A stretch of 64,000 bases of DNA from Allochromatium vinosum DSM 180 (lineage in GTDB: Bacteria > Pseudomonadota > Gammaproteobacteria > Chromatiales > Chromatiaceae): positions 1,155,154-1,219,153 of the forward strand of contig NC_013851.1 of assembly GCF_000025485.1 (NCBI RefSeq), written 5' to 3'. The position numbers were made by a program, and so were the translations under genes. Shown in pieces: positions 1 through 64,000 of the stretch. Position 1 is the stretch's first letter. The number at the start of each line of letters is the position of its first letter. The notes below the pieces were generated by a model. It was not told the DNA's origin, ran no database searches, and was given only the letters and a program-made list of their open reading frames with translations.

Positions 1-1
1 G

Positions 2-379
2 ATCGAGGCGCGCGGCACCGAACGCATCCTCAGCGCCATGCCGGATCAGGGCGTGCGTCGGCTGGTGGTCGTGACCTCGCTCGGGGTCGGCGAGAGTCGC
101 GCCCAACTGGCCTGGCCCTGGCGGCTGATCATGGAGCTGACGCTCAAGGCGATCCTGGAGGCCAAGGCCGAGCAGGAGCGGCTGGTGAAGGCCAGCGGCC
201 TGGACTGGATCATCGTGCGCCCCGGTGGGCTGACCGATGGTCCGCGCACTGGCGCCTATCGGTTCGGGACCGATCCGACGCTCAAGGCCGGGCGGGTCAG
301 CCGTGCCGATGTCGCTGACTTCGTGTTGCGGCAGCTCAATGAGGACAGCTTTCTGCATCAAGCCCCGGCGGTGACTTGA
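2..379 (+). CDS. NAD(P)H-binding SDR-like protein, C-terminal part
   Basis: The frame is already open at the window edge, so the 5' end, with the expected Rossmann GxxGxxG motif, lies outside. The visible 125 residues contain VVVTSLGVGES at the end of a beta strand. Further on is WIIVRPGGLTDGP, the substrate-side loop typical of atypical SDRs of the NmrA/NAD(P)-binding type. After that the chain runs RVSRADVADFVLRQL to its natural stop. Proteins of this kind reduce or sense small molecules or NADP(H) in the cytoplasm; the substrate cannot be told. The family call is firm, the role open. Confidence 0.8.
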   Translation: MEARGTERILSAMPDQGVRRLVVVTSLGVGESRAQLAWPWRLIMELTLKAILEAKAEQERLVKASGLDWIIVRPGGLTDGPRTGAYRFGTDPTLKAGRVSRADVADFVLRQLNEDSFLHQAPAVT

Positions 380-604
380 AGGCACCGTGGCGATCCATCA
401 CCAATGCTCCGTGCCCGGCTCGCCCTTGAACGGCCCGACGATCTCGGCTGTGATCCAGCCGCTAGAGTAGCCGCCGGCTTGCGGGTGCGTTCGAGGGTGT
501 CCTGATCGATGGGCATGACGGATCTCCTGACGGACAGTGCGCGAGGTTGGGTCGGCTTCGGGCTATCATCCACGATTTCCGTCCCTGACCACCCTGGAGC
601 GCCC

Positions 605-994
605 ATGGAATTCTTCGCCACATCGCCCGCTCACTGGACCGCTGAGTCACTTCAGCGCCACCTGACCGGGCCGCGTCTGAGCGCGTTCTGTGCCGCCATC
701 GATCGCGTGCTGCATTGGGACGACACCCGCGATCAGGGCGAGATCTATTGCCTCTGGGGACAGTTCCAGGTACGCCGCGAGTGCATCCGGGAGGGCGTGC
801 GCTTTACGCTGCCGACCTGCCCCAATGCCTTGGCCTGGACGCTGACCGCTCAAGAAGACTCGGCCCCGGCGGGAACGGGTGTCCTGATCCACGCCACCAT
901 CAATCGCACCGAGCATGATCCCGACTTCATCGAATCCATCGAGGCCTTCATTGAGGACTGGCGAGCGGGACTGGCGCGTCCCGTGGCCGGCTGA
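605..994 (+). CDS. hypothetical protein, 129 aa
   Basis: I do not recognise a family. The frame is open from 509, but the ATG at 605 is preferred because the upstream part looks non-coding. The protein is soluble, with no signal peptide or membrane segment, and has three cysteines and several tryptophans. Its last 40 residues ([15 protein letters not shown], then [12 protein letters not shown]) recur almost unchanged on the opposite strand at 2839-2928. That shows this stretch is, or was, a real coding unit. A strong hairpin follows the stop. The function is unknown. Confidence 0.6.
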
Positions 995-1010
995 GTCTAC
1001 ACGCCGCCGA

Positions 1011-1040
1011 AGCCCAGGCCCGCGCTGGCGGGCCTGGGCT
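1011..1040 (+). terminator. perfect 13-bp GC hairpin after the hypothetical gene
   Basis: The arms at 1011-1023 and 1028-1040 are exact reverse complements (AGCCCAGGCCCGC), closed by a 4-base loop. It begins 16 bases after the stop at 994 and lies about 200 bases before gloA. No T-tract follows on the + strand, so it is a terminator-like or mRNA-stabilising hairpin rather than a textbook intrinsic terminator. Confidence 0.55.
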
Positions 1041-1241
1041 GAACAGGTCGGCTGCACGCACATTGCCAGCGCGCGCGCCGCCTCGCCCGAGGCCATCCCC
1101 CTGACGGCGCGCTACGTGCTGGTGGCCCTCGTCGATGGACAGGAGCGGGTGATCCGGCACTATCATCGCCGCCCGTCGCGCGCCTTTCTCGACATCGCGA
1201 CGCCCGCCCCATCCTCACAACACACAACTCAGGAGTCCTGC

Positions 1242-1643
1242 ATGAGAATCCTCCACACCATGTTGCGCACCAGCCACCTCCAGCGTTCCATCGACTTCTA
1301 CACCCAGGTGCTCGGTATGCGCCTGCTGCGCCAGAAGGACTACCCGGACGGCGAGTTCACGCTCGCCTTTCTGGGCTATGGCGAGGAGTCCGAGCAGAGC
1401 GTCATCGAGCTGACCTACAACTGGGGCGTGGACCGCTACGAGCGGGGCACGGCCTATGGCCACATCGCCATCGAGGTCGAGGACGTCTACGCCGCCGTGG
1501 AGCGGATCAAGGCGCAGGGCGGCAAGATTCTGCGCGACGCCGGCCCCATGAACGCGGGAACGACGATCATCGCCTTCGTCGAGGATCCCGACGGCTACCC
1601 GATCGAACTCATCGGCGCCGGACAGGTGGCGGGCGAGGGATAG
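1242..1643 (+). CDS. gloA: lactoylglutathione lyase (glyoxalase I)
   Basis: This 133-residue VOC-fold enzyme isomerises the hemithioacetal of methylglyoxal and glutathione to S-lactoylglutathione, the first step of cytoplasmic methylglyoxal detoxification. It begins [20 protein letters not shown], whose His5 is the first metal ligand. FLGYGEE and [10 protein letters not shown] (Glu ligand), [18 protein letters not shown] (His ligand) and [13 protein letters not shown] (Glu ligand) follow in the GloA order. The ATG at 1242 has AGGAG six bases upstream. The frame is open back to 915, but that stretch shows no glyoxalase homology, so the start at 1242 is clear. Length matches the small Ni-type bacterial enzymes. 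Confidence 0.95.
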
Positions 1644-1871
1644 GTGGGAGTGCCGAGCGATGACTGCGTGTTCTTGGCTTGAGTCAATTGTGATACGTTC
1701 AGCCGTCTCGTCTGAAGCTTGCTGTTGCGCCCCGTTGGTTTGGGGGCCACACCAGCGTGGTGTGTCGGCCATCACGGCTGAAGAGACCATAGAGCGCAAA
1801 GAGACCACCCGATTCACTCGGACAGAGCAATCCGCCCTGGTCTGTCCTTCCGACTGCGACGCCAAGCGCCC

Positions 1872-2744
1872 ATGAAAATTCCCAAACGTCTCGAACCGCT
1901 GGTCCAGGAAGGACTGATCGATGAAGTCCTCGGCTCACTCAAGAGCGGCAAGGAGGCGGCGGTCTATGTGGTGCGTGCCGACGGAGTCGTCCGCTGTGCC
2001 AAGGTCTATAAAGCGGTCGACCAGCGCGGTTTCCACAAGCAGTCGCTGTATCGCGAAGGGCGGCAGGTGCGCAACAGTCGTCAGGCGCGGGCGATGGCCA
2101 AAGGCTCCCGCTATGGCCGCCGGGAGCAGGAAGACGTGTGGCAGAACACCGAAGTCGATGCCCTCTATCGTCTGGCGGCGGCCGGGGTGCGGGTGCCCCA
2201 GCCGTACAATTTCATCGACGGCGTGTTGCTGATGGAGCTGATCACCGACGCGGATGGTGAGGCGGCGCCCCGGCTCAACGATCTGGATCTGACGCCCGAG
2301 CAGGCGCGGGCCTATCACGCCTCACTGATCGCCGACGTGGTCAGGATGCTCGGCATCGGCTTGATCCATGGCGATCTCTCCGAGTTCAACATCCTGGTCG
2401 ATGCACAGGGACCGGTGATCATCGATCTGCCCCAGGCCGTCGATGCCGCCGCCAACAACCATGCGCCCTGGATGTTCAAGCGCGATGTGGCCAATCTGGC
2501 GGCGTATTTCGGTCAGTTCGCCCCGGAACTCCTGACCACCAGCTATGGCGAGGAAATCTGGCATCTGTACGAACATGGCCATCTGACGCCTGAGATCAGC
2601 CTCACCGGTCATTTCAAGGGCCAGCATCGGACGGTCGATCTCGACGACCTGCTGAACGAAATCCACGATGCCGAGGAGGAGGCGCAGCGCCGCCGGCAAG
2701 CGCGTGACGGCGATCCGCTCGACGCTGAACCGGTTCCTCAGTGA
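1872..2744 (+). CDS. RIO1-family atypical serine/threonine kinase
   Basis: The 290-residue protein carries the RIO signature: a nucleotide-binding stretch GSLKSGKEAAVYVV, the ATP-contacting lysine in CAKVYK, the catalytic loop LIHGDLSEFNILVD (Asp168, Asn173), and the metal-binding IIDLPQAVD replacing the DFG of classical kinases. Eukaryotic RIO1 acts in ribosome maturation. The bacterial members are poorly characterised but conserved in gammaproteobacteria. The C-terminal 30 residues are highly charged. It starts at an ATG with little Shine-Dalgarno match and stands alone between gloA and the yjdM-like gene. It is probably a cytoplasmic protein kinase or ATPase. Confidence 0.9.
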   Translation: MKIPKRLEPLVQEGLIDEVLGSLKSGKEAAVYVVRADGVVRCAKVYKAVDQRGFHKQSLYREGRQVRNSRQARAMAKGSRYGRREQEDVWQNTEVDALYRLAAAGVRVPQPYNFIDGVLLMELITDADGEAAPRLNDLDLTPEQARAYHASLIADVVRMLGIGLIHGDLSEFNILVDAQGPVIIDLPQAVDAAANNHAPWMFKRDVANLAAYFGQFAPELLTTSYGEEIWHLYEHGHLTPEISLTGHFKGQHRTVDLDDLLNEIHDAEEEAQRRRQARDGDPLDAEPVPQ

Positions 2745-2838
2745 GCCTCCCAGCCTTCGATTCGAGTCCCTCATGCCGCTTCGCCATCCGTCGTCCTGGC
2801 AAGGCGCGTCGGCAATGTGGGTGCGGCCGAGCGCTCGA

Positions 2839-2928
2839 TCCGGCGCGCCAGTCTTCGACGAAGGCCTCGATGGACGCGACAAAGTCAGGGTCATGCTCGG
2901 TGCGGTTGATGGTGGCGTGGATCAGGAT
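2839..2928 (-). pseudogene. truncated second copy of the 605-994 hypothetical gene
   Basis: On the minus strand this 90-base stretch reads [16 protein letters not shown], then VASIEAFVEDWRAG, nearly identical to the C-terminus of the hypothetical protein encoded at 605-994. The DNA is also very similar. The stop present in the first copy is missing here and the frame runs on into the antisense of the RIO kinase gene. Upstream (to an ATG at 3003) no similarity to the first copy remains. I read it as a decayed fragment left by an inverted duplication. The rest of 2745-3081 shows no gene. Confidence 0.65.
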
Positions 2929-3081
2929 ACGGAGAGACAGCCAATGCCTCGCGCTGCACGACAGCCGCGCCTCCATCCCGAGCAGAAAGCGTTTCCCCGA
3001 CATTTCCGGTCTCCGATGTCGGTATCGTCCGATCAGGTATGATGCGACCCCCTTTCAATACAAACCAATGACGGCCAACCT

Positions 3082-3420
3082 ATGAGTACACCTCCGCCTT
3101 GTCCCCGCTGCTCGATGGACAACACCTATCCCGACGCTGATCTCTACATCTGCGCCGACTGCGGTCATGAATGGTCGCAACAGGCCAGTGAGGATGGGGG
3201 CGAGGACGCCCTCGTGGTCAAGGACGCCAACGGGCAGGTTCTCAGCGACGGCGACAGCGTGGTGCTGATCAAGGATCTCAAGGTCAAGGGCACCTCGACG
3301 ACGCTCAAGGTCGGCACCAAGATCAAGGGCATCCGGCTGGTGGGCGGCGATCATGCCGTCGACTGCAAGACCGACGCCGGGAGCTTTCTGCTGAAAGCAG
3401 AGTTTCTGAAGAAGGCGTGA
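3082..3420 (+). CDS. yjdM: YjdM/PhnA-type zinc-ribbon protein
   Basis: This small 112-residue cytoplasmic protein has an N-terminal zinc ribbon (CPRC at about residue 8, CADC at about 27) followed by a compact SH3-like beta domain, containing NGQVLSDGDSVVLIKDLKVKG and ending LLKAEFLKKA. It matches the YjdM (formerly PhnA) family along its whole length. Despite the old name, the family is not shown to break down phosphonates; its role is unknown. It is convergent with ybaK, with only 24 bases between the two stops. Confidence 0.9.
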   Translation: MSTPPPCPRCSMDNTYPDADLYICADCGHEWSQQASEDGGEDALVVKDANGQVLSDGDSVVLIKDLKVKGTSTTLKVGTKIKGIRLVGGDHAVDCKTDAGSFLLKAEFLKKA

Positions 3421-3444
3421 ACCATGTCGCCACGGGGCCGAACG

Positions 3445-3927
3445 TCAGACGGCCATGCCCACCAGAGCCGGCTGGAGCACGCGCAGCAGATCCGCCGTGG
3501 CCAGTGAGATGATATAGCCGCGCTTGCCGCCGTTGATGTAGAGGCGCGGCAGGTCGGCGATGCCCTGCTCGCAGTAGACCGGCATGGCGCGACGAGTGCC
3601 GAACGGGGAGGTGCCGCCGACCTGATAGCCCGAATGCTTGTCGGCGACCTTGGGATCGCAGGGCGTTATCCGTTTGGCACCGATGGCACGGGCGAGCGCC
3701 TGGGTCGAGACCTGACGATCGCCGTGCATGAGGACCAGCATGGGTTGGCGCTGCTCGTCCTCCATGACCAGGGTCTTGATGACGAGATGTTCGTCGACGC
3801 CGAGTTCGCGGGCGAACTGGGCCGTGCCGCCGCCCTCGACATAGGTGTAGGGATGGCCCTCGAAGGGCACACCGGCGGCGCGCAGTACGCGCACCGCTTG
3901 GGTGACGGGTTCCTTGGCGGGTTTCAT
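3445..3927 (-). CDS. ybaK: Cys-tRNA(Pro)/Cys-tRNA(Cys) deacylase YbaK/EbsC
   Basis: The 160-residue protein of the YbaK/ProX editing superfamily hydrolyses Cys-tRNA(Pro) formed by mischarging. It shows the family features VPFEGHPYTY, GVDEHLVIKTLVMED with the conserved active-site lysine, GDRQVSTQALARAIGAKR, and a C-terminal GYIISLATADLLRVLQP. VGGTSPFGTRRAMPVY is the typical GG-S-P-G loop. It lies 3 bases downstream of a small membrane-protein gene on the same strand and is likely cotranscribed with it. The start is ATG at 3927. Confidence 0.95.
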   Translation of the reverse strand: MKPAKEPVTQAVRVLRAAGVPFEGHPYTYVEGGGTAQFARELGVDEHLVIKTLVMEDEQRQPMLVLMHGDRQVSTQALARAIGAKRITPCDPKVADKHSGYQVGGTSPFGTRRAMPVYCEQGIADLPRLYINGGKRGYIISLATADLLRVLQPALVGMAV

Positions 3928-3930
3928 CGG

Positions 3931-4110
3931 TCAGCGCAGACCTGAACCGAACAGCGCGCTCAGGATCGCCATGAACACCGAGGCGATGACCGTCAGGATG
4001 AAGACCGCCGGGATCGAGGCGATGGCGGCCTTGACCATGAAGACGACCATCGACCAGAACGGCATCTGGATGTCGACGACGGTGACGCGGGTATTGGGTT
4101 CATAGGACAT
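3931..4110 (-). CDS. small single-pass membrane protein, 59 aa
   Basis: The start is the internal ATG at 4110, with GGAG eight bases upstream; the open frame extends to 4143 without support. After a short polar head the protein has a hydrophobic region of about 40 residues (PFWSMVVFMVKAAIASIPAV, then FILTVIASVFMAILSALFG), long enough for one long or two short membrane helices. It ends GSGLR. No family is recognised. The 3-base spacing to ybaK suggests an operon. It is probably an inner-membrane protein of unknown role. Confidence 0.65.
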   Translation of the reverse strand: MSYEPNTRVTVVDIQMPFWSMVVFMVKAAIASIPAVFILTVIASVFMAILSALFGSGLR

Positions 4111-4331
4111 CGGGCGAACTCCGTATGGTGGATGTCGTGGCACAGCACAGTATCCCGAGCCGGGACGGACGCTTCAAGCCTCACGCGCGTCTCACCGCCC
4201 GGATCCGATGATTCAGGCGCTTGCCTGCCACGAGTCCGATGCCCGCTGCGACCCATGGCAGGCTTCGAGTATCATGCTCGACCGAAACAGCGCACCGCGC
4301 TGGACGGGTCGATGACCGTGGAGGATTTCCC

Positions 4332-4961
4332 TTGCTTGAACTCATGTATGCCGGTGGCTGGCTGATGGTGCCGATCCTGGCCTGTTCGGTGCTGGCGACC
4401 GCGATCGTGATCGAGCGCGCCTGGACGCTGCGTCGCTCGCGCATCATGCCGGAGCGGCTGGTCGAACGGATCTGGCGCCTGCATCAGGAACAGCGGCTCA
4501 ACGCAGTCGCCATCGCCCAGATCCGCGAGGGGTCGCCGCTCGGACGCATCCTGGCCGCCGGTCTGGTCAATCGTCAGCACTCGCACGAGGTGATGAAGGA
4601 CGCCATCAACGATGCCGGACGCCATGTGGTGGCGCAGCTCGAACGCTTCCTGAACACGCTCGGAACCATCGCCGCGATTGCGCCGCTGCTGGGCCTGCTC
4701 GGCACCGTGCTGGGCATGATCGATGTCTTCGGGGTCATCATGGAGGCGGGCGTGGGCAATGCCGGCGTGCTGGCCGGCGGTATCTCCAAGGCGCTCATCA
4801 CCACGGCCGCCGGACTCTCGGTGGCCATCCCCGCGCTCATGTTCCACCGCTTCTTCGACAGCAAGGTCGGGCGGATCGCGCTCGACATGGAGGAGCAGGC
4901 ACTGCGGCTGGTCGAGGTGCTCCAGGGCGAGCGCGAGGCGACCGGAGAGGCGTCGCGATGA
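4332..4961 (+). CDS. exbB: MotA/TolQ/ExbB proton-channel family protein
   Basis: ExbB/TolQ proteins form the proton-driven inner-membrane motor with ExbD/TolR that energises TonB-type transport or envelope functions. A first membrane helix follows YAGGWLMVPILACSVLATAI. The family core is NTLGTIAAIAPLLGLLGTVLGM, then GGISKALITTAAGLSVAIPAL. I chose TTG at 4332 (LLELMYAGGW), 6 bases after a GGAGGA Shine-Dalgarno; ATG at 4344 is the alternative. The frame is open to 4221 without homology. It overlaps exbD by ATGA and heads the lipid A operon, so the pair may serve LPS-related or general outer-membrane transport. Confidence 0.92.
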   Translation: MLELMYAGGWLMVPILACSVLATAIVIERAWTLRRSRIMPERLVERIWRLHQEQRLNAVAIAQIREGSPLGRILAAGLVNRQHSHEVMKDAINDAGRHVVAQLERFLNTLGTIAAIAPLLGLLGTVLGMIDVFGVIMEAGVGNAGVLAGGISKALITTAAGLSVAIPALMFHRFFDSKVGRIALDMEEQALRLVEVLQGEREATGEASR

Positions 4962-5386
4962 ATCTACGCCCGCATCGCCGTCAGCCGGTGGACATCAATC
5001 TAGCCCCGCTGATCGATGTCGTCTTCCTGCTGCTGATCTTCTTCATGGTCTCGACCACCTTCAAGGACGAGGCACGTCTGCGCGTGCAGTTGCCACAGGC
5101 TCAGGGCGAGGACATCCCGGCTCAGGAGCCGGCCATGATCCGGATCGTCATCGATCGGGCCGGGCGCTTCTTCGTCGACGATCGCGAGGTGACGGATACC
5201 CGGACCGCGACCCTGGCGCGTCTCCTCACCGAACGTCGCGGCGAAGACAGCGCCATCCCGGTGCTGATCCAGGCCGACGCCGCTACGCCGCATCAGGCCG
5301 TGATGACCGCCATGGATGCCGCCAGTCAGGCCGGCCTGACCCGCATCGCCTTCGCCGCGACCCGTTCTGAAGGGGCCGCGCCATGA
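4958..5386 (+). CDS. exbD: ExbD/TolR family biopolymer transport protein
   Basis: The 142-residue partner of ExbB has one N-terminal membrane helix (IDVVFLLLIFFMVSTTF) preceded by the conserved DINLAPLIDVV, whose Asp lies in the helix and is the proton-carrying residue. A periplasmic domain of about 100 residues follows (RIVIDRAGRFFVDDREV, then IPVLIQADAATPHQAVM). The start ATG overlaps the exbB stop and the stop overlaps msbA by four bases, so translation is coupled. The order exbB-exbD-msbA-lpxK-kdsB is a conserved gammaproteobacterial arrangement. Confidence 0.94.
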   Translation: MNLRPHRRQPVDINLAPLIDVVFLLLIFFMVSTTFKDEARLRVQLPQAQGEDIPAQEPAMIRIVIDRAGRFFVDDREVTDTRTATLARLLTERRGEDSAIPVLIQADAATPHQAVMTAMDAASQAGLTRIAFAATRSEGAAP

Positions 5387-7167
5387 GTCAGGACGCGATG
5401 ATCTCATCGGCCGACGCGCGTGTCGTCTATCGGCGGTTGCTTGGCTATGTCCGGCCCTATTGGCGCATCTTCGGGGTGTCGATCGCCGGGATGCTGGTGT
5501 TCGCCGTCACCGAGCCGCTGTTCGCCGCCATGATGAAACCCCTGATCGACGGCAGCTTCGTCGATCGCGACATCGAGATCGTGCGGCTCATGCCCTGGCT
5601 GCTGGTGGGGCTGTTCGTGGTGCGCGGCCTCGCCGGGTTCGTCAACACCTATTTCCTGAGCTGGGTCGGGCGGCGGGTGGTGGCCGATCTGCGTCAGGAG
5701 ATGTTCGAACATCTGCTGCGCGCTCCGGCGCGGTTCTACGACACCCAGGGGTCGGGCCACATCCTGGCCAAGCTCACCTACAACGTCGAGAACGTCGCCA
5801 ATGCGGCGACCTCGGCGGTCACGACGCTGGTGCGTGACGGCTTCACCGTGATCGGGCTCATGGCCTACATGCTCTATCTGAACGCGGGGCTGTCGCTGAT
5901 CTTCCTGGTCATCGGTCCGGTGATGGCTGGTGCGGTCAAGTACGCCACCAAGCGCTTCCGGCGCCACAGCCGGCGCATCCAGGATCGGGTCGGCGATCTG
6001 ACCCACGTTGCCCAGGAGGTCATCGACGGTCAGCGGCTGGTCAAGGCGTTCGGCGGCCAGGGGCGCGAATCGCGGCGCTTCCAGCTCATCAACGAGAAGA
6101 CCCGCTCATTGCAGATGAAGATGATCGCCACCGAGGCGGCGAGCGTACCCCTGGTGCAGTTGATCTCGGCGGCGGCGATCGCGGTGGTGGTCTATCTCTC
6201 GACCATGCAGGGACTCAAGGAGAACATCTCGGTCGGCACCTTCATGTCGTTCGTGGTCGCCATGGGGCTGCTGTTGCCGCCGGTCAAGCGGCTGACGGCG
6301 GTCAATGGTCAGTTGCAGCGCGGCATCATCGCCGCCGAGAGTCTGTTCGAGCTGATCGATGCCGAGAAGGAATCCGACACCGGCACGCTGAGCCTGACGC
6401 GCGTCGAGGGGCGGGTCGAGTATTGCGGCGTCAGTCATCGGTATTCGGAGGACAAGGCGCCGGCGGTGCGGGAGCTGGACCTGCTCATCGAGCCGGGCGA
6501 GAAGGTGGCCTTGGTCGGGCGCTCCGGTAGCGGCAAGAGCACCATCGCCAATCTGCTGCCGCGTTTCTATGATCCTACGGTCGGGGAGATCCGCATCGAT
6601 GGCGTCCCGATCCGGGAGCTGACGCTCGCCAGTCTGCGCGCCCAGATCTCGCTGGTGAGTCAGGACGTGGTGCTCTTCAACGACTCGGTCGCCAACAACA
6701 TCGCCTATGGGCGCGCCGAACCGCCGAGCCGTGAGGCGCTGGAGCGGGTTGCCGCCAGCGCCCATGCGCTCGAATTCATCGAGGCGCTGCCCCAGGGCTT
6801 CGACACCCTGATCGGCGACAAGGGCGTGCTGCTCTCAGGCGGTCAGCGCCAGCGTCTGGCCATTGCGCGTGCCATGCTCAAAGACGCGCCGATCCTGATC
6901 CTGGACGAGGCGACTTCGGCGCTGGACACCGAGGCCGAGCGTCATATCCAGGCGGCGCTGGAGACGCTGATGGCCAAGCGCACCACGCTGGTCATCGCGC
7001 ATCGGCTCTCGACCATCGAGAGCGCCGACCGCATCCTGGTGTTGCAGGACGGGCGGATCGTCGAGCAGGGGCGTCATCCGGAACTGCTGGCGCTCGGTGG
7101 CTATTACGCGCGGCTGCATCGGTTGCAGTTCCATGATCTGTCCGATGCATCCAAAACGCCGGCCTGA
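5383..7167 (+). CDS. msbA: lipid A export ATP-binding/permease MsbA
   Basis: MsbA flips core-lipid A across the inner membrane. The 594 residues hold an N-terminal six-helix ABC exporter domain (about 20-320) followed by a nucleotide-binding domain. The NBD has Walker A VGRSGSGKSTIANLLPRFYD, Q-loop SLVSQDVVLFNDSVANNI, signature LLSGGQRQRLAIARAML, Walker B ILILDEATSALD and switch His in VIAHRLST, so it is a complete active half-transporter. It overlaps exbD by ATGA and is followed by lpxK. Length matches the family (about 580-600). Confidence 0.96.
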   Translation: MSQDAMISSADARVVYRRLLGYVRPYWRIFGVSIAGMLVFAVTEPLFAAMMKPLIDGSFVDRDIEIVRLMPWLLVGLFVVRGLAGFVNTYFLSWVGRRVVADLRQEMFEHLLRAPARFYDTQGSGHILAKLTYNVENVANAATSAVTTLVRDGFTVIGLMAYMLYLNAGLSLIFLVIGPVMAGAVKYATKRFRRHSRRIQDRVGDLTHVAQEVIDGQRLVKAFGGQGRESRRFQLINEKTRSLQMKMIATEAASVPLVQLISAAAIAVVVYLSTMQGLKENISVGTFMSFVVAMGLLLPPVKRLTAVNGQLQRGIIAAESLFELIDAEKESDTGTLSLTRVEGRVEYCGVSHRYSEDKAPAVRELDLLIEPGEKVALVGRSGSGKSTIANLLPRFYDPTVGEIRIDGVPIRELTLASLRAQISLVSQDVVLFNDSVANNIAYGRAEPPSREALERVAASAHALEFIEALPQGFDTLIGDKGVLLSGGQRQRLAIARAMLKDAPILILDEATSALDTEAERHIQAALETLMAKRTTLVIAHRLSTIESADRILVLQDGRIVEQGRHPELLALGGYYARLHRLQFHDLSDASKTPA

Positions 7168-7200
7168 GTGTCGGCATCCTCTGGGGGCGGAAGTGCGCGG

Positions 7201-8196
7201 ATGAGGCTCGATCCAACATCCATTTGGTACAGCCGCAGCCGTCGCCATCCGCTCACCCGGCTCCTGCTGCCGCTGTCCTGGCTCTATGGCGCCATCGTCC
7301 GTGTCCGACGCCGTGCCTACCAAAAGGGCTGGCTGGCCAGCGAACGATTGCCCGTACCCGTGGTCCTGGTCGGCAACCTCACCGTCGGCGGAACCGGCAA
7401 GACACCCTTGGTGTTGCGCCTGGTCGAGCTGTTACGCGCCCAGGGCTGGACACCAGCGATCATCACGCGCGGCTACGGCGGCCGTGCAGAACACTGGCCG
7501 CAACGGGTCACGCCCGAATCCGATCCCGACCGGGTCGGCGACGAGCCGGTCCTGCTGGCGCGTCGTTCGGGCTGTGTCGTGGTCGCGGGGCCGGATCGGG
7601 TGGCGGCCGGACGTCTGGCCATCGCGCTGAGCGGCTGCGGCATCCTGATCAGTGACGATGGTCTCCAGCACTATCGGCTGGCGCGCGACCTCGAGATCGT
7701 CCTGATCGACGGCACGCGCGGCTTCGGCAACGGCCACTGTCTGCCGGCCGGTCCATTGCGCGAGCCGCCCGCGCGACTGAACAACGTGGATCTGGTGCTC
7801 CACAAGGGCGGTGCGGGGCCGGGCCACCGCATGCAACTGCATCCCGGCGAGCTGGTGAATCTGCGCGATCCGACCCAGCGGCGTCCGCTGTCGGATCTGA
7901 GTGGACAGCGGGTGCGTGCCGTCGCCGGGATCGGTCATCCCGAACCCTTCTTCAGGCAACTGGAGGCGGCGGGTCTGGTGGTCGAGCGCTGGCCCTATCC
8001 GGATCATCATCGTTACCGCCCCGAGGACGGCGACCGCTGGCGCGGCCTGCCCGTCGTCATGACCGAGAAGGACGCCGTCAAGTGCGCGACCTTCGCTGCG
8101 AGCGATCACTGGATGCTGCCGGTCACGGCGATACTGGACCCGGATTTCGCCTCGCACCTTCTCCGCAAAACCGATCAACTCAGAGCGAATCGCTGA
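7201..8196 (+). CDS. lpxK: tetraacyldisaccharide 4'-kinase LpxK
   Basis: LpxK phosphorylates the 4' position of the lipid A precursor to give lipid IVA at the inner face of the cytoplasmic membrane. The N-terminus has a hydrophobic helix (RLLLPLSWLYGAIV), then the Walker A VGNLTVGGTGKTPLVLRL, the family motif ITRGYGGRAE, GDEPVLLARR, and ISDDGLQHYRLARDLEIVLID containing the catalytic DDGLQH. ATG at 7201 (MRLDPTSIWYSRS) fits family starts best. A GTG at 7168 directly after the msbA stop is possible and would add 11 residues. The stop abuts the kdsB ATG. Confidence 0.95.
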   Translation: MRLDPTSIWYSRSRRHPLTRLLLPLSWLYGAIVRVRRRAYQKGWLASERLPVPVVLVGNLTVGGTGKTPLVLRLVELLRAQGWTPAIITRGYGGRAEHWPQRVTPESDPDRVGDEPVLLARRSGCVVVAGPDRVAAGRLAIALSGCGILISDDGLQHYRLARDLEIVLIDGTRGFGNGHCLPAGPLREPPARLNNVDLVLHKGGAGPGHRMQLHPGELVNLRDPTQRRPLSDLSGQRVRAVAGIGHPEPFFRQLEAAGLVVERWPYPDHHRYRPEDGDRWRGLPVVMTEKDAVKCATFAASDHWMLPVTAILDPDFASHLLRKTDQLRANR

Positions 8197-8964
8197 ATGG
8201 ACAGAGATTTCAAGGTCGTCATCCCCGCCCGCTACGGCTCGACCCGTCTGCCGGGCAAGCCATTGCTCGACATCGCCGGCAAGCCGATGATCCAGCGTGT
8301 CGTCGAGCGCGCTCGGGCCAGCGGCGCCGGCGAAGTCGTGGTCGCCACCGATGATCGGCGTATCCGCGAAGCCTGTGAAAAACTGGGGATCGCCACCGAG
8401 ATGACCGCTTCGAGTCATCGCAGCGGCTCGGATCGGGTCGCCGAGGTGATCGAGCGGCGCGGCTGGAACGATGACACGATCGTCGTCAACCTCCAGGGTG
8501 ACGAGCCCTGCATGCCGCCTGCGCTCATCAATCAGGTCGCGTCCAGTCTGGCCGCACGCAACGAGATCGGCCTGGCCACGCTCGCCCACCCGATCGACGA
8601 CAGCGCCACGCTCTTCGATCCGCATGTGGTCAAGGTCGTCATCGACACCGCCGGTTTTGCACTCTATTTTTCGCGCGCCCCCATCCCCTGGCATCGCGAC
8701 GAGTTCCTGGGTGACAAGGCCCGGCTGCCCAAGTCGGTTGCTTTTCTTCGACACATCGGCCTCTATGCCTATCGGGCCGCCTTCCTGAAGCGTTTCGTCA
8801 CCCTGGAGCCCGCGCCGCTGGAGATCGCCGAGTCGCTCGAACAGTTGCGCGCCCTCTGGCACGGTGCGCCCATCCATGTCGGGTTGGCCGCCGAGACGCC
8901 GGGACCGGGGGTGGATACCCCGGATGATCTGGCGCGAGTCGTTCGGTATCTGGAAGCCATCTGA
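8197..8964 (+). CDS. kdsB: 3-deoxy-manno-octulosonate cytidylyltransferase
   Basis: KdsB activates Kdo as CMP-Kdo for addition to lipid IVA. The 255-residue sequence has the nucleotidyltransferase start VVIPARYGSTRLPGKPL, then VVVATDDRRI, ASSHRSGSDRVAEV, and the VVNLQGDEPCMPPALI metal/substrate motif. Family features YFSRAPIPWHRD, HIGLYAYRAAFLKRF and GVDTPDDLARV follow. The ATG follows the lpxK stop without a gap, making it the last gene of the exbB-exbD-msbA-lpxK-kdsB operon. Length is normal. Confidence 0.97.
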   Translation: MDRDFKVVIPARYGSTRLPGKPLLDIAGKPMIQRVVERARASGAGEVVVATDDRRIREACEKLGIATEMTASSHRSGSDRVAEVIERRGWNDDTIVVNLQGDEPCMPPALINQVASSLAARNEIGLATLAHPIDDSATLFDPHVVKVVIDTAGFALYFSRAPIPWHRDEFLGDKARLPKSVAFLRHIGLYAYRAAFLKRFVTLEPAPLEIAESLEQLRALWHGAPIHVGLAAETPGPGVDTPDDLARVVRYLEAI

Positions 8965-9125
8965 ATCCGATCAAGCCGCAAACTCCGAGCATGGGTCCAG
9001 CGATGCCATACAAGCTGGCCCGCCGCTTGCTCCAGTGAGACACGAACCGCCCCGGAGCTGGACGATCACACCGATCATCCCCCTGTGGGCCATCGTGGAT
9101 CTTGAGCCGTCGGGAGTTTGACAAG

Positions 9126-9722
9126 ATGAGTATCAGCACGATCACGAGCAGCGTTGGTGATATCGGCTCCAGGCTCTACGGAGCCGCGAGCGCCATCACA
9201 CGCGACTATGAGGAGCGCACCGCAACCCTGGAGCAGGTCTTCTCGAAGCTGGACACGGAGGGCAAGGGCTATCTCGATGCCGGCGACTTCGAGACAGCCT
9301 TCGAGGCGCTGGGTCTGGGCGATTCGGAAGAAGAGTCCGACGAAAATTTGACGCTTCCAGGTGTCGAGGACGTAGTCGCCGCGCTCGACATGGACGGCGA
9401 CGGCAAGGTCAGCTCGGGCGATCTCACCGAGGGGGTGCGCTCGCTGACCGACAGTCTCTCGTTTCTGCAAGGGCGTGCCGAGGTGCTGGGCGCCGAGGCG
9501 ATGAAGTTTACGCAGACGTTCAACAGTCAGCTTGCCGACGAGGAGGCTGAGACGCAGCAAGCCACAGAAGCCGCCGCGACAGCCAGCGCCGAGTCCGTCA
9601 GCCGCGAACAGTCCACCCGGCCCGACCTGTTCGTGATGCGGCGCGTCATGCAGCTCATGGACGCCTATGGCTCGTCCTATCGTTCCAGCGAATCCAGCGA
9701 GTCGCTCTCACTGGTGGCTTGA
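9126..9722 (+). CDS. EF-hand calcium-binding protein, 198 aa
   Basis: Two 12-residue EF-hand loops are visible: DTEGKGYLDAGD (about residue 42) and DMDGDGKVSSGD (about 88). Both have acidic residues at positions 1, 3 or 5, 9 and 12, with Asp instead of Glu at position 12. They sit in a helix-rich, acidic protein without signal peptide or membrane segment. The second half is Ala/Glu/Ser-rich. ATG at 9126 has GGGAG nine bases upstream; an upstream TTG at 9102 is less likely. The last 15 bases overlap the convergent SDR gene. It is probably a cytoplasmic or non-classically exported Ca2+-responsive protein with unknown partner. Confidence 0.75.
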   Translation: MSISTITSSVGDIGSRLYGAASAITRDYEERTATLEQVFSKLDTEGKGYLDAGDFETAFEALGLGDSEEESDENLTLPGVEDVVAALDMDGDGKVSSGDLTEGVRSLTDSLSFLQGRAEVLGAEAMKFTQTFNSQLADEEAETQQATEAAATASAESVSREQSTRPDLFVMRRVMQLMDAYGSSYRSSESSESLSLVA

Positions 9723-10589
9723 TGTGTCCCCAAGTCCCGTGGCCGCCAGACTCAGCGTCCAGACACGCCGGTTCAGTTCGGGATCGCGTGCCTGGGCCGG
9801 AGCCTGGATCGGCCGCCCATTCCAGAGATAGGCGCCGGCGACCTGCGCCACGGAGTCGTCGAAGACCAGCCGCAGGACGCCCTGCGCGGCGCGTTCGGGA
9901 GTGGGCAGTGCCCAGCCGAGCAGCCGGTCGACCAGCCGCCAGAACAGTCCCTGAGCGCCATCCGTGCCGCCGAGATTGGAGCGGAAGACGCCCGGAAAGA
10001 CACAGTTGACCCGCACGCCGCTTCCGGCGAGCCGCCGCGCCAGCTCGAAGGTGAAATGCAGGTTGCCGAGCTTGGATTGACCATAGGCCGCCATCATCCG
10101 ATAGGGACGCCGCTCCCAGTTCCAGTCGTCGAGATCCAGCGCGGTGTTCATGCGCGTGCCGACGTTGATGATCTGTGCCGGCGCGCTGGCGGTGAGGCGG
10201 TCGAGTAGCCGGTGAGTCAGCAGGAAAGGCGCCAGATGATTGACGGCCAGGGCGCGTTCGATTCCGTCCGGACTTAGGCGCCGCTCGCGAAAGGCGGTGC
10301 CGGCATTGTTGACCAGCAGATGCAGGGCGCCGAATTGCTGCAGCACGGATTCGGCCAGGGCGCGCACTTCGGCCTGACTGGCCAGATCGGCGACGAAGAG
10401 TTGCAGATGAGGATTGCCGGTGGCGGACCGGATCTCGGCCAGGGCGGCTTCGCCGCGCGCCCGATCCCGCGCGACCAGACCCACGCGCCAGCCGGCGGCG
10501 GACAATCCCTGTGCGATGGCGCGGCCCAGGCCGGAGTTGGCACCCGTTACCAGGGCCGTCCTGATGTCGCTGAAGGCGTCGTTGTTCAT
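9708..10589 (-). CDS. SDR family NAD(P)-dependent oxidoreductase
   Basis: This is a classical short-chain dehydrogenase of 293 residues, resembling the retinol dehydrogenase/light-dependent-protochlorophyllide-reductase-like group. It has the cofactor motif TALVTGANSGLGRAIA (about 12), VADLASQAEV, the structural LLVNNAGTAF, and the catalytic YGQSK (about 172) preceded by NVGTRM. FPGVFRSNLGG follows the active site. The enzyme is soluble; the natural substrate is unknown. It heads the minus-strand group that includes hslR and grxC only by orientation. Its 3' end overlaps the EF-hand gene by 15 bases. Confidence 0.88.
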   Translation of the reverse strand: MNNDAFSDIRTALVTGANSGLGRAIAQGLSAAGWRVGLVARDRARGEAALAEIRSATGNPHLQLFVADLASQAEVRALAESVLQQFGALHLLVNNAGTAFRERRLSPDGIERALAVNHLAPFLLTHRLLDRLTASAPAQIINVGTRMNTALDLDDWNWERRPYRMMAAYGQSKLGNLHFTFELARRLAGSGVRVNCVFPGVFRSNLGGTDGAQGLFWRLVDRLLGWALPTPERAAQGVLRLVFDDSVAQVAGAYLWNGRPIQAPAQARDPELNRRVWTLSLAATGLGDTSSHQ

Positions 10590-10609
10590 GGCGCGACCCG
10601 TGCCCCGGC

Positions 10610-11026
10610 TCAGCCGACCGAGTCGCCGTGTTCGGTGAAGCGCTGGATCTGGCGACGATCGCGCTTGGTGGGGCGGCCCTTGCTGTCGGGGATCGCCGAA
10701 CCGAGTTCGCGCCGCTCGCGCACCAGCGCCTGACGCCTGAGCCGGCTGGTTTCGGACTCGGCATAGAGCAGGGCGGCTTCGGCGGCTGGGCGGCGCTGCG
10801 TGTTGATCGCCAGCACCTCGATCTCCCAGCTCAGGCTATCCTTGTGGATCTCCAGCCGGCTGCCGGGACGGATGACGCGGCTGGGCTTGACGCGCTGGCC
10901 GTCGACATGGACCTTGCCGCCGTTGATGGCCTCGATGGCCAGCTGACGGGTCTTGAAAAAGCGCGCCGCCCACAGCCATTTGTCGATCCGGATGGCGTCG
11001 GCCGGATCGGCGGTGCGCTCAGTCAT
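10610..11026 (-). CDS. hslR: ribosome-associated heat-shock protein Hsp15 (S4 domain)
   Basis: Hsp15 binds 50S subunits carrying nascent chain-tRNA and helps recycle them after heat stress. The 138-residue product begins MTERTADPADAIRIDKWLWA and continues ARFFKTRQLAIEAINGGKVH, VDGQRVKPSRVI, the S4 RNA-binding fold. A basic C-terminal tail (KGRPTKRDRRQIQRF) follows. I place the start at ATG 11026 because the family begins just before IRIDKWLW; the open frame upstream overlaps grxC antisense-free coding and is not homologous. The ATG lies inside the grxC 3' end (8-base overlap), so the two are translationally coupled. Confidence 0.93.
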   Translation of the reverse strand: MTERTADPADAIRIDKWLWAARFFKTRQLAIEAINGGKVHVDGQRVKPSRVIRPGSRLEIHKDSLSWEIEVLAINTQRRPAAEAALLYAESETSRLRRQALVRERRELGSAIPDSKGRPTKRDRRQIQRFTEHGDSVG

Positions 11027-11285
11027 CGGTGTCGAGTCCGAGGCGTTCGTCGAGTTCGCCCTCCATGTCGAGCAGCGCCATGTCGTCATAGCCGCCGACG
11101 TGGAAGTCGTCGATGAAGATCTGCGGCACCGTGTGCCGGCCGCTGCGCTCGACCATCTCGGCCATGCGTGTGCGGTCGTGATCGACCGGGATCTCGGCGA
11201 AGTCGACGCCCTTGCGCCTGAGCAGACGCCGCGCGCGGTCGCAGTAGGGGCAGGTTTGGGTCGTGTAGACAGTGACCTGTGGCAT
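11019..11285 (-). CDS. grxC: glutaredoxin 3
   Basis: This 88-residue thioredoxin-fold oxidoreductase reduces disulfides with glutathione. It has VTVYTTQTCPYCDRARRLL, containing the CPYC active site (about residues 12-15), the cis-proline loop HTVPQIFIDD, and the GSH-binding GGYDDMALLDMEG. This is the canonical Grx3 layout. It is first in a two-gene unit with hslR. The C-terminal acidic tail is short. It acts in the cytoplasm. Confidence 0.95.
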   Translation of the reverse strand: MPQVTVYTTQTCPYCDRARRLLRRKGVDFAEIPVDHDRTRMAEMVERSGRHTVPQIFIDDFHVGGYDDMALLDMEGELDERLGLDTDD

Positions 11286-11395
11286 GGTTTCCGAACTATT
11301 GCGAAGATTGACCTTGGTGTGCGAGCTTCACCCCTGGCTCCGCTTCAGTCAAGTCGTGTCGTTCACACTTCCTTCTCAGACGCTCAGGTTGCACC

Positions 11396-14032
11396 ATGTA
11401 TCGCGAAACCCCGCATCCCATCTACCTCAAGGATTACCGTCCGCCCGAGTTCCTGATCGACCAGGTGGAGCTGCGCTTCGAACTCGATCCCGAGTGCACG
11501 CGCGTCGAATCGCGGTTATCACTGCGGCGCCATCCGGCGGCGACCCGTGGGGATGGCCACCTGCGTCTGCATGGCGAGCAGTTGAAGCTGACGCAGGTGG
11601 CCATCGATGGGCACGTCCTGACGCCCGCCGAGTATCGGGTCGACGGCGAGGGGCTGACGCTGCATCGGGTGCCCGACCGCTTCACCCTGGAGACCCGGGT
11701 CGAGATCCATCCCAACCTCAACACCGCACTCGAAGGGCTCTATCAGTCCGGCGACCTGCTCTGCACCCAGTGCGAGGCCGAGGGTTTCCGGCGCATCACC
11801 TATTTCCTCGACCGCCCGGACGTGATGGCGCGCTACACCACCACGCTCATCGCCGACCGGACGCGCTTCCCCGTACTCCTGTCCAACGGCAACCCGATCG
11901 CGCGCGCCGAACTTCCCGACGGTCGCCACAGCGTCACCTGGGACGATCCCTTCCCCAAGCCGAGCTATCTGTTCGCCCTGGTCGCCGGCGATCTGAGCCT
12001 GATCGAGGACGGCTTCGTCACCGCTTCGGGACGGGACGTGAAGCTCCAGATCTTCGTCGAGCCGCACAATCTCGACAAGGGCGATCACGCCATGCGTTCG
12101 CTAAAGAAGGCGATGCGCTGGGACGAGGAGCGTTTCGGGCGCGAGTACGATCTGGATATCTACATGATCGTCGCCGTCAGCCACTTCAACATGGGCGCGA
12201 TGGAGAACAAGGGACTCAACATCTTCAACGACAAGTTCGTGCTCGCCCGTCCCGACACCGCGACCGATGCTGATTTCGACGGCATCGAGAGCGTCATCGC
12301 GCACGAGTATTTCCACAACTGGACCGGCAACCGCATCACCTGCCGCGACTGGTTCCAGTTGAGCCTGAAGGAAGGCTTCACCGTCTATCGCGATCAGGAG
12401 TTCTCGTCCGATGTCGGCTCGCGTGCCGTCAAGCGCATCGCGGACGTGCGGACGCTGCGCGCGCACCAGTTCCCCGAGGACGCCGGCCCGCTGGCTCATC
12501 CGGTACGTCCCGACTCCTATATCGAGATCAACAACTTCTACACCACCACCGTCTATGACAAGGGCGCCGAGGTGGTGCGGATGCAAGCCGCGCTGCTCGG
12601 TCGCGAGACATTCAGGCGCGCGACCGATCTCTATTTCGAGCGCCACGACGGTCAGGCTGTCACCACCGAGGACTTCGTGCGCTGCATGGAGGACGCCAGC
12701 GGGCGCGATCTGGCCCAGTTCCGGCGCTGGTACGAGCAGGCCGGCACGCCTGAGCTGCACATCCGGGGCGAGTACGACGCGGCGGCCGGCACCTATACCC
12801 TGAGCGTGCGCCAGGAGACGCCGCCGACACCGGGTCAGCCGGTCAAGCCGCCCTTCCATATTCCGCTGGCCATCGGGCTGCTCAGCGCTGATGGGCACGA
12901 CCTGCCGTTGCGGCTGGCCGACGAGTCCGAACCGCCGACGCCCGGCACGCGCCTGCTGGAGCTGACCGAACCCGAGCACCGCTTCACGTTCACTGGCCTG
13001 AGCGAACGCCCGGTGCCCTCGCTGCTGCGCGGCTTCTCGGCGCCGGTACGGGTGCATGACGACCTGATCGACGCCGACCGGATGTTCCTCATGGCCCACG
13101 ACAGCGACGGCTTCAACCGCTGGGACGCCGCTCAGACGCTGCACGAGCGTCTGCTGCTGGCGCTGACGGACGATGCCGCGCATCCCATCCCCGAGGACTA
13201 CATCGCCGCCTGCCGGCGCGCCCTGTGCGACGCGAGCGCCGATCGGGCGCTGCTCGCCGAGGTGCTGACCCTGCCGAGCGAGACCTATCTGAGCGACCGC
13301 ATGACCGTGGTCGACGTCGACGGGCTCCATCGCGCCCATCGTCAGTTGACGCGCCATATCGGCGAGCGGCTGCGTGCCGATCTGCTCGCCGTCTATCGGG
13401 CCAATGCCGAGACCGGACCCTATGTCTTCAGCCCCGAAGCGGTCGGCCGGCGCGCGCTCAAGAATCTGGCGCTGACCTATCTGGTGCACGCCGGTGACGA
13501 GGAGGGACGCGATCTCTGTCGTGAACAGTTCGAGGCCGCACACAACATGACCGACGTCATGGCCGCCCTGCGACTGCTGGCCGAGCCGGGCGGGGTGGGC
13601 GCGGATGCCGCACTCGACGCCTTCCATCGGCGTTGGTCGGGTGAGTCGCTGGTGCTCGACAAGTGGTTTGCGGTCCAAGCTGCGGCTCCGCGCCCGGACG
13701 CCCTGGAACGGGTCATGGCGCTCCTGAGACATCCGGACTACAGCGCGCGCAACCCCAACCGGGTGCGCGCGCTGGTCAGCACTTTCAGCAACGTCAATCA
13801 GGTCCGCTTCCATGCCGCTGACGGGGCCGGCTATCGCTTCCTGGTCGATCGGGTGCTGGAACTCGATCCGGTCAATCCGCTGCTGGCCGCGCGGCTGCTC
13901 AAGCCGCTGGTGCGCTGGCGCCGGTTCGATCCGGAACGCCAGTCGCTGATGCGGGCCGAGCTGGAGCGCGTGCTGGGTGGCCGTGAGCTGTCGTCCGACG
14001 TCTTCGAGGTCGTCTCCAAGGCGCTGGCATGA
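11396..14032 (+). CDS. pepN: aminopeptidase N (M1 family)
   Basis: This cytoplasmic zinc aminopeptidase removes N-terminal residues from peptides. Its 878 residues match the PepN length. The substrate motif GAMEN is at 267-271. The zinc site HEYFH (303-307) is followed by NWTGNRITCRDWFQ and the third ligand Glu in LSLKEGFTVY. The C-terminal half is the helical PepN-specific domain ending ELSSDVFEVVSKALA. It starts at an ATG in a 110-base gap downstream of the divergent grxC and overlaps the lptF ATG by ATGA. Confidence 0.97.
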   Translation: MYRETPHPIYLKDYRPPEFLIDQVELRFELDPECTRVESRLSLRRHPAATRGDGHLRLHGEQLKLTQVAIDGHVLTPAEYRVDGEGLTLHRVPDRFTLETRVEIHPNLNTALEGLYQSGDLLCTQCEAEGFRRITYFLDRPDVMARYTTTLIADRTRFPVLLSNGNPIARAELPDGRHSVTWDDPFPKPSYLFALVAGDLSLIEDGFVTASGRDVKLQIFVEPHNLDKGDHAMRSLKKAMRWDEERFGREYDLDIYMIVAVSHFNMGAMENKGLNIFNDKFVLARPDTATDADFDGIESVIAHEYFHNWTGNRITCRDWFQLSLKEGFTVYRDQEFSSDVGSRAVKRIADVRTLRAHQFPEDAGPLAHPVRPDSYIEINNFYTTTVYDKGAEVVRMQAALLGRETFRRATDLYFERHDGQAVTTEDFVRCMEDASGRDLAQFRRWYEQAGTPELHIRGEYDAAAGTYTLSVRQETPPTPGQPVKPPFHIPLAIGLLSADGHDLPLRLADESEPPTPGTRLLELTEPEHRFTFTGLSERPVPSLLRGFSAPVRVHDDLIDADRMFLMAHDSDGFNRWDAAQTLHERLLLALTDDAAHPIPEDYIAACRRALCDASADRALLAEVLTLPSETYLSDRMTVVDVDGLHRAHRQLTRHIGERLRADLLAVYRANAETGPYVFSPEAVGRRALKNLALTYLVHAGDEEGRDLCREQFEAAHNMTDVMAALRLLAEPGGVGADAALDAFHRRWSGESLVLDKWFAVQAAAPRPDALERVMALLRHPDYSARNPNRVRALVSTFSNVNQVRFHAADGAGYRFLVDRVLELDPVNPLLAARLLKPLVRWRRFDPERQSLMRAELERVLGGRELSSDVFEVVSKALA

Positions 14033-15171
14033 TCGGTACCCGCCCCCTGCTCGGTCTGCTCGACCGCTATCTGCTGCGCGAGGCCGCCCAGGTCTTCCTG
14101 GCCATCGTACTGGTGCTGGTGCTGATCCTCGCCAGCCTGATGTTCCTGCGCACCCTGGAGGAAGTGAACCTCGGCGGTCTGGGCGTGGACGTGGTCTTTC
14201 GCTATCTGAGCCTCCAGATCCAGCGCGATATATCCAGTCTGCTGCCCCCGGCGTTCTTCCTGGCGATCCTGGTGACGCTGGCGCGTTTCGCACGCGACAG
14301 CGAGCTGATCGCCATGCAGGCCTGTGGCGTGGGTCCGCCGCGGCTCTATCGCACCTTTCTGTTGCTGGCCGTTCCGGTGGCGTTCGTCACCGGCTGGGTC
14401 GCACTCGATCTCAAGCCGCATGCGGCGGCCGGCATCCAGCAGATCCGGCTTCAGCAGAAAGAGCAGGCCGCGCAGATCGCCGGACTTCAGGCCGGCCGCT
14501 TCTATGTCGAGGAGCAGGGCAAGGTCGTGGTCTATATCGGCGAGATCGACCAGCACAAGTTGCTCGGTGATGTGTTCGTACTCGATCGACGCGGGGAGAA
14601 GACGCGCTTGGTGGTGAGTGACTCCGGGCGCCATCGGATCGAGGAATCCACGGGCGATCATCTGGTGACCCTGACTCAGGGCCATCGCTTCGATGGTCAA
14701 GCCGGCTCCGGTGCCTATCTGATCGGTGACTTCGAACGCTACGAGATCCGGCTCGCTGACGCGGGGTCCGCGCCGCACGCCTTCAACAAGCGCGCGACCA
14801 TTCCGACTCCGGATCTGATGCACTCGGACGAACTGGCCGACCGTGTGGAACTGGAGCACCGGCTTGCCGCGCCGCTCTCCATCCTGACCCTGGCGGTGCT
14901 GGCCATCCCCCTGGTCGATCCCTCGCCGCGCCAGCGCACCACCGGGCGTATGCTGCTGGCGTTGCTGGCCTATTTCAGTTTCTTCAACCTGCAACGGCTT
15001 GCCGAAAGCTGGATGGCCGCCGGAGTCACGCCCGCGTGGCTCGGCAGCCTCTGGTATCAATTGGCGATCCTGGTGTTCGTGCATCTCATGCTGCTGCCCG
15101 AGAACTTTTGGTTCAAACGGCTGAGCCGGTGTTTGTGGGGCGATCGCCACGGGTGTATCAAGCCATCTTGA
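14029..15171 (+). CDS. lptF: LPS export ABC transporter permease LptF
   Basis: LptF with LptG and the ATPase LptB2 extracts LPS from the inner membrane. The 380 residues have an N-terminal block of three helices (from LLREAAQVFLAIVLVLVLI through FFLAILVTLARFARDSELIA). The family motif MQACGVGPPRLYRTFLL follows, then a periplasmic beta-jellyroll (about 125-285) and three C-terminal helices (APLSILTLAVLAIPLVDPS onward). It overlaps pepN by four bases. The usual partner lptG is not downstream; purF is. An LptG identity is less likely because of the DSELIAMQACGV sequence. Confidence 0.87.
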   Translation: MIGTRPLLGLLDRYLLREAAQVFLAIVLVLVLILASLMFLRTLEEVNLGGLGVDVVFRYLSLQIQRDISSLLPPAFFLAILVTLARFARDSELIAMQACGVGPPRLYRTFLLLAVPVAFVTGWVALDLKPHAAAGIQQIRLQQKEQAAQIAGLQAGRFYVEEQGKVVVYIGEIDQHKLLGDVFVLDRRGEKTRLVVSDSGRHRIEESTGDHLVTLTQGHRFDGQAGSGAYLIGDFERYEIRLADAGSAPHAFNKRATIPTPDLMHSDELADRVELEHRLAAPLSILTLAVLAIPLVDPSPRQRTTGRMLLALLAYFSFFNLQRLAESWMAAGVTPAWLGSLWYQLAILVFVHLMLLPENFWFKRLSRCLWGDRHGCIKPS

Positions 15172-15256
15172 TGGCATCGGCGGGCTTCGGTTAATCTGCA
15201 CGGTCCCCAATCACCCGCGCTGGCTCGCCCCAATGGCGCGGCCGAGGCTTTAATTC

Positions 15257-16771
15257 ATGTGTGGAATCGTCGGAATCGTCGGCCAGGCTCCGGTCAACCA
15301 ATCACTCTATGACGCGCTGCTCGTCCTGCAGCATCGCGGCCAGGACGCCGCCGGGATCGTCACCTGCGAAGGCGGCAAGCTCCATCTGCGCAAGGACAAC
15401 GGTCTGGCGCGCGACGTGTTCCAGACCAAGCACATGCTGCGCCTGCGCGGCAACATGGGCGTGGGACACGTGCGCTATCCGACCGCCGGAGCCTCCAGCT
15501 CGGCCGAGGCCCAGCCCTTCTACGTCAACTCGCCCCACGGCATCGTGCTCGCCCACAACGGCAATCTGACCAATGCCGAGGAACTCAAGCGAGACCTGAT
15601 CGTCGAGGATCTGCGTCATCTCAACACCGAGTCCGATTCCGAGATCCTGCTCAACATCCTCGCCCACGAGTTGCAGATCCAGGGCCGGTTGCGCATCGAC
15701 GAACAGGACATCTTCCGTGCCGTGGCCGGTGTTCACCGGCGCTGTCGCGGCGGCTACGCGGCCGTGGCCATGATCCCCGGCTTCGGTGTCTTCGCCTTCC
15801 GCGATCCTCACGGCATTCGACCGCTGGTCTATGGCCGGCGCGAGACGCCCGAGGGGGCCGAGTACATGATCGCCTCCGAGAGCGTCGCGCTCGACACCAG
15901 CGGCTTCGATCTGGTGTCCGATGTCGCACCGGGCGAGACGGTGCTGATCACGCTCGACGGTCAGCTCCACACCCGTCAGTGCGCCGCCAATCCGGTGCTC
16001 TCGCCCTGCATCTTCGAATTCGTCTACTTCGCCCGTCCCGATTCCATCATCGACAACATCTCGGTGCACAAGGCGCGTTCGCGCATGGGCAAGAAGCTGG
16101 CGGCCAAGATCAAGCGCGAGTGGCCCAACCACGACATCGACGTGGTGATCCCGATCCCGGACACCAGCCGCACCGCCGCGCTGCAATTGGCCAATCAACT
16201 CGGCGTTCACTATGCCGAGGGTTTCATCAAGAACCGCTACATCGGCCGCACCTTCATCATGCCGGGCCAGAAGGTGCGCAAGCGCTCGGTGCGCCAGAAG
16301 CTCAATGCCATCGACCTGGAGTTCCGCCGGAAGAACGTGCTGCTGGTCGACGACTCCATCGTGCGCGGCACCACCTCGCAGCAGATCATCCAGATGGCGC
16401 GTGATGCCGGCGCCAATCGCGTCTATTTCGCCTCGGCCGCGCCGCCGGTGCGCTTCCCCAACGTCTATGGCATCGACATGCCGGCGGCCAGCGAGCTGAT
16501 CGCCCATGGCCGCACCGAGGACGAGGTGGCGCGCGAGCTGGGTACGGACCGGCTGATCTTCCAGGATCTGGAGGATCTCATCGACGCGGTGCAGAAAAAG
16601 GGCAAGTCGCACGTCGACCGCTTCGACACCTCGGTGTTCGACGGTCAGTATGTGACGGGTGACGTGACGCCCGAATACCTCCAGGCGCTCGAAGATCGCC
16701 GTAACGATGGCGCCAAGGAGCAGCGCGCCGCCCGCAGCGAGAGCATCCTTGACCTCCACAACTCCAACTGA
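15257..16771 (+). CDS. purF: amidophosphoribosyltransferase
   Basis: PurF makes 5-phosphoribosylamine from PRPP and glutamine, the first committed step of purine synthesis. Cys2 of MCGIVGIVG is the glutaminase nucleophile, exposed after Met removal. The Ntn domain has [14 protein letters not shown] and [11 protein letters not shown]. The phosphoribosyltransferase domain has [14 protein letters not shown] and the PRPP loop [19 protein letters not shown]. Its 504 residues match the E. coli-type enzyme. The ATG at 15257 is fixed by the catalytic cysteine. Its 3' end overlaps the presumed metZ start. Confidence 0.97.
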
Positions 16772-18002
16772 TCCAGCGCCGGACGATTGGGACGGCGCGG
16801 AGGACGCGCCCGGATTCGCCACGCGCGCCATCCGCGTCGGGCATCGGCGTACCGGGGAGAGCGAGCACAGCGAGCCGATCTTCGCCACCTCCAGTTTCGT
16901 CTTCGCCAGTGCCGCCGAGGCCGCTGCGCGCTTTGCCGGCGAGCAGGCCGGCAACATCTATTCGCGTTTCACCAATCCCACTGTGCGGGCTTTCGAGGAG
17001 CGGTTGGCGGCACTGGAAGGTGGTGAGTCCTGCGTGGCCACGGCCTCGGGCATGGCGGCGATCCTGTCCGTCTGTCTGGGGCTGCTCAAGACGGGCGACC
17101 GGATTCTGGCCGCGCGCAGTCTGTTCGGCAGCACCACCATGCTGTTCGACAAGTATCTGGCGCGGTTCGGCATCCGGACCGACTATGTGCCGCTGAGCGA
17201 TCTGTCGGCCTGGGAGACGGCGCTGGAGCGCGACGGCGAGCGGCGCACGCGGCTGCTCTTCTGCGAGACGCCATCCAATCCGCTCACCGAGATGGTCGAT
17301 CTGCGCCAACTGGCCGCGCTCGCCCATCGGCATGGTGCGCTGCTGGTGGTCGACAACTGTTTCTGCACTCCGGCGCTGCAACGTCCGCTCGCACTCGGCG
17401 CCGACATCGTGGTGCATTCGGCGACCAAGTATCTCGATGGCCAGGGGCGCTGTGTCGGCGGGGCCGTGGTGGGGGACCGCAAGCGGGTCGGCGAGGAGGT
17501 CTACGGCGTGCTGCGCACCGCCGGCCCGACCCTGAGTCCCTTCAATGCCTGGATCTTTCTCAAGGGACTGGAGACGCTGGAATTGCGGATGCTGGCTCAG
17601 TCGCGTGCCGCAGCGGAGCTGGCCGAATGGTTGCAGAGGCAGCCGGCGGTCGAGCGCGTCCATTATCCGGGACTGGCGAACCATCCCCAGCATCATCTGG
17701 TCGGATCGCAGCAACGCACCGGCGGAGCGATCGTCGCTTTCGCGGTGCGCGGCGGTCGCGAGGCGGCCTGGCGGGTGATCGACGCGACGCGACTGCTGTC
17801 GATCACGGCCAATCTGGGCGACGTCAAGACCACCATCACCCATCCGGCGACCACCACCCACGGTCGTCTCACGCCCGAGCAGCGCGCCGAGACCGGAATC
17901 GGCGAGGGGCTGATCCGGTTGGCGGTCGGCCTGGAAGATCCGGCCGATATTCGAGCCGACCTCGAGTATGGACTGAACCTTCCGAACCACCAGGTCGAGT
18001 GA
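16749..18002 (+). CDS. metZ: O-succinylhomoserine sulfhydrylase
   Basis: This PLP enzyme of the Cys/Met-metabolism family converts O-succinylhomoserine and sulfide to homocysteine. It shows [67 protein letters not shown] and the PLP lysine in [13 protein letters not shown] (about Lys227). The end [20 protein letters not shown] and [20 protein letters not shown] is typical of MetZ. I place the start at TTG 16749; the frame is open to an ATG at 16707, which lacks a good Shine-Dalgarno and lies deeper in purF. A purF-metZ order is common in gammaproteobacteria. Confidence 0.9.
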
Positions 18003-18048
18003 CCCAAGCGTTACGTCCGAATCCTGAACCCTGCCCGAGGAGGCCATG

Positions 18049-18690
18049 ATGAGCGTCAGACGACTCCCGGTCTACATCCTGCTCGATACCTCCGGCTCCA
18101 TGCGCGGCGAACCCATCCATTCGGTGAACGTCGGTCTGCAAGCGATGCTGAGCGCCCTGCGCCAGGACCCCTATGCGCTGGAGAGCGTGCATCTGTCCAT
18201 CATCACCTTCGACGTCGAGGCGCGCGAATATCTGCCGCTGACGCCCCTGGATCAGGTCCAACTCGGCGAGATCCAGGTGCCGTCCTCGGGGGCGACCTTT
18301 CTCGGCGCGGCGCTGGAGCTGCTGATCCGGCATGTCGATCGCGACGTCAGGAAGAGCACCGGCGAGTCCAAGGGCGACTGGCGGCCGCTGCTCTTCGTCA
18401 TGACCGACGGCAGCCCGTCGGATCTGCACGACTACCGTCAGGCGATCCCCGAGATCCACAGACGTCATTTCGGTTCCATCGTGGCCTGTGCCGCCGGTCC
18501 CAAGGCCAAGGACGAGGCGCTGCGCGAACTGACCGATCGGGTGGTGCGGCTCGACACCCTGGACGCGGCGGCCTTCTCGGGGTTCTTCAAATGGGTCTCG
18601 GCCAGTGTCGCGGTCGGGTCGAGCAGTACGGGACTGGAGGGGCCAGTGGCTTTGCCGCCGCCGCCGGCCGAGGTGCAGCTCGTCTTGTAG
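18049..18690 (+). CDS. terY: TerY-like vWA domain protein (first copy)
   Basis: This 213-residue von Willebrand A protein has an intact MIDAS in LLDTSGSMRGEPI (DxSxS), a Thr in SSGATFLGAALE and the Asp in FVMTDGSPSD. TerY proteins are cytoplasmic metal-dependent scaffolds in the TerY-P signalling triad with a PP2C phosphatase and a kinase. Of two adjacent ATGs (18046 and 18049) I prefer the second, which sits five bases after GAGGAGG; the first would be only two bases away. It opens a four-gene operon with gaps of 22, 5 and 2 bases. Confidence 0.92.
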   Translation: MSVRRLPVYILLDTSGSMRGEPIHSVNVGLQAMLSALRQDPYALESVHLSIITFDVEAREYLPLTPLDQVQLGEIQVPSSGATFLGAALELLIRHVDRDVRKSTGESKGDWRPLLFVMTDGSPSDLHDYRQAIPEIHRRHFGSIVACAAGPKAKDEALRELTDRVVRLDTLDAAAFSGFFKWVSASVAVGSSSTGLEGPVALPPPPAEVQLVL

Positions 18691-18712
18691 AACTGACAAA
18701 GGGGGTCAGGTC

Positions 18713-19768
18713 ATGCGCCGCTTACCCGTGTTCTTCCTGCTGGACTGCTCGGAATCCATGGTCGGAGACAATCTCCGCAAGATGGAGGAGGGGTTGCAGG
18801 CGGTCGTGCAGTCACTGCGCGCCGATCCGCATGCGCTCGAAACCGTGCACATTTCAGTCATCGCTTTCGCCGGGTTCGCCAAGACCATCGTGCCGCTGGT
18901 CGAGCTGTTCTCCTTCTATCCGCCCCGGCTGCCGCTGGGCGGCGGAACCAGCCTGGGGGCGGCGCTCGATGCGCTCATGAGCGAGATCGACCGCTCGGTG
19001 GTCAAGACCACGCCCGAGCGCAAGGGCGACTGGCGGCCGATCGTCTATCTGTTCACCGATGGGCATCCGACCGATGATCCGGAGCCGGCGATCGAGCGCT
19101 GGCGGGCGCGCTATGCCGGGTCGGCGACCCTGATCGCGGTCGGCATGGGCGGGGATGCGGATTTTTCGGCGCTGAAGCGCCTGACCGATCAGGTCATCCG
19201 CTTCGATGAGGTGCGCGCGGGCGACTACAAGCAGTTCGTCGACTGGGTGAGCGCCTCGGTGCTGGCGCGCAGCCAGCGTCTCGGTGAGGCGCTCGATCAG
19301 ACCATCGAGCTGTCGCTCGACAAGCGTGTGCTCAGTCTGGTGAAGGAGGCGCCGCCGCCGACACGCGCCGATGAATCCTGCGTGACCCTGGTCGGACGCT
19401 GCCAGAGGACGCGCAAGCCCTACATCATGAAGTACGAGCGGGAGCGTCAGCATCTGGGCACCAGCGAGTTCCAGTTCGAGGTGGCGCTGTACCGGCTCGC
19501 CGGCTGCTATCCGCTCGACGAGTCCTATTTCGACTGGACCGATCCGCGCACCGGCGATCTCAAGGTCAACACCTCCGAACTCATGGGCGCGCCCGGTTGT
19601 CCGCATTGCGGCAATGCCACAGCTTTCGCCCTGTGCGGCTGCGGCAAGCTGCTGTGCATCGACGGACCGGGCCAGGCGGTCTGTCCCTGGTGCGAGCAGG
19701 TCGTGGCCTTCGCGGCGGGGCGGGCGTCCGATGACGGTGGTTTCGATGTCGGGCGCGGTCAGGGCTGA
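18713..19768 (+). CDS. TerY-like vWA protein with C-terminal zinc-binding domain
   Basis: The N-terminal vWA domain (about 1-200) resembles the preceding gene and has its own MIDAS, LLDCSESM, plus GGGTSLGAALDALMSEIDRS and YLFTDGHPTDD. A linker and a C-terminal TerY-C domain follow, with cysteine pairs CPHC, CGCGKLLC and CPWC, predicted to bind zinc. The start is ATG 18713 after GGGGGTCAGG; the frame is open upstream into terY without homology. In known TerY-P loci this second form accompanies the phosphatase and kinase genes found just downstream here. Confidence 0.88.
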   Translation: MRRLPVFFLLDCSESMVGDNLRKMEEGLQAVVQSLRADPHALETVHISVIAFAGFAKTIVPLVELFSFYPPRLPLGGGTSLGAALDALMSEIDRSVVKTTPERKGDWRPIVYLFTDGHPTDDPEPAIERWRARYAGSATLIAVGMGGDADFSALKRLTDQVIRFDEVRAGDYKQFVDWVSASVLARSQRLGEALDQTIELSLDKRVLSLVKEAPPPTRADESCVTLVGRCQRTRKPYIMKYERERQHLGTSEFQFEVALYRLAGCYPLDESYFDWTDPRTGDLKVNTSELMGAPGCPHCGNATAFALCGCGKLLCIDGPGQAVCPWCEQVVAFAAGRASDDGGFDVGRGQG

Positions 19769-19773
19769 ACGGC

Positions 19774-20982
19774 ATGAGCGCACAGGACACAACGACCCGG
19801 ATCAGCTTCTACGTGCCCAATGCCAGGGTCGGTGTCGAATATGCCGCCAGGATCGAAGCGCGGGGTATCGAGGGTCAGACGCTCATCGTCCAGGAGGTCG
19901 AGATCCCGGCGGGATTCGGACTGCGCTTCGACCCCGGCAGCGGCGAGTTGCGCGGTACACCGCTGACGGCCGGCGACCATCGTCTGCCACTGCGCTGGAG
20001 TTCGGGCAAGGGCGCCGGCCATTCGGGTGAGTGTCTGCTGATCGTCAACCCCGATCCCCGGAGTCTGTGGCGGGTCGTCGAGCCGCCCGAGGACGCGCCC
20101 TATCGCAAACCGCACACCGATAGCCGTCTGCTCCAGGCCGAGGAGGCCGGCCTGATCGCCGCCAGCCGTCGCGGGCGCTCGCACGAGCACGCCGGCCGCT
20201 TTCGTGAAGACGATTACCGCATCGCACTGGATGCCGAGAACGGCTGGAGCCTGCTGATCGTGGCCGATGGCGCGGGCAGTGCTCGGTTCTCGCGCGAAGG
20301 CTCCAGACTGGCCGTCACGATCGCTGGTGAGCATCTGCTGTCCAGTCTTCGAGGCGATCAGGGTGCACATCTGAACGCCGTCCTGGCCAATTGGGACACC
20401 GAGCCGGATGCCAGCGCCAAGACCTTGGGCTCGGCGTTTCAGGATCGCTTCCATGAGGCGGCGAACCGCGCCATCCAGGCGATCGAGCAGGAGGCCGCGA
20501 CGCGCAGCGCCCAGCCTCGCGACTATGCCACCACCCTGCTGGCCGCCGTCGTCAGACGCCAGGGCCAGGCAACCTTCGTGGCCAGCTTCTGGATGGGCGA
20601 CGGCGCCATCGCCGCTTATGGTCCACGCGGTCGGGTACGGCTGATGGGGCGGCCGGACAGCGGCGAGTTCGCCGGTCAGACCCGCTTCCTCGACCGCGCC
20701 GCGCTCGCCGATCAGAGCTTCGCCCGGCGTATCGGTCTGGGCTGTTTCCAGGATCTGACCGCCGTGCTGCTCATGACCGACGGCGTCTCCGACCCGCGTT
20801 TCGAGACCGACAGCGGACTGGCCGATCCGGGCCGCTGGGACGCCCTTTGGGACGAGCTCGCCCCGGTCCTGGATGCCGCCGAACCGGATCGGGCGCTCGT
20901 CGACTGGCTGGGCTTCTTCTCGCCGGGCGACCATGACGACCGCACCCTCGCTCTGTACTGGTTGAAGACGAAGGAGGACTGA
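19774..20982 (+). CDS. PP2C-family phosphatase with N-terminal Ig-like domain
   Basis: Residues about 10-95 form an Ig-like/He_PIG-type module (FYVPNARVGVEYAARIEA, then LRFDPGSGELRGTP). Residues about 125-395 form a PP2C domain. It has GRSHEHAGRFREDDYRIAL, SLLIVADGAGSARFSREGS (metal-binding DG), DYATTLLAAVV, FWMGDGAIAAYG and VLLMTDGVSDPRF, with a terminal DHDDRTLALYW. No signal peptide is present, so the Ig-like module is intracellular. It probably dephosphorylates targets of the adjacent kinase within the TerY-P operon. The start is 5 bases after the previous stop. Confidence 0.88.
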   Translation: MSAQDTTTRISFYVPNARVGVEYAARIEARGIEGQTLIVQEVEIPAGFGLRFDPGSGELRGTPLTAGDHRLPLRWSSGKGAGHSGECLLIVNPDPRSLWRVVEPPEDAPYRKPHTDSRLLQAEEAGLIAASRRGRSHEHAGRFREDDYRIALDAENGWSLLIVADGAGSARFSREGSRLAVTIAGEHLLSSLRGDQGAHLNAVLANWDTEPDASAKTLGSAFQDRFHEAANRAIQAIEQEAATRSAQPRDYATTLLAAVVRRQGQATFVASFWMGDGAIAAYGPRGRVRLMGRPDSGEFAGQTRFLDRAALADQSFARRIGLGCFQDLTAVLLMTDGVSDPRFETDSGLADPGRWDALWDELAPVLDAAEPDRALVDWLGFFSPGDHDDRTLALYWLKTKED

Positions 20983-20984
20983 AC

Positions 20985-22484
20985 ATGGCCAGCGTCATCA
21001 CCTGCCGCACGCTCGACGGTCAGCGGCTGGAGTTCGTCGATGAGGTCATCGGTTCGGGCGCGATGAAGGAGGTCTATTTCGCCCCCGATCGCTCCTATGT
21101 GGTCGCCTTCTACAAATCGCTTCCGGATCAGGCCGCGCGTGAGCGTCTGGAGATGATCACCGGCCAGTATCGCGACAACATCTTCGGGCAGGCCGGCGGC
21201 GACTACTGGCGCGACCTCTTCTGCTGGCCGACGGCGATGCTGGAACACGATGGCCGGTTCGGGCTGGTCGCGCCGGCCTACCCGCGTCATTTCTTCTTCG
21301 AGCACGGCTCGCGCAATGACGACATGCTCAAGATCCGGGGTCGCGAGAAGGAGGGCAAATGGTTCGCGGCGGCCAATCTGCGCCACCGCTTCATGGACCC
21401 GCGCGAGCTGGGCGACTGGCTCGGTCATCTCCGCGCCTGTCTGCGGCTGGCGCGCGCCGTGCGCCGGCTGCACATGGCCGGGCTGGCGCACTCGGACCTG
21501 TCCTACAAGAACGTCCTGATCGATCCTTCACGCGGGCTGGCCTGCGTCATCGACGTCGACGGTCTGGTGGTGCCGGGCAAGTATCCGCCCGATGTGGTCG
21601 GCACGCCGGATTTCATCGCCCCGGAAGTGGTCATGACCAGCCATCTGCCCAAGACCGATCCGGCGCGTCATCTGCCCCGACGCGAGACCGACCTGCACGC
21701 CCTGGCAGTGCTGATCTACATGTACCTGCTCTACCGCCATCCGCTGCGCGGCGGCCAGGTCCACGACCTCGACGACGAGCAGCATGACGAGACGCTGTCG
21801 ATGGGCCAGCACGCGCTCTTCGTCGAGCATCCGCACGACCCGCGCAACCGCATCCGGCTGGCCGATGTCCGGTCGACCGAACTGCCCTGGGCCGATACCG
21901 AGGCGCGGCCCTATCGACTCACCGGCCCCTATCTGGCACGGCTGTTCGAGCAGGCGTTCATCGACGGGCTGCACGATCCGGTGCGCCGCCCCTCGGCCAA
22001 CGACTGGGAGACGGCGCTGGTCAAGACGGTCGATCTGGTGCAGCCCTGCCACAATCCCGACTGCGAGCAGAAGTGGTATGTGTTCGACAACAGCACGCGC
22101 CCGGCCTGTCCCTTCTGCGGCACGCCTTTCCACGGTCGGCTGCCGATCCTCAACCTCTATTCCTCACGCGAGGAAGGGCGCTTCCGGCCGGATGACCACC
22201 GTCTCATGGTCTGGACCGGCCAGTCGCTGTTCCCCTGGCATGCCAATGCCCTGATCGCCCCCAACGAGAAGCTCACCGAAGACCAGAAACGGCGTGTCGG
22301 CTATTTCGTCCTCCAGGGTGGGCGCTGGTGGCTGGTCAACGAGGGTCTGCCGGATCTGCTGGACGTTTCCACCCGGACGGCGGTTCCGATCGGCGGCCGG
22401 CTCGAACTCCAGGATGGCCAGCAGATCCTGCTGGCCAAGGGCGAGGGCGGGCGGTTGATCGTGGTGCAGATGGTCGAGGCGTGA
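20985..22484 (+). CDS. TerY-P-associated protein kinase with zinc ribbon
   Basis: A divergent Ser/Thr-type kinase domain spans residues about 10-350. It has a glycine-rich loop GSGAMKEVYF, a candidate ATP lysine in VVAFYKS, the catalytic loop HSDLSYKNVLID (HSD instead of HRD), a DVDG replacing DFG, and an APE-like GTPDFIAPEVV. After it come a zinc ribbon (CHNPDC, CPFCGTPF) and a C-terminal beta-rich module (IGGRLELQDGQQILL) that looks FHA-like. It starts two bases after the phosphatase stop, completing the vWA-vWA-PP2C-kinase set. Kinase activity is likely but the altered motifs leave doubt. Confidence 0.85.
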   Translation: MASVITCRTLDGQRLEFVDEVIGSGAMKEVYFAPDRSYVVAFYKSLPDQAARERLEMITGQYRDNIFGQAGGDYWRDLFCWPTAMLEHDGRFGLVAPAYPRHFFFEHGSRNDDMLKIRGREKEGKWFAAANLRHRFMDPRELGDWLGHLRACLRLARAVRRLHMAGLAHSDLSYKNVLIDPSRGLACVIDVDGLVVPGKYPPDVVGTPDFIAPEVVMTSHLPKTDPARHLPRRETDLHALAVLIYMYLLYRHPLRGGQVHDLDDEQHDETLSMGQHALFVEHPHDPRNRIRLADVRSTELPWADTEARPYRLTGPYLARLFEQAFIDGLHDPVRRPSANDWETALVKTVDLVQPCHNPDCEQKWYVFDNSTRPACPFCGTPFHGRLPILNLYSSREEGRFRPDDHRLMVWTGQSLFPWHANALIAPNEKLTEDQKRRVGYFVLQGGRWWLVNEGLPDLLDVSTRTAVPIGGRLELQDGQQILLAKGEGGRLIVVQMVEA

Positions 22485-22500
22485 GACACTGACCCTATCG

Positions 22501-22809
22501 TCAAGCCGCCAAATCGATCGGCTTGATCTTCTCAAGTGCGTCTCCGAGTGCATCCTTCGCGCACTCCAGTTCATAGCGCTGTTGCAGGTTCATCCATAGA
22601 TCGACGGAAGTGCCAAAGACACGCGCCAAGCGCAGCGCTGTTTCCGCCGACACACCGCGACGTTCGCGCACGATTTCATTGATACGCGCCGGAGTCACGC
22701 CCATAGCGCGCGCCAGAGCATTGCAGGACAGTCCCAGCGGCTGCATGAACTCCTCGCGCAGAATCTCGCCGGGATGGATGGGGGGCAGCTTTTCGGTCAT
22801 GACGATCAC
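22501..22809 (-). CDS. higA: HigA-family antitoxin (XRE helix-turn-helix)
   Basis: The 102-residue DNA-binding antitoxin begins near the family signature PPIHPGEILREEFMQPLGLS. It continues with an HTH (CNALARAMGVTPARINEIVR, then GVSAETALRLARVFGTSVD) and LWMNLQQRYELECAKD. It follows higB by 4 bases on the same strand, the toxin-first order of higBA loci. HigA binds and neutralises HigB and represses the shared promoter. The Met at 22799, close to the listed start, is an alternative initiation site. Confidence 0.94.
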   Translation of the reverse strand: MIVMTEKLPPIHPGEILREEFMQPLGLSCNALARAMGVTPARINEIVRERRGVSAETALRLARVFGTSVDLWMNLQQRYELECAKDALGDALEKIKPIDLAA

Positions 22810-22813
22810 ACCT

Positions 22814-23095
22814 CTAGTGATAATCGACGATCTCTACATCCGTGGGACCATCGGCCGTCCAGACGAAGCACAGGCGCCACTGGTCATTGATGCGCAGACT
22901 GTGCTGACCGGCCCGATCGCCGCGCAAGACTTCCAGACGATTGCCGGGCGGCACACGCAGGTCGGACAGGTCGCGGGCCGCATCCAAATAACTCAGCTTA
23001 CGCCGCGCCTGGCTCTCGATATTCACGAAGCGCTTGACACGTCGGCGCTCGAACAAGCACCGCGTGTCAGCGCATTTGAATGACTGGATCGACAT
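22814..23095 (-). CDS. higB: HigB-family toxin (RelE superfamily mRNA interferase)
   Basis: The 93-residue protein follows the HigB plan: MSIQSFKCADT, RRVKRFVNIESQARRKLSYL, then DLRVPPGNRLEVLRGDRAGQ and HSLRINDQWRLCFVW, ending VEIVDYH. Members cleave mRNA at the ribosome. The sequence is intact and the cognate antitoxin follows four bases later. The upstream 50 bases hold a -35/-10 pair and inverted repeats. The module sits between the TerY-P kinase gene and the phosphoketolase gene, a chromosomal toxin-antitoxin insertion. Confidence 0.94.
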   Translation of the reverse strand: MSIQSFKCADTRCLFERRRVKRFVNIESQARRKLSYLDAARDLSDLRVPPGNRLEVLRGDRAGQHSLRINDQWRLCFVWTADGPTDVEIVDYH

Positions 23096-23145
23096 ATCTT
23101 GATCGTATATCGATAACCGATATGTCGCAATGGCGTTGATATCAA
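23090..23145 (-). promoter_or_regulatory. higBA promoter and candidate HigA operator
   Basis: Reading the minus strand, TTGATA (23145-23140) and TATCGG (23122-23117) are separated by exactly 17 bases, an acceptable sigma-70 pair. An inverted repeat ATATCG-N5-CGATAT (23107-23123) covers the -10. A wider one, CGACATATC (23090-23098) with GATATGTCG (23119-23127), reaches the toxin start codon. This is the expected place for HigA autorepression. The start codon has almost no Shine-Dalgarno and the leader would be short. Confidence 0.55.
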
Positions 23146-23209
23146 AAAGCCATTTTCGATCACGAGGCAGATCTTCGTCATCAGATAGACCCGACTGCCT
23201 ACTCCTGGC

Positions 23210-25579
23210 TCAGAATGGCCACACCCACTCATCCACATCCGGCTTGTCGATGCCGTGCTCATAGGCATAGTTGCGGCACTCGATCTGCTGGTCGCGCAGC
23301 GTTTCCTTCACATGCGCCCCGGCCACCTGGAGCCGCGGCACGCGGTTGATGACGTCGATCGCCAGACTGAAGCGGTCGATCTCATTGCTGATCGCCAGTT
23401 CGAGCGGCGTGTTGATGTTGCCCTTTTCCTTGTAGCCGCGCACATGCAGGTTCTTGTGATTGGTGCGCCGATAGGCCAGTCGATGAATCAGCCAGGGGTA
23501 GCCGTGGAAGTTGAAGATGATCGGACGGTCCTTGGTGAAGAGACTGTCGAAATCCGCGTCCGACAACCCATGCGGATGCTCGCCCGCCGGCTGGAGCTTG
23601 AACAGATCCACGACGTTGATGAAGCGGATCTTGATGTCGGGGAAATGCTCGCGCAGCAGAGCCGTGGCCGCCAGCGCCTCCTTGGTCGGGATGTCGCCGC
23701 AGCCGGCCATCACCACATCGGGTTCGGCGCCCTGATCGTTGCTCGCCCACTCCCAGATGCCGATGCCCTTGGTGCAGTGCTTGATGGCCGCATCCATGTC
23801 GAGATACTGCAAGTGGCTCTGCTTGTCGGCGACGATGACATTGATGTCGTCGCGGCTCTGGAGGCAGTGGTTGACGGTCGAGAGCAGGGTGTTCACATCC
23901 GGCGGCAGATAGATGCGCGTGACCTCGGGGTTCTTGTTGACGACGACATCGAGGAACCCCGGATCCTGGTGGGTGAATCCGTTGTGATCCTGACGCCAGA
24001 CGGTCGAGGTGATGAGCAGATTGAGCGAGGAGATGCGCGCGCGCCAGGGGATGTCCTCGCAGATCGACAGCCACTTGGCGTGCTGGTTGTACATGCTGTC
24101 GATGACATGGACGAAGGCTTCATAGGTGGCGAAGAAACCGTGACGCCCGGTCAGCACATAGCCCTCGTACCAGCCTTCCAGGGTGTGCTCGGAGAGCATT
24201 TCGAGCACGCGCCCGTCGGGTGAGAGTTCGCCGCCGTCGGCATCCTCGGGCTTGTAGTCGCACAGCCAGAGTTTTTTGCTGACCTCATAGACCGCATCGA
24301 GCTTGTTGGAGCTGTTCTCATCCGGGCCGAAGACGCGGAAGTTGTCCAGGTTGCGCGCCATCACATCGCGCAGTAGCGCGCCGGTCGGCTTGGTGTTCAT
24401 GGCGCGCGCGGTGCCGGGCTTGTCGACCCGGATGGCATAGTCGCGGAAATCCGGCATCCGCAGCGCGCGGCGGATCAGTCCGCCGTTGGCGTGCGGGCTG
24501 GCGCTCATGCGTTTGGTTCCTTGGGGCGCGAGCGCCTTGAGTTCGGGGATCAGCCGTCCCTGGGCGTCGAACAGCTCTTCGGGTCTGTAACTGCGCAGCC
24601 AGTCTTCGAGCTGCTTGAGGTGTTCCGGATTGTCGTGCATCCCCGAGAGCGGCACCTGATGCGCGCGCCAGAACCCCTCGACCTTGTGCCCATCGACCTC
24701 GGACGGGCCGGTCCAGCCCTTGGGCGTGCGCAAGACGATCATCGGCCAGTGGGCGCGTGTGGCCTCACCGCTTGCGCGCGCGGCGTGCTGGATGGCGCGG
24801 ATCTGGTCGTGACAGGCGTCCAGCGTCGCCGCCATGGTCTGATGCAGGGTCAGCGGATCGTCGCCCGCGACGAAATGCGGCGTCCAGCCATAGCCGCGCA
24901 TGAGACTGGCCAGCTCCTCGTCGGGGATGCGCGAGAGCAGGGTCGGATTGTTGATCTTGTAGCCGTTGAGATGCAGGATCGGCAGCACCGCGCCGTCGCG
25001 GATGGGATTCAGGAACTTGCTCGAATGCCAGGAGGTGGCCAGCGGCCCGGTCTCGGCCTCGCCGTCGCCGACCGCCACCGCGACCAGCAGGTCCGGATTG
25101 TCGAAGGCCGCGCCGAAGGCATGCGAGATCGAGTAGCCCAGCTCGCCGCCCTCGTGGATCGATCCGGGCGTCTCGGGCGTGCAGTGCGAGCCGATGCCGC
25201 CGGGGAAGGAGAACTGCTTGAAGAACGCCTTCAGGCCCTCCTCGTCCTCGCTCTTGTTGGGATAGATCTCGGAGTAGGTGCCTTCCAGATAGACCGGCGC
25301 CAGCACGCCCGGTGCGCCATGACCGGGACCGGCGAGAAAGATCGCGTCCTGATCGCGCTCGCGGATGATCCGGTTGAGATGCACATACATGAACGAGAGC
25401 CCGGGACTCGCGCCCCAATGGCCCAGGAGCCGCTGTTTGATGTGCTCCGGCTTGAGCGGTTCGCGCAACAGCGGATTGTCGCGCAGATAGATCATGCCCA
25501 CGGCCAGATAGTTGCAGGCGCGCCAGTAGGCGTCGATCCGGTCGAGCTGCTCGGGTGTGAGCGGGGTGGCGGTCGTCAT
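23210..25579 (-). CDS. xfp: phosphoketolase (xylulose-5-P/fructose-6-P type)
   Basis: This thiamine-diphosphate enzyme splits xylulose-5-phosphate (and often fructose-6-phosphate) with phosphate to acetyl phosphate plus an aldose phosphate. The 789 residues show [45 protein letters not shown], the ThDP-binding [25 protein letters not shown], and the C-terminal [14 protein letters not shown] with [11 protein letters not shown]. Length and motifs are normal, so it should be active. No acetate kinase or phosphotransacetylase lies alongside. The nearest upstream gene on the strand is a LysE exporter. Confidence 0.96.
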
Positions 25580-25675
25580 CGGCTGTCTCCTCCTGTGCCA
25601 GGGTTGCTTCGGAACACGATACAGAGCGATTGTGAACGTCTGACGGTCATCCGCCCCGATCGTTCAATCGATTTT

Positions 25676-26299
25676 TCAGCCGTCGATCCAGCCGAGCCAG
25701 ACGCCTCCTTCATACATGAGCACCAGCCCCAGGATCATCAGCATCAGACCCAATCCACGCAGGGTGTAGAGATAGACAGGCCTGCTCATGAAGGCACGCG
25801 ACCGCCCGACCAGCAACGCCAGCGCGATCTTCGCGCCGACCAACAGGGCATAGAAGCTGATCAGGAACACCAGGAGCGCGCCCGGACTCTGGCTCATGGC
25901 CTTGGCCATGATGGGCGCGCCGACGCTCGACCAGAACAGATAGGGATGCGGACTGAGCAGATTGGCCAGCATCCCCTTGGTCAGCGAACGTGAGGCCGGC
26001 GCCTCACCATCGAGTCGGACCCCTTGAGTACCGAGCGTGCGCCAGCCCAGAAACGACACGAAGCCGCCGCCAGCCAGTGACAGCACCCCGAGCACGCCAT
26101 CGAGTTCCGCGAGCCGTGACAGGAGCGCCAGGGTCAGCAGGATGAGCGGTGCGTCGGTGAGTAGCGGCGCGATGGCCACCTTCATTCCGGCGCGTGCGCC
26201 ATGCTGGAGCGTCTCCGAGATGACGAGCGTGAGCACGGGACCGGGCGCGAGTCCGGCAGACAGGCCCAGCACGATTCCAAGCACCAGAAAGCTCAGCAT
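25676..26299 (-). CDS. LysE-family amino-acid/metabolite exporter
   Basis: This 207-residue inner-membrane protein has about six hydrophobic helices and the family start LGLSAGLAPGPVLTLVISET (conserved GxxPGP), followed by GMKVAIAPLLTDAPLILLTL. LSPHPYLFWSSVGAPI in the middle is also typical of LysE/RhtB exporters. The substrate is unknown. Its stop is about 100 bases upstream of the phosphoketolase start on the same strand. Confidence 0.9.
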   Translation of the reverse strand: MLSFLVLGIVLGLSAGLAPGPVLTLVISETLQHGARAGMKVAIAPLLTDAPLILLTLALLSRLAELDGVLGVLSLAGGGFVSFLGWRTLGTQGVRLDGEAPASRSLTKGMLANLLSPHPYLFWSSVGAPIMAKAMSQSPGALLVFLISFYALLVGAKIALALLVGRSRAFMSRPVYLYTLRGLGLMLMILGLVLMYEGGVWLGWIDG

Positions 26300-26361
26300 C
26301 CCGAGTCAGACCATCCCGTCCAGACGAACACCGACAGCGGCAAGAGACACCTCGTCGCGAT

Positions 26362-26499
26362 TCAGATGAGTTCCTGGGTGACGAACAGATAACCCAGGGC
26401 GACCGTGACCACGGTGATGGCCACGTAAGGGAGTAGAATGCAGATGCCCGGCAGGTCGTTGCAGATCCGACTGTACTTGCAGAGTTTACAGCTTCTCAT
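26362..26499 (-). CDS. 45-residue Cys-rich membrane peptide
   Basis: From the ATG at 26499 the peptide starts MRSCKLCKYSRICNDLPGIC, giving a CxxCxxxxxC run with a fourth Cys at 20. One hydrophobic helix follows (ILLPYVAITVVTVALGYLFV), ending TQELI. The upstream open frame to 26610 is polar and looks non-coding. The compact four-Cys head next to a membrane anchor suggests a metal- or redox-binding micropeptide. No family name is known to me and the Shine-Dalgarno is weak. Confidence 0.55.
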   Translation of the reverse strand: MRSCKLCKYSRICNDLPGICILLPYVAITVVTVALGYLFVTQELI

Positions 26500-26670
26500 C
26501 AGTCTTTCTGTCCGCTCGTCTGTGTGTGAATGGCGCTTCGGCTCGCCCGTGGACGGGCCGGACGATGATCGATCCCGGGTATCGTTGAAAGCCGCGCTAT
26601 CCTTACTCAAGTTTGAGCCAGGTTCAATGGTTCCTTCCGTTCATTTCTCAATCCCAGGCATCGTCATCCC

Positions 26671-28035
26671 TTGAAGACCTCATCCAACTCCAGTGGCGCG
26701 CTCCATCCGCACGGACTGGCTCCACGCATCGGTTTCGTCAGTCTCGGCTGCCCCAAGGCCACGGTCGACTCCGAACGCATCCTCACCCGGCTGCGCGCTG
26801 AGGGCTATCAGCTCCAGCCGACCCACGCCGAGGCCGATCTGGTCATCGTCAACACCTGCGGCTTCATCGATTCGGCGGTCGATGAGTCGCTGGACGCCAT
26901 CGCCGAGGCGCTCGACGAGAACGGGCGGGTGATCGTCACCGGCTGTCTCGGTGCGCGCGCGGAGCTGGTGCGCGAGCGGCATCCCGAGGTGCTGGCCGTC
27001 ACCGGCCCGCACGCGCTGGAAGAGGTGATGGCCGCCGTGCACGCGCATCTGCCGGCCCCGCACGATCCCTTCACCAGTCTCATCCCGCCGCAGGGCGTGC
27101 GGCTGACGCCAAGCCATTACGCTTATCTGAAGATCTCGGAAGGCTGCAACCATCGCTGCCGCTTCTGCATCATCCCCAGTCTGCGCGGCGATCTGGTCAG
27201 TCGCCCGATCGGTGAGATCCTCGACGAGGCCGGCCGTCTGGTCGAATCCGGCGTGCGCGAACTGCTGGTGGTCTCGCAGGACACCAGCGCCTATGGGCTG
27301 GATCTGGGCCATCGCCCCGATTTCTGGGGCGGGCGTCCGCTGCGCACCCACATCACCGAGCTGGCGCGGACTCTGGGCGAACTGCCGGCCTGGATTCGGC
27401 TGCACTATGTCTATCCCTATCCGCACGTCGACGAACTCATCCCGCTGATGGCCGATGGGGTGATCCTGCCCTATCTGGACATGCCGCTCCAGCATGGCAG
27501 CGAGTCGGTGCTGCGTGCGATGCGCCGCCCGGCGGCAACCGAGAAGGTCTTGGACCGTCTGGCCCGCTGGCGTGCCGATTGTCCTGATCTGGTGCTGCGC
27601 AGTACCTTCATCGTCGGCTTTCCGGGCGAAACCGAAGACGATTTCGAACGACTGCTGGACTTTCTGCGCGAGGCGCGGCTCGATCGGGTCGGTTGCTTTC
27701 CGTATTCAGCCGTCGAGGGTGCAGCGGCCAATGAATTGCCGAATCCGGTGCCCGAGGCCGTCAAGCAGGAACGGCTGGAACGCTTCATGGACGTCCAGGC
27801 CGGCATCAGCCGCGAGAAACTGGCCGCGCGCGTCGGTCAGCGGCTCACGGTGCTGGTCGACGCGGTGGAAGAGGACGCCATCATCGCCCGCAGTTACGGC
27901 GACGCCCCCGAGATCGACGGCGAAGTCATCATTGAGGGCGCCTGGGAGATCGATCCGGGCGACTTCATCGAGGTCGTGATCACCGAAGCCGGAGAGCACG
28001 ACCTCTGGGCGCAGCCGGTCGAAGAGGACGACTGA
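26671..28035 (+). CDS. rimO: ribosomal protein S12 methylthiotransferase
   Basis: RimO, a radical SAM enzyme with two 4Fe-4S clusters, methylthiolates Asp88 of ribosomal protein S12. The N-terminal UPF0004 domain begins [18 protein letters not shown], with further cluster cysteines in [10 protein letters not shown] and VTGCLGAR. The radical SAM motif [11 protein letters not shown] has Cys159, Cys163 and Cys166. Then come [35 protein letters not shown] and a C-terminal TRAM domain. Initiation is probably at TTG 26671; the protein is otherwise full length at 454 residues. Confidence 0.95.
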
Positions 28036-28047
28036 CCGTGGTCGGAA

Positions 28048-28248
28048 TCAGAACGCCGGCCCGCTCTGTTTGCCGAGCTTCTTGAGGATGATCGCTAGCG
28101 GACAGAAGCCGGTGAAGGCCGACTGGAAGAGGTTGGCACCGACGAAGGCGGTGAACCACAGCCAGTAAGGGCTGACGAAATGGGCCAGCAGCAGTGAGAT
28201 CAGGATGAAGCCGCCGGCGACGGCGAAAACGATGCGTTCGATCGACAT
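28048..28248 (-). CDS. DUF2892 (YgaP-like) small membrane protein
   Basis: The 66-residue inner-membrane protein has two helices ([20 protein letters not shown] and [20 protein letters not shown]) followed by [11 protein letters not shown]. This is the DUF2892 pattern, with a conserved Cys-Pro after the second helix, also found as the membrane part of YgaP rhodanese proteins. Its role is unknown. It converges on rimO with 12 bases between stops. Confidence 0.85.
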
Positions 28249-28409
28249 GGAATTCTCTACACTTGACAGTGGGATGGATGACGGTCGGATCTTACTGAGT
28301 CGAGGCGGCTTTGTTCAACCGAGTCTGGATTCCAGCCAGGACATTTCACCGTGCACGGACACTCGGCCGTGTGCGCATTCCAGCGCGGGCCGGGTCACGG
28401 GGTAGGGCG

Positions 28410-30041
28410 ATGAAGCACGATGATCTTTCACTGTTGATCGCGGGACTGCGGCACCCGAGCGCCTATCCGCACGAGGCCGACAGCGTCGAGCACATCGAGA
28501 CCCACATCTCGCATGTGCTGCTGGCCGGTGAGTACGCCTACAAGTTCAAGAAACCGCTGGATCTCGGTTTCCTCGACTTCTCGACCCTGGAGCGCCGCCG
28601 CCACGGCTGCGAGGAGGAAGTGCGGCTCAACCGCCGTCTGGCACCGGATCTCTATCTTGGCGTCGTCACGGTCAATGGCTCGCTCGACGCACCGCGCATC
28701 GGCGGTCCGGGGCCGGTTCTGGAGTACGGCGTCTGGATGCGCCGCTTTCCGCAGTCGGCCCTGCTCGACCGACAGCCGGTAACGTCTGAGTTGATGACAC
28801 GGCTGGCCGAGCATATCGCCGAATTTCATGCCGACATCCCCATCGCTGGTCCAAACAGCGGTTTCGGCACGCCCGCGCGGGTGCTCGAACCCATGCTGGA
28901 GAATCTGACCCAGATCCGCGTCCGTCTCGACAGTCCTGAGGATCTGGCGCGCCTGGAGGCGCTCGAGAGCTGGAGCCGCAACCGCTTCGAGGCACTGACT
29001 CCCGTGATCGAGAAGCGCCGCGCCGAGGGGTTCGTGCGCGAGTGTCATGGCGACATGCATCGCGGCAACATCGCGCTCGTCGACGGCCGGATCCGGATTT
29101 TCGACGCCATCGAATTCAATCCCAATCTGCGCTGGATCGACACCGCCAGCGAGATCGCCTTTCTCATCATGGACCTGGAGCAGGAGGGCGAGCGCGGCGC
29201 GGCTCAGCGTTTCCTCAACCGTTATCTGGAACGCAGCGGGGATTATGGCGCTCTGGCCATGCTCGACTTCTACAAGGTCTATCGCGCTCTGGTGCGGGCC
29301 AAGGTGCTGGCGATCCGATGGGGACAAGACGATCCGCCGTTCGCTGAAGCACAGGCCCTGCGCGACGACTTCGCACGCTATCTGGAACTGGCCCAGTCCT
29401 ACACCTGGGCACGCCGCCGGCATCTGCTGATCGCCTGCGGCCTGCCGGGATCGGGCAAGAGCCGGTTGTCGAGTCGACTGCGCGAGGCGTTGCCGATGAT
29501 CCATCTGCGCTCGGACATCGAGCGCAAACGGCTGTTCGGGTTGGGCGAGCTGGCGCGAACCGCCAGCAGCATCGATCGCGGTATCTATTTTCCGCGCGCG
29601 ACCGACTGGACCTATGAGCGTCTGCATCGTCTGGCCGACGGTATCCTGGCCAGCGGCTACGACGTACTGGTCGACGCGACCTTCATCGCTCGCCAACGAC
29701 GTGAGCGCTTCGCAGCGCTGGCGCGCCGGCATCGGGCCGGATTTGCGATCCTGGCACTGGAGGCGCCGCTGGAGGTGCTGCGCGAACGGGTGATGCGACG
29801 CCTCGCGCAGGGGGCCGATGTCTCCGAGGCCGATCTCTCGGTGCTGGAGTGCCAGCACGCGAGCCGCCAGCCATTGAGCGAGCTGGAACACAGACGCGCG
29901 CTCGTCATCGATACCAGTCGCGACAACGCCTTCTCAGAGATCCTCGCTCGTCTGCGCACCTTGCTCGATGCGGATTCGACACCCGATGTTGATGCATTGA
30001 CCGCCGCTCCCGACCAGGATCGGTGCCAGCGTTCGCTGTGA
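28410..30041 (+). CDS. bifunctional APH-like phosphotransferase / P-loop kinase fusion
   Basis: The 543-residue fusion has an N-terminal aminoglycoside-phosphotransferase-like domain (about 1-320) with KFKKPLDLGFLDFSTLERR, the catalytic loop ECHGDMHRGNIALVD and IRIFDAIEFNPNLRW (metal Asp). A C-terminal P-loop kinase domain (about 345-515) follows, with Walker A ACGLPGSGKSRLSSRL, LRSDIERKRLFG and VLVDATFIARQRRERF. Both halves keep their catalytic residues. Family members are common in proteobacteria but their substrate is unknown. I take ATG 28410; the frame is open 99 bases further without homology. Confidence 0.88.
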   Translation: MKHDDLSLLIAGLRHPSAYPHEADSVEHIETHISHVLLAGEYAYKFKKPLDLGFLDFSTLERRRHGCEEEVRLNRRLAPDLYLGVVTVNGSLDAPRIGGPGPVLEYGVWMRRFPQSALLDRQPVTSELMTRLAEHIAEFHADIPIAGPNSGFGTPARVLEPMLENLTQIRVRLDSPEDLARLEALESWSRNRFEALTPVIEKRRAEGFVRECHGDMHRGNIALVDGRIRIFDAIEFNPNLRWIDTASEIAFLIMDLEQEGERGAAQRFLNRYLERSGDYGALAMLDFYKVYRALVRAKVLAIRWGQDDPPFAEAQALRDDFARYLELAQSYTWARRRHLLIACGLPGSGKSRLSSRLREALPMIHLRSDIERKRLFGLGELARTASSIDRGIYFPRATDWTYERLHRLADGILASGYDVLVDATFIARQRRERFAALARRHRAGFAILALEAPLEVLRERVMRRLAQGADVSEADLSVLECQHASRQPLSELEHRRALVIDTSRDNAFSEILARLRTLLDADSTPDVDALTAAPDQDRCQRSL

Positions 30042-30142
30042 GTCGCCTTTGCGTGTCTCCGAGACCCTGGTGTGGTGGCCCGCAAGCCGTCACAATAGCA
30101 CTCAATCCCCAATGGACTGATCCTGCGATCGGCGAGTGAACG

Positions 30143-31444
30143 ATGTCAGACACCTTTCTCGGTATACAGCCGATCTTCGACCGCGAACGACGCATCGTGG
30201 CCTATGAGTTGCTGTTTCGCAGCGCGGCCGCCGCACAGGCGTTCGACCACGGTTCGATCGACCCCGATCAGGCGACCTCGCAGGTCATCCTCAATGCTTT
30301 CATCGACATCGGTGTCGAGCATCTGGGAGACGACAAGCTGCTGTTCCTGAATCTGACCGAAGGCTTGCTGGCGAGCGAACTCATCCAGGCGCTACCGCCA
30401 GAGCGTGTGGTGCTGGAGATCCTGGAGACGGTGCGGATCACGCCCGATCTGGTCGAGTCGGCCAGACGGCTGGTGGAGCAGGGCTTTACCCTGGCGCTCG
30501 ATGATTTCATTTACACGCCCGAGTGGGAGCCGCTGCTCGCTCTGGCGCACATCGTCAAATTCGACGTACTCGATGACGACCATGCGGCGATCGCGGCCAA
30601 GATCGCCTCACTGCCGGCCGGGTATCGGCCGCGTCTGCTGGCCGAGAAGATCGAGACCCAGCAGCAGTTCCAGGATTGTCTCGGATTGGGCTTCGACCTC
30701 TTTCAGGGGTATCACCTCGCCCGACCCGAGGTGCTATCCGGCAAGCGGCCGCCGGCCAATTGCCTGCAAGCCTTGCGGCTGCTGGCACGTTTGCAGGACG
30801 AGACCATCAGTCTGCAAGAGGTCGAGCGCATCGTCAGTCAGGACGTCACCCTGAGCTATCGTCTGCTGCGCTTCATCGGCAATGCGGCGATCTCTCAGGG
30901 GCGGCCCATTCAGACCCTGATGCAGGCCATCACACTCGTCGGTCTGCGCACCGTGCGTCAGTGGGCGGCGCTCCTGGCCCTGGGCGCCCTGGATCTGGGC
31001 AATCCCTATAGCTTCACGCGCTCGCTGACCTATGCGCGCTTCTGTCAGATCGTCGGTGAACGTCACTTCAATGCCGAGAAAGACGCCCTCTTCACCGTGG
31101 GTCTCTTTTCCAATCTCGACGAGATTCTGTTGATTCCCTTGCGCGAAGCCCTGGAGCACCTGCCGCTCGATGCGCGTATCAAGCAAGCCATTCTCAAGCA
31201 CGAGGGCTTTCTCGGCGACGTGCTGGCGAAGGCCCAGCGATTCGAGGACGGCGATCGCACGGCCGAGGTGTCACTGCCAGGCCTGGGAGCCGAAACGCTC
31301 GCCATCTATTTTCTCGAAGCCTTTGCCTGGGCGCGCGATCTTCAGCGGCAGGTCGAGTCGAGCGATCGCGGCTCGCGCCCCCGGAGTCATCACGAATCGC
31401 GCAACGACCTCAGATCACAAGCACGACCACGCCGCCTAACATGA
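30143..31444 (+). CDS. EAL-HDOD signalling protein (YuxH/CdgJ type)
   Basis: Residues about 1-200 are a degenerate EAL domain: YELLFRSA keeps the first Glu, and LALDDFIY and KFDVLDDD are present, but the usual DDFGTG is lost, so phosphodiesterase activity is doubtful. Residues about 205-400 form an HDOD domain (LQALRLLARLQDET, then VTLSYRLLRFIGNAAI). Such proteins bind partners or nucleotides and control motility and biofilm formation. The basic C-terminal tail overlaps the convergent EamA gene by 35 bases. Confidence 0.9.
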   Translation: MSDTFLGIQPIFDRERRIVAYELLFRSAAAAQAFDHGSIDPDQATSQVILNAFIDIGVEHLGDDKLLFLNLTEGLLASELIQALPPERVVLEILETVRITPDLVESARRLVEQGFTLALDDFIYTPEWEPLLALAHIVKFDVLDDDHAAIAAKIASLPAGYRPRLLAEKIETQQQFQDCLGLGFDLFQGYHLARPEVLSGKRPPANCLQALRLLARLQDETISLQEVERIVSQDVTLSYRLLRFIGNAAISQGRPIQTLMQAITLVGLRTVRQWAALLALGALDLGNPYSFTRSLTYARFCQIVGERHFNAEKDALFTVGLFSNLDEILLIPLREALEHLPLDARIKQAILKHEGFLGDVLAKAQRFEDGDRTAEVSLPGLGAETLAIYFLEAFAWARDLQRQVESSDRGSRPRSHHESRNDLRSQARPRRLT

Positions 31445-32285
31445 GCACTCCGGCCGGTAGCCGTGCGGCGATTCCGGGTTCGCGAAAGACCAGTGCGCCA
31501 TAGAGGATGCCGAACAGCAGGCTGGTGCGCTTGACGGCGATCATGTAGGCGACCTCGACTTTCTGGATCGCCAGGAAGTGAGTGAAGACCATGATTCCGA
31601 GCAGCCCGCCGACCGTCAGCACCGCCCAGGGACGGCGGGCGAGTCGAACCAATCGCCCCGGACGCGGCAGGACGATCACCAGGGCGACCGCCATCCCCAG
31701 TAGCGCGAAATAGAAGGCGCCGAAGGTCTCGGGCGGCAGATAGCGCATTGCGCCCTTGCCCAGGGTCGCCGTGAGCGCATAGAGCGCGGCCACGGCGAGC
31801 ATCATCCGTGATCCGGGTTCATCGAGAATGGCCACGAAGGGTGCGATCCAGCCGCGCCAGTTGCGCCGATGGGCATGGGCGCTGTTGAGCAGCCAGGCTC
31901 CGGCGACGACCAGCAGGATACCCAGGACGCCGCGCGCCGAGACCTGCTCACCGAGCAGCAGCCAGGCCACGCCGATCACGAACACCGGGGTGAAGGCCAG
32001 ATAGGGCAGGGTGAGCGAGAGCGGATGGTCGCGGATCGCCGCCACATAGAGCCACATGGCGGCCATCTCCAGCGGCAGCATGACCGCCATCCAGCCCCAG
32101 AAGGCCCAGGGCAGTTCGGTGAGCGGCGGCATCCCGATCAGCAGAGGCGTCATCAGCAGTCCTGGAAGGCAGAAGCGTACCACCAGCAGTTCGCTGGCCG
32201 TGAAATCGCGCAGCCAGGCCTTGGCCGCCGCGTCGGCGCTGGCCAGGGTGAAGGCGCAGATCAGCGCCAGCGCGATCCAGCTCAT
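31410..32285 (-). CDS. EamA/DMT-family transporter
   Basis: This 291-residue inner-membrane protein has ten predicted helices in two EamA repeats. The first begins WIALALICAFTLASADAAAK and includes LSLTLPYLAFTPVFVIGVAW. The second covers about 155-290 and includes YALTATLGKGAMRYLPPETF and VAYMIAVKRTSLLFGILYGA. It belongs to the drug/metabolite transporter superfamily; the substrate is unknown. The start overlaps the dusA stop by four bases, so the two minus-strand genes are coupled. Confidence 0.9.
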   Translation of the reverse strand: MSWIALALICAFTLASADAAAKAWLRDFTASELLVVRFCLPGLLMTPLLIGMPPLTELPWAFWGWMAVMLPLEMAAMWLYVAAIRDHPLSLTLPYLAFTPVFVIGVAWLLLGEQVSARGVLGILLVVAGAWLLNSAHAHRRNWRGWIAPFVAILDEPGSRMMLAVAALYALTATLGKGAMRYLPPETFGAFYFALLGMAVALVIVLPRPGRLVRLARRPWAVLTVGGLLGIMVFTHFLAIQKVEVAYMIAVKRTSLLFGILYGALVFREPGIAARLPAGVLMLGGVVVLVI

Positions 32286-33286
32286 GGACGCGCGTGGTTG
32301 TCGAACCCGAGTACCTCGACCCCGGCGCCCGGTCGGTGGGCCTGTTCGCTGATGCGCCGCCGCCAGGCACGCGCGCCCGGCTGGCCCTGGAAGAGCCCGA
32401 GCAGATGGCGGCTCATGGCGTTCAGCGGCACGCCGGCGGCGAGCTGACGCTCGGCGTAAGGGATGAAGGCTTCGAGCACCTGCCGGCGTGTCGGCGCCGG
32501 ATGCGTGTCGCCGAAGACACGCCGGTCGGCTTCGGCCAGGATCCAGGGATTGTGATAGGCCGCGCGCCCGATCATGACCCCATCGAGATCGCTCAGGAAA
32601 TCGACGGCTGCGTCCAGGGTCTCGATGCCGCCGTTGATGACGATCGGGAGCTGCGGGAAGTCGCGTTTGAGATCGCGCACGATCTCATAGCGCAGGGGCG
32701 GGATGTCGCGATTCTCCTTGGGACTCAGGCCCTTGAGCCAGGCCTTGCGGGCGTGGACGATTATGGCATCGCAACCGGCCTCGCTCAGCCGGCCGACGAA
32801 ATCGACGAGTTCGGCATAGCTGTCGCGCTCGTCGATACCGATCCGGTGCTTGACCGTCACCGGCACCCGCACCGCCGCGCGCATCGCCGTCACGCATTCG
32901 GCCACCAGCACCGGCTCAGCCATGAGACAGGCGCCGAAGCGTCCGTTCTGCACACGGTCGGACGGGCAGCCGACGTTCAGGTTGATCTCGTCATAGCCCC
33001 ACTCCTCGGCCATGCGCGCACAGCGCGCCAGATCCTCGGAGTCGGAGCCGCCGAGTTGGAGCGCCACCGGATGCTCGGCCGGGTCATAGCGCAGAAAACG
33101 CTCCCGATCGCCGTGGATCAGCGCGCCCGTGGTGATCATCTCGGTATAGAGCAGGGTGTGGCGGCTGATCAGACGCAGGAAGTAGCGACAGTGTCTGTCG
33201 GTCCAGTCCAACATCGGGGCAACGGATAGGCGTCGGTTGTGTTGCAGTGCGAGCCGTCGTGCGGAGCTGTCTGTCGTCGGAGGCAT
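32282..33286 (-). CDS. dusA: tRNA-dihydrouridine(20/20a) synthase
   Basis: This FMN enzyme reduces uridine 20/20a in the tRNA D-loop. It shows LSVAPMLDWTDRHCRYFLRL, EMITTGALIHGD, VALQLGGSDSEDLARCA, YDEINLNVGCPSDRVQNGRF (catalytic Cys in NVGCPS), VTVKHRIGIDERDSYAEL, VHARKAWLKGLSPKENRDIP, and VINGGIETLDAAV and VMIGRAAYHNPW at the FMN phosphate site. The DusA-specific KGLSPKENR loop separates it from DusB/C. I start at ATG 33286 (334 residues); the frame is open to a TTG at 33352. It is downstream of the LTA-synthase-like gene and coupled to the EamA gene. Confidence 0.95.
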   Translation of the reverse strand: MPPTTDSSARRLALQHNRRLSVAPMLDWTDRHCRYFLRLISRHTLLYTEMITTGALIHGDRERFLRYDPAEHPVALQLGGSDSEDLARCARMAEEWGYDEINLNVGCPSDRVQNGRFGACLMAEPVLVAECVTAMRAAVRVPVTVKHRIGIDERDSYAELVDFVGRLSEAGCDAIIVHARKAWLKGLSPKENRDIPPLRYEIVRDLKRDFPQLPIVINGGIETLDAAVDFLSDLDGVMIGRAAYHNPWILAEADRRVFGDTHPAPTRRQVLEAFIPYAERQLAAGVPLNAMSRHLLGLFQGQPGARAWRRRISEQAHRPGAGVEVLGFDNHARP

Positions 33287-33348
33287 GAGCGTGTCGGGAA
33301 TGATGGAGGCCGGGCCGGATAAGCTGACTCCATCATACCGAAAAAGGC

Positions 33349-35247
33349 TCAAAGCGGCGTTTGCGGACCAGTCTGAACATCAGCGGCGCGCAGGCGTCGG
33401 CTGGGTAGATGCAAGTCGAGCAAGGCATGCTGCTCACCGCTGAAGAGATCGGTACGCAGGGTCTCGACGGCCTGGAGCCAGTGCGCCGAGTCGGCACATG
33501 AATCAGCGTCGGTCTCGGCACCGCGACAGACCCGAGCCGCGTTCGCGCCATCCTCGACGACGAAGTGAACGCCCGGCAGCGGGCGGATGCGCCCGAACGC
33601 GCCGGTTTGCGCCGCGAGCCTGAGGATACTCGGTCGCTGGTCACCGAGCCGGTCGAGCAGCAGCGCCGGCAACTGGTAGGCCGGCACGTCGCCGACCGCA
33701 ACCGGCCCGCGCCGACCGTCGATCAGGATGAGCGGCGTCTCGACCAGGGTGCGGAACATGGGGTCGGTGAGCGCACCGCGCTGCCTGGCCAGCAGACCGG
33801 ATTCGGCATAGCCGCCGAAGTTCGGCGTCAGCGCCGGCAGATGGTCGCCGAAGAGCACGATCAGGCCGTCCGGGTCGGCCGCGCGCAGCTCGCGCAGAAA
33901 AGCCATGAGCTCGCGCGACTTGTAATAGAGCGTATTGGCATAGGCGGCGACGACCTCGTGCCCCTTGGCGGCCGTGATGACCGCCGGGCGGCGCTCATTG
34001 AGCGGGTAGGGCAGATGGCCGAAGTAGGTCAGCAGATAATCGAACACCGGACGCGGCCCGCCGAGCGCCGGCCCGAGCCGCTCCATGACCTGCCGGTAGA
34101 GCGAGGCGTCGCCGAGAAAGGCCTGATTCATGTCGTCGAGCGCGAAGTCGCGATCGGTCCAGTAGGTCTCGAAGCCGAGGCGCCGATAGGCGTTGACCCG
34201 GTTCCAGAAGGACGCCGCGTTCGGATGCGAGGCGAGACTGTGGTAGCCGGCCTCGCCCAGATGCGCGGGCAGACAGGGCACGTCGCGCTTGAGTCCGGTC
34301 TCGAAGAAGACGTTGTCGGCCGTCACCGGGAATCCGCACAGGATCTCGAACTCGGTGTTGGCCGTGTAACCGCCGAACACAGGCGCGAGCAGGTGTGAGT
34401 GTCCGGCCTGCGCCCAGAGTCGACGGAACTCCGGATCGAGCGGATCGGCCGAGAGCCTGGAGGCGGTCAGCGCCATCGGATCCCAGAAGGACTCCAGGAC
34501 GATCATGTGCAGATTGCGCTTGGGTTGCGCAAAGACGGTGCCAGCGGTGTTCTGCGTGACCTGGATGAATTCGCCGGCCCGCTCGCCCGCCACCAGCCGT
34601 AGCGCCTGCTCGACCTGCGGGGCCGTCGGCGGCGGAACGCGCCGCGCCAGCGCGCGTGAGGTCTCCTGGAGCAGGTGGATCGGCAGGCCGCGTGACTGAT
34701 AGTTCGCCGGCTGGTTCCAGACCGAATGCCCGAAGTGCTGGTCCATCACCCGCACCAGATCGGCCGGAAAGCTGGCGACCAGTCCGACGGCCGCGCCGAT
34801 GAACGCCAGATTGGCCCAGGTCCAGCGACGTTTCCAATCGATCGACCAGACGAGCAGCAGGGTCGGCACGGCCACCAGCAACACGGCCCCGACCAGCGAC
34901 CAGCCGTCGAGCAGCAGGAACATGTTGCGCGCCGCCGCGAAGTCGTCCGGCATCACGGGCGCGCCCAGGGTCGAGAGCTTCATGGCGTTGCCGAAGGTCA
35001 GAACGCCGAAGACGGCCGTGGCGGCGATCATGAAGCGTGTCAGGGAGCGGGCCATCGCGAACAGCACCGCGCCGAGCAGCAGATGGGCGGCGAGATCGCG
35101 GGTGTAGGCCGAGTCCCAGGGTTCGACCTGGAGGAAGTGGCCGCCGGCCCGGATGGCCAGCCAGTGCCAGACGAGCACGAACAGTAGAGCGGCGCACCAG
35201 GCGAGTGGGCGCGAGTGGGCGCGAACGAACGAGAACACCGATTTCAT
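33349..35247 (-). CDS. LTA synthase-like membrane phosphotransferase (sulfatase fold)
   Basis: The N-terminus has five hydrophobic helices (from PLAWCAALLFVLVWHWLAI to FIGAAVGLVASFPADLV). A periplasmic alkaline-phosphatase/sulfatase-fold domain follows. It has the metal Glu in MIVLESFWDPM, the catalytic Thr in FGGYTANTEFEILCGFPV, LASHPNAASFWNRV, and metal ligands in LIVLFGDHLPAL. Family members move phosphoglycerol or phosphoethanolamine from lipids to glycans. In a Gram-negative this suggests OpgB-like or envelope-glycan modification. The start is ATG 35247 without Shine-Dalgarno; a TTG at 35280 is possible. An 11-bp direct repeat lies about 60 bases upstream. Confidence 0.85.
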   Translation of the reverse strand: MKSVFSFVRAHSRPLAWCAALLFVLVWHWLAIRAGGHFLQVEPWDSAYTRDLAAHLLLGAVLFAMARSLTRFMIAATAVFGVLTFGNAMKLSTLGAPVMPDDFAAARNMFLLLDGWSLVGAVLLVAVPTLLLVWSIDWKRRWTWANLAFIGAAVGLVASFPADLVRVMDQHFGHSVWNQPANYQSRGLPIHLLQETSRALARRVPPPTAPQVEQALRLVAGERAGEFIQVTQNTAGTVFAQPKRNLHMIVLESFWDPMALTASRLSADPLDPEFRRLWAQAGHSHLLAPVFGGYTANTEFEILCGFPVTADNVFFETGLKRDVPCLPAHLGEAGYHSLASHPNAASFWNRVNAYRRLGFETYWTDRDFALDDMNQAFLGDASLYRQVMERLGPALGGPRPVFDYLLTYFGHLPYPLNERRPAVITAAKGHEVVAAYANTLYYKSRELMAFLRELRAADPDGLIVLFGDHLPALTPNFGGYAESGLLARQRGALTDPMFRTLVETPLILIDGRRGPVAVGDVPAYQLPALLLDRLGDQRPSILRLAAQTGAFGRIRPLPGVHFVVEDGANAARVCRGAETDADSCADSAHWLQAVETLRTDLFSGEQHALLDLHLPSRRLRAADVQTGPQTPL

Positions 35248-35306
35248 GGAGTGGAAGTCCGGCAGAGAGAGGGGCAACAAAGGCCTGTATTCACTCGAAA
35301 TCCTAG

Positions 35307-35339
35307 CGAATCTTAACCAGGTTGTCTTCGAATCTTAAC
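35307..35339 (-). repeat. 11-bp direct repeat pair, candidate response-regulator site
   Basis: CGAATCTTAAC occurs at 35307-35317 and again at 35329-35339 (GTTAAGATTCG on the minus strand), with starts 22 bases apart, two helical turns. It lies in an AT-rich patch of the divergent gap between the LTA-synthase-like gene and the BLUF/GGDEF/EAL gene. That geometry fits an OmpR/PhoB-type regulator. A TATAAT at 35397-35402 on the + strand lacks a convincing -35. The gap also holds two short leader hairpins (35423-35441 and 35440-35459). Confidence 0.45.
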
Positions 35340-35479
35340 GAAATCGACATTTTTCCATAATAGACACACTGGCGAACCAGACGCGGCCAAGTTGCCTATA
35401 ATCCCCTCCTGGTACTTCTTCACCTCGACAACGCTTCGAGGCCAGAGCCGACCCTGGCCGCGCCCTGCCTGGACGATCC

Positions 35480-38400
35480 ATGACCGACTCCACCGCCAAA
35501 CCGATTCGACTGGGACTCATGAGTCCGCTGACCGGCCTGGTCTCCATCTACGGACAGGAGATCGCCTGGGCCGGACGGATCGCCTGTGACGAGGTCAATG
35601 CCGCCGGCGGTGTCCTGGGCCGGACGCTGGAACTGGTCGTCGAGGACGACGGCAGCCTGCCCGAGACCGCCATACCGGCGGCCGAGCGTCTGGTCGACGA
35701 ACACGGATGCGTGGCCCTGATCGGCAATCTGCTCTCCAACTCACGCATCGCCGTGGCCAGTCAGGTCGCCGAGGTGCGTCAGGTGCCCTATCTGAACTTC
35801 TCGTTCTACGAGGGCAGCATCCAGAGTCGCTACTTCTTCCATTTCGCGGCCCTGCCCAACCAGCAGATCGCGCGCATGATTCCCTACATGGCGCGCGCGA
35901 TCGGACCCAAGATGTTCTTCGCCGGCAGCAACTACGAATGGCCGCGCGGCTCGATCGACGCGGCCATCCGCACCCTGCGCGATCTGGGTGGCGACGTGGT
36001 GGGCGAGGAATATCTGCCGCTGGGGAGTGCGCCGATCGACAAGCTCCTCGACCGTGTGCGCCGCTCGGGCGCGGACGTGTTCGTGCCCTATTTCGCCGGC
36101 ACCGAACAAGCGCGGTTGCTGACGCGCTTCTCCCAGCTCGGGCTCAAACGGCGCATGGCCGTGGTCATGGGACATTACGACGAGGCCATGGCCGCCACGC
36201 TCGCGCCCGAGGTGCGCGAGGGCTTCTATTCCTGCAACACCTATTTCATGGCGCTCGACACCCCGGCCAACCAGCGCTATCTGACGGTCCTGGCGGCACT
36301 CCCTGGGGTCTCGGGGATCTGGCCCGACGGCAACGGCGTGCTGACCAATTTCGGCGAGGGCGTCTATCTGTGCGTGCAGGCCTTCGCGCGCGCCGCCAAT
36401 CTGGCCGGTTCGCTGGAGACCCAAGCCCTGCTCGATGCGCTCGAGCACATCGAGATCGAGGGACCGCAGGGGCGGGTGCGCATGGACCCGGCGACCCATC
36501 ATGTGCACGTCAACACCTATCTGGCGCGTGCCACCTTCGAGGGACGCTTCGAGATCGTCACCGCCTTTGGATGTCTGCCGCCGCGCATCCCCGAGCGTTA
36601 TCGTCAAGTCACGGGGCCGGTCATGCCGTCTCTGCCGCAGATCCCCATCCTGGCCGCCGATACCGTGCCGGGTCAGGGGGGCTCGCCGGCGCGTGCGCCC
36701 GATGCCACCGACCGTATCCTGGCCAGCATCGACGTCGGTGTGCTGGCCGTCAGTGCCGATGGGGTCATCGTCGAGGCCAATCGGCGCATCGCCGAGATGT
36801 TCGGCTATGCGATCCGGGAGCTGATCGGGTTGCCGCTCCAGGAGCTGATCCCGCCGGCGTTCCGTCGCGCCCATGTGCTGCATGTCGAGCGATTCCTGCA
36901 TGGATCGGCATACGACCGGCGCATGAGCGAGCGCTCCGAACTCAGCGGCTATCGCAAGGACGGCTCGATCTTTCCGGTCGAGATCTCGCTGTCCAAGATC
37001 CAGGTCGACGGCCGCTGGGTGATGGTGGCGACCATCCTCGATGTCACCGAGCGCCGGCTCGCCGAGGAGGAACTGGTCTGGCATGCCATTCACGACCCAC
37101 TCACCGGCCTGCCCAACCGGACCATGATCCATGAGCGTCTGGAGCGCGCCCTGCGGCGCTCGAAGCAGCAGGGACAGAGTGTGGCCCTGCTGTTCATCGA
37201 TCTCGACGGCTTCAAGCTCGTCAACGACAGCCACGGTCATCAGGCCGGCGACGAGCTGCTCAAGACGGTCGCGCAGCGTCTGGTCGACCATGTGCGGCCG
37301 GGCGACACCATCGGCCGGCTCGGCGGCGACGAATTCGTGGTGCTCTGCGATCATGTCGAGAGTCCGGCGGCGGTCGCCAATCTCGCCGACCGGCTCAACG
37401 ACCTGCTGCGCGAACCCGTGACGCTCTCGGGACGGCGTCTGTTCGCCTCCGCCAGTATCGGCCTGGCCATCGGCCACGGCACCACGCACAGTGCCGACGA
37501 TCTGCTGCGCAATGCCGACGCGGCCATGTATCAGGCCAAGGAGCAGGGCCGCGACGGCTGGCGTTTCTTCAGCGAGGAGATCCACGAACAGGCGCGCCGG
37601 CGGCTCGACATCATCAACGGCCTGCGTCAGGCCATCGAACGCGACGAGTTCCAGGTCCGGTTTCAGCCCATCCTCTGTGCCCAGAGCCAGATCATCCGTG
37701 GGGCCGAGCTTCTGTTGCGCTGGTTCCCGAGCGGGGGCGAGGTCTCACCGGCGCATTTCATCCCCATCGCCGAGATGAGCGGCTCGATCGTGCCGATCGG
37801 CAAGTGGGTCTTCCGTCAGGCCTGTCTGGCCGAACGCCAGTGGCGCGACCGGTTCGGTGTCGAGGCGCCCTATGTGAGCGTCAACGTCTCGGCGCGCCAG
37901 CTCAACGATGAGGCCCTGGTCGAAGAGTTCCGCCGCATGCTGGCCGAGACCGGCGCCGATCCCGAGCGTATCCTGCTGGAGCTGACCGAGACCTCGCTGA
38001 TGAGCGATGTCATCTTCAACCTCAGCGTGCTGAATCAGCTCGCCGGACTGGGGCTGCGGGTGGCGGTCGATGACTTCGGCACCGGCTATTCCTCCTTGGC
38101 GCAACTGTTGCGCCTGCCCTTGAGCAAGCTCAAGATCGATCGCGAGTTCGTCGATGGACTCGACAAGCGCCACGACAGCCGCGCCATCGTGCATGCCGTC
38201 TGTAGCATGGCGCGCGCCATGAACCTCAAGGTGATCGCCGAGGGGGTGGAGAACGCCAGTCAGTTCGGCTATCTGCGTGATCTGGGGTGCGACTACGTCC
38301 AGGGGTTCCATTTCTATCGCCCGCTGCCGCCCGAGGAGTTCCTCGCCCTGCTGCACGAGACCAGCGCGACCGGGCGTCTGGCGGCCTCGGACGATCTCTA

Positions 38401-38854
38401 TTCGTTGCTCTATGTCAGCCAGGCCGCCCGTCCCATGGGCGAGTCCGAGCTGAAGGCGTTGCTCGAAAAGGCGCGCGAGTCCAATCGTGCCCAGGGCATC
38501 ACCGGATTCCTGCTCTATTTCAACGAGTCCTTCATGCAGGTCATCGAGGGACAGCGCGCGCGGGTGCGGTCGCTACTGGAGCAGATCCGGCGCGATCCGC
38601 GTCATCACGGTCTGCGGATCGTCTTCGAGGGCGGCATCCGGCAACGGGCTTTCGTCGGCTGGAGCATGGGCTTCCGCGACATGGAACACATCACCCATGC
38701 CCAGTTTCTCAGGGGCCACAATGGTCGGACGATCGACTTTCTCGAAATGGCCGAAGATCCGCGCGTCTGTTACAACTTCATGGCGGCCTTCGCGCCGGAT
38801 ACCAATCCGCTTCCGACAAGCTGGGGCGGGAGTCGGGACGATCCGCGACGCTGA
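35480..38854 (+). CDS. ligand-binding / PAS / GGDEF / EAL / BLUF cyclic-di-GMP protein
   Basis: This 1124-residue cytoplasmic multi-sensor has no signal peptide or membrane helix. About 8-385: type I periplasmic-binding-protein fold of the AmiC/urea/branched-chain amino acid kind (IRLGLMSPLTGLVSIYGQEI). About 407-525: PAS. About 535-700: GGDEF, with an intact GGDEF motif beginning at residue 615. About 715-960: EAL (Glu743 in GAELLLRW; DDFGTGYSSL, KIDREFVDG and EGVE intact). About 975-1070: BLUF, with Tyr978, Ser980, Asn1002, Gln1020, Trp1061 and Met1063, the same spacing as AppA Tyr21, Ser23, Asn45, Gln63, Trp104 and Met106. It should bind FAD and couple blue light and a small ligand to c-di-GMP turnover. 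Confidence 0.93.
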   Translation: MTDSTAKPIRLGLMSPLTGLVSIYGQEIAWAGRIACDEVNAAGGVLGRTLELVVEDDGSLPETAIPAAERLVDEHGCVALIGNLLSNSRIAVASQVAEVRQVPYLNFSFYEGSIQSRYFFHFAALPNQQIARMIPYMARAIGPKMFFAGSNYEWPRGSIDAAIRTLRDLGGDVVGEEYLPLGSAPIDKLLDRVRRSGADVFVPYFAGTEQARLLTRFSQLGLKRRMAVVMGHYDEAMAATLAPEVREGFYSCNTYFMALDTPANQRYLTVLAALPGVSGIWPDGNGVLTNFGEGVYLCVQAFARAANLAGSLETQALLDALEHIEIEGPQGRVRMDPATHHVHVNTYLARATFEGRFEIVTAFGCLPPRIPERYRQVTGPVMPSLPQIPILAADTVPGQGGSPARAPDATDRILASIDVGVLAVSADGVIVEANRRIAEMFGYAIRELIGLPLQELIPPAFRRAHVLHVERFLHGSAYDRRMSERSELSGYRKDGSIFPVEISLSKIQVDGRWVMVATILDVTERRLAEEELVWHAIHDPLTGLPNRTMIHERLERALRRSKQQGQSVALLFIDLDGFKLVNDSHGHQAGDELLKTVAQRLVDHVRPGDTIGRLGGDEFVVLCDHVESPAAVANLADRLNDLLREPVTLSGRRLFASASIGLAIGHGTTHSADDLLRNADAAMYQAKEQGRDGWRFFSEEIHEQARRRLDIINGLRQAIERDEFQVRFQPILCAQSQIIRGAELLLRWFPSGGEVSPAHFIPIAEMSGSIVPIGKWVFRQACLAERQWRDRFGVEAPYVSVNVSARQLNDEALVEEFRRMLAETGADPERILLELTETSLMSDVIFNLSVLNQLAGLGLRVAVDDFGTGYSSLAQLLRLPLSKLKIDREFVDGLDKRHDSRAIVHAVCSMARAMNLKVIAEGVENASQFGYLRDLGCDYVQGFHFYRPLPPEEFLALLHETSATGRLAASDDLYSLLYVSQAARPMGESELKALLEKARESNRAQGITGFLLYFNESFMQVIEGQRARVRSLLEQIRRDPRHHGLRIVFEGGIRQRAFVGWSMGFRDMEHITHAQFLRGHNGRTIDFLEMAEDPRVCYNFMAAFAPDTNPLPTSWGGSRDDPRR

Positions 38855-38935
38855 ACGCCGAATTGGCGTACTGTATGGCCCGGCGGCCTAGTCTCGCCTT
38901 TAGTACACCACCGACCCATTTAGGAACCAAGACTC

Positions 38936-39607
38936 GTGGCAAAGACAAAAGCGATCTCGACCGATGACGTGTTGCTGATGCTGTGCACCTCCGTGAAGAA
39001 GGTACTCTCGGTCGCCACCCAGACCCAGATCAACTATTCGCCCATGGTGCAGAAGATCACCCGGACCTGTCTGCGACCCGACATCGGTTGCTTCGTGCTG
39101 TTCGACGGCAGTTTCTCGGGCCTGGTCATCATCAACTTCTCGGCACCGTCGGCCATGGAGCTCTATCGCGCCTATATGATGAGCATGGGGATGCCGGAGT
39201 CCGAGCTGGCCACCCAGCATACGTCCGAAGAGGTCGGCAACATGCTCGGTGAGCTGATGAATCAGATCGTCGGGGATTTCACGGGCAACGTGGGCAGTGA
39301 GCTGCTGGTCTCGATCAATCAGAACCAGCCCAAGATGCTCACCATCAACAAGGAAGTGGTGGTCAGTATCGATACCAACCTGGATCGTGCCCAGGCGCGT
39401 CGCGTCTCTTTCTCGACCGCCAATCGCAACGTCTTCTACATGGAGCTGGCGATGGATCGCACCGAGTTCATCCAGCTCCATGATTTCGAGCGTGAGGAAA
39501 TCGATCCCGACCGCATCGTCGATGAGGCCGGCCAGCGGGAGACACTGGCCAGCACGAGCAATCAGACGCTCGTCGATCAGAGCCTGCTCGACGAACTGGG
39601 GCTTTAG
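38936..39607 (+). CDS. DUF3334/CheX-like protein
   Basis: This 223-residue soluble protein lies 81 bases after the BLUF protein and starts at GTG (AGGAACC upstream). Residues about 20-170 resemble CheC/CheX phosphatase folds: IGCFVLFDGSFSGLVIINFS and SEEVGNMLGELMNQIVGDFT, the latter with an ExxN pattern like the CheX active site, then a second beta stretch. I assign it to the DUF3334 family from memory of length and sequence style. If CheX-like, it would dephosphorylate a response regulator. A strong hairpin follows. Confidence 0.68.
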   Translation: MAKTKAISTDDVLLMLCTSVKKVLSVATQTQINYSPMVQKITRTCLRPDIGCFVLFDGSFSGLVIINFSAPSAMELYRAYMMSMGMPESELATQHTSEEVGNMLGELMNQIVGDFTGNVGSELLVSINQNQPKMLTINKEVVVSIDTNLDRAQARRVSFSTANRNVFYMELAMDRTEFIQLHDFEREEIDPDRIVDEAGQRETLASTSNQTLVDQSLLDELGL

Positions 39608-39616
39608 AAACCAGAC

Positions 39617-39652
39617 TCGCCACGCGGCGGGGCGGCTCGCCGGGCGTGGCGA
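39617..39652. terminator. bidirectional hairpin between convergent genes
   Basis: TCGCCACGC (39617-39625) pairs exactly with GCGTGGCGA (39644-39652); the 18-base loop can itself pair (GGCG/CGCC). It sits in the 63-base gap between the DUF3334 stop and the stop of the minus-strand DUF2934 gene, the position of a shared terminator. No T-tract is seen on either strand. Confidence 0.55.
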
Positions 39653-39670
39653 ATGGAGGGGCGCTGGAGT

Positions 39671-40108
39671 TCAGTGTCCCGTCATCACCCGGGCGCGCGC
39701 GATGAGTTCGTCGATCTCGCGCTCGGCCGCCGCCCAGTCCTCGGCCTCGTGGCCGGGTGCGAAGCGGCGTTTCTCGGCCTTGTAGTAGGCCGCCTCACGG
39801 ATCATGTCCTGTCGTTTCGCGGCGGAGACCGTCGCCAGTTCGTGCAGACTGCCCTGGTGATCCGAACGTTTGGGGGCGCTGGACTTGCCGCGCTTGGGCG
39901 GGGTCGCGACCGGTGTTGCCGCGGCGGCGGATACCTTCTTGCCCGTCGATTTCGACGAACTCTTCTTGGCCGGCGCGGACTCGGTCATGTCTGTGGGTGC
40001 GGCAGGAGGGCGGCTGGACTTGGGAGCCGGACTCTTGAGAGCCGTGGTCTTCTTGGTAACAGCCTTTTTTGCCGCCGTCTTCTTCGTCACGATCTTGTCG
40101 TCAGCCAT
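39671..40108 (-). CDS. DUF2934 protein with histone-H1-like Lys/Ala tail
   Basis: The start is ATG 40108 (MADDKIVTKKTAAKKAVTKK); the frame stays open to 40297 without support. About 95 N-terminal residues are low-complexity Lys/Ala/Pro/Ser with AAKK-type repeats, like bacterial histone-H1-like proteins. The C-terminal 45 residues (MIREAAYYKAEKRRFAPGHE, then AEDWAAAEREIDELIAR) are a DUF2934 module. The protein is very basic at one end and acidic at the other, so nucleic-acid binding is likely. Regulation is unknown. Confidence 0.82.
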   Translation of the reverse strand: MADDKIVTKKTAAKKAVTKKTTALKSPAPKSSRPPAAPTDMTESAPAKKSSSKSTGKKVSAAAATPVATPPKRGKSSAPKRSDHQGSLHELATVSAAKRQDMIREAAYYKAEKRRFAPGHEAEDWAAAEREIDELIARARVMTGH

Positions 40109-40322
40109 GTCACTCGCTTGCCTCTCGATTCGGGGTGGCAATCGATAGGATACACAACAATCGGCGCTTCGCTGCGGTTTTTGTGTCGCCCGAGATTCAT
40201 CGACCGCCGCGCCGGTATCCGGATCGAGAGTGAACGAGTCATTGGTCATGCGCGCGTGATGAATCCCGGCCCCCGGCTTTGCTATCCTTGGTTCCATCCC
40301 AAGCCGTCATCGGGGAGTTCTC

Positions 40323-41705
40323 ATGGCAACCGTCCATCACGCGCTCGTGCTGAATCTCCACCAGCCGCCGGGCAATCTCCAGGAGCTGCTGGAACACCAG
40401 ACCTGGGAGGCGCGTGAGATCCTGTTCGCTCTCGATCGCATCCCGCGCAGTCTCTGGGGGCGCGAGGAGCTGGCGCGCGTCCATCTGTCTCTGTCCGGCA
40501 CCCTGCTGGAGACGCTGTCCGATCCGGTCTTCCAGGAACGGGTCTACGGCATCGTCGACTGCGGCTCGCTGCTGTGGCACTTCCAGAATCAGGCGCTGTT
40601 CGAGATCGTCGGTACCGGCTACTTCCATCCGGTGTTGCCGCTGATCCCGGAGGCCGACCGGCGCGAGCATCTGGCGCGCTGGCTCGACATCGCCCGCCAT
40701 CTGTTGTGGCGTCCGCGATTCCAGGGCTTCTGGCCGCCCGAGATGGGGTTCTCGATGGAACTCATCCCGCTGCTGCGCGCCTTCGGCTATCGCTATGTCT
40801 TCGTCGACAGCGAACACGTCGAGCCGGTCACGGAGATGAGCTGGCAGGAGCTGCGCTACCGGCCGCACATCGCCCGGCATGGCGATGACGAGATCATCGT
40901 CGTGGTGCGCGACCGCGAACTCTCCGACGCCCAGGAGTCGGGGATGGATGTCGACTGGTTCCTCAACGAGGTCGCCGAGCGCACCAAGTGGTGTGATTTC
41001 ACGCCGCTGGTCACGACCTGCACCGATGGTGAGAACGGCGGCTGGTTTCGCAACGTTACCGAGGGCGCGAACTTCTGGACGGCCTTCTATCTGCCGCTGT
41101 TGAATCGGGTCGCGGCGGGCGAGGCCGATGTCCGGCCGACCTTCGTCAGCGATTATCTCGATGAGCACGGCGCGCACGGCGAGGTGCGGGTACGCACCGG
41201 CGCCTGGAACACCGGCTGGCATCATGGGCGCGACTTCACCCAATGGATGGGGTCGGAGCGGCAACGTCAAGCCGTCGCCGACTTCGCCGAGGCCAGCCGC
41301 CTGATCCATGACGCGCGCTGGTTCGCGGGCGAGCGTGGTGTCACCGAGGGACCGGAGTCTAACGCGCTCGCCGAGTCGCTGTGGCATCTGCTGCGCGCTG
41401 AGACCAGTTGCCATCTCTACTGGGGCGAGTCCTGGGTGCCGCGCGCCGAGGCCGATCTGCACGCCGCGCGTCAGGCCCTGGAGCGTGCGGTGAGTCTGGC
41501 CCCGTCGCCGACCGCCCCGGAAGCCGAGACCGAACCGGACGCCAAGTTTGCGGCCATCGCGCCTGAATCCGTACCGACCCGGAGCACGTCACGCGACGCC
41601 GGGGCGGACGCTCGCGATGTCGTGCCGACAGATCGATCCCCGGATGTCGCCGCCGAGGCGACGTCCACTCGCGGCGATGTCAACCCATCCGCCACCCAAC
41701 CCTGA
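40323..41705 (+). CDS. glycoside hydrolase family 57 protein (first of pair)
   Basis: GH57 motifs appear in order: LVLNLHQPPGNLQEL (motif 1), FQGFWPPEMGFSMELI with the nucleophile Glu (motif 3), VTTCTDGENGGWFRNVTEG (motif 4 acid/base Asp), and a C-terminal ETSCHLYWGESWVPRAEADL. The family includes alpha-amylases, 4-alpha-glucanotransferases and branching enzymes; the exact activity cannot be assigned. The last 75 residues are a disordered Ala/Thr/Glu-rich tail. No signal peptide is present, so it is cytoplasmic, perhaps in glycogen metabolism. A second GH57 gene starts 11 bases downstream. Confidence 0.9.
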   Translation: MATVHHALVLNLHQPPGNLQELLEHQTWEAREILFALDRIPRSLWGREELARVHLSLSGTLLETLSDPVFQERVYGIVDCGSLLWHFQNQALFEIVGTGYFHPVLPLIPEADRREHLARWLDIARHLLWRPRFQGFWPPEMGFSMELIPLLRAFGYRYVFVDSEHVEPVTEMSWQELRYRPHIARHGDDEIIVVVRDRELSDAQESGMDVDWFLNEVAERTKWCDFTPLVTTCTDGENGGWFRNVTEGANFWTAFYLPLLNRVAAGEADVRPTFVSDYLDEHGAHGEVRVRTGAWNTGWHHGRDFTQWMGSERQRQAVADFAEASRLIHDARWFAGERGVTEGPESNALAESLWHLLRAETSCHLYWGESWVPRAEADLHAARQALERAVSLAPSPTAPEAETEPDAKFAAIAPESVPTRSTSRDAGADARDVVPTDRSPDVAAEATSTRGDVNPSATQP

Positions 41706-41716
41706 AGGAGCCGACC

Positions 41717-43189
41717 GTGAATCCCATGCCCGAATACATCGGAGACGTGCCCAATCTGTCCGGACAGGAAGCGGACGTCGCGCAGGTCGTCGCGCGCGGA
41801 CGCGAGCGTGAGCTGTTCGCCAAGCAGGGCGGGGTCGATTTCAGCGCCATCCGTGCCGCCACCGCCATCGCGCTGCATCAGCATCAGCCGCTGATCCCGG
41901 CCGGCGGTGCGGATCTGCGCACCGCCGCGCTCATCAGCAATCTCCAGTACATGATGGAGAACCAGCACATCGGCGACAATCACAACGCGCCGACCTTTGT
42001 TTGGTGCTACAAGCGCATCGGCGAGTTCGTGCCGCAGTTGATCGGCGAGGGCCACTCGCCGCGCTGCATGCTCGAATACTCGGGCACATTGCTGCACGGT
42101 CTGCGCAAGATGGGCGAGCATCACGTCATCGACGCGCTCAAGACCGTCACCTGCAACCCGGACTACAACTGGGCGGTCGAGTGGCTCGGGATGCCCTGGG
42201 GCCATGCGGTCGCGCCCTCCACGCCGGTGCAGGACTACCGGCTGCATGTTCGCGCCTTCCAGCATCACTTCGCCGCCATCTTCGGCTGGGAAGCGCTGGA
42301 GCGGGTGCGTGGTTTCTCGCCGTCCGAGATGGCGCTACCGAACCATCCAGACGTCGCCTACGCGTTCGTCAAGACCCTGGTCGACTGCGGCTATCAATGG
42401 GTGCTGGTTCAGGAACATACGGTGCACCGGGTCGGCACCGAGCAGCATCCCGAGCGCCCGCACATCCCGCACCGGCTGGTCTGCACCAACTCGCACGGCG
42501 AGACGGCGAGCATCATCGCCATCGTCAAGACCCAGGGGTCTGACACCAAGCTCGTGGCCCAGATGCAGCCCTGGTACGAGGCGCAGGGTCTGAACCGCGT
42601 CGATCTGGCCGGACACTCGATCCCGCCACTCGTGACCCAGATCGCCGATGGCGAGAACGGCGGGGTCATGATGAACGAGTTCCCGCCCAAGTTCATGGAG
42701 GTGGTGCGCGCGGCCAGTCACTCGGCCACGCCGTTGATGAATGCCAGCGAGTATCTGGAACATCTTTTTGCGTCCGGCGTCGAACTCAGCGACCTGCCCG
42801 AGGTCCAACCGCTTTTTCATGACCGCATCTGGTCGCGGATGCAGCCGGGCGACGGTCCCGAGAAGCTCGATCAGGTGATCGAGGAGCTCAAGCGCGAGGA
42901 CGGACGCTTCCACATGGAGGGCGGGAGCTGGACCAGCGACCTGTCCTGGGTCAAGGGCTACGAGAACGTGCTCGGTCCCATGGAGGAAGCCAGTTCGTGC
43001 TTTAATGAAAACGTCTTGCGCCCCGGTGTCGCGACCGATCATCCGGCCTACCGCAACGCGCTCTTCCATCTGATGTCTTCACAGACCAGTTGCTACCGTT
43101 ATTGGGGGCAGGGTCTCTGGACCGATTATGGACGCGAGATCTGCCGGCGCGCCATCGAGATCATCGAGCAGGATTTCGCTAAACGTTAA
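41717..43189 (+). CDS. glycoside hydrolase family 57 protein (second of pair)
   Basis: The 490-residue protein starts at GTG, six bases after AAGGAG. Motifs are AIALHQHQPLIPAGG (motif 1), RGFSPSEMALPNHPDVAYAF (motif 3 Glu), QIADGENGGVMMNEFPPKF (motif 4 Asp), and a C-terminal SQTSCYRYWGQGLWTDYG. The last is clearly related to the end of the first GH57 protein, but the rest is divergent. It is cytoplasmic. Together with its neighbour it may form a two-enzyme glycogen-trimming or hetero-oligomeric system; the reaction is not predictable here. Confidence 0.9.
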   Translation: MNPMPEYIGDVPNLSGQEADVAQVVARGRERELFAKQGGVDFSAIRAATAIALHQHQPLIPAGGADLRTAALISNLQYMMENQHIGDNHNAPTFVWCYKRIGEFVPQLIGEGHSPRCMLEYSGTLLHGLRKMGEHHVIDALKTVTCNPDYNWAVEWLGMPWGHAVAPSTPVQDYRLHVRAFQHHFAAIFGWEALERVRGFSPSEMALPNHPDVAYAFVKTLVDCGYQWVLVQEHTVHRVGTEQHPERPHIPHRLVCTNSHGETASIIAIVKTQGSDTKLVAQMQPWYEAQGLNRVDLAGHSIPPLVTQIADGENGGVMMNEFPPKFMEVVRAASHSATPLMNASEYLEHLFASGVELSDLPEVQPLFHDRIWSRMQPGDGPEKLDQVIEELKREDGRFHMEGGSWTSDLSWVKGYENVLGPMEEASSCFNENVLRPGVATDHPAYRNALFHLMSSQTSCYRYWGQGLWTDYGREICRRAIEIIEQDFAKR

Positions 43190-43207
43190 CATCTCTTGGA
43201 GAATACG

Positions 43208-44284
43208 ATGGATGTCAAAGCATCCTTGAAAAGTTTCGATATCGCCAAAAAACTCACCGATCCGTTCAGTCGGCTGATGAAGCTCTACAACCCCAAGGTC
43301 TGGCGCGAAAAGGGGCTCATGTGGACCGGCGGGCTGTTCGTCGTCACCTATCTGGTGGTGGTCGTGGTGCTGGGAATGCTCTGGTCGCGTTCACCCGAAA
43401 CCTTCGACGTGCGCGCCAACGCGCTGGCGATGGTCAAGGGCGACGAGACGCGCCTGGTCACGGGTAGCTATACCACCGCGACCGCCATCCGCATCGGCGA
43501 GACCCTGCTGGGCAAGCCGGGCGGCTATCTGAGCAACGACAAGACCCCGCCAGGCGTCTATCTGGACAACATCCCGAACTGGGAATTCGGCGCCCTGACC
43601 GAGCTGCGAGATCTCACCAATTCGCTGCGCAACGAACTCAGTCGCGCTCAATCGCAGTCGATCGAGGATCGTGACCTTCAGATCGCTCAGCCGCAGTTCA
43701 ATTACAATGCGGACTCCTGGATCCTGCCGTCCAGTGAGTCCGAATACCGCCAGGGTATCCAGGCGCTCGAACGCTATATGGAGCGTCTCTCCGGCCGTGA
43801 GGCCCAGTTCTTCGCGCGTGCCGACAATCTGCGCGTCTATTTGCAGGTCGTCGAGAAGCGGCTGGGCAATCTGGCTCAGCGTTTGTCCTATGCGGTCGGT
43901 CAGGATGACCTGGATACCGAGCTGGCCGGCGATCCCAGTGCACGGCGCGCGGATGGCGTCGCCAATCAGATGCACAATCAAACGCCCTGGTCGCAGATCG
44001 ACGACGTTTTCTTCGAGGCGCGTGGCTACACCTGGGCGCTCATCCATACCCTTCAGGCCATGGAGATCGATTTCGAGAGCGTGCTCAAGACGCGCAACGC
44101 GCAGATCTCACTGGAGCAGATCATCCGCAAGCTGCAAAGCACACAGGATCCGGTCTGGAGTCCGCTGATCCTCAACGGCACAGGCTTTGGCCCCATGGCC
44201 AATCACTCGCTGGTGATGGCCTCCTACATCTCGCGTGCCAACGCCGCCATCATCGATCTGCGCCGCCTGCTGGAGCAGGGCTGA
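43208..44284 (+). CDS. DUF2333 family inner-membrane protein
   Basis: The start is ATG 43208, six bases after GGAG; the frame is open to a TTG at 43196. One N-terminal membrane helix ([19 protein letters not shown], about 39-57) is followed by a roughly 300-residue, mainly helical periplasmic domain ([20 protein letters not shown], then [20 protein letters not shown]). This is the DUF2333 layout; the function is unknown. It sits between the GH57 pair and the ABC exporter genes. Confidence 0.85.
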
Positions 44285-44294
44285 TCCTCGCTTG

Positions 44295-45052
<758 letters not shown>

Positions 45053-45056
<4 letters not shown>

Positions 45057-47410
45057 GCGCGCTCGACCGCAAGCTGTGGCGTGAACTCTGGAGCCTGCGC
45101 GGCCAGGTGCTCGCCATCGCGGTGGTGATTGCGGGCGGGGTGTCGACGCTGCTGATGTCGCTCGCGACGCTCGATTCACTGACCCTGACGCGCGACGCCT
45201 TCTATCGCGACTATCGCTTCGCCGAGATCTTCGTCTCGCTCAAGCGCGCACCCGAGTCGCTGCGCGAAACCATCGCCGCCATTCCGGGCGTGCAGCAGGT
45301 CGAGACGCGGGTGGTGGCGGCGGTCAATCTGGATATCCCGGACTTTGCCGATCCGGCCACCGGCGTGCTGGTCTCGCTGCCCGAACGCAACGGACTCAAT
45401 CAGCTCCATCTGCTCGCCGGTCGGCTGCCCGAGCCGGAGCGCGACGACGAGACCGTCGTCAGCCAGGCGTTCGCCGCGGCCCATGGCTTTGGTCCGGGCG
45501 CGCATCTGTCGGCGATCATCGACGGGCGTCTCCAGCGGCTGACGATCGTCGGCATCGCCGTCTCGCCGGAGTACATCTATCAGATCAAGCCGGGCGATCT
45601 CTTTCCCGATTTTGCGCGCCACGGCGTGCTGTGGATGAACCGCGAACCGCTGGCGCGGGCCTATGACATGGATGGCGCCTTCAATGATCTGCTGCTGACA
45701 CTCACCCGCGAAGGGCGTCCCAGGGACGTGATCGAGCGGCTGGACGACCTGCTCGAACCCTATGGCGGTCTGGGGGCGATCGAGCGTTCGGATCAGCTCT
45801 CGGATCGCTATCTCGATGCCGAACTGGAACAGCTCGCCGGCATGGCGCGGCTCATCCCCGGCGTCTTTCTCGGCGTAGCGGCCTTTCTGCTCAACGTGGT
45901 GCTGGGGCGTCTGATCGGCACCCAGCGCGACCAGATCGCCATCCTCAAGGCGTTCGGCTACAGCGCCTGGCAGATCGGCGGACACTATGTGCGCTGGGCG
46001 CTGGTGATCATCCTGCTCGGACTGGTCATCGGCCTGGGGGCCGGGCTCTGGTTCGGACTGGCGATGGCAGAGCTCTATCGCGGCTTCTTCTACTTTCCCT
46101 ATCTGGAGTTCAGCCTGCGTCCGCAGGTGATCGCGGTGGCCGTGGCGGTGACGCTGGGCGCCGGACTCGCCGGCACGCTCGCGGCCGTGCGTCGTGCCGC
46201 GCGTCTGCCGCCGGCCGAGGCCATGCAGCCCGAGCCGCCGCCGCGCTATCGGCCCACGCTGGTCGAGCGGTTCGGACTCCAGCGTTTTCTGAGCCAGCCG
46301 ACGCGCATGATCCTGCGCCACATCGAGCGCCGTCCGTTCAAGTCGCTGCTCTCGATCCTGGGGATCGGTCTGGCCTGCGGCATCCTGATGGTCGGGCGTT
46401 TCCAGGAAGGGGCGTTGGACTATCTGATCCAGGTGCAGTACGGGCTGGCGCAACGCGACGATCTGACCGTGACCTTCAGCGAGCCGACTTCGCGTCGGGT
46501 GGTGCTCGAACTGGGCGCGCGGCCCGGCGTCGACTGGGCCGAACCGACCCGCCAGGTCGCGGTGCGTCTGCGTCACGCCAATGCCAGTCAGTCGACGGCG
46601 ATCCAGGGTCTGGAGCCGGACAGCCGCTTGCGGCGTATCCTCGACGATCGGCTCCAGGTGCAGCGACTGCCCGCCGAGGGGTTGGTTCTGAGCGATCAGC
46701 TTGCACGACGGCTCGGTGTTGGTGTGGGCGATCGGGTCGAGGTCGAGATCCTGGAAGGACGGCGCGAGCGGCATCGGGTCGTGGTCGCGGGGCTGGTGCG
46801 CGAGTTCACCGGACTCTCGGCCTATATGGATCTGGAAGCACTCAACCGGCTGCTCGGGGAGGGTGAAGCCGTGACCGGCGCGCTGCTTGCTGTCGAGCCG
46901 GGCGCGCGCGATCGGCTGGTGGCCGAATTGAAGGCGGCGCCACGGGTGGCGGGCGTGACCGACCGGCTCACCGCCATCCGGAGTTTCATGGATTCGATGA
47001 CCGAGATCGTGCTGAGCTTTGCCTTCGTCAGCACACTGCTGGCCGGCAGCATCGCCTTCGGCGTGGTCTACAATGATGCGCGCATCACGCTCACCGAGCG
47101 CGCGCGCGAGCTGGCGACACTGCGGGTGCTGGGCTTCAGCCTCGGCGAGATCACGGCGATCCTGTTGGGCGAGCTGGCGCTCCTGACCGCCCTCGCCATC
47201 CCGGTCGGATTCGGCATCGGCTGGGGGCTGATCGCACTCATCGTGCGCGGTATCGAGTCCGAGCTCTATCGGATACCGCTGATCCTGGAGCCGAGTGTGT
47301 TCACCTTTGCGGCGAGCGTCATCCTGGTCGCCGCGCTTCTGTCGGGCCTCTTGGTGGCGCGCCGTCTGCGCCGACTGGATCTGGTCGCCGTGCTCAAGAC
47401 TCGCGAATGA
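45053..47410 (+). CDS. ABC transporter permease with two FtsX domains
   Basis: The 785-residue permease has an N-terminal helix ([20 protein letters not shown]), a large periplasmic domain, three helices about 265-380 (first FtsX domain, [20 protein letters not shown]), a second helix near 430 and periplasmic domain, and three C-terminal helices ([20 protein letters not shown] onward, second FtsX domain). This doubled layout resembles YbbP/DevC-type exporters. It starts at GTG overlapping the ATPase stop and overlaps the HlyD gene by ATGA. Confidence 0.9.
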
Positions 47411-48615
47411 ACGTCAAAGGTCTGCTCATCCGTCGTCGTGCTATCCAGATACTGGGTGCTCTGGCGTTGCTCGCGCTCCTGGCCTGGGGCTTTCGTCCCG
47501 TGCCGCGTCTGGTTGACGTCGAACCCGTCACGCGCGGTCCGCTGGCCGTCACCCTGGTGGCCGAGGGCCGCACGCGCGTCGTCGAGCGCTATCGGATCTC
47601 GGCGCCGGTCGATGGTCAGTTGCGGCGGCTGGAACTGGAGGTCGGCGATCCGGTTCGGGCGGGGCAGGTGATCGCCGTCCTCGATGCTCAGGTTTCGCCG
47701 GTGCTGGATCGGCGCAGTCAGGAACGCGCCCGCGCGCGGTTGGCGAGCGCCGAGTCTGATTTGGCCGCGACGCGCGCGGCAGTGACGGCGGCCGATGCGT
47801 CGGCGAACCTGGCGCGGATGGAACTGGAGCGCATCGAACGGTTGGCGGGGCAGGGGATGGTTTCGCGGACTCAGCTCGATCAGGCGCGCGCCGAGTCGCT
47901 TGGTCGCGATGCGGAACTGGAGGCTGCACGCTTTCGCGTCCAGAGCGCCGAGCGTGATCGGCTCGCTGCGCTCGCCGAGCTGGAACATGCCGGCGAGTCG
48001 GCATCGGGCGAGCAGGGGCGGCTGGAACTCCGGGCGCCGGTTGCTGGCGTCGTGCTCAAGCGCGAGTCCGAGAGTGCGCGGGTCGTTCATGCCGGTGATC
48101 CGATCTTGGAACTCGGCGATCCAGGCGCGCTGGAGATCGAGGTCGATGTGCTCTCAGCCGACGCCGTGCGATTGGCGGTCGGGATGCGGGTCCGGATCGA
48201 GCGCTGGGGCGAATCCAATCCCCTGGAGGCCAGGATCAAGCGCATCGAGCCGGTCGCCTTCACCAAGATCTCGGCACTCGGCGTCGAAGAGCAACGGGTC
48301 TGGGTCATCGCCGAACGGCTTGCGCCCCAGGCTGACTGGTCGCGGCTGGGAGACGGCTATCGAGTCAACGCCCGTTTCGTGCTCTGGGAGGCCGAAGACG
48401 TGCTCCAGGCGCCGACCAGCAGTCTGTTTCGGCACGGTGAGGGCTGGGCGCTGTTTCGAGCGGTCGACGGACGCGCCCGTCTCACCCCGGTCGAGATCGG
48501 ACGGCGCGGTGCACTCCAGACCGAGTTGAGACGCGGCGTCGAGGTCGGTGCATCCGTGATCGTCCATCCCGATCGCGAGCTGGCCGACGGAGCGCGCATC
48601 ACGCCACGCCAGTGA
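47407..48615 (+). CDS. HlyD-family periplasmic adaptor protein
   Basis: The 402-residue membrane-fusion protein has an N-terminal anchor (AIQILGALALLALLAWGF), a biotinyl-lipoyl-like half-motif RISAPVDGQLRRLELEVGDP, then a long alpha-helical hairpin (about 105-200, rich in Ala/Glu/Arg). The second half-motif LELRAPVAGVVLKRESESAR follows, and then beta-barrel and membrane-proximal domains. It would join the ABC permease to an outer-membrane channel, which is not in this window. It is the last gene of the three-gene unit. Confidence 0.92.
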   Translation: MNVKGLLIRRRAIQILGALALLALLAWGFRPVPRLVDVEPVTRGPLAVTLVAEGRTRVVERYRISAPVDGQLRRLELEVGDPVRAGQVIAVLDAQVSPVLDRRSQERARARLASAESDLAATRAAVTAADASANLARMELERIERLAGQGMVSRTQLDQARAESLGRDAELEAARFRVQSAERDRLAALAELEHAGESASGEQGRLELRAPVAGVVLKRESESARVVHAGDPILELGDPGALEIEVDVLSADAVRLAVGMRVRIERWGESNPLEARIKRIEPVAFTKISALGVEEQRVWVIAERLAPQADWSRLGDGYRVNARFVLWEAEDVLQAPTSSLFRHGEGWALFRAVDGRARLTPVEIGRRGALQTELRRGVEVGASVIVHPDRELADGARITPRQ

Positions 48616-48631
48616 CGGCCGTCGACCAACA

Positions 48632-49513
48632 TCACCAACCGCCATTCACGGCCTGCCGGCAAAGCGCCTCCCATTCCGGCTCGCCGATGTCGAGCATATT
48701 CTCAGCCTGATCGCGGTACTCCAGCATCTCGGCCGTCTCATCGGTGCCGTTGGCCAGCGCAACGAGATAATGCGCCAGTTGACCGAGCGCGATCAGGCGC
48801 GGGATGCGCCGATCCTCGGCTTCCAGATGGCGTGTGCCGTGATGATGCAGGATCGCCAGCGCGATGAACTCGGGCAGCTTCCAGTTGTTCGCCAGCAGGA
48901 ACCCGACCACCGCGTGATCCGTACCGAGCGTGGTGCGCTCGTGGGTCAGCAGCTCGCTGGGCGTGCTGTCGGCGCGGAAACTCCACTCAGCGATGTAGTT
49001 GTCGGTGACATTGGCGAAGATGAGACTGCCGACATCATGCATGATGCCGAACAGATAGGCCTCGTCCTCACCGATGTCCGGCGTCAGACGCGCCACGGCG
49101 GTGACGATCCGCGCCGTCCCCAGGATCGACTCCCAGAGTACGCGCACCGGCCCCTGATTGACCGCCAGTAGCCGGCTGATCGCCTCGGCCGTCACCAGAT
49201 TGGTCAGACGCGCCAGCCCCAGGAGCCCGGCGGCCTGATGGACGCTGGCCACCTGCGCCGGCAGATTGAACGCCGGCGAGTTGACGACGCGCAACACCTG
49301 CCCCGTCAGCACCGGATCCAGTGCGATGAGGTCCGAGGCCACCTTGAGATCCGGCTCGGGGCGTGTCAGCTCGCGACGCAGGGCCATCACCACGTCAGGG
49401 ATCTGGGGTACGGGTGCGCGGCGCACCAGGTTCAGCGCGGCCTCGAACACCGGCTTGGACGGATAGAGCGAGCGATTCGAGGTCTGGCGTTGGGCAAGGG
49501 CTTGAGCGGTCAT
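48632..49513 (-). CDS. HDOD domain signalling protein
   Basis: The 293-residue soluble protein consists almost entirely of an HDOD domain: APVPQIPDVVMALRRELTRP, LDPVLTGQVLRVVNSPAFNL, LGLARLTNLVTAEAISRLLA, EDEAYLFGIMHDVGSLIFAN and ALAILHHHGTRHLEAEDRRI. Although HD-like, it lacks a full HD-phosphohydrolase metal site, as is typical. Such proteins act in two-component and c-di-GMP networks. It converges on the HlyD gene and lies downstream of the hybrid kinase gene on the same strand. Confidence 0.88.
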   Translation of the reverse strand: MTAQALAQRQTSNRSLYPSKPVFEAALNLVRRAPVPQIPDVVMALRRELTRPEPDLKVASDLIALDPVLTGQVLRVVNSPAFNLPAQVASVHQAAGLLGLARLTNLVTAEAISRLLAVNQGPVRVLWESILGTARIVTAVARLTPDIGEDEAYLFGIMHDVGSLIFANVTDNYIAEWSFRADSTPSELLTHERTTLGTDHAVVGFLLANNWKLPEFIALAILHHHGTRHLEAEDRRIPRLIALGQLAHYLVALANGTDETAEMLEYRDQAENMLDIGEPEWEALCRQAVNGGW

Positions 49514-49657
49514 GGCGACTCAGCGCGCTCCGTGGGGCAAGTGAGATCGATTTATACTGGATAGCGTTTTCTCGCGCCCAAACCAAGCGCGGTTTTGTGA
49601 CCTCGTTCTCGATTCGATCGCCCTCAGCACGGGGGCGTGTCACCGATGGCTGTCACC

Positions 49658-52819
<3,162 letters not shown>

Positions 52820-53069
52820 GATCTCGGGCTGCCAGGTTGGACGGGCGCGAAGCTCGCCGGGTGGGCGGATCTCCTGGGTCTCGTCGAAGCGGCGGACTCT
52901 GGTGTGAGGCGCTGAGATTGCCCGCCAACTCGATGAAAAACTGTGACGAATGCCTCAAAAGGATAGCAATCCTTGGTTCGGCTGGTGCAATATCCCCCAT
53001 ATATCAAAGTTCCAACGCGCGGGCACAGCGCCCCCGCGCCAATGAATCCCGAATCAATGCATGGCGGTC
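52820..53069. other. intergenic region upstream of the hybrid kinase and IscB element
   Basis: No gene is visible here. The region holds the promoter area of the minus-strand kinase gene (AT-rich around 52930-53010, no convincing -35/-10 pair) and ends at the left end of the IscB element. The sequence just before the left hairpin (about 53050-53070) is the expected place of a natural omega-RNA guide. Confidence 0.5.
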
Positions 53070-53074
53070 AACTA

Positions 53075-53094
53075 CCCCCGCCTGAAGGCGGGGG
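53075..53094 (+). repeat. left-end hairpin of the IscB element
   Basis: CCCCCGCC (53075-53082) and GGCGGGGG (53087-53094) form a perfect 8-bp stem with loop TGAA. A C-rich stem followed by GCTTG is the usual subterminal hairpin of IS200/IS605-family ends, recognised by TnpA Y1 transposases. Confidence 0.75.
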
Positions 53095-53354
53095 CTTGTG
53101 AGGGGACTCGCAAGCCGGGTTGACCAGGGATAGCGGTGAACATCCGCTGCGTTTGCAACAGGTCGTTGAGACCCACTCCGGGATGCTTCCTCAGTCCCGG
53201 ACCCTGGAAGGTCGGAGTCATGCAGGCGAAAGGCAAAGCGCCGAAGGTTCCGATCGCCGCCGCGAGGCGGGAGCCGGTTGCAGACATTCCCGAGGGGAGC
53301 GAGCCGCAAGGCTCCGTCACCAGGCCCGTAAGGGCAGACGTTTGGAACAGACCA
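53095..53354 (+). ncRNA. omega RNA (HEARO-type) of IscB
   Basis: The roughly 260 bases directly 5' of iscB are non-coding and highly structured, where IscB omega RNA (described earlier as HEARO RNA) is encoded. Visible stems are AGCGG/CCGCT (53132-53148) and TCCGGGA/TCCCGGA (53177-53183 with 53195-53201). The GGGATGCTTCCTCAGTCCCG core resembles known IscB scaffolds. Further GC stems lie near 53265-53320. The transcript would run into the iscB start. The 5' guide probably begins just outside the left hairpin, so the RNA may start near 53055. Confidence 0.78.
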
Positions 53355-54704
53355 ATGGCGGTATTCGTACTCGACAAACAGAAACATCCGCTGATGCCGT
53401 GCACGGAGAAACGCGCGCGGCTGTTGCTGGAGCGCGGACGCGCGGTGGTGGTGCGTCTGGCCCCCTTCACCCTTCGGCTGAAGGATCGAATCGGCGGGGC
53501 GGTTCAACCGCTGCGCCTGAAGCTCGATCCGGGCAGTCGCGTCACGGGGCTGGCCATCGTTCGCGAATCCGAAACCTGTGATCCTGAAACGGGCGCGATC
53601 GAGCGCTTGGAACATGGGCTGTGGTTTGGGGAACTGGCGCATCGTGGTCAGGCGATCCGGGAGGCGCTGACACTTCGGCGTCACTATCGCCGGGCACGCC
53701 GGTCTCGGAAGACGCGCTACCGGGCGCCGCGTTTTCTGAATCGCACCCGCCGTGAGGGCTGGTTGCCGCCGTCGTTACAGCATCGGCTCGACACGACGCT
53801 CAACTGGGTGGCGCGGCTGCGCCGGCTCGCCCCGATCACCGCCCTCAGTCAGGAACTGGTGCGTTTCGATACCCAGGCGCTCCAGAACCCGGAGATCTCC
53901 GGTGTGGAGTACCAACAGGGCGAACTGGCGGGCTACGAAGTGCGTGAATACCTGCTGGAGACATGGCACCGCACCTGCGCCTATTGTGGCGCGACGAACG
54001 TACCGCTGGAGATCGAGCACATCGTTCCACGCGCGCGGGGCGGCTCGGATCGGGTCTCGAACCTGACGCTCGCCTGCCGGCCCTGCAATCAGCGCAAGGG
54101 GAACCGATCCATCGAGGACTTTCTGAAACGCCAACCGGCGCTCCTGCACCGGATCCAGGCCCAGGCCAAAGCACCGCTCCAGGACGCCGCCGCCGTCAAT
54201 GCCACGCGCTGGGCGCTGTTGAACGCGCTCCAGACCACGGGCCTAGCGGTCGAGACCGGCTCGGGCGGCCGCACCAAGTTCAATCGCACGCGCCTGGACA
54301 TCCCCAAAACCCATGCCCTCGATGCCGCCTGTGTCGGCGCCGTCGATCAGGTGCGCGACTGGAACCGCCCGGTCCTGGCCATCTGCGCCACCGGGCGTGG
54401 CGCTTACAGCCGCACGCGCACGTTCAACAACGGCTTCCCGCGCGGCTATCTGATGCGCCACAAGCGCGTCCACGGCTTCCAGACCGGCGATTGGGTGCGC
54501 GCCGAGGTGCCTAAGGGCAAGAAGGCCGGCGTGCATGTCGGGCGCGTGGCGGTGCGCCAAACGGGATCGTTCAACATCCAGGCCCAGGGCGGAACCGTTC
54601 AGGGGGTTTCTTACCGCCATTGCCGCGTCCTCCAGCGCGCTGACGGCTATGGCTACGCCTTCCAACCTAAACCTGATACGGAGAAGGCGAGACGGGCGGC
54701 CTGA
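53355..54704 (+). CDS. iscB: RNA-guided endonuclease IscB
   Basis: IscB is the IS200/IS605-encoded ancestor-type relative of Cas9 that cuts DNA guided by omega RNA. The 449-residue protein has the N-terminal PLMP domain (MAVFVLDKQKHPLMP), RuvC-I LDPGSRVTGLAIV (Asp58), an Arg-rich bridge helix (RRHYRRARRSRKTRYRAPRF), RuvC-II around Glu167 (SQELVRFD), and an HNH domain with zinc cysteines (CAYCG, CRPC) and His222 in IEHIVPRARGG. RuvC-III is KTHALDAACVG (His320, Asp323), followed by a C-terminal target-interaction domain. All catalytic residues are present. The start is ATG 53355; the upstream open frame is the omega RNA. Confidence 0.95.
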   Translation: MAVFVLDKQKHPLMPCTEKRARLLLERGRAVVVRLAPFTLRLKDRIGGAVQPLRLKLDPGSRVTGLAIVRESETCDPETGAIERLEHGLWFGELAHRGQAIREALTLRRHYRRARRSRKTRYRAPRFLNRTRREGWLPPSLQHRLDTTLNWVARLRRLAPITALSQELVRFDTQALQNPEISGVEYQQGELAGYEVREYLLETWHRTCAYCGATNVPLEIEHIVPRARGGSDRVSNLTLACRPCNQRKGNRSIEDFLKRQPALLHRIQAQAKAPLQDAAAVNATRWALLNALQTTGLAVETGSGGRTKFNRTRLDIPKTHALDAACVGAVDQVRDWNRPVLAICATGRGAYSRTRTFNNGFPRGYLMRHKRVHGFQTGDWVRAEVPKGKKAGVHVGRVAVRQTGSFNIQAQGGTVQGVSYRHCRVLQRADGYGYAFQPKPDTEKARRAA

Positions 54705-54731
54705 CGGCGCTACGCGCCGCGCGCTATCCCT

Positions 54732-54751
54732 CCCCGCCCGGAAGGACGGGG
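54732..54751 (+). repeat. right-end hairpin of the IscB element
   Basis: CCCCGCCC (54732-54739) pairs with GGACGGGG (54744-54751) around loop GGAA, with one C-A mismatch. It lies 27 bases after the iscB stop and resembles IS200/IS605 right ends. A second small stem GGCGC/GCGCC (54706-54718) precedes it. The next gene's ATG is at 54769. Confidence 0.72.
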
Positions 54752-54768
54752 TTTCTCGCGCAAGACTG

Positions 54769-57700
54769 ATGAAAGACACCGATCGCGACCCCATACAGCC
54801 GGACGCCCGTAACCTCCCGAACAGGGGTGATGAGTTATCCGCCGATGAGATCCGCGAGCGTGCCCTGACAGCGCTGCATCAGGGGCGCTTCCACATTGCC
54901 GACGAGCTGTTGCAGGGCGCCAACGCCGAACTCACCGCCATGGTCGAGAGCCTGCGGATCTATCAGGTCGAGTTGCAGATCCAGAACGATGAGCTGCTGC
55001 GCAGCCAGCGTCAGACACAGTTGGCCCTGGAGCGTTTCACGGCCTTCTTCAATGGTCTGCCGATCGCCGAGCTGGTGGTCGACCGCCATGGCTTGGTCAA
55101 GGAAGCGAACTATGCCGCCCAGGATCTCTTCGAACTCAAGCATTCGCATATCCACCAGCATTATTTCACACGCTTGATCAGCGAGACCGATCGCGGTCTG
55201 GTGGCCGAACTCTGGAAGCGGCGGCTACCCGAGGAACGCAGAACCCTGACGCTCAAGGAGATCCATTTCAACGGCCGCGCTGGCGAGCCCTTCATCGGCG
55301 ATCTGCATGTCGCGCCCCTGTCGGACTTCGAGGGCGAGAGCGATGATTACGTCTGCGCCATCCTCGACCGCACCGAGTCGGTGCGTCAGCGTCAGGCGCT
55401 CCACGCCTACGGGGAACGCCTCCAGCGACACGAAGCCGAACTCCAGGAGCGTCTCAAGGAGATGCGTGGACTCTATGACGTCCTGCGCGAGACCAACCGT
55501 CACGAAGCCCCCATGGAGGACGTTCTGCAACGGGTGGTCGAGCGACTGCCGGAGGCCTGGCAGTTTCCGTCTCTCGCCGAGGTGCGCCTCACCTTGCCGG
55601 AAACCGGCTTTCGGACCGCCGGTTTCGAGCACACCGATTGGATGCAGACGGCGCCCATCATGGTCGATGGGGTCAAGGTGGGCGAGATTCAGGTGGTCTA
55701 TCGCGAGGCGCCGCCACTGGGCCTCGATGACCGCACCTTCCTGAACGAGGAGCAGGTACTGCTGGAGGCGGTCGCCTTTCACATCGCTGTCTATTTCGAG
55801 CGTCAGCGTGAAGCACGTCGTCTGAGCGAGAGCCGCGAGCAGTACCAGGTACTCGCCGAATACAGCCCGGATTGGGAATATTGGCTCGGCCCCGATGGGC
55901 GCTATCGTTATGTCTCGCCGGCCTGTCGCGAACTCAGCGGCCACACGGCCGATGAGTTCCTGGCGGATCCGGACCTGATCGCGCGGCTGGTCCATCCCGA
56001 GGATCGCGCACACTGGATGCGGCACTACACCGACGCCCTGGAATCCTGTCAGGCCGATCGCGACGCCATCCAGATGCGTCTGCGCGCGCGCGACGGGCGC
56101 GAGCACTGGGTCGAGCACATCTGCAATCCGGTGATCACCGCCGATGGGCGTTATCTCGGGCGGCGCGGCGTCTTTCGCGACATCACCGAGCGCAAACGGA
56201 TCGAGTCTGAGCTGACCAAGCGTTCGCTCGCCGTCGAACAGAGTCCGGAGAGTATCGTCATCACCGACCTGGACGGTCGCATCGAATACGTCAACGATGC
56301 CTTCATCGCCAATACCGGCTACACCCGCGCGGAAGCACTGGGCCAGAATCCGCGCATCCTCAAGTCCGGTCGGACGCCAAAGGCGATCTTCGATGAACTC
56401 TGGGCCTGTCTGCTGCGCGGCGAGGTCTGGCACGGCGAACTGGTCAACCGGCGCAAGAACGGCGAACTCTATACCGAGGTGGCCAGTATCTCGCCCATCC
56501 GCCAGAGCGACGGACGCATCACGCACTATCTGGCCATCAAGTCGAACGTCACCGAACAGAAGCGTCTGGCCGAGGAGCTGGAGCAGTATCGCCATCATCT
56601 CGAAGAACTGGTCGAGGCGCGCACGCTGGAACTTCGCCAGCAGATGCGCTCGCTCAAGGCGTTGATCGACAACCTGCCGCACATGGCCTGGATGAAGGAT
56701 CGCGAGGGGCGCTTCGTCGCCGTCAACCGGGCCTTTGCCGAAATCAAGGGACGCTCGCCCGATGAGATCATCGGCCTGACCGACCATGATCTCTGGCCGG
56801 GCGAGCTGGCCGAGCGCTATCGTGCCGATGACGCCGAGGTGATGGCCGGTCGCTGTCAGCGCACCCGCGTGATGCCGAGCGTGACCAATCCAGGCGCCAT
56901 CTACGAGACGTTCAAGGCACCCATCATCGACGACACGGACGAGGTGCTCGGGACGGTCGGGTTTGCGCGCGACATCCGTCCGCAACGCGAGATGGAAGCG
57001 GAACTCGCCCACCGCGCCGAGCTGGCCGAGAGCGCGGTGCGCGCCAAGAGCGCCTTCCTGGCCAACATGAGCCATGAGATCCGTACCCCCATGAACGCGA
57101 TCCTGGGGCTGGCGCACCTGCTGCGCCGCGATCTGATCGATCCGGCCAATATCAACCGGCTCGACAAGATCGAGAGCGCGGCGCGTCATCTGCTGGCCGT
57201 GATCAACGACATCCTGGATCTGTCCAAGATCGAGGCCGGCAAACTGCAACTGTCCGACGAGAATTTCTCGGCGGTGATGCTGGTCGATCAGGTCAGTTCG
57301 CTGATCCTCGACGAGGCGCGCGCCAAGGGGCTGAGTCTGAAGGTCGACCTGGACCCCGAACTGCCCTGGATGCGCGGCGACGTGACCCGGTTGCGTCAAG
57401 CCCTGCTCAACTATGCCAGCAACGCGGTCAAGTTCACCCATACCGGCTTTGTGACCATCCGCGTCCGTCTGCAGGAGCGCGACGCCGAGGGTCTCACGGT
57501 GCGCTTCGAGGTCGAGGACACCGGCATCGGCATTCCGCCCGACAAGCAGGCCAGGCTCTTCCAGGCCTTCGAGCAGGCCGATACCTCGACCACGCGCCGC
57601 TACGGCGGTACGGGTCTGGGTCTGGCGATCACGGCGCAACTGGCGCGGATGATGGGCGGCGAGGCCGGTGCCGACAGCGTGGCGGGGCGGGGCAGCACCT

Positions 57701-58902
57701 TCTGGTTCACAGTCAAGCTCAAGCCGGGCCAGCCCGGACTGCTGGTCACGCATGCGCATCGGTTGGCCGCCGAGTCCGAGATGCGCGACCGCTGTGCCGG
57801 AGCCCGTGTGCTGCTGGCCGAGGACAATCCCATCAATCGCGAGGTGGCCCTGGAGCTGCTCAACAGCGTCGGGTTGCGCGTGGAGACCGCCGAGAACGGT
57901 CAGGTCGCCCTGGAGATGGCCGCTGACGGGGACTACGACCTGATCCTCATGGACGTGCAGATGCCGCTCATGGATGGACTGAGCGCCACGCGCGCTATCC
58001 GCGCCCTGCCCAATTGGTGCGACAAGCCCATCCTGGCCCTGACCGCCAATGCTTTCGAGGAGGACCGACGCGCCTGTCTGGAGGCCGGCATGAACGACTT
58101 CGTGCCCAAGCCGGTCGAACCGCTGGACCTGTTCGATGCGCTGCTGCGCTGGCTGCCGGAGCGTCCCAGTGACGCCGGAGCGTCGGCGCCACAGACGCCG
58201 CGCTCGGTGTCGGAGGCGTCCGCTGTCGACGTACGGCACGCGCCGACCTCCAGCGTGCGCCGCGCCGATTTGCTGGCCGCCATCCGGAAGCTGCCCGGTA
58301 TCGATCTGCGCCAGGGGCTGGCGAGTCTGCGCGGCAGTCAGGAGAAGTATCTCAAACTCATCGAGCGCTTCATCGGCTCGCATGCCGATGATCCCCGGCA
58401 TCTGGCCGAAGCGCTGGCGAACCGTGATGGCGAGGCCTTGGCGCGTCTGGCGCACAGCCTCAAGGGGGTGGCCGGCACCCTGGGACTGATCGCCATCGCC
58501 GAGCAGGCCAAGTCGCTCGAGGTGGCGCGTCGTCCCGAGTCTTTCGAGACTCCCGACAGGCTCGTCGCGGCGATCGACGCCATCGACCAGGCCCTGCTGG
58601 CACTGCGCCAGGCCCTCGATCAGTCACAGACGCCGGCCCGGCCGGCCGGGCCGGCCGACACGACGCTCGATACCGAGCAGACGCGCGCCCTGCTCGACGA
58701 GCTGGCGGCGCTGCTGCGCGAGGACAACGCGCGCGCGTTCACACTCTATCAGCACGAGTCGGCACGGCTCGCGGCGATCATGCCCGATGAGCACGCCGAA
58801 CTCGCACGCCGGATCGATCAGTTCGACTTCGAGTCGGCCCTGGAACTGGTCGAAACGGTCCAGGTGCGTTCGATTCGCCCCGAGGGAGCCTCGTCCCGGT
58901 GA
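54769..58902 (+). CDS. cytoplasmic multi-PAS hybrid histidine kinase with REC and HPt
   Basis: The 1377-residue protein has no membrane helix. A helical/coiled N-terminus is followed by a PAS domain (about 80-205), a GAF-like region (about 215-345), three further PAS domains (about 350-480, 485-605 and 620-735), HisKA with His769 ([16 protein letters not shown]), and an HATPase ([28 protein letters not shown]). A receiver has Asp1062 ([13 protein letters not shown]) and an HPt has His1229 (LAHSLKGVAGTLG). From HisKA on it is a close paralogue of the kinase at 49658-52819. The ATG has no Shine-Dalgarno and is only 17 bases from the IscB element. Its stop overlaps the NarX-like gene (GTGA). Confidence 0.93.
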   Translation: MKDTDRDPIQPDARNLPNRGDELSADEIRERALTALHQGRFHIADELLQGANAELTAMVESLRIYQVELQIQNDELLRSQRQTQLALERFTAFFNGLPIAELVVDRHGLVKEANYAAQDLFELKHSHIHQHYFTRLISETDRGLVAELWKRRLPEERRTLTLKEIHFNGRAGEPFIGDLHVAPLSDFEGESDDYVCAILDRTESVRQRQALHAYGERLQRHEAELQERLKEMRGLYDVLRETNRHEAPMEDVLQRVVERLPEAWQFPSLAEVRLTLPETGFRTAGFEHTDWMQTAPIMVDGVKVGEIQVVYREAPPLGLDDRTFLNEEQVLLEAVAFHIAVYFERQREARRLSESREQYQVLAEYSPDWEYWLGPDGRYRYVSPACRELSGHTADEFLADPDLIARLVHPEDRAHWMRHYTDALESCQADRDAIQMRLRARDGREHWVEHICNPVITADGRYLGRRGVFRDITERKRIESELTKRSLAVEQSPESIVITDLDGRIEYVNDAFIANTGYTRAEALGQNPRILKSGRTPKAIFDELWACLLRGEVWHGELVNRRKNGELYTEVASISPIRQSDGRITHYLAIKSNVTEQKRLAEELEQYRHHLEELVEARTLELRQQMRSLKALIDNLPHMAWMKDREGRFVAVNRAFAEIKGRSPDEIIGLTDHDLWPGELAERYRADDAEVMAGRCQRTRVMPSVTNPGAIYETFKAPIIDDTDEVLGTVGFARDIRPQREMEAELAHRAELAESAVRAKSAFLANMSHEIRTPMNAILGLAHLLRRDLIDPANINRLDKIESAARHLLAVINDILDLSKIEAGKLQLSDENFSAVMLVDQVSSLILDEARAKGLSLKVDLDPELPWMRGDVTRLRQALLNYASNAVKFTHTGFVTIRVRLQERDAEGLTVRFEVEDTGIGIPPDKQARLFQAFEQADTSTTRRYGGTGLGLAITAQLARMMGGEAGADSVAGRGSTFWFTVKLKPGQPGLLVTHAHRLAAESEMRDRCAGARVLLAEDNPINREVALELLNSVGLRVETAENGQVALEMAADGDYDLILMDVQMPLMDGLSATRAIRALPNWCDKPILALTANAFEEDRRACLEAGMNDFVPKPVEPLDLFDALLRWLPERPSDAGASAPQTPRSVSEASAVDVRHAPTSSVRRADLLAAIRKLPGIDLRQGLASLRGSQEKYLKLIERFIGSHADDPRHLAEALANRDGEALARLAHSLKGVAGTLGLIAIAEQAKSLEVARRPESFETPDRLVAAIDAIDQALLALRQALDQSQTPARPAGPADTTLDTEQTRALLDELAALLREDNARAFTLYQHESARLAAIMPDEHAELARRIDQFDFESALELVETVQVRSIRPEGASSR

Positions 58903-60563
58903 CGGCGGCCACGACGACGCGGCTCCCCGGCCGGCGAACCGCACCGCACTCCGGTCGCCTGAGGGGCGAGGCCCTGGATGAGCGTGTCCACGAGATTCTG
59001 CGCGCGACCGATCTGAGGCGCCCGCTGTGGGCGCTGGGACTGGCGCTCGCCGGCCTGGCGGTGCTGTTCGCCGCTCAGGTCGTCCGGCCCGAGGCGATCT
59101 GGGTGCGCTGGAGTCTGTTCGGGCTGCTGGGGCTGGGGCTGGCCGGTGCCGTGCTGCTCTGGCGGCGGCTGCGTGATCGGCTGCTGCGTCCGCTGGTGCG
59201 TCTGGAGCACTCGCTGACCCAGGTCTGCCAGGGCGAACCGGGGGCCAGCGACACGCTGACCGAGACCGGGGTGTTGCAGGGCATCGCTCAGGACATCCGC
59301 AGTCTCAACGAGGAGCTGACCGATCTCTATGACGACATGGACAACCGGGTTGCGCGCCAGACGCGGCGTCTGGCCCAGAAGACGGCCTCGCTCAAGATCC
59401 TCTACGACGTGGCCGCCGGCATCCATCAGGCCGAGAGCGTCGAGGCGTTGCTGTTGCGCTTCCTGCGCGTGCTCAAGGAGATGATCAATGCACGCGCGGC
59501 GACCGTGCGTCTGGTGCTGCCGGACGGCACCCGGCGGCTGATCGGCTCCATCGGTCTGAACGACGATCTGGTGCGCGAGTCGGACATGACGCCGGTCGAC
59601 CTCTGTCTGTGCGGCAATGTGCTCGCCCCCGGCGACATCCTGTGCGACAACGATGCGCGCTACTGTTCGCGCATCTATGGCCGGCGCATGTTCGCCAGCT
59701 CTGAGGTCGAGGTGGTGACAGTGCCGCTGGAGCATCGCGACGAACGGCTCGGTGTCTACACGCTGTTCGTCGACCGTCCCGGACTCCAGGGGCGCGAGGA
59801 CATCCTGGAGCTGCTGTTCACCGTCGGCCATCATCTGGGGGTGGCCATCGCCAAGCAGCGCTCGGACGCCGAGGCGCACCGGCTCTCGATCGTCGAGGAA
59901 CGCAACGCGCTCGCCCACGAGCTGCATGACTCGCTGGCGCAGACCCTGGCCAGTCTGCGCTTTCAGTGCCGGATGCTGGATGACTCGCTGGCCGGCTGTC
60001 CGATCCCGGCCGAGGCGCGCAATGATCTGGCGCGCATCCGCAATGGTCTCGACGAGGCGCACACCGAGTTGCGTGAGTTGCTGGCGAGCTTTCGCGCGCC
60101 GCTCGACCGGCGTGGGCTGGTGCCGGCGCTCGCCAAGCTCACCCAGCGGCTCGGGCGTGAGACCGGCACCCATGTCCTGTTCCAGAACGACAGCCGTCCG
60201 TTCGAGCTGTCGGCGACCGAGGAGTTGCAGTTGTTGCGTATCGCTCAGGAGGCGCTGGCCAACATCCGCAAGCACGCCCAGGCCCATACGGTGCGGGTGT
60301 TGCTGACGCGCGAGAGCGGCGGGCGGCATGTGCTGCTGATCGAGGACGACGGGGTCGGCTTCAGTCCGCCGGACGCGCAGTCCCCGCCGGGCGAGCGCAT
60401 CGGGTTGTCGATCCTGGAGGAACGCGCGCGTCGCATCGGCGCGGAGCTGCGCATCGAGAGCGAGCCGGGTGAGGGGACGCGGGTGGAGGTCGTGTTCGAT
60501 GTCGGTCGGCGTTCCGGACGTCAGACGCAGAGCCGGGAGGCGGAGCGATGCGCGTACTCTTGA
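58899..60563 (+). CDS. NarX-like sensor histidine kinase without periplasmic sensor
   Basis: The 554-residue protein has two helices (about 42-60 and 71-88) joined by only about ten residues, so it lacks the NarX nitrate-binding periplasmic domain. A HAMP/coiled region follows, then a GAF domain (about 165-320) with four cysteines (236, 238, 249, 256) clustered in one loop. HisKA_3 has His343 in AHELHDSLAQTLASLRFQ and the HATPase ends with GLSILEERARRIGAELR. It starts at GTG overlapping the hybrid kinase stop and overlaps the regulator gene by 16 bases. The input may be cytoplasmic redox, metal or ligand via the GAF. Confidence 0.92.
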   Translation: MTAATTTRLPGRRTAPHSGRLRGEALDERVHEILRATDLRRPLWALGLALAGLAVLFAAQVVRPEAIWVRWSLFGLLGLGLAGAVLLWRRLRDRLLRPLVRLEHSLTQVCQGEPGASDTLTETGVLQGIAQDIRSLNEELTDLYDDMDNRVARQTRRLAQKTASLKILYDVAAGIHQAESVEALLLRFLRVLKEMINARAATVRLVLPDGTRRLIGSIGLNDDLVRESDMTPVDLCLCGNVLAPGDILCDNDARYCSRIYGRRMFASSEVEVVTVPLEHRDERLGVYTLFVDRPGLQGREDILELLFTVGHHLGVAIAKQRSDAEAHRLSIVEERNALAHELHDSLAQTLASLRFQCRMLDDSLAGCPIPAEARNDLARIRNGLDEAHTELRELLASFRAPLDRRGLVPALAKLTQRLGRETGTHVLFQNDSRPFELSATEELQLLRIAQEALANIRKHAQAHTVRVLLTRESGGRHVLLIEDDGVGFSPPDAQSPPGERIGLSILEERARRIGAELRIESEPGEGTRVEVVFDVGRRSGRQTQSREAERCAYS

Positions 60564-61264
60564 TCGATGATCATGCCTTGTTTCGCTTCGGGCTTCAGGA
60601 GTTGCTGGAGCGGCGCGGGATCGAGGTGGTGGCGGCCGTGGGCGAGTCGAGCACCGGGCTTGAGCGGGTGGCCGAAACCCGGCCCGATGTGGTGTTGCTC
60701 GATATGCGGATGCCGGGCCTCAATGGGCTGGAGTTGCTGCGCCGGTTGCGTGCGGCCCATCAGTCGATGCCGATCGCGATGCTGACGACCAGTGCCGAGG
60801 AGCGCGATGTGATCGATTCGCTCCAGAGTGGGGCGCAGGGTTATCTGCTCAAGGATATGGAGCCGGATGCGCTGATCGCGGCGCTGGGTGAGATCGTTCA
60901 GGGGCGCACGGTGGTGGCGTCCGAGCTGACGGGGGTGCTGGCGCGGGCGGTGCGGGGTGAGTCGACGCCTGTGCCTGTCGTGAGCGGCGGTGCGGCGGAT
61001 CTGACGCCGCGCGAGCAGGAGATCCTCTGTCATCTGGCCGAAGGGCAGAGCAACAAGACCATTGCGCGTGAGCTGGGGATCTCGGAAGGGACGGTCAAGC
61101 TGCATGTGAAGGCGATCCTGCGCAAGCTCGATGTGCATTCGCGGGTGGAGGCAGCGGTGATCGCGGTCGAACGGGGGTTGTGTGAGCGGGGCGGCTCTGG
61201 GGGTTGCGGTGGTGTTAGTGGTGGCGGTGGCGACTCGGGCGCCGGCGGTCGGGGGTCGCCGTGA
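60548..61264 (+). CDS. NarL/FixJ-type response regulator
   Basis: The 238-residue regulator has a receiver (MRVLLIDDHALFRFGLQELL; Asp52 in VVLLDMRMPG; LLTT-type switch LTTSAEERD; KDMEP lysine) and a C-terminal LuxR HTH (LTPREQEILCHLAEGQSNKT, then IARELGISEGTVKLHVKAIL, LDVHSRVEA). The last 20-25 residues are an abnormal Gly/Ser tail encoded by the left arm of a long inverted repeat. It is the presumed partner of the overlapping NarX-like kinase. The ATG lies 16 bases inside the kinase gene. Confidence 0.94.
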   Translation: MRVLLIDDHALFRFGLQELLERRGIEVVAAVGESSTGLERVAETRPDVVLLDMRMPGLNGLELLRRLRAAHQSMPIAMLTTSAEERDVIDSLQSGAQGYLLKDMEPDALIAALGEIVQGRTVVASELTGVLARAVRGESTPVPVVSGGAADLTPREQEILCHLAEGQSNKTIARELGISEGTVKLHVKAILRKLDVHSRVEAAVIAVERGLCERGGSGGCGGVSGGGGDSGAGGRGSP

Positions 61265-61333
61265 ATCCGTCCCTGGAGGCTCGACGACGGCATCCATGCC
61301 GTCGACGCCCCCGACCACCGGCGCCCGAGTCGC
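61230..61333. repeat. long nested inverted repeat at the end of the NarL-like gene
   Basis: The outer arms 61230-61255 and 61308-61333 match over 26 bases with one mismatch (a G-U pair in RNA). Between them a second hairpin, CGACGGCAT (61285-61293) with ATGCCGTCG (61296-61304), is stacked. The left arm contains the Gly-rich C-terminus of the regulator and its stop at 61262-61264. The convergent queG stop is 49 bases further on, so it may serve as a shared terminator or be a mobile palindromic element. Confidence 0.75.
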
Positions 61334-61382
61334 TTGAGCGTCGGTGGTTGCGGCCGGCGCTCAATTGTCGTTGAACCGTTGA

Positions 61383-62456
61383 TTAGCGACACGCAAGTCC
61401 GGCAAGCGCCCAGACCACATGCTCGCGCACCAGCGGGCTGGGGTGGTCGGCGCGGGTTTCGAGTGCAAGCCGGACTTCCGGTGAATCTGGGGCATTGCCG
61501 AGCGCGACGGCGAGGTTGCGCAGCCAGCGTTCGTGGCCGAGTCGGCGGATCGCCGAGCCTTCGGTGCGTGCGAGGAAGGTCGGTTCGTCCCAGGCGAACA
61601 GGGCGATCAGGGTGGCGGTGTCCAGACCGTGACGGGGCAGGAAGTCGGTTTCTTCGGTGAGCCGGGCGAAGCGGTTCCAGGGGCAGACCAGCTGGCAGTC
61701 GTCGCAGCCGTGAATGCGGTTGCCGATCAGGGGGCGCAGCGGCTCGGGGATGGCGCCCTTGAGTTCGATCGTCAGATAGGAGATGCAGCGCCGGCCGTCG
61801 ACCTGGTAGGGGGCGACGATGGCGCCTGTGGGGCAGGCGTCGAGACAGGCCCGGCAGCGTCCGCAGTGATCGGCCATGGGCTGGTCGGGCGGGAGCGGCT
61901 GGTCGGTGTAGATCTCGCCGAGGAAGAACCAGGAGCCGGCGCGCGGGTTGACCAGATTGCTGTGCTTGCCGATCCAGCCGAGTCCGGCCTTTTCGGCCAG
62001 CGGTTTTTCCATCACGGGCGCCGAGTCGACGAAGACGCGATGGCCGAAAGGGCCGATGTGAGCGGCGAGCCGGTCGGCCAGACGTTGCAGGCGCCGGCGC
62101 AGGACTTTGTGATAATCCCGTCCGAGGCTGTAGCGCGAGATGAAGGCGCCGGCCGGGTCGGCGAGCCGTTCGTGGAGGGTGGCGCGGGATTCGGGCTGAT
62201 AGTCCATCCGCGCCGAGATCACGCTCAGGGTGCCGGGCACGAGTTCGTCCGGGCGCGAGCGCTTGGTGCCGTGACGCGCCATGTAGTCCATTTCGCCGTG
62301 ATAGCCGCGCGCGAGCCAGTCGCGCAGACGCGGCTCGGCGTCCGTGAGATCGGTGTCCGTGATGCCGATCTGCTGGAAGCCCAGTTCACGCCCCCAGGTC
62401 TTGAGACGTTCGGCCAGTACCTGGGGCGTGTCGGGTGAGTGGGTGGCGTGGCTCAA
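61383..62456 (-). CDS. queG: epoxyqueuosine reductase
   Basis: QueG reduces epoxyqueuosine to queuosine in tRNA using cobalamin and two 4Fe-4S clusters. The 357-residue enzyme shows [53 protein letters not shown], the ferredoxin-like motifs CGRCRACLDACPTGAIVAPY and CDDCQLVCPWNRFA, and C-terminal HEAT-like repeats. Full length and intact cluster cysteines suggest activity. It overlaps the upstream universal stress protein gene by four bases on the same strand. Confidence 0.96.
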   Translation of the reverse strand: MSHATHSPDTPQVLAERLKTWGRELGFQQIGITDTDLTDAEPRLRDWLARGYHGEMDYMARHGTKRSRPDELVPGTLSVISARMDYQPESRATLHERLADPAGAFISRYSLGRDYHKVLRRRLQRLADRLAAHIGPFGHRVFVDSAPVMEKPLAEKAGLGWIGKHSNLVNPRAGSWFFLGEIYTDQPLPPDQPMADHCGRCRACLDACPTGAIVAPYQVDGRRCISYLTIELKGAIPEPLRPLIGNRIHGCDDCQLVCPWNRFARLTEETDFLPRHGLDTATLIALFAWDEPTFLARTEGSAIRRLGHERWLRNLAVALGNAPDSPEVRLALETRADHPSPLVREHVVWALAGLACR

Positions 62457-62950
62457 TGGGCGATGTTCGGCACGAGCAGCACCGGGATGTGACTGTGCTG
62501 CATCACCTTGCGCGCCGTCGACCCGATCGACGCGCGTCCCATCAGGGCATGGGTGCAGACGCCCATGACGATCAGATCCGCGTGACGGTCGTCGGCGGTC
62601 TTGATGATCTCCTCGGATGGCAGCCCGCTGGCGACCTCCAGCGCCTCGACGATATCGGCCTCGATCTCGGCGGGGACGGCATTGAGCTCGTCCTCGCAGA
62701 ACTTGCTCAAACGCTTGTGCATGGTCGCGAGGATCTCCTTGAGTGCCTCGTGCTCGATGCGCTGGACGTCCATGTCCGGCAGATAGGCGCCGATCACCGC
62801 CCGCCCGGTGTTGCCCAGGGGTTCGACCACGTGGAGCATGGTGATGCGTGCTCCGCTTTGGCGGGCGAGCGCCACCGCGTGACGGAAGACCGGGCGCGTA
62901 TGGCGTCCAAGGTCGGTGGCATAGAGGATGTGTCTGTAGTCTGGCAGCAT
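62453..62950 (-). CDS. universal stress protein (UspA family)
   Basis: This 165-residue alpha/beta protein starts YRHILYATDLGRHTRPVFRH and contains ITMLHVVEP, the central DLIVMGVCTHALMGRASIGS and STARKVMQHSHIPVLLVP. The latter corresponds to the ATP-binding GxxG(9x)G(S/T) motif in variant form (GVCTHALMGRASIGSTARKV). A conserved Asp in the first strand (ATDLG) is present. It is likely a cytoplasmic stress or starvation protein that binds nucleotides. Its stop overlaps queG. Confidence 0.92.
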   Translation of the reverse strand: MLPDYRHILYATDLGRHTRPVFRHAVALARQSGARITMLHVVEPLGNTGRAVIGAYLPDMDVQRIEHEALKEILATMHKRLSKFCEDELNAVPAEIEADIVEALEVASGLPSEEIIKTADDRHADLIVMGVCTHALMGRASIGSTARKVMQHSHIPVLLVPNIAH

Positions 62951-62987
62951 GATGACGATGACCCTACCTGGATGTCTGTGGATGCGC

Positions 62988-64000
62988 TCAGCGGTAGCCC
63001 TTCAACTGATCGAGATATTCGGGCAGGAAGAGCGAGAGCTGCGGGACATAGGTGACGAGCATCAGGAACCCGAGCAGCAGCAGTATCCAGGGTAGCACCG
63101 AACGGATGACCCAGCCGAGCGTTTCGCCGGTGATGCCGGCGGTCACGAACAGATTGAGTCCGACCGGCGGAGTCAGCATGCCGATCTCCATGTTGACCAC
63201 CATGATGATGCCGAAATGGACGGGATCGATCCCGAGCTGCATGGCGATGGGGAAGAGGATCGGCGCCATGATGAGCAGGATCGCCGATGGCTCCATGAAG
63301 TTGCCGGCGATCAGGAGCAGGATGTTGACCACGATCAGGAACATCCAGGGAGACAGACCCCATTGGACGATGGTCTCGGCGATCTGATGCGGGATACGCT
63401 CGGTCGTCAGCACGTGCGCGAACAGCATGGCGTTGGCGATGATGAACAGCAGCATGATCGAGACCTTGGCCGCGTCCAGCACCACCTTGCGCACCTCGGG
63501 GTGGGTGAAGCTCTGGGGCAGGGCCAGCGGCACCTGCCAGGCATTGCGCAGCAGCAGGCGTCCGAACCCTTCGCCCGGTCGGCGCCAGGGGATGGTCTTG
63601 AGCGGTCCCATGTCGCGATAGCCGATCACGGCGATCAGGAAGGCGTAGACGGCCGAGACGGCGGCGGCCTCGGTCGGACTGGCGACACCGCCATAGATCG
63701 AGCCCAGGACGATGACGATCAGCAGGATGCCCCCGGAGGCGCTGAAGGCCGCGCTCAGGACTTCGCGCAGACCCGGCCAGGGCAGGGCGGGCAGCTTCTT
63801 GACCCGCGCCACGATATAGACCGCCACCATCAGCAGCAGTCCCAGCAGGATTCCGGGCACGAAGCCGGCCATGAACATGCGCGCGGCCGAGACCTCGGTG
63901 GCGGCCGCATAGACCAGCATCACGATCGAGGGCGGGATCAGGATGCCGAGCGTTCCGGCGTTGGTGATGACGCCGGCGGCGAACTGCTTGGGATAGCCGG
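62988..64000 (-). CDS. dctM: TRAP transporter large permease (DctM), partial
   Basis: The gene runs off the window: the frame is open to 63998, where it reads GYPKQFAAGVITNAGTLGIL then IPPSIVMLVY, a DctM-family signature. Further on are VSIMLLFIIANAMLFAHVL, NFMEPSAILLIMAPILFPIA and EIGMLTPPVGLNLFVTAGIT, a conserved permease segment. The 12-TM large subunit of a tripartite ATP-independent periplasmic transporter takes up C4-dicarboxylates or other organic acids driven by ion gradients. DctP and DctQ would lie beyond the edge. The natural C-terminus (LKGYR) is 37 bases upstream of the stress protein start. Confidence 0.93.
   Translation of the reverse strand, partial: GYPKQFAAGVITNAGTLGILIPPSIVMLVYAAATEVSAARMFMAGFVPGILLGLLLMVAVYIVARVKKLPALPWPGLREVLSAAFSASGGILLIVIVLGSIYGGVASPTEAAAVSAVYAFLIAVIGYRDMGPLKTIPWRRPGEGFGRLLLRNAWQVPLALPQSFTHPEVRKVVLDAAKVSIMLLFIIANAMLFAHVLTTERIPHQIAETIVQWGLSPWMFLIVVNILLLIAGNFMEPSAILLIMAPILFPIAMQLGIDPVHFGIIMVVNMEIGMLTPPVGLNLFVTAGITGETLGWVIRSVLPWILLLLGFLMLVTYVPQLSLFLPEYLDQLKGYR

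Follow-up and report, generated by a model that had tools for sequence, protein, structure and literature searches.

Like BldP of Allochromatium vinosum and M. marinus, the proteins BlrP1 of Klebsiella and YcgF/BluF of E. coli combine a BLUF and an EAL domain in one chain, but in the latter two the BLUF domain is N-terminal rather than C-terminal, and the BlrP1 chain, which is 413 aa long in the PDB, is too short to hold the three other domains of BldP. The original study of BldP is said to have described C-terminal EAL-BLUF modules as light-activated phosphodiesterases whose activation depends on oxygen, and reportedly the EAL-BLUF fragment of the A. vinosum protein was inactive while that of M. 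marinus, termed EB1, was active. EB1, which we take to be a fragment of the M. marinus BldP, serves as a tool in optogenetics. Other parts of BldP have their counterparts elsewhere. The PAS domains of E. coli DosP (PdeO) and of FixL are similar to that of BldP, aligned histidine included, and DosP, which has two PAS stretches, also matches BldP over GGDEF-EAL; to our knowledge neither DosP nor FixL has a BLUF or a binding-protein domain. The type I periplasmic-binding-protein fold of the BldP N-terminal domain is shared with UrtA, in which the pocket positions differ, and with AmiC, which is cytosolic like the BldP domain.

A review gives BlrP1 as a light-activated phosphodiesterase and, in the part of it that was available, tabulates BldP of A. 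vinosum and of M. marinus as blue-light-activated BLUF phosphodiesterases with FAD as chromophore, citing Ryu et al. 2017; the A. vinosum row has blue (+) as the response, PDE as the function and a mutant phenotype plus direct assay as the evidence, and EB1 is described as made from BldP (PMC8846402). The window analyzed here, a stretch of 64,000 nucleotides from A. vinosum DSM 180, contains an open reading frame of 1124 aa (35480–38854, + strand) that is almost certainly BldP, because it is the only ORF found in the A. vinosum genome with EAL and BLUF together. The genome has two BLUF matches, and its EAL listing holds no other EAL match near either of them. With high probability, then, the tabulated BldP is this very protein, the identity with the assayed enzyme resting on the species and on the uniqueness of the EAL-BLUF ORF. 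The core finding, blue-light control of c-di-GMP by an EAL-BLUF protein, is therefore already known. This was missed in a preliminary description of the locus made from the sequence, as was the resemblance of the PAS domain to those of heme O2 sensors. What is new beyond the review is the conservation of the full architecture, the heme-PAS likeness and the pocket of the N-terminal domain, while a model with three inputs is predicted only; neither the binding-protein nor the heme-PAS reading of BldP was found in the available part of the review (PMC8846402).

All features of the ORF are on the + strand, in the order binding protein-PAS-GGDEF-EAL-BLUF, and every Pfam domain call exceeds its gathering score. 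The preliminary description had placed the BLUF domain C-terminal to GGDEF and EAL and a cytoplasmic binding-protein domain, free of a signal peptide, at the N-terminus, and both proposals hold. The N-terminal domain (residues 8–352, 35501–36535) is a cytosolic type I periplasmic-binding-protein fold matched by Peripla_BP_6 with an E value of 2.4e-71. BldP is predicted to be a soluble, cytoplasmic protein. No signal peptide is present in the ORF, where the Pfam match begins at residue 8, nor in the stretch that separates the ATG from an in-frame stop 26 codons 5′ of it, which is not hydrophobic. No transmembrane segment is apparent in a scan of hydropathy, which is no dedicated predictor and whose top 19-residue value of 2.01 is located within the PAS domain.

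The BLUF domain (residues 973–1064, 38396–38671) matches PF04940 with 101.7 bits against a cut-off of 25, and its E value of 2.4e-29 rules out a chance resemblance. Its six photocycle residues, Y978, S980, N1002, Q1020, W1061 and M1063, are exactly where the preliminary description put them; they are invariant in all 21 BLUF members and are kept as well in the homologues L135 and L137. The cap-like C-terminal extension (residues 1065–1124, 38672–38851), into which the alignment with Slr1694 runs on, contains C1097, also invariant in the 21. The second BLUF match of the A. vinosum genome is a short frame of 261 aa (L001:1141-1923) that adjoins, by eye, an Amt-type ammonium transporter frame on one side, and a frame with an HD_5 domain begins 4 bases downstream of it.

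How widely this architecture is kept was seen in a scan of genome contigs, from which 80 of 323 relatives were taken into a comparison of loci. Among these 80, all five domains occur in the same order in 20 other loci, from Chromatiaceae, Rhodocyclaceae and their relatives, Hydrogenovibrio, Desulfamplus, Nitrospirae, Geobacteraceae and Myxococcota MAGs (one each for the last three). A further 18 have the N-terminal domain, PAS and GGDEF with no BLUF detected, a count that includes two loci reaching a contig end (L017 and L037), a 690-aa frame without EAL (L025) and a split frame (L021), and in five the N-terminal domain is part of a long frame that lacks GGDEF. Pfam places histidine kinase domains at the end of L030 and L063. 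In one genome compared here, which we take to be that of M. marinus MC-1, BLUF is matched three times, only once within a long frame, and this frame has a five-domain order identical to that of A. vinosum BldP.

Among 194 genomes of the window's family (Chromatiaceae by inference), BLUF is present in 76 (142 matches) and the N-terminal module in 19 (21 matches, E 1e-90), and all 21 of the module matches end in BLUF as judged by contig, strand and frame length. Frames of at least 1000 aa hold 22 of the 142 BLUF matches, and 21 of these 22 are the proteins with the N-terminal domain. A recent accidental fusion is ruled out, as the order recurs in the 20 other loci, in the presumed genome of M. 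marinus and in all 21 matches from the window's family, its own among them. In a sample of 398 genomes of the phylum the module was found in 18, namely in 16 of the 48 that belong to the same class as M. marinus (the class of G199) versus 2 of 350 others, one of these being A. vinosum itself. The 18 regions from this sample, with one match (G290) left out, comprise two with BLUF, three with GGDEF-EAL but no BLUF and 13 without detected GGDEF or EAL. Desulfamplus, like Magnetococcus, is magnetotactic. In a tree built from 44 rows of the N-terminal domain, in which many deep branches are weak, the presence of BLUF requires four changes, where shuffling the labels gives 15.1 on average, and this falls to two when L017, L025 and L037 are removed. 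A plasmid search gave only relatives below 60% identity (32% among the matches listed). The binding-protein module also heads long proteins without detected GGDEF-EAL (L136, L139, L141-L151, L030 and L063), of which L139 is a hybrid histidine kinase with receiver and Hpt domains by Pfam, and L144 is likewise hybrid by eye.

The PAS domain (residues 411–526, 36710–37057; Pfam PAS_9/PAS at residues 411–524) is of the FixL/DosP type. FixL and DosP are its best PDB matches both in a single-sequence search (8.2e-12 and 3.3e-11) and with a profile of 38 members (4.4e-19 and 7.6e-19), and the first clear non-heme match of the profile is a LOV domain at 4.9e-10, the sensor kinase 10jx (1.8e-15) being left aside. 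Residue H465 (36872–36874) aligns with a histidine of FixL (in RHEH) and of DosP (in RPAH) that we take to be the proximal heme ligand on the F helix. This column is His in 43 of 44 GGDEF-containing members (21/21 with BLUF, 18/18 BLUF-less and 4/5 additional); only L140, which has no BLUF, carries Asn there instead. The column is also His in one further row compared, which made the first comparison 40/40. An equivalent of H465 was seen in none of the eight relatives without the binding-protein domain that gave a PAS row (one being a gap), and in none of the 29 other PAS_9 matches of the A. vinosum genome (again one a gap) that with BldP itself made up the best 30 of 56, although the alignment of such distant PAS domains is uncertain. 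A distal arginine on the G strand is a further feature of the heme PAS domains of FixL and DosP. The BldP candidate for it, R485, never varies among the 21 BLUF members and lies one residue out of register with the FixL/DosP arginine in the PDB alignments. It was dropped as a heme marker because it does not discriminate, seven of the eight relatives without the binding-protein domain also having Arg in this column.

Since the distal arginine is out of register, the binding of heme by the BldP PAS domain through H465 is predicted only as likely. The main rival is a PAS domain devoid of heme, with the reputed oxygen effects arising from the redox state of the flavin or from an expression artefact. 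A histidine by itself is no proof of heme, L140 lacks it, the distal arginine is offset, and the flavin of a BLUF domain can undergo reduction, all of which counts in favor of this alternative. We nevertheless regard it as rather doubtful, as it is two heme proteins that lead the solved-structure matches by either search, and the histidine, kept nearly throughout the GGDEF-containing members, was found in none of the 29 further PAS domains of the genome that were compared. A heme-bound PAS is accordingly the reading we prefer, and it might explain why the activation of BldP by light reportedly depends on oxygen. BldP does not appear in the oxygen table in the available part of the review (PMC8846402).

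The GGDEF domain (residues 536–692, 37085–37555; Pfam 5.9e-49) and the EAL domain (residues 715–948, 37622–38323; Pfam 4.1e-67) differ in how well they have been kept. Both motifs had been called complete in the preliminary description, which is correct for GGDEF, found literally at 615, but residues 743–745 read E-L-L, a signature found in other members too. The catalytic residues are nonetheless intact, since all eight metal and catalytic positions of what we assume to be the relevant set (E, N, E, D, D, K, E, Q) are filled by E743, N802, E837, D864, D865, K885, E921 and Q941. The eight are complete in 20 of the 21 BLUF members, the exception being L006 with Lys for E921. In contrast, the literal GGDEF is altered in eight of the 21, to GRCEF in one of them (L012, the homologue of Thiocapsa imhoffii), and the protein from the presumed M. 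marinus genome has AGDEF and lacks the I-site Arg. This difference in retention points to phosphodiesterase activity as the output that has been retained. Values of dN/dS are below 0.45 for every domain and lowest in EAL and GGDEF when A. vinosum is compared with A. humboldtianum or A. palmeri, whereas most domains are saturated in the comparison with A. warmingii.

A bifunctional BldP that in certain input states acts on balance as a diguanylate cyclase would fit the A. vinosum protein, in which the GGDEF motif and the I-site (RPGD at 606, RxxD 606–609) are both complete. We consider it unlikely, given the altered GGDEF motifs alongside nearly uniform EAL residues, the state of the M. marinus protein, and a function that is given as PDE only in the available part of the review (PMC8846402). 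The earlier proposal that blue light and a solute together make or break c-di-GMP survives in part: control by light had already been reported and acts by breakdown, but the making of c-di-GMP has no counterpart in that entry (PMC8846402).

By sequence, the strongest PDB matches of the N-terminal domain are urea-binding UrtA, the extracellular receptor 8tg1 and amide-binding AmiC, with E values of 5.5e-37 to 2.3e-33 for UrtA/AmiC, and an AlphaFold2 model of residues 6–380 has a pLDDT of 93.7. It is the most conserved part of the protein, with a mean pairwise identity among the 21 members of 0.69, compared with 0.63 for EAL, 0.59 for GGDEF, 0.50 for PAS and 0.46 for BLUF. The urea site of UrtA consists, in the part of the source available, of Trp120, Ser122, Tyr141, Gln144, Glu146, Tyr190, Asn246 and Ser274 (PMC10392092). 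Read from a phmmer alignment in which Ser274 falls in a gap without a partner, three of these are kept in BldP (Ser122 as S86, Glu146 as E111 and Tyr190 as Y152) and four are replaced (Trp120 by L84, Tyr141 by F107, Gln144 by F109 and Asn246 by A206). The set of residues with which UrtA binds urea is thus not present in the BldP domain, and urea was rejected as its likely ligand. With the split frame L021 left out, which leaves 43 rows, L84, F107 and F109 are found in every row and A206 in all but one, and E111, E153, W154, H232 and D234 are likewise conserved in all 43. Such near-invariance indicates that, as judged from its residues, phosphodiesterases and kinases share a module with a single specific pocket. 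The lack of a signal peptide, the highest conservation and a pocket unlike that of UrtA together suggest that the ligand is probably a specific cytosolic compound. The small solute of the preliminary description is upheld to this extent, strong pocket conservation being its sole support, but not as a UrtA-type urea ligand.

A pointer to the origin of the module is a binding protein of Desulfarculaceae (L047:2898-4280) with a Pfam TAT signal and about 51% identity to the N-terminal domain of BldP. It has mostly the same pocket motifs (F107 is W and F205 is E), and its gene is directly 5′ of two branched-chain amino acid-type permease genes. This Tat-exported relative adjoining permease genes suggests that the module probably descended from an ABC importer, and its operon could reveal the ligand. 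XRE-cupin-like regulators were seen by eye upstream of the gene. Searched against the 398 genomes of the phylum at E 1e-70, the L047 protein found only frames of 549–1164 aa and no stand-alone exported version. Clustering of the genes around the 44 loci showed no neighbor recurring across lineages, and around the 18 kinase-type loci it gave no ligand clue recurring across lineages. The only transporter lead is a TRAP system (DctP, DctQ, DctM) that adjoins the BldP-like gene upstream on the opposite strand in three Desulfamplus loci (L011, L014 and L017), with Pfam confirming DctP and DctM in L011 and DctQ in L017. That the domain is a mere structural or dimerization scaffold that has lost its ligand would suit the replaced UrtA positions and the want of a transporter or amide/urea gene recurring nearby across lineages, but is improbable for the best conserved of the five domains, whose segments aligned with the urea site are nearly invariant, which also stands at the head of histidine kinases and which has a Tat-exported relative heading an ABC operon.

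The explanation that best covers the whole, and that we hold to be highly probable, is that BldP is a phosphodiesterase with EAL as its output, GGDEF as an accessory, a heme PAS domain for oxygen and the N-terminal domain for a metabolite. Blue light would switch on the phosphodiesterase through the C-terminal BLUF domain, the activation and the activity itself being published according to the available part of the review (PMC8846402). The EAL domain would be the output, with GGDEF probably serving as a secondary or allosteric site. The PAS domain would bind heme through H465 and set the enzyme by oxygen, and the N-terminal Venus-flytrap would close on a specific cytosolic metabolite and bias the same dimer. 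The light-lowered c-di-GMP would favor motility over attachment in a phototroph that meets gradients of light and oxygen. As a reading of BldP the three inputs (light, O2 and metabolite) are plausible. A broader version, in which flytrap, heme PAS and BLUF act as integrator on one phosphodiesterase and the flytrap is in addition a general cytosolic sensor that occurs in histidine kinases too, binds the same conserved ligand everywhere and is employed by phototrophs as well as magnetotactic bacteria, is tentative and falls somewhat short of being probable. If the PAS domain is heme-bound and the N-terminal domain binds a metabolite, then the parent enzyme of EB1 would be a natural logic gate, and the heme would give the reputed oxygen effect a molecular cause. 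A cytosolic binding-protein domain that binds a metabolite would be an unusual input for c-di-GMP enzymes, since domains of the PBP clan are described as periplasmic, with only SBP_bac_3 studied in c-di-GMP networks, in the available part of the review (PMC8846402).

Two neighbors of bldP in the window may be mentioned. An EAL-HDOD protein is encoded at 30143–31444, about 4 kb upstream, its EAL match being partial (profile positions 86–236), and a DUF3334/CheX-like protein is encoded directly downstream (38936–39607) and has relatives in L004, L005 and L006.
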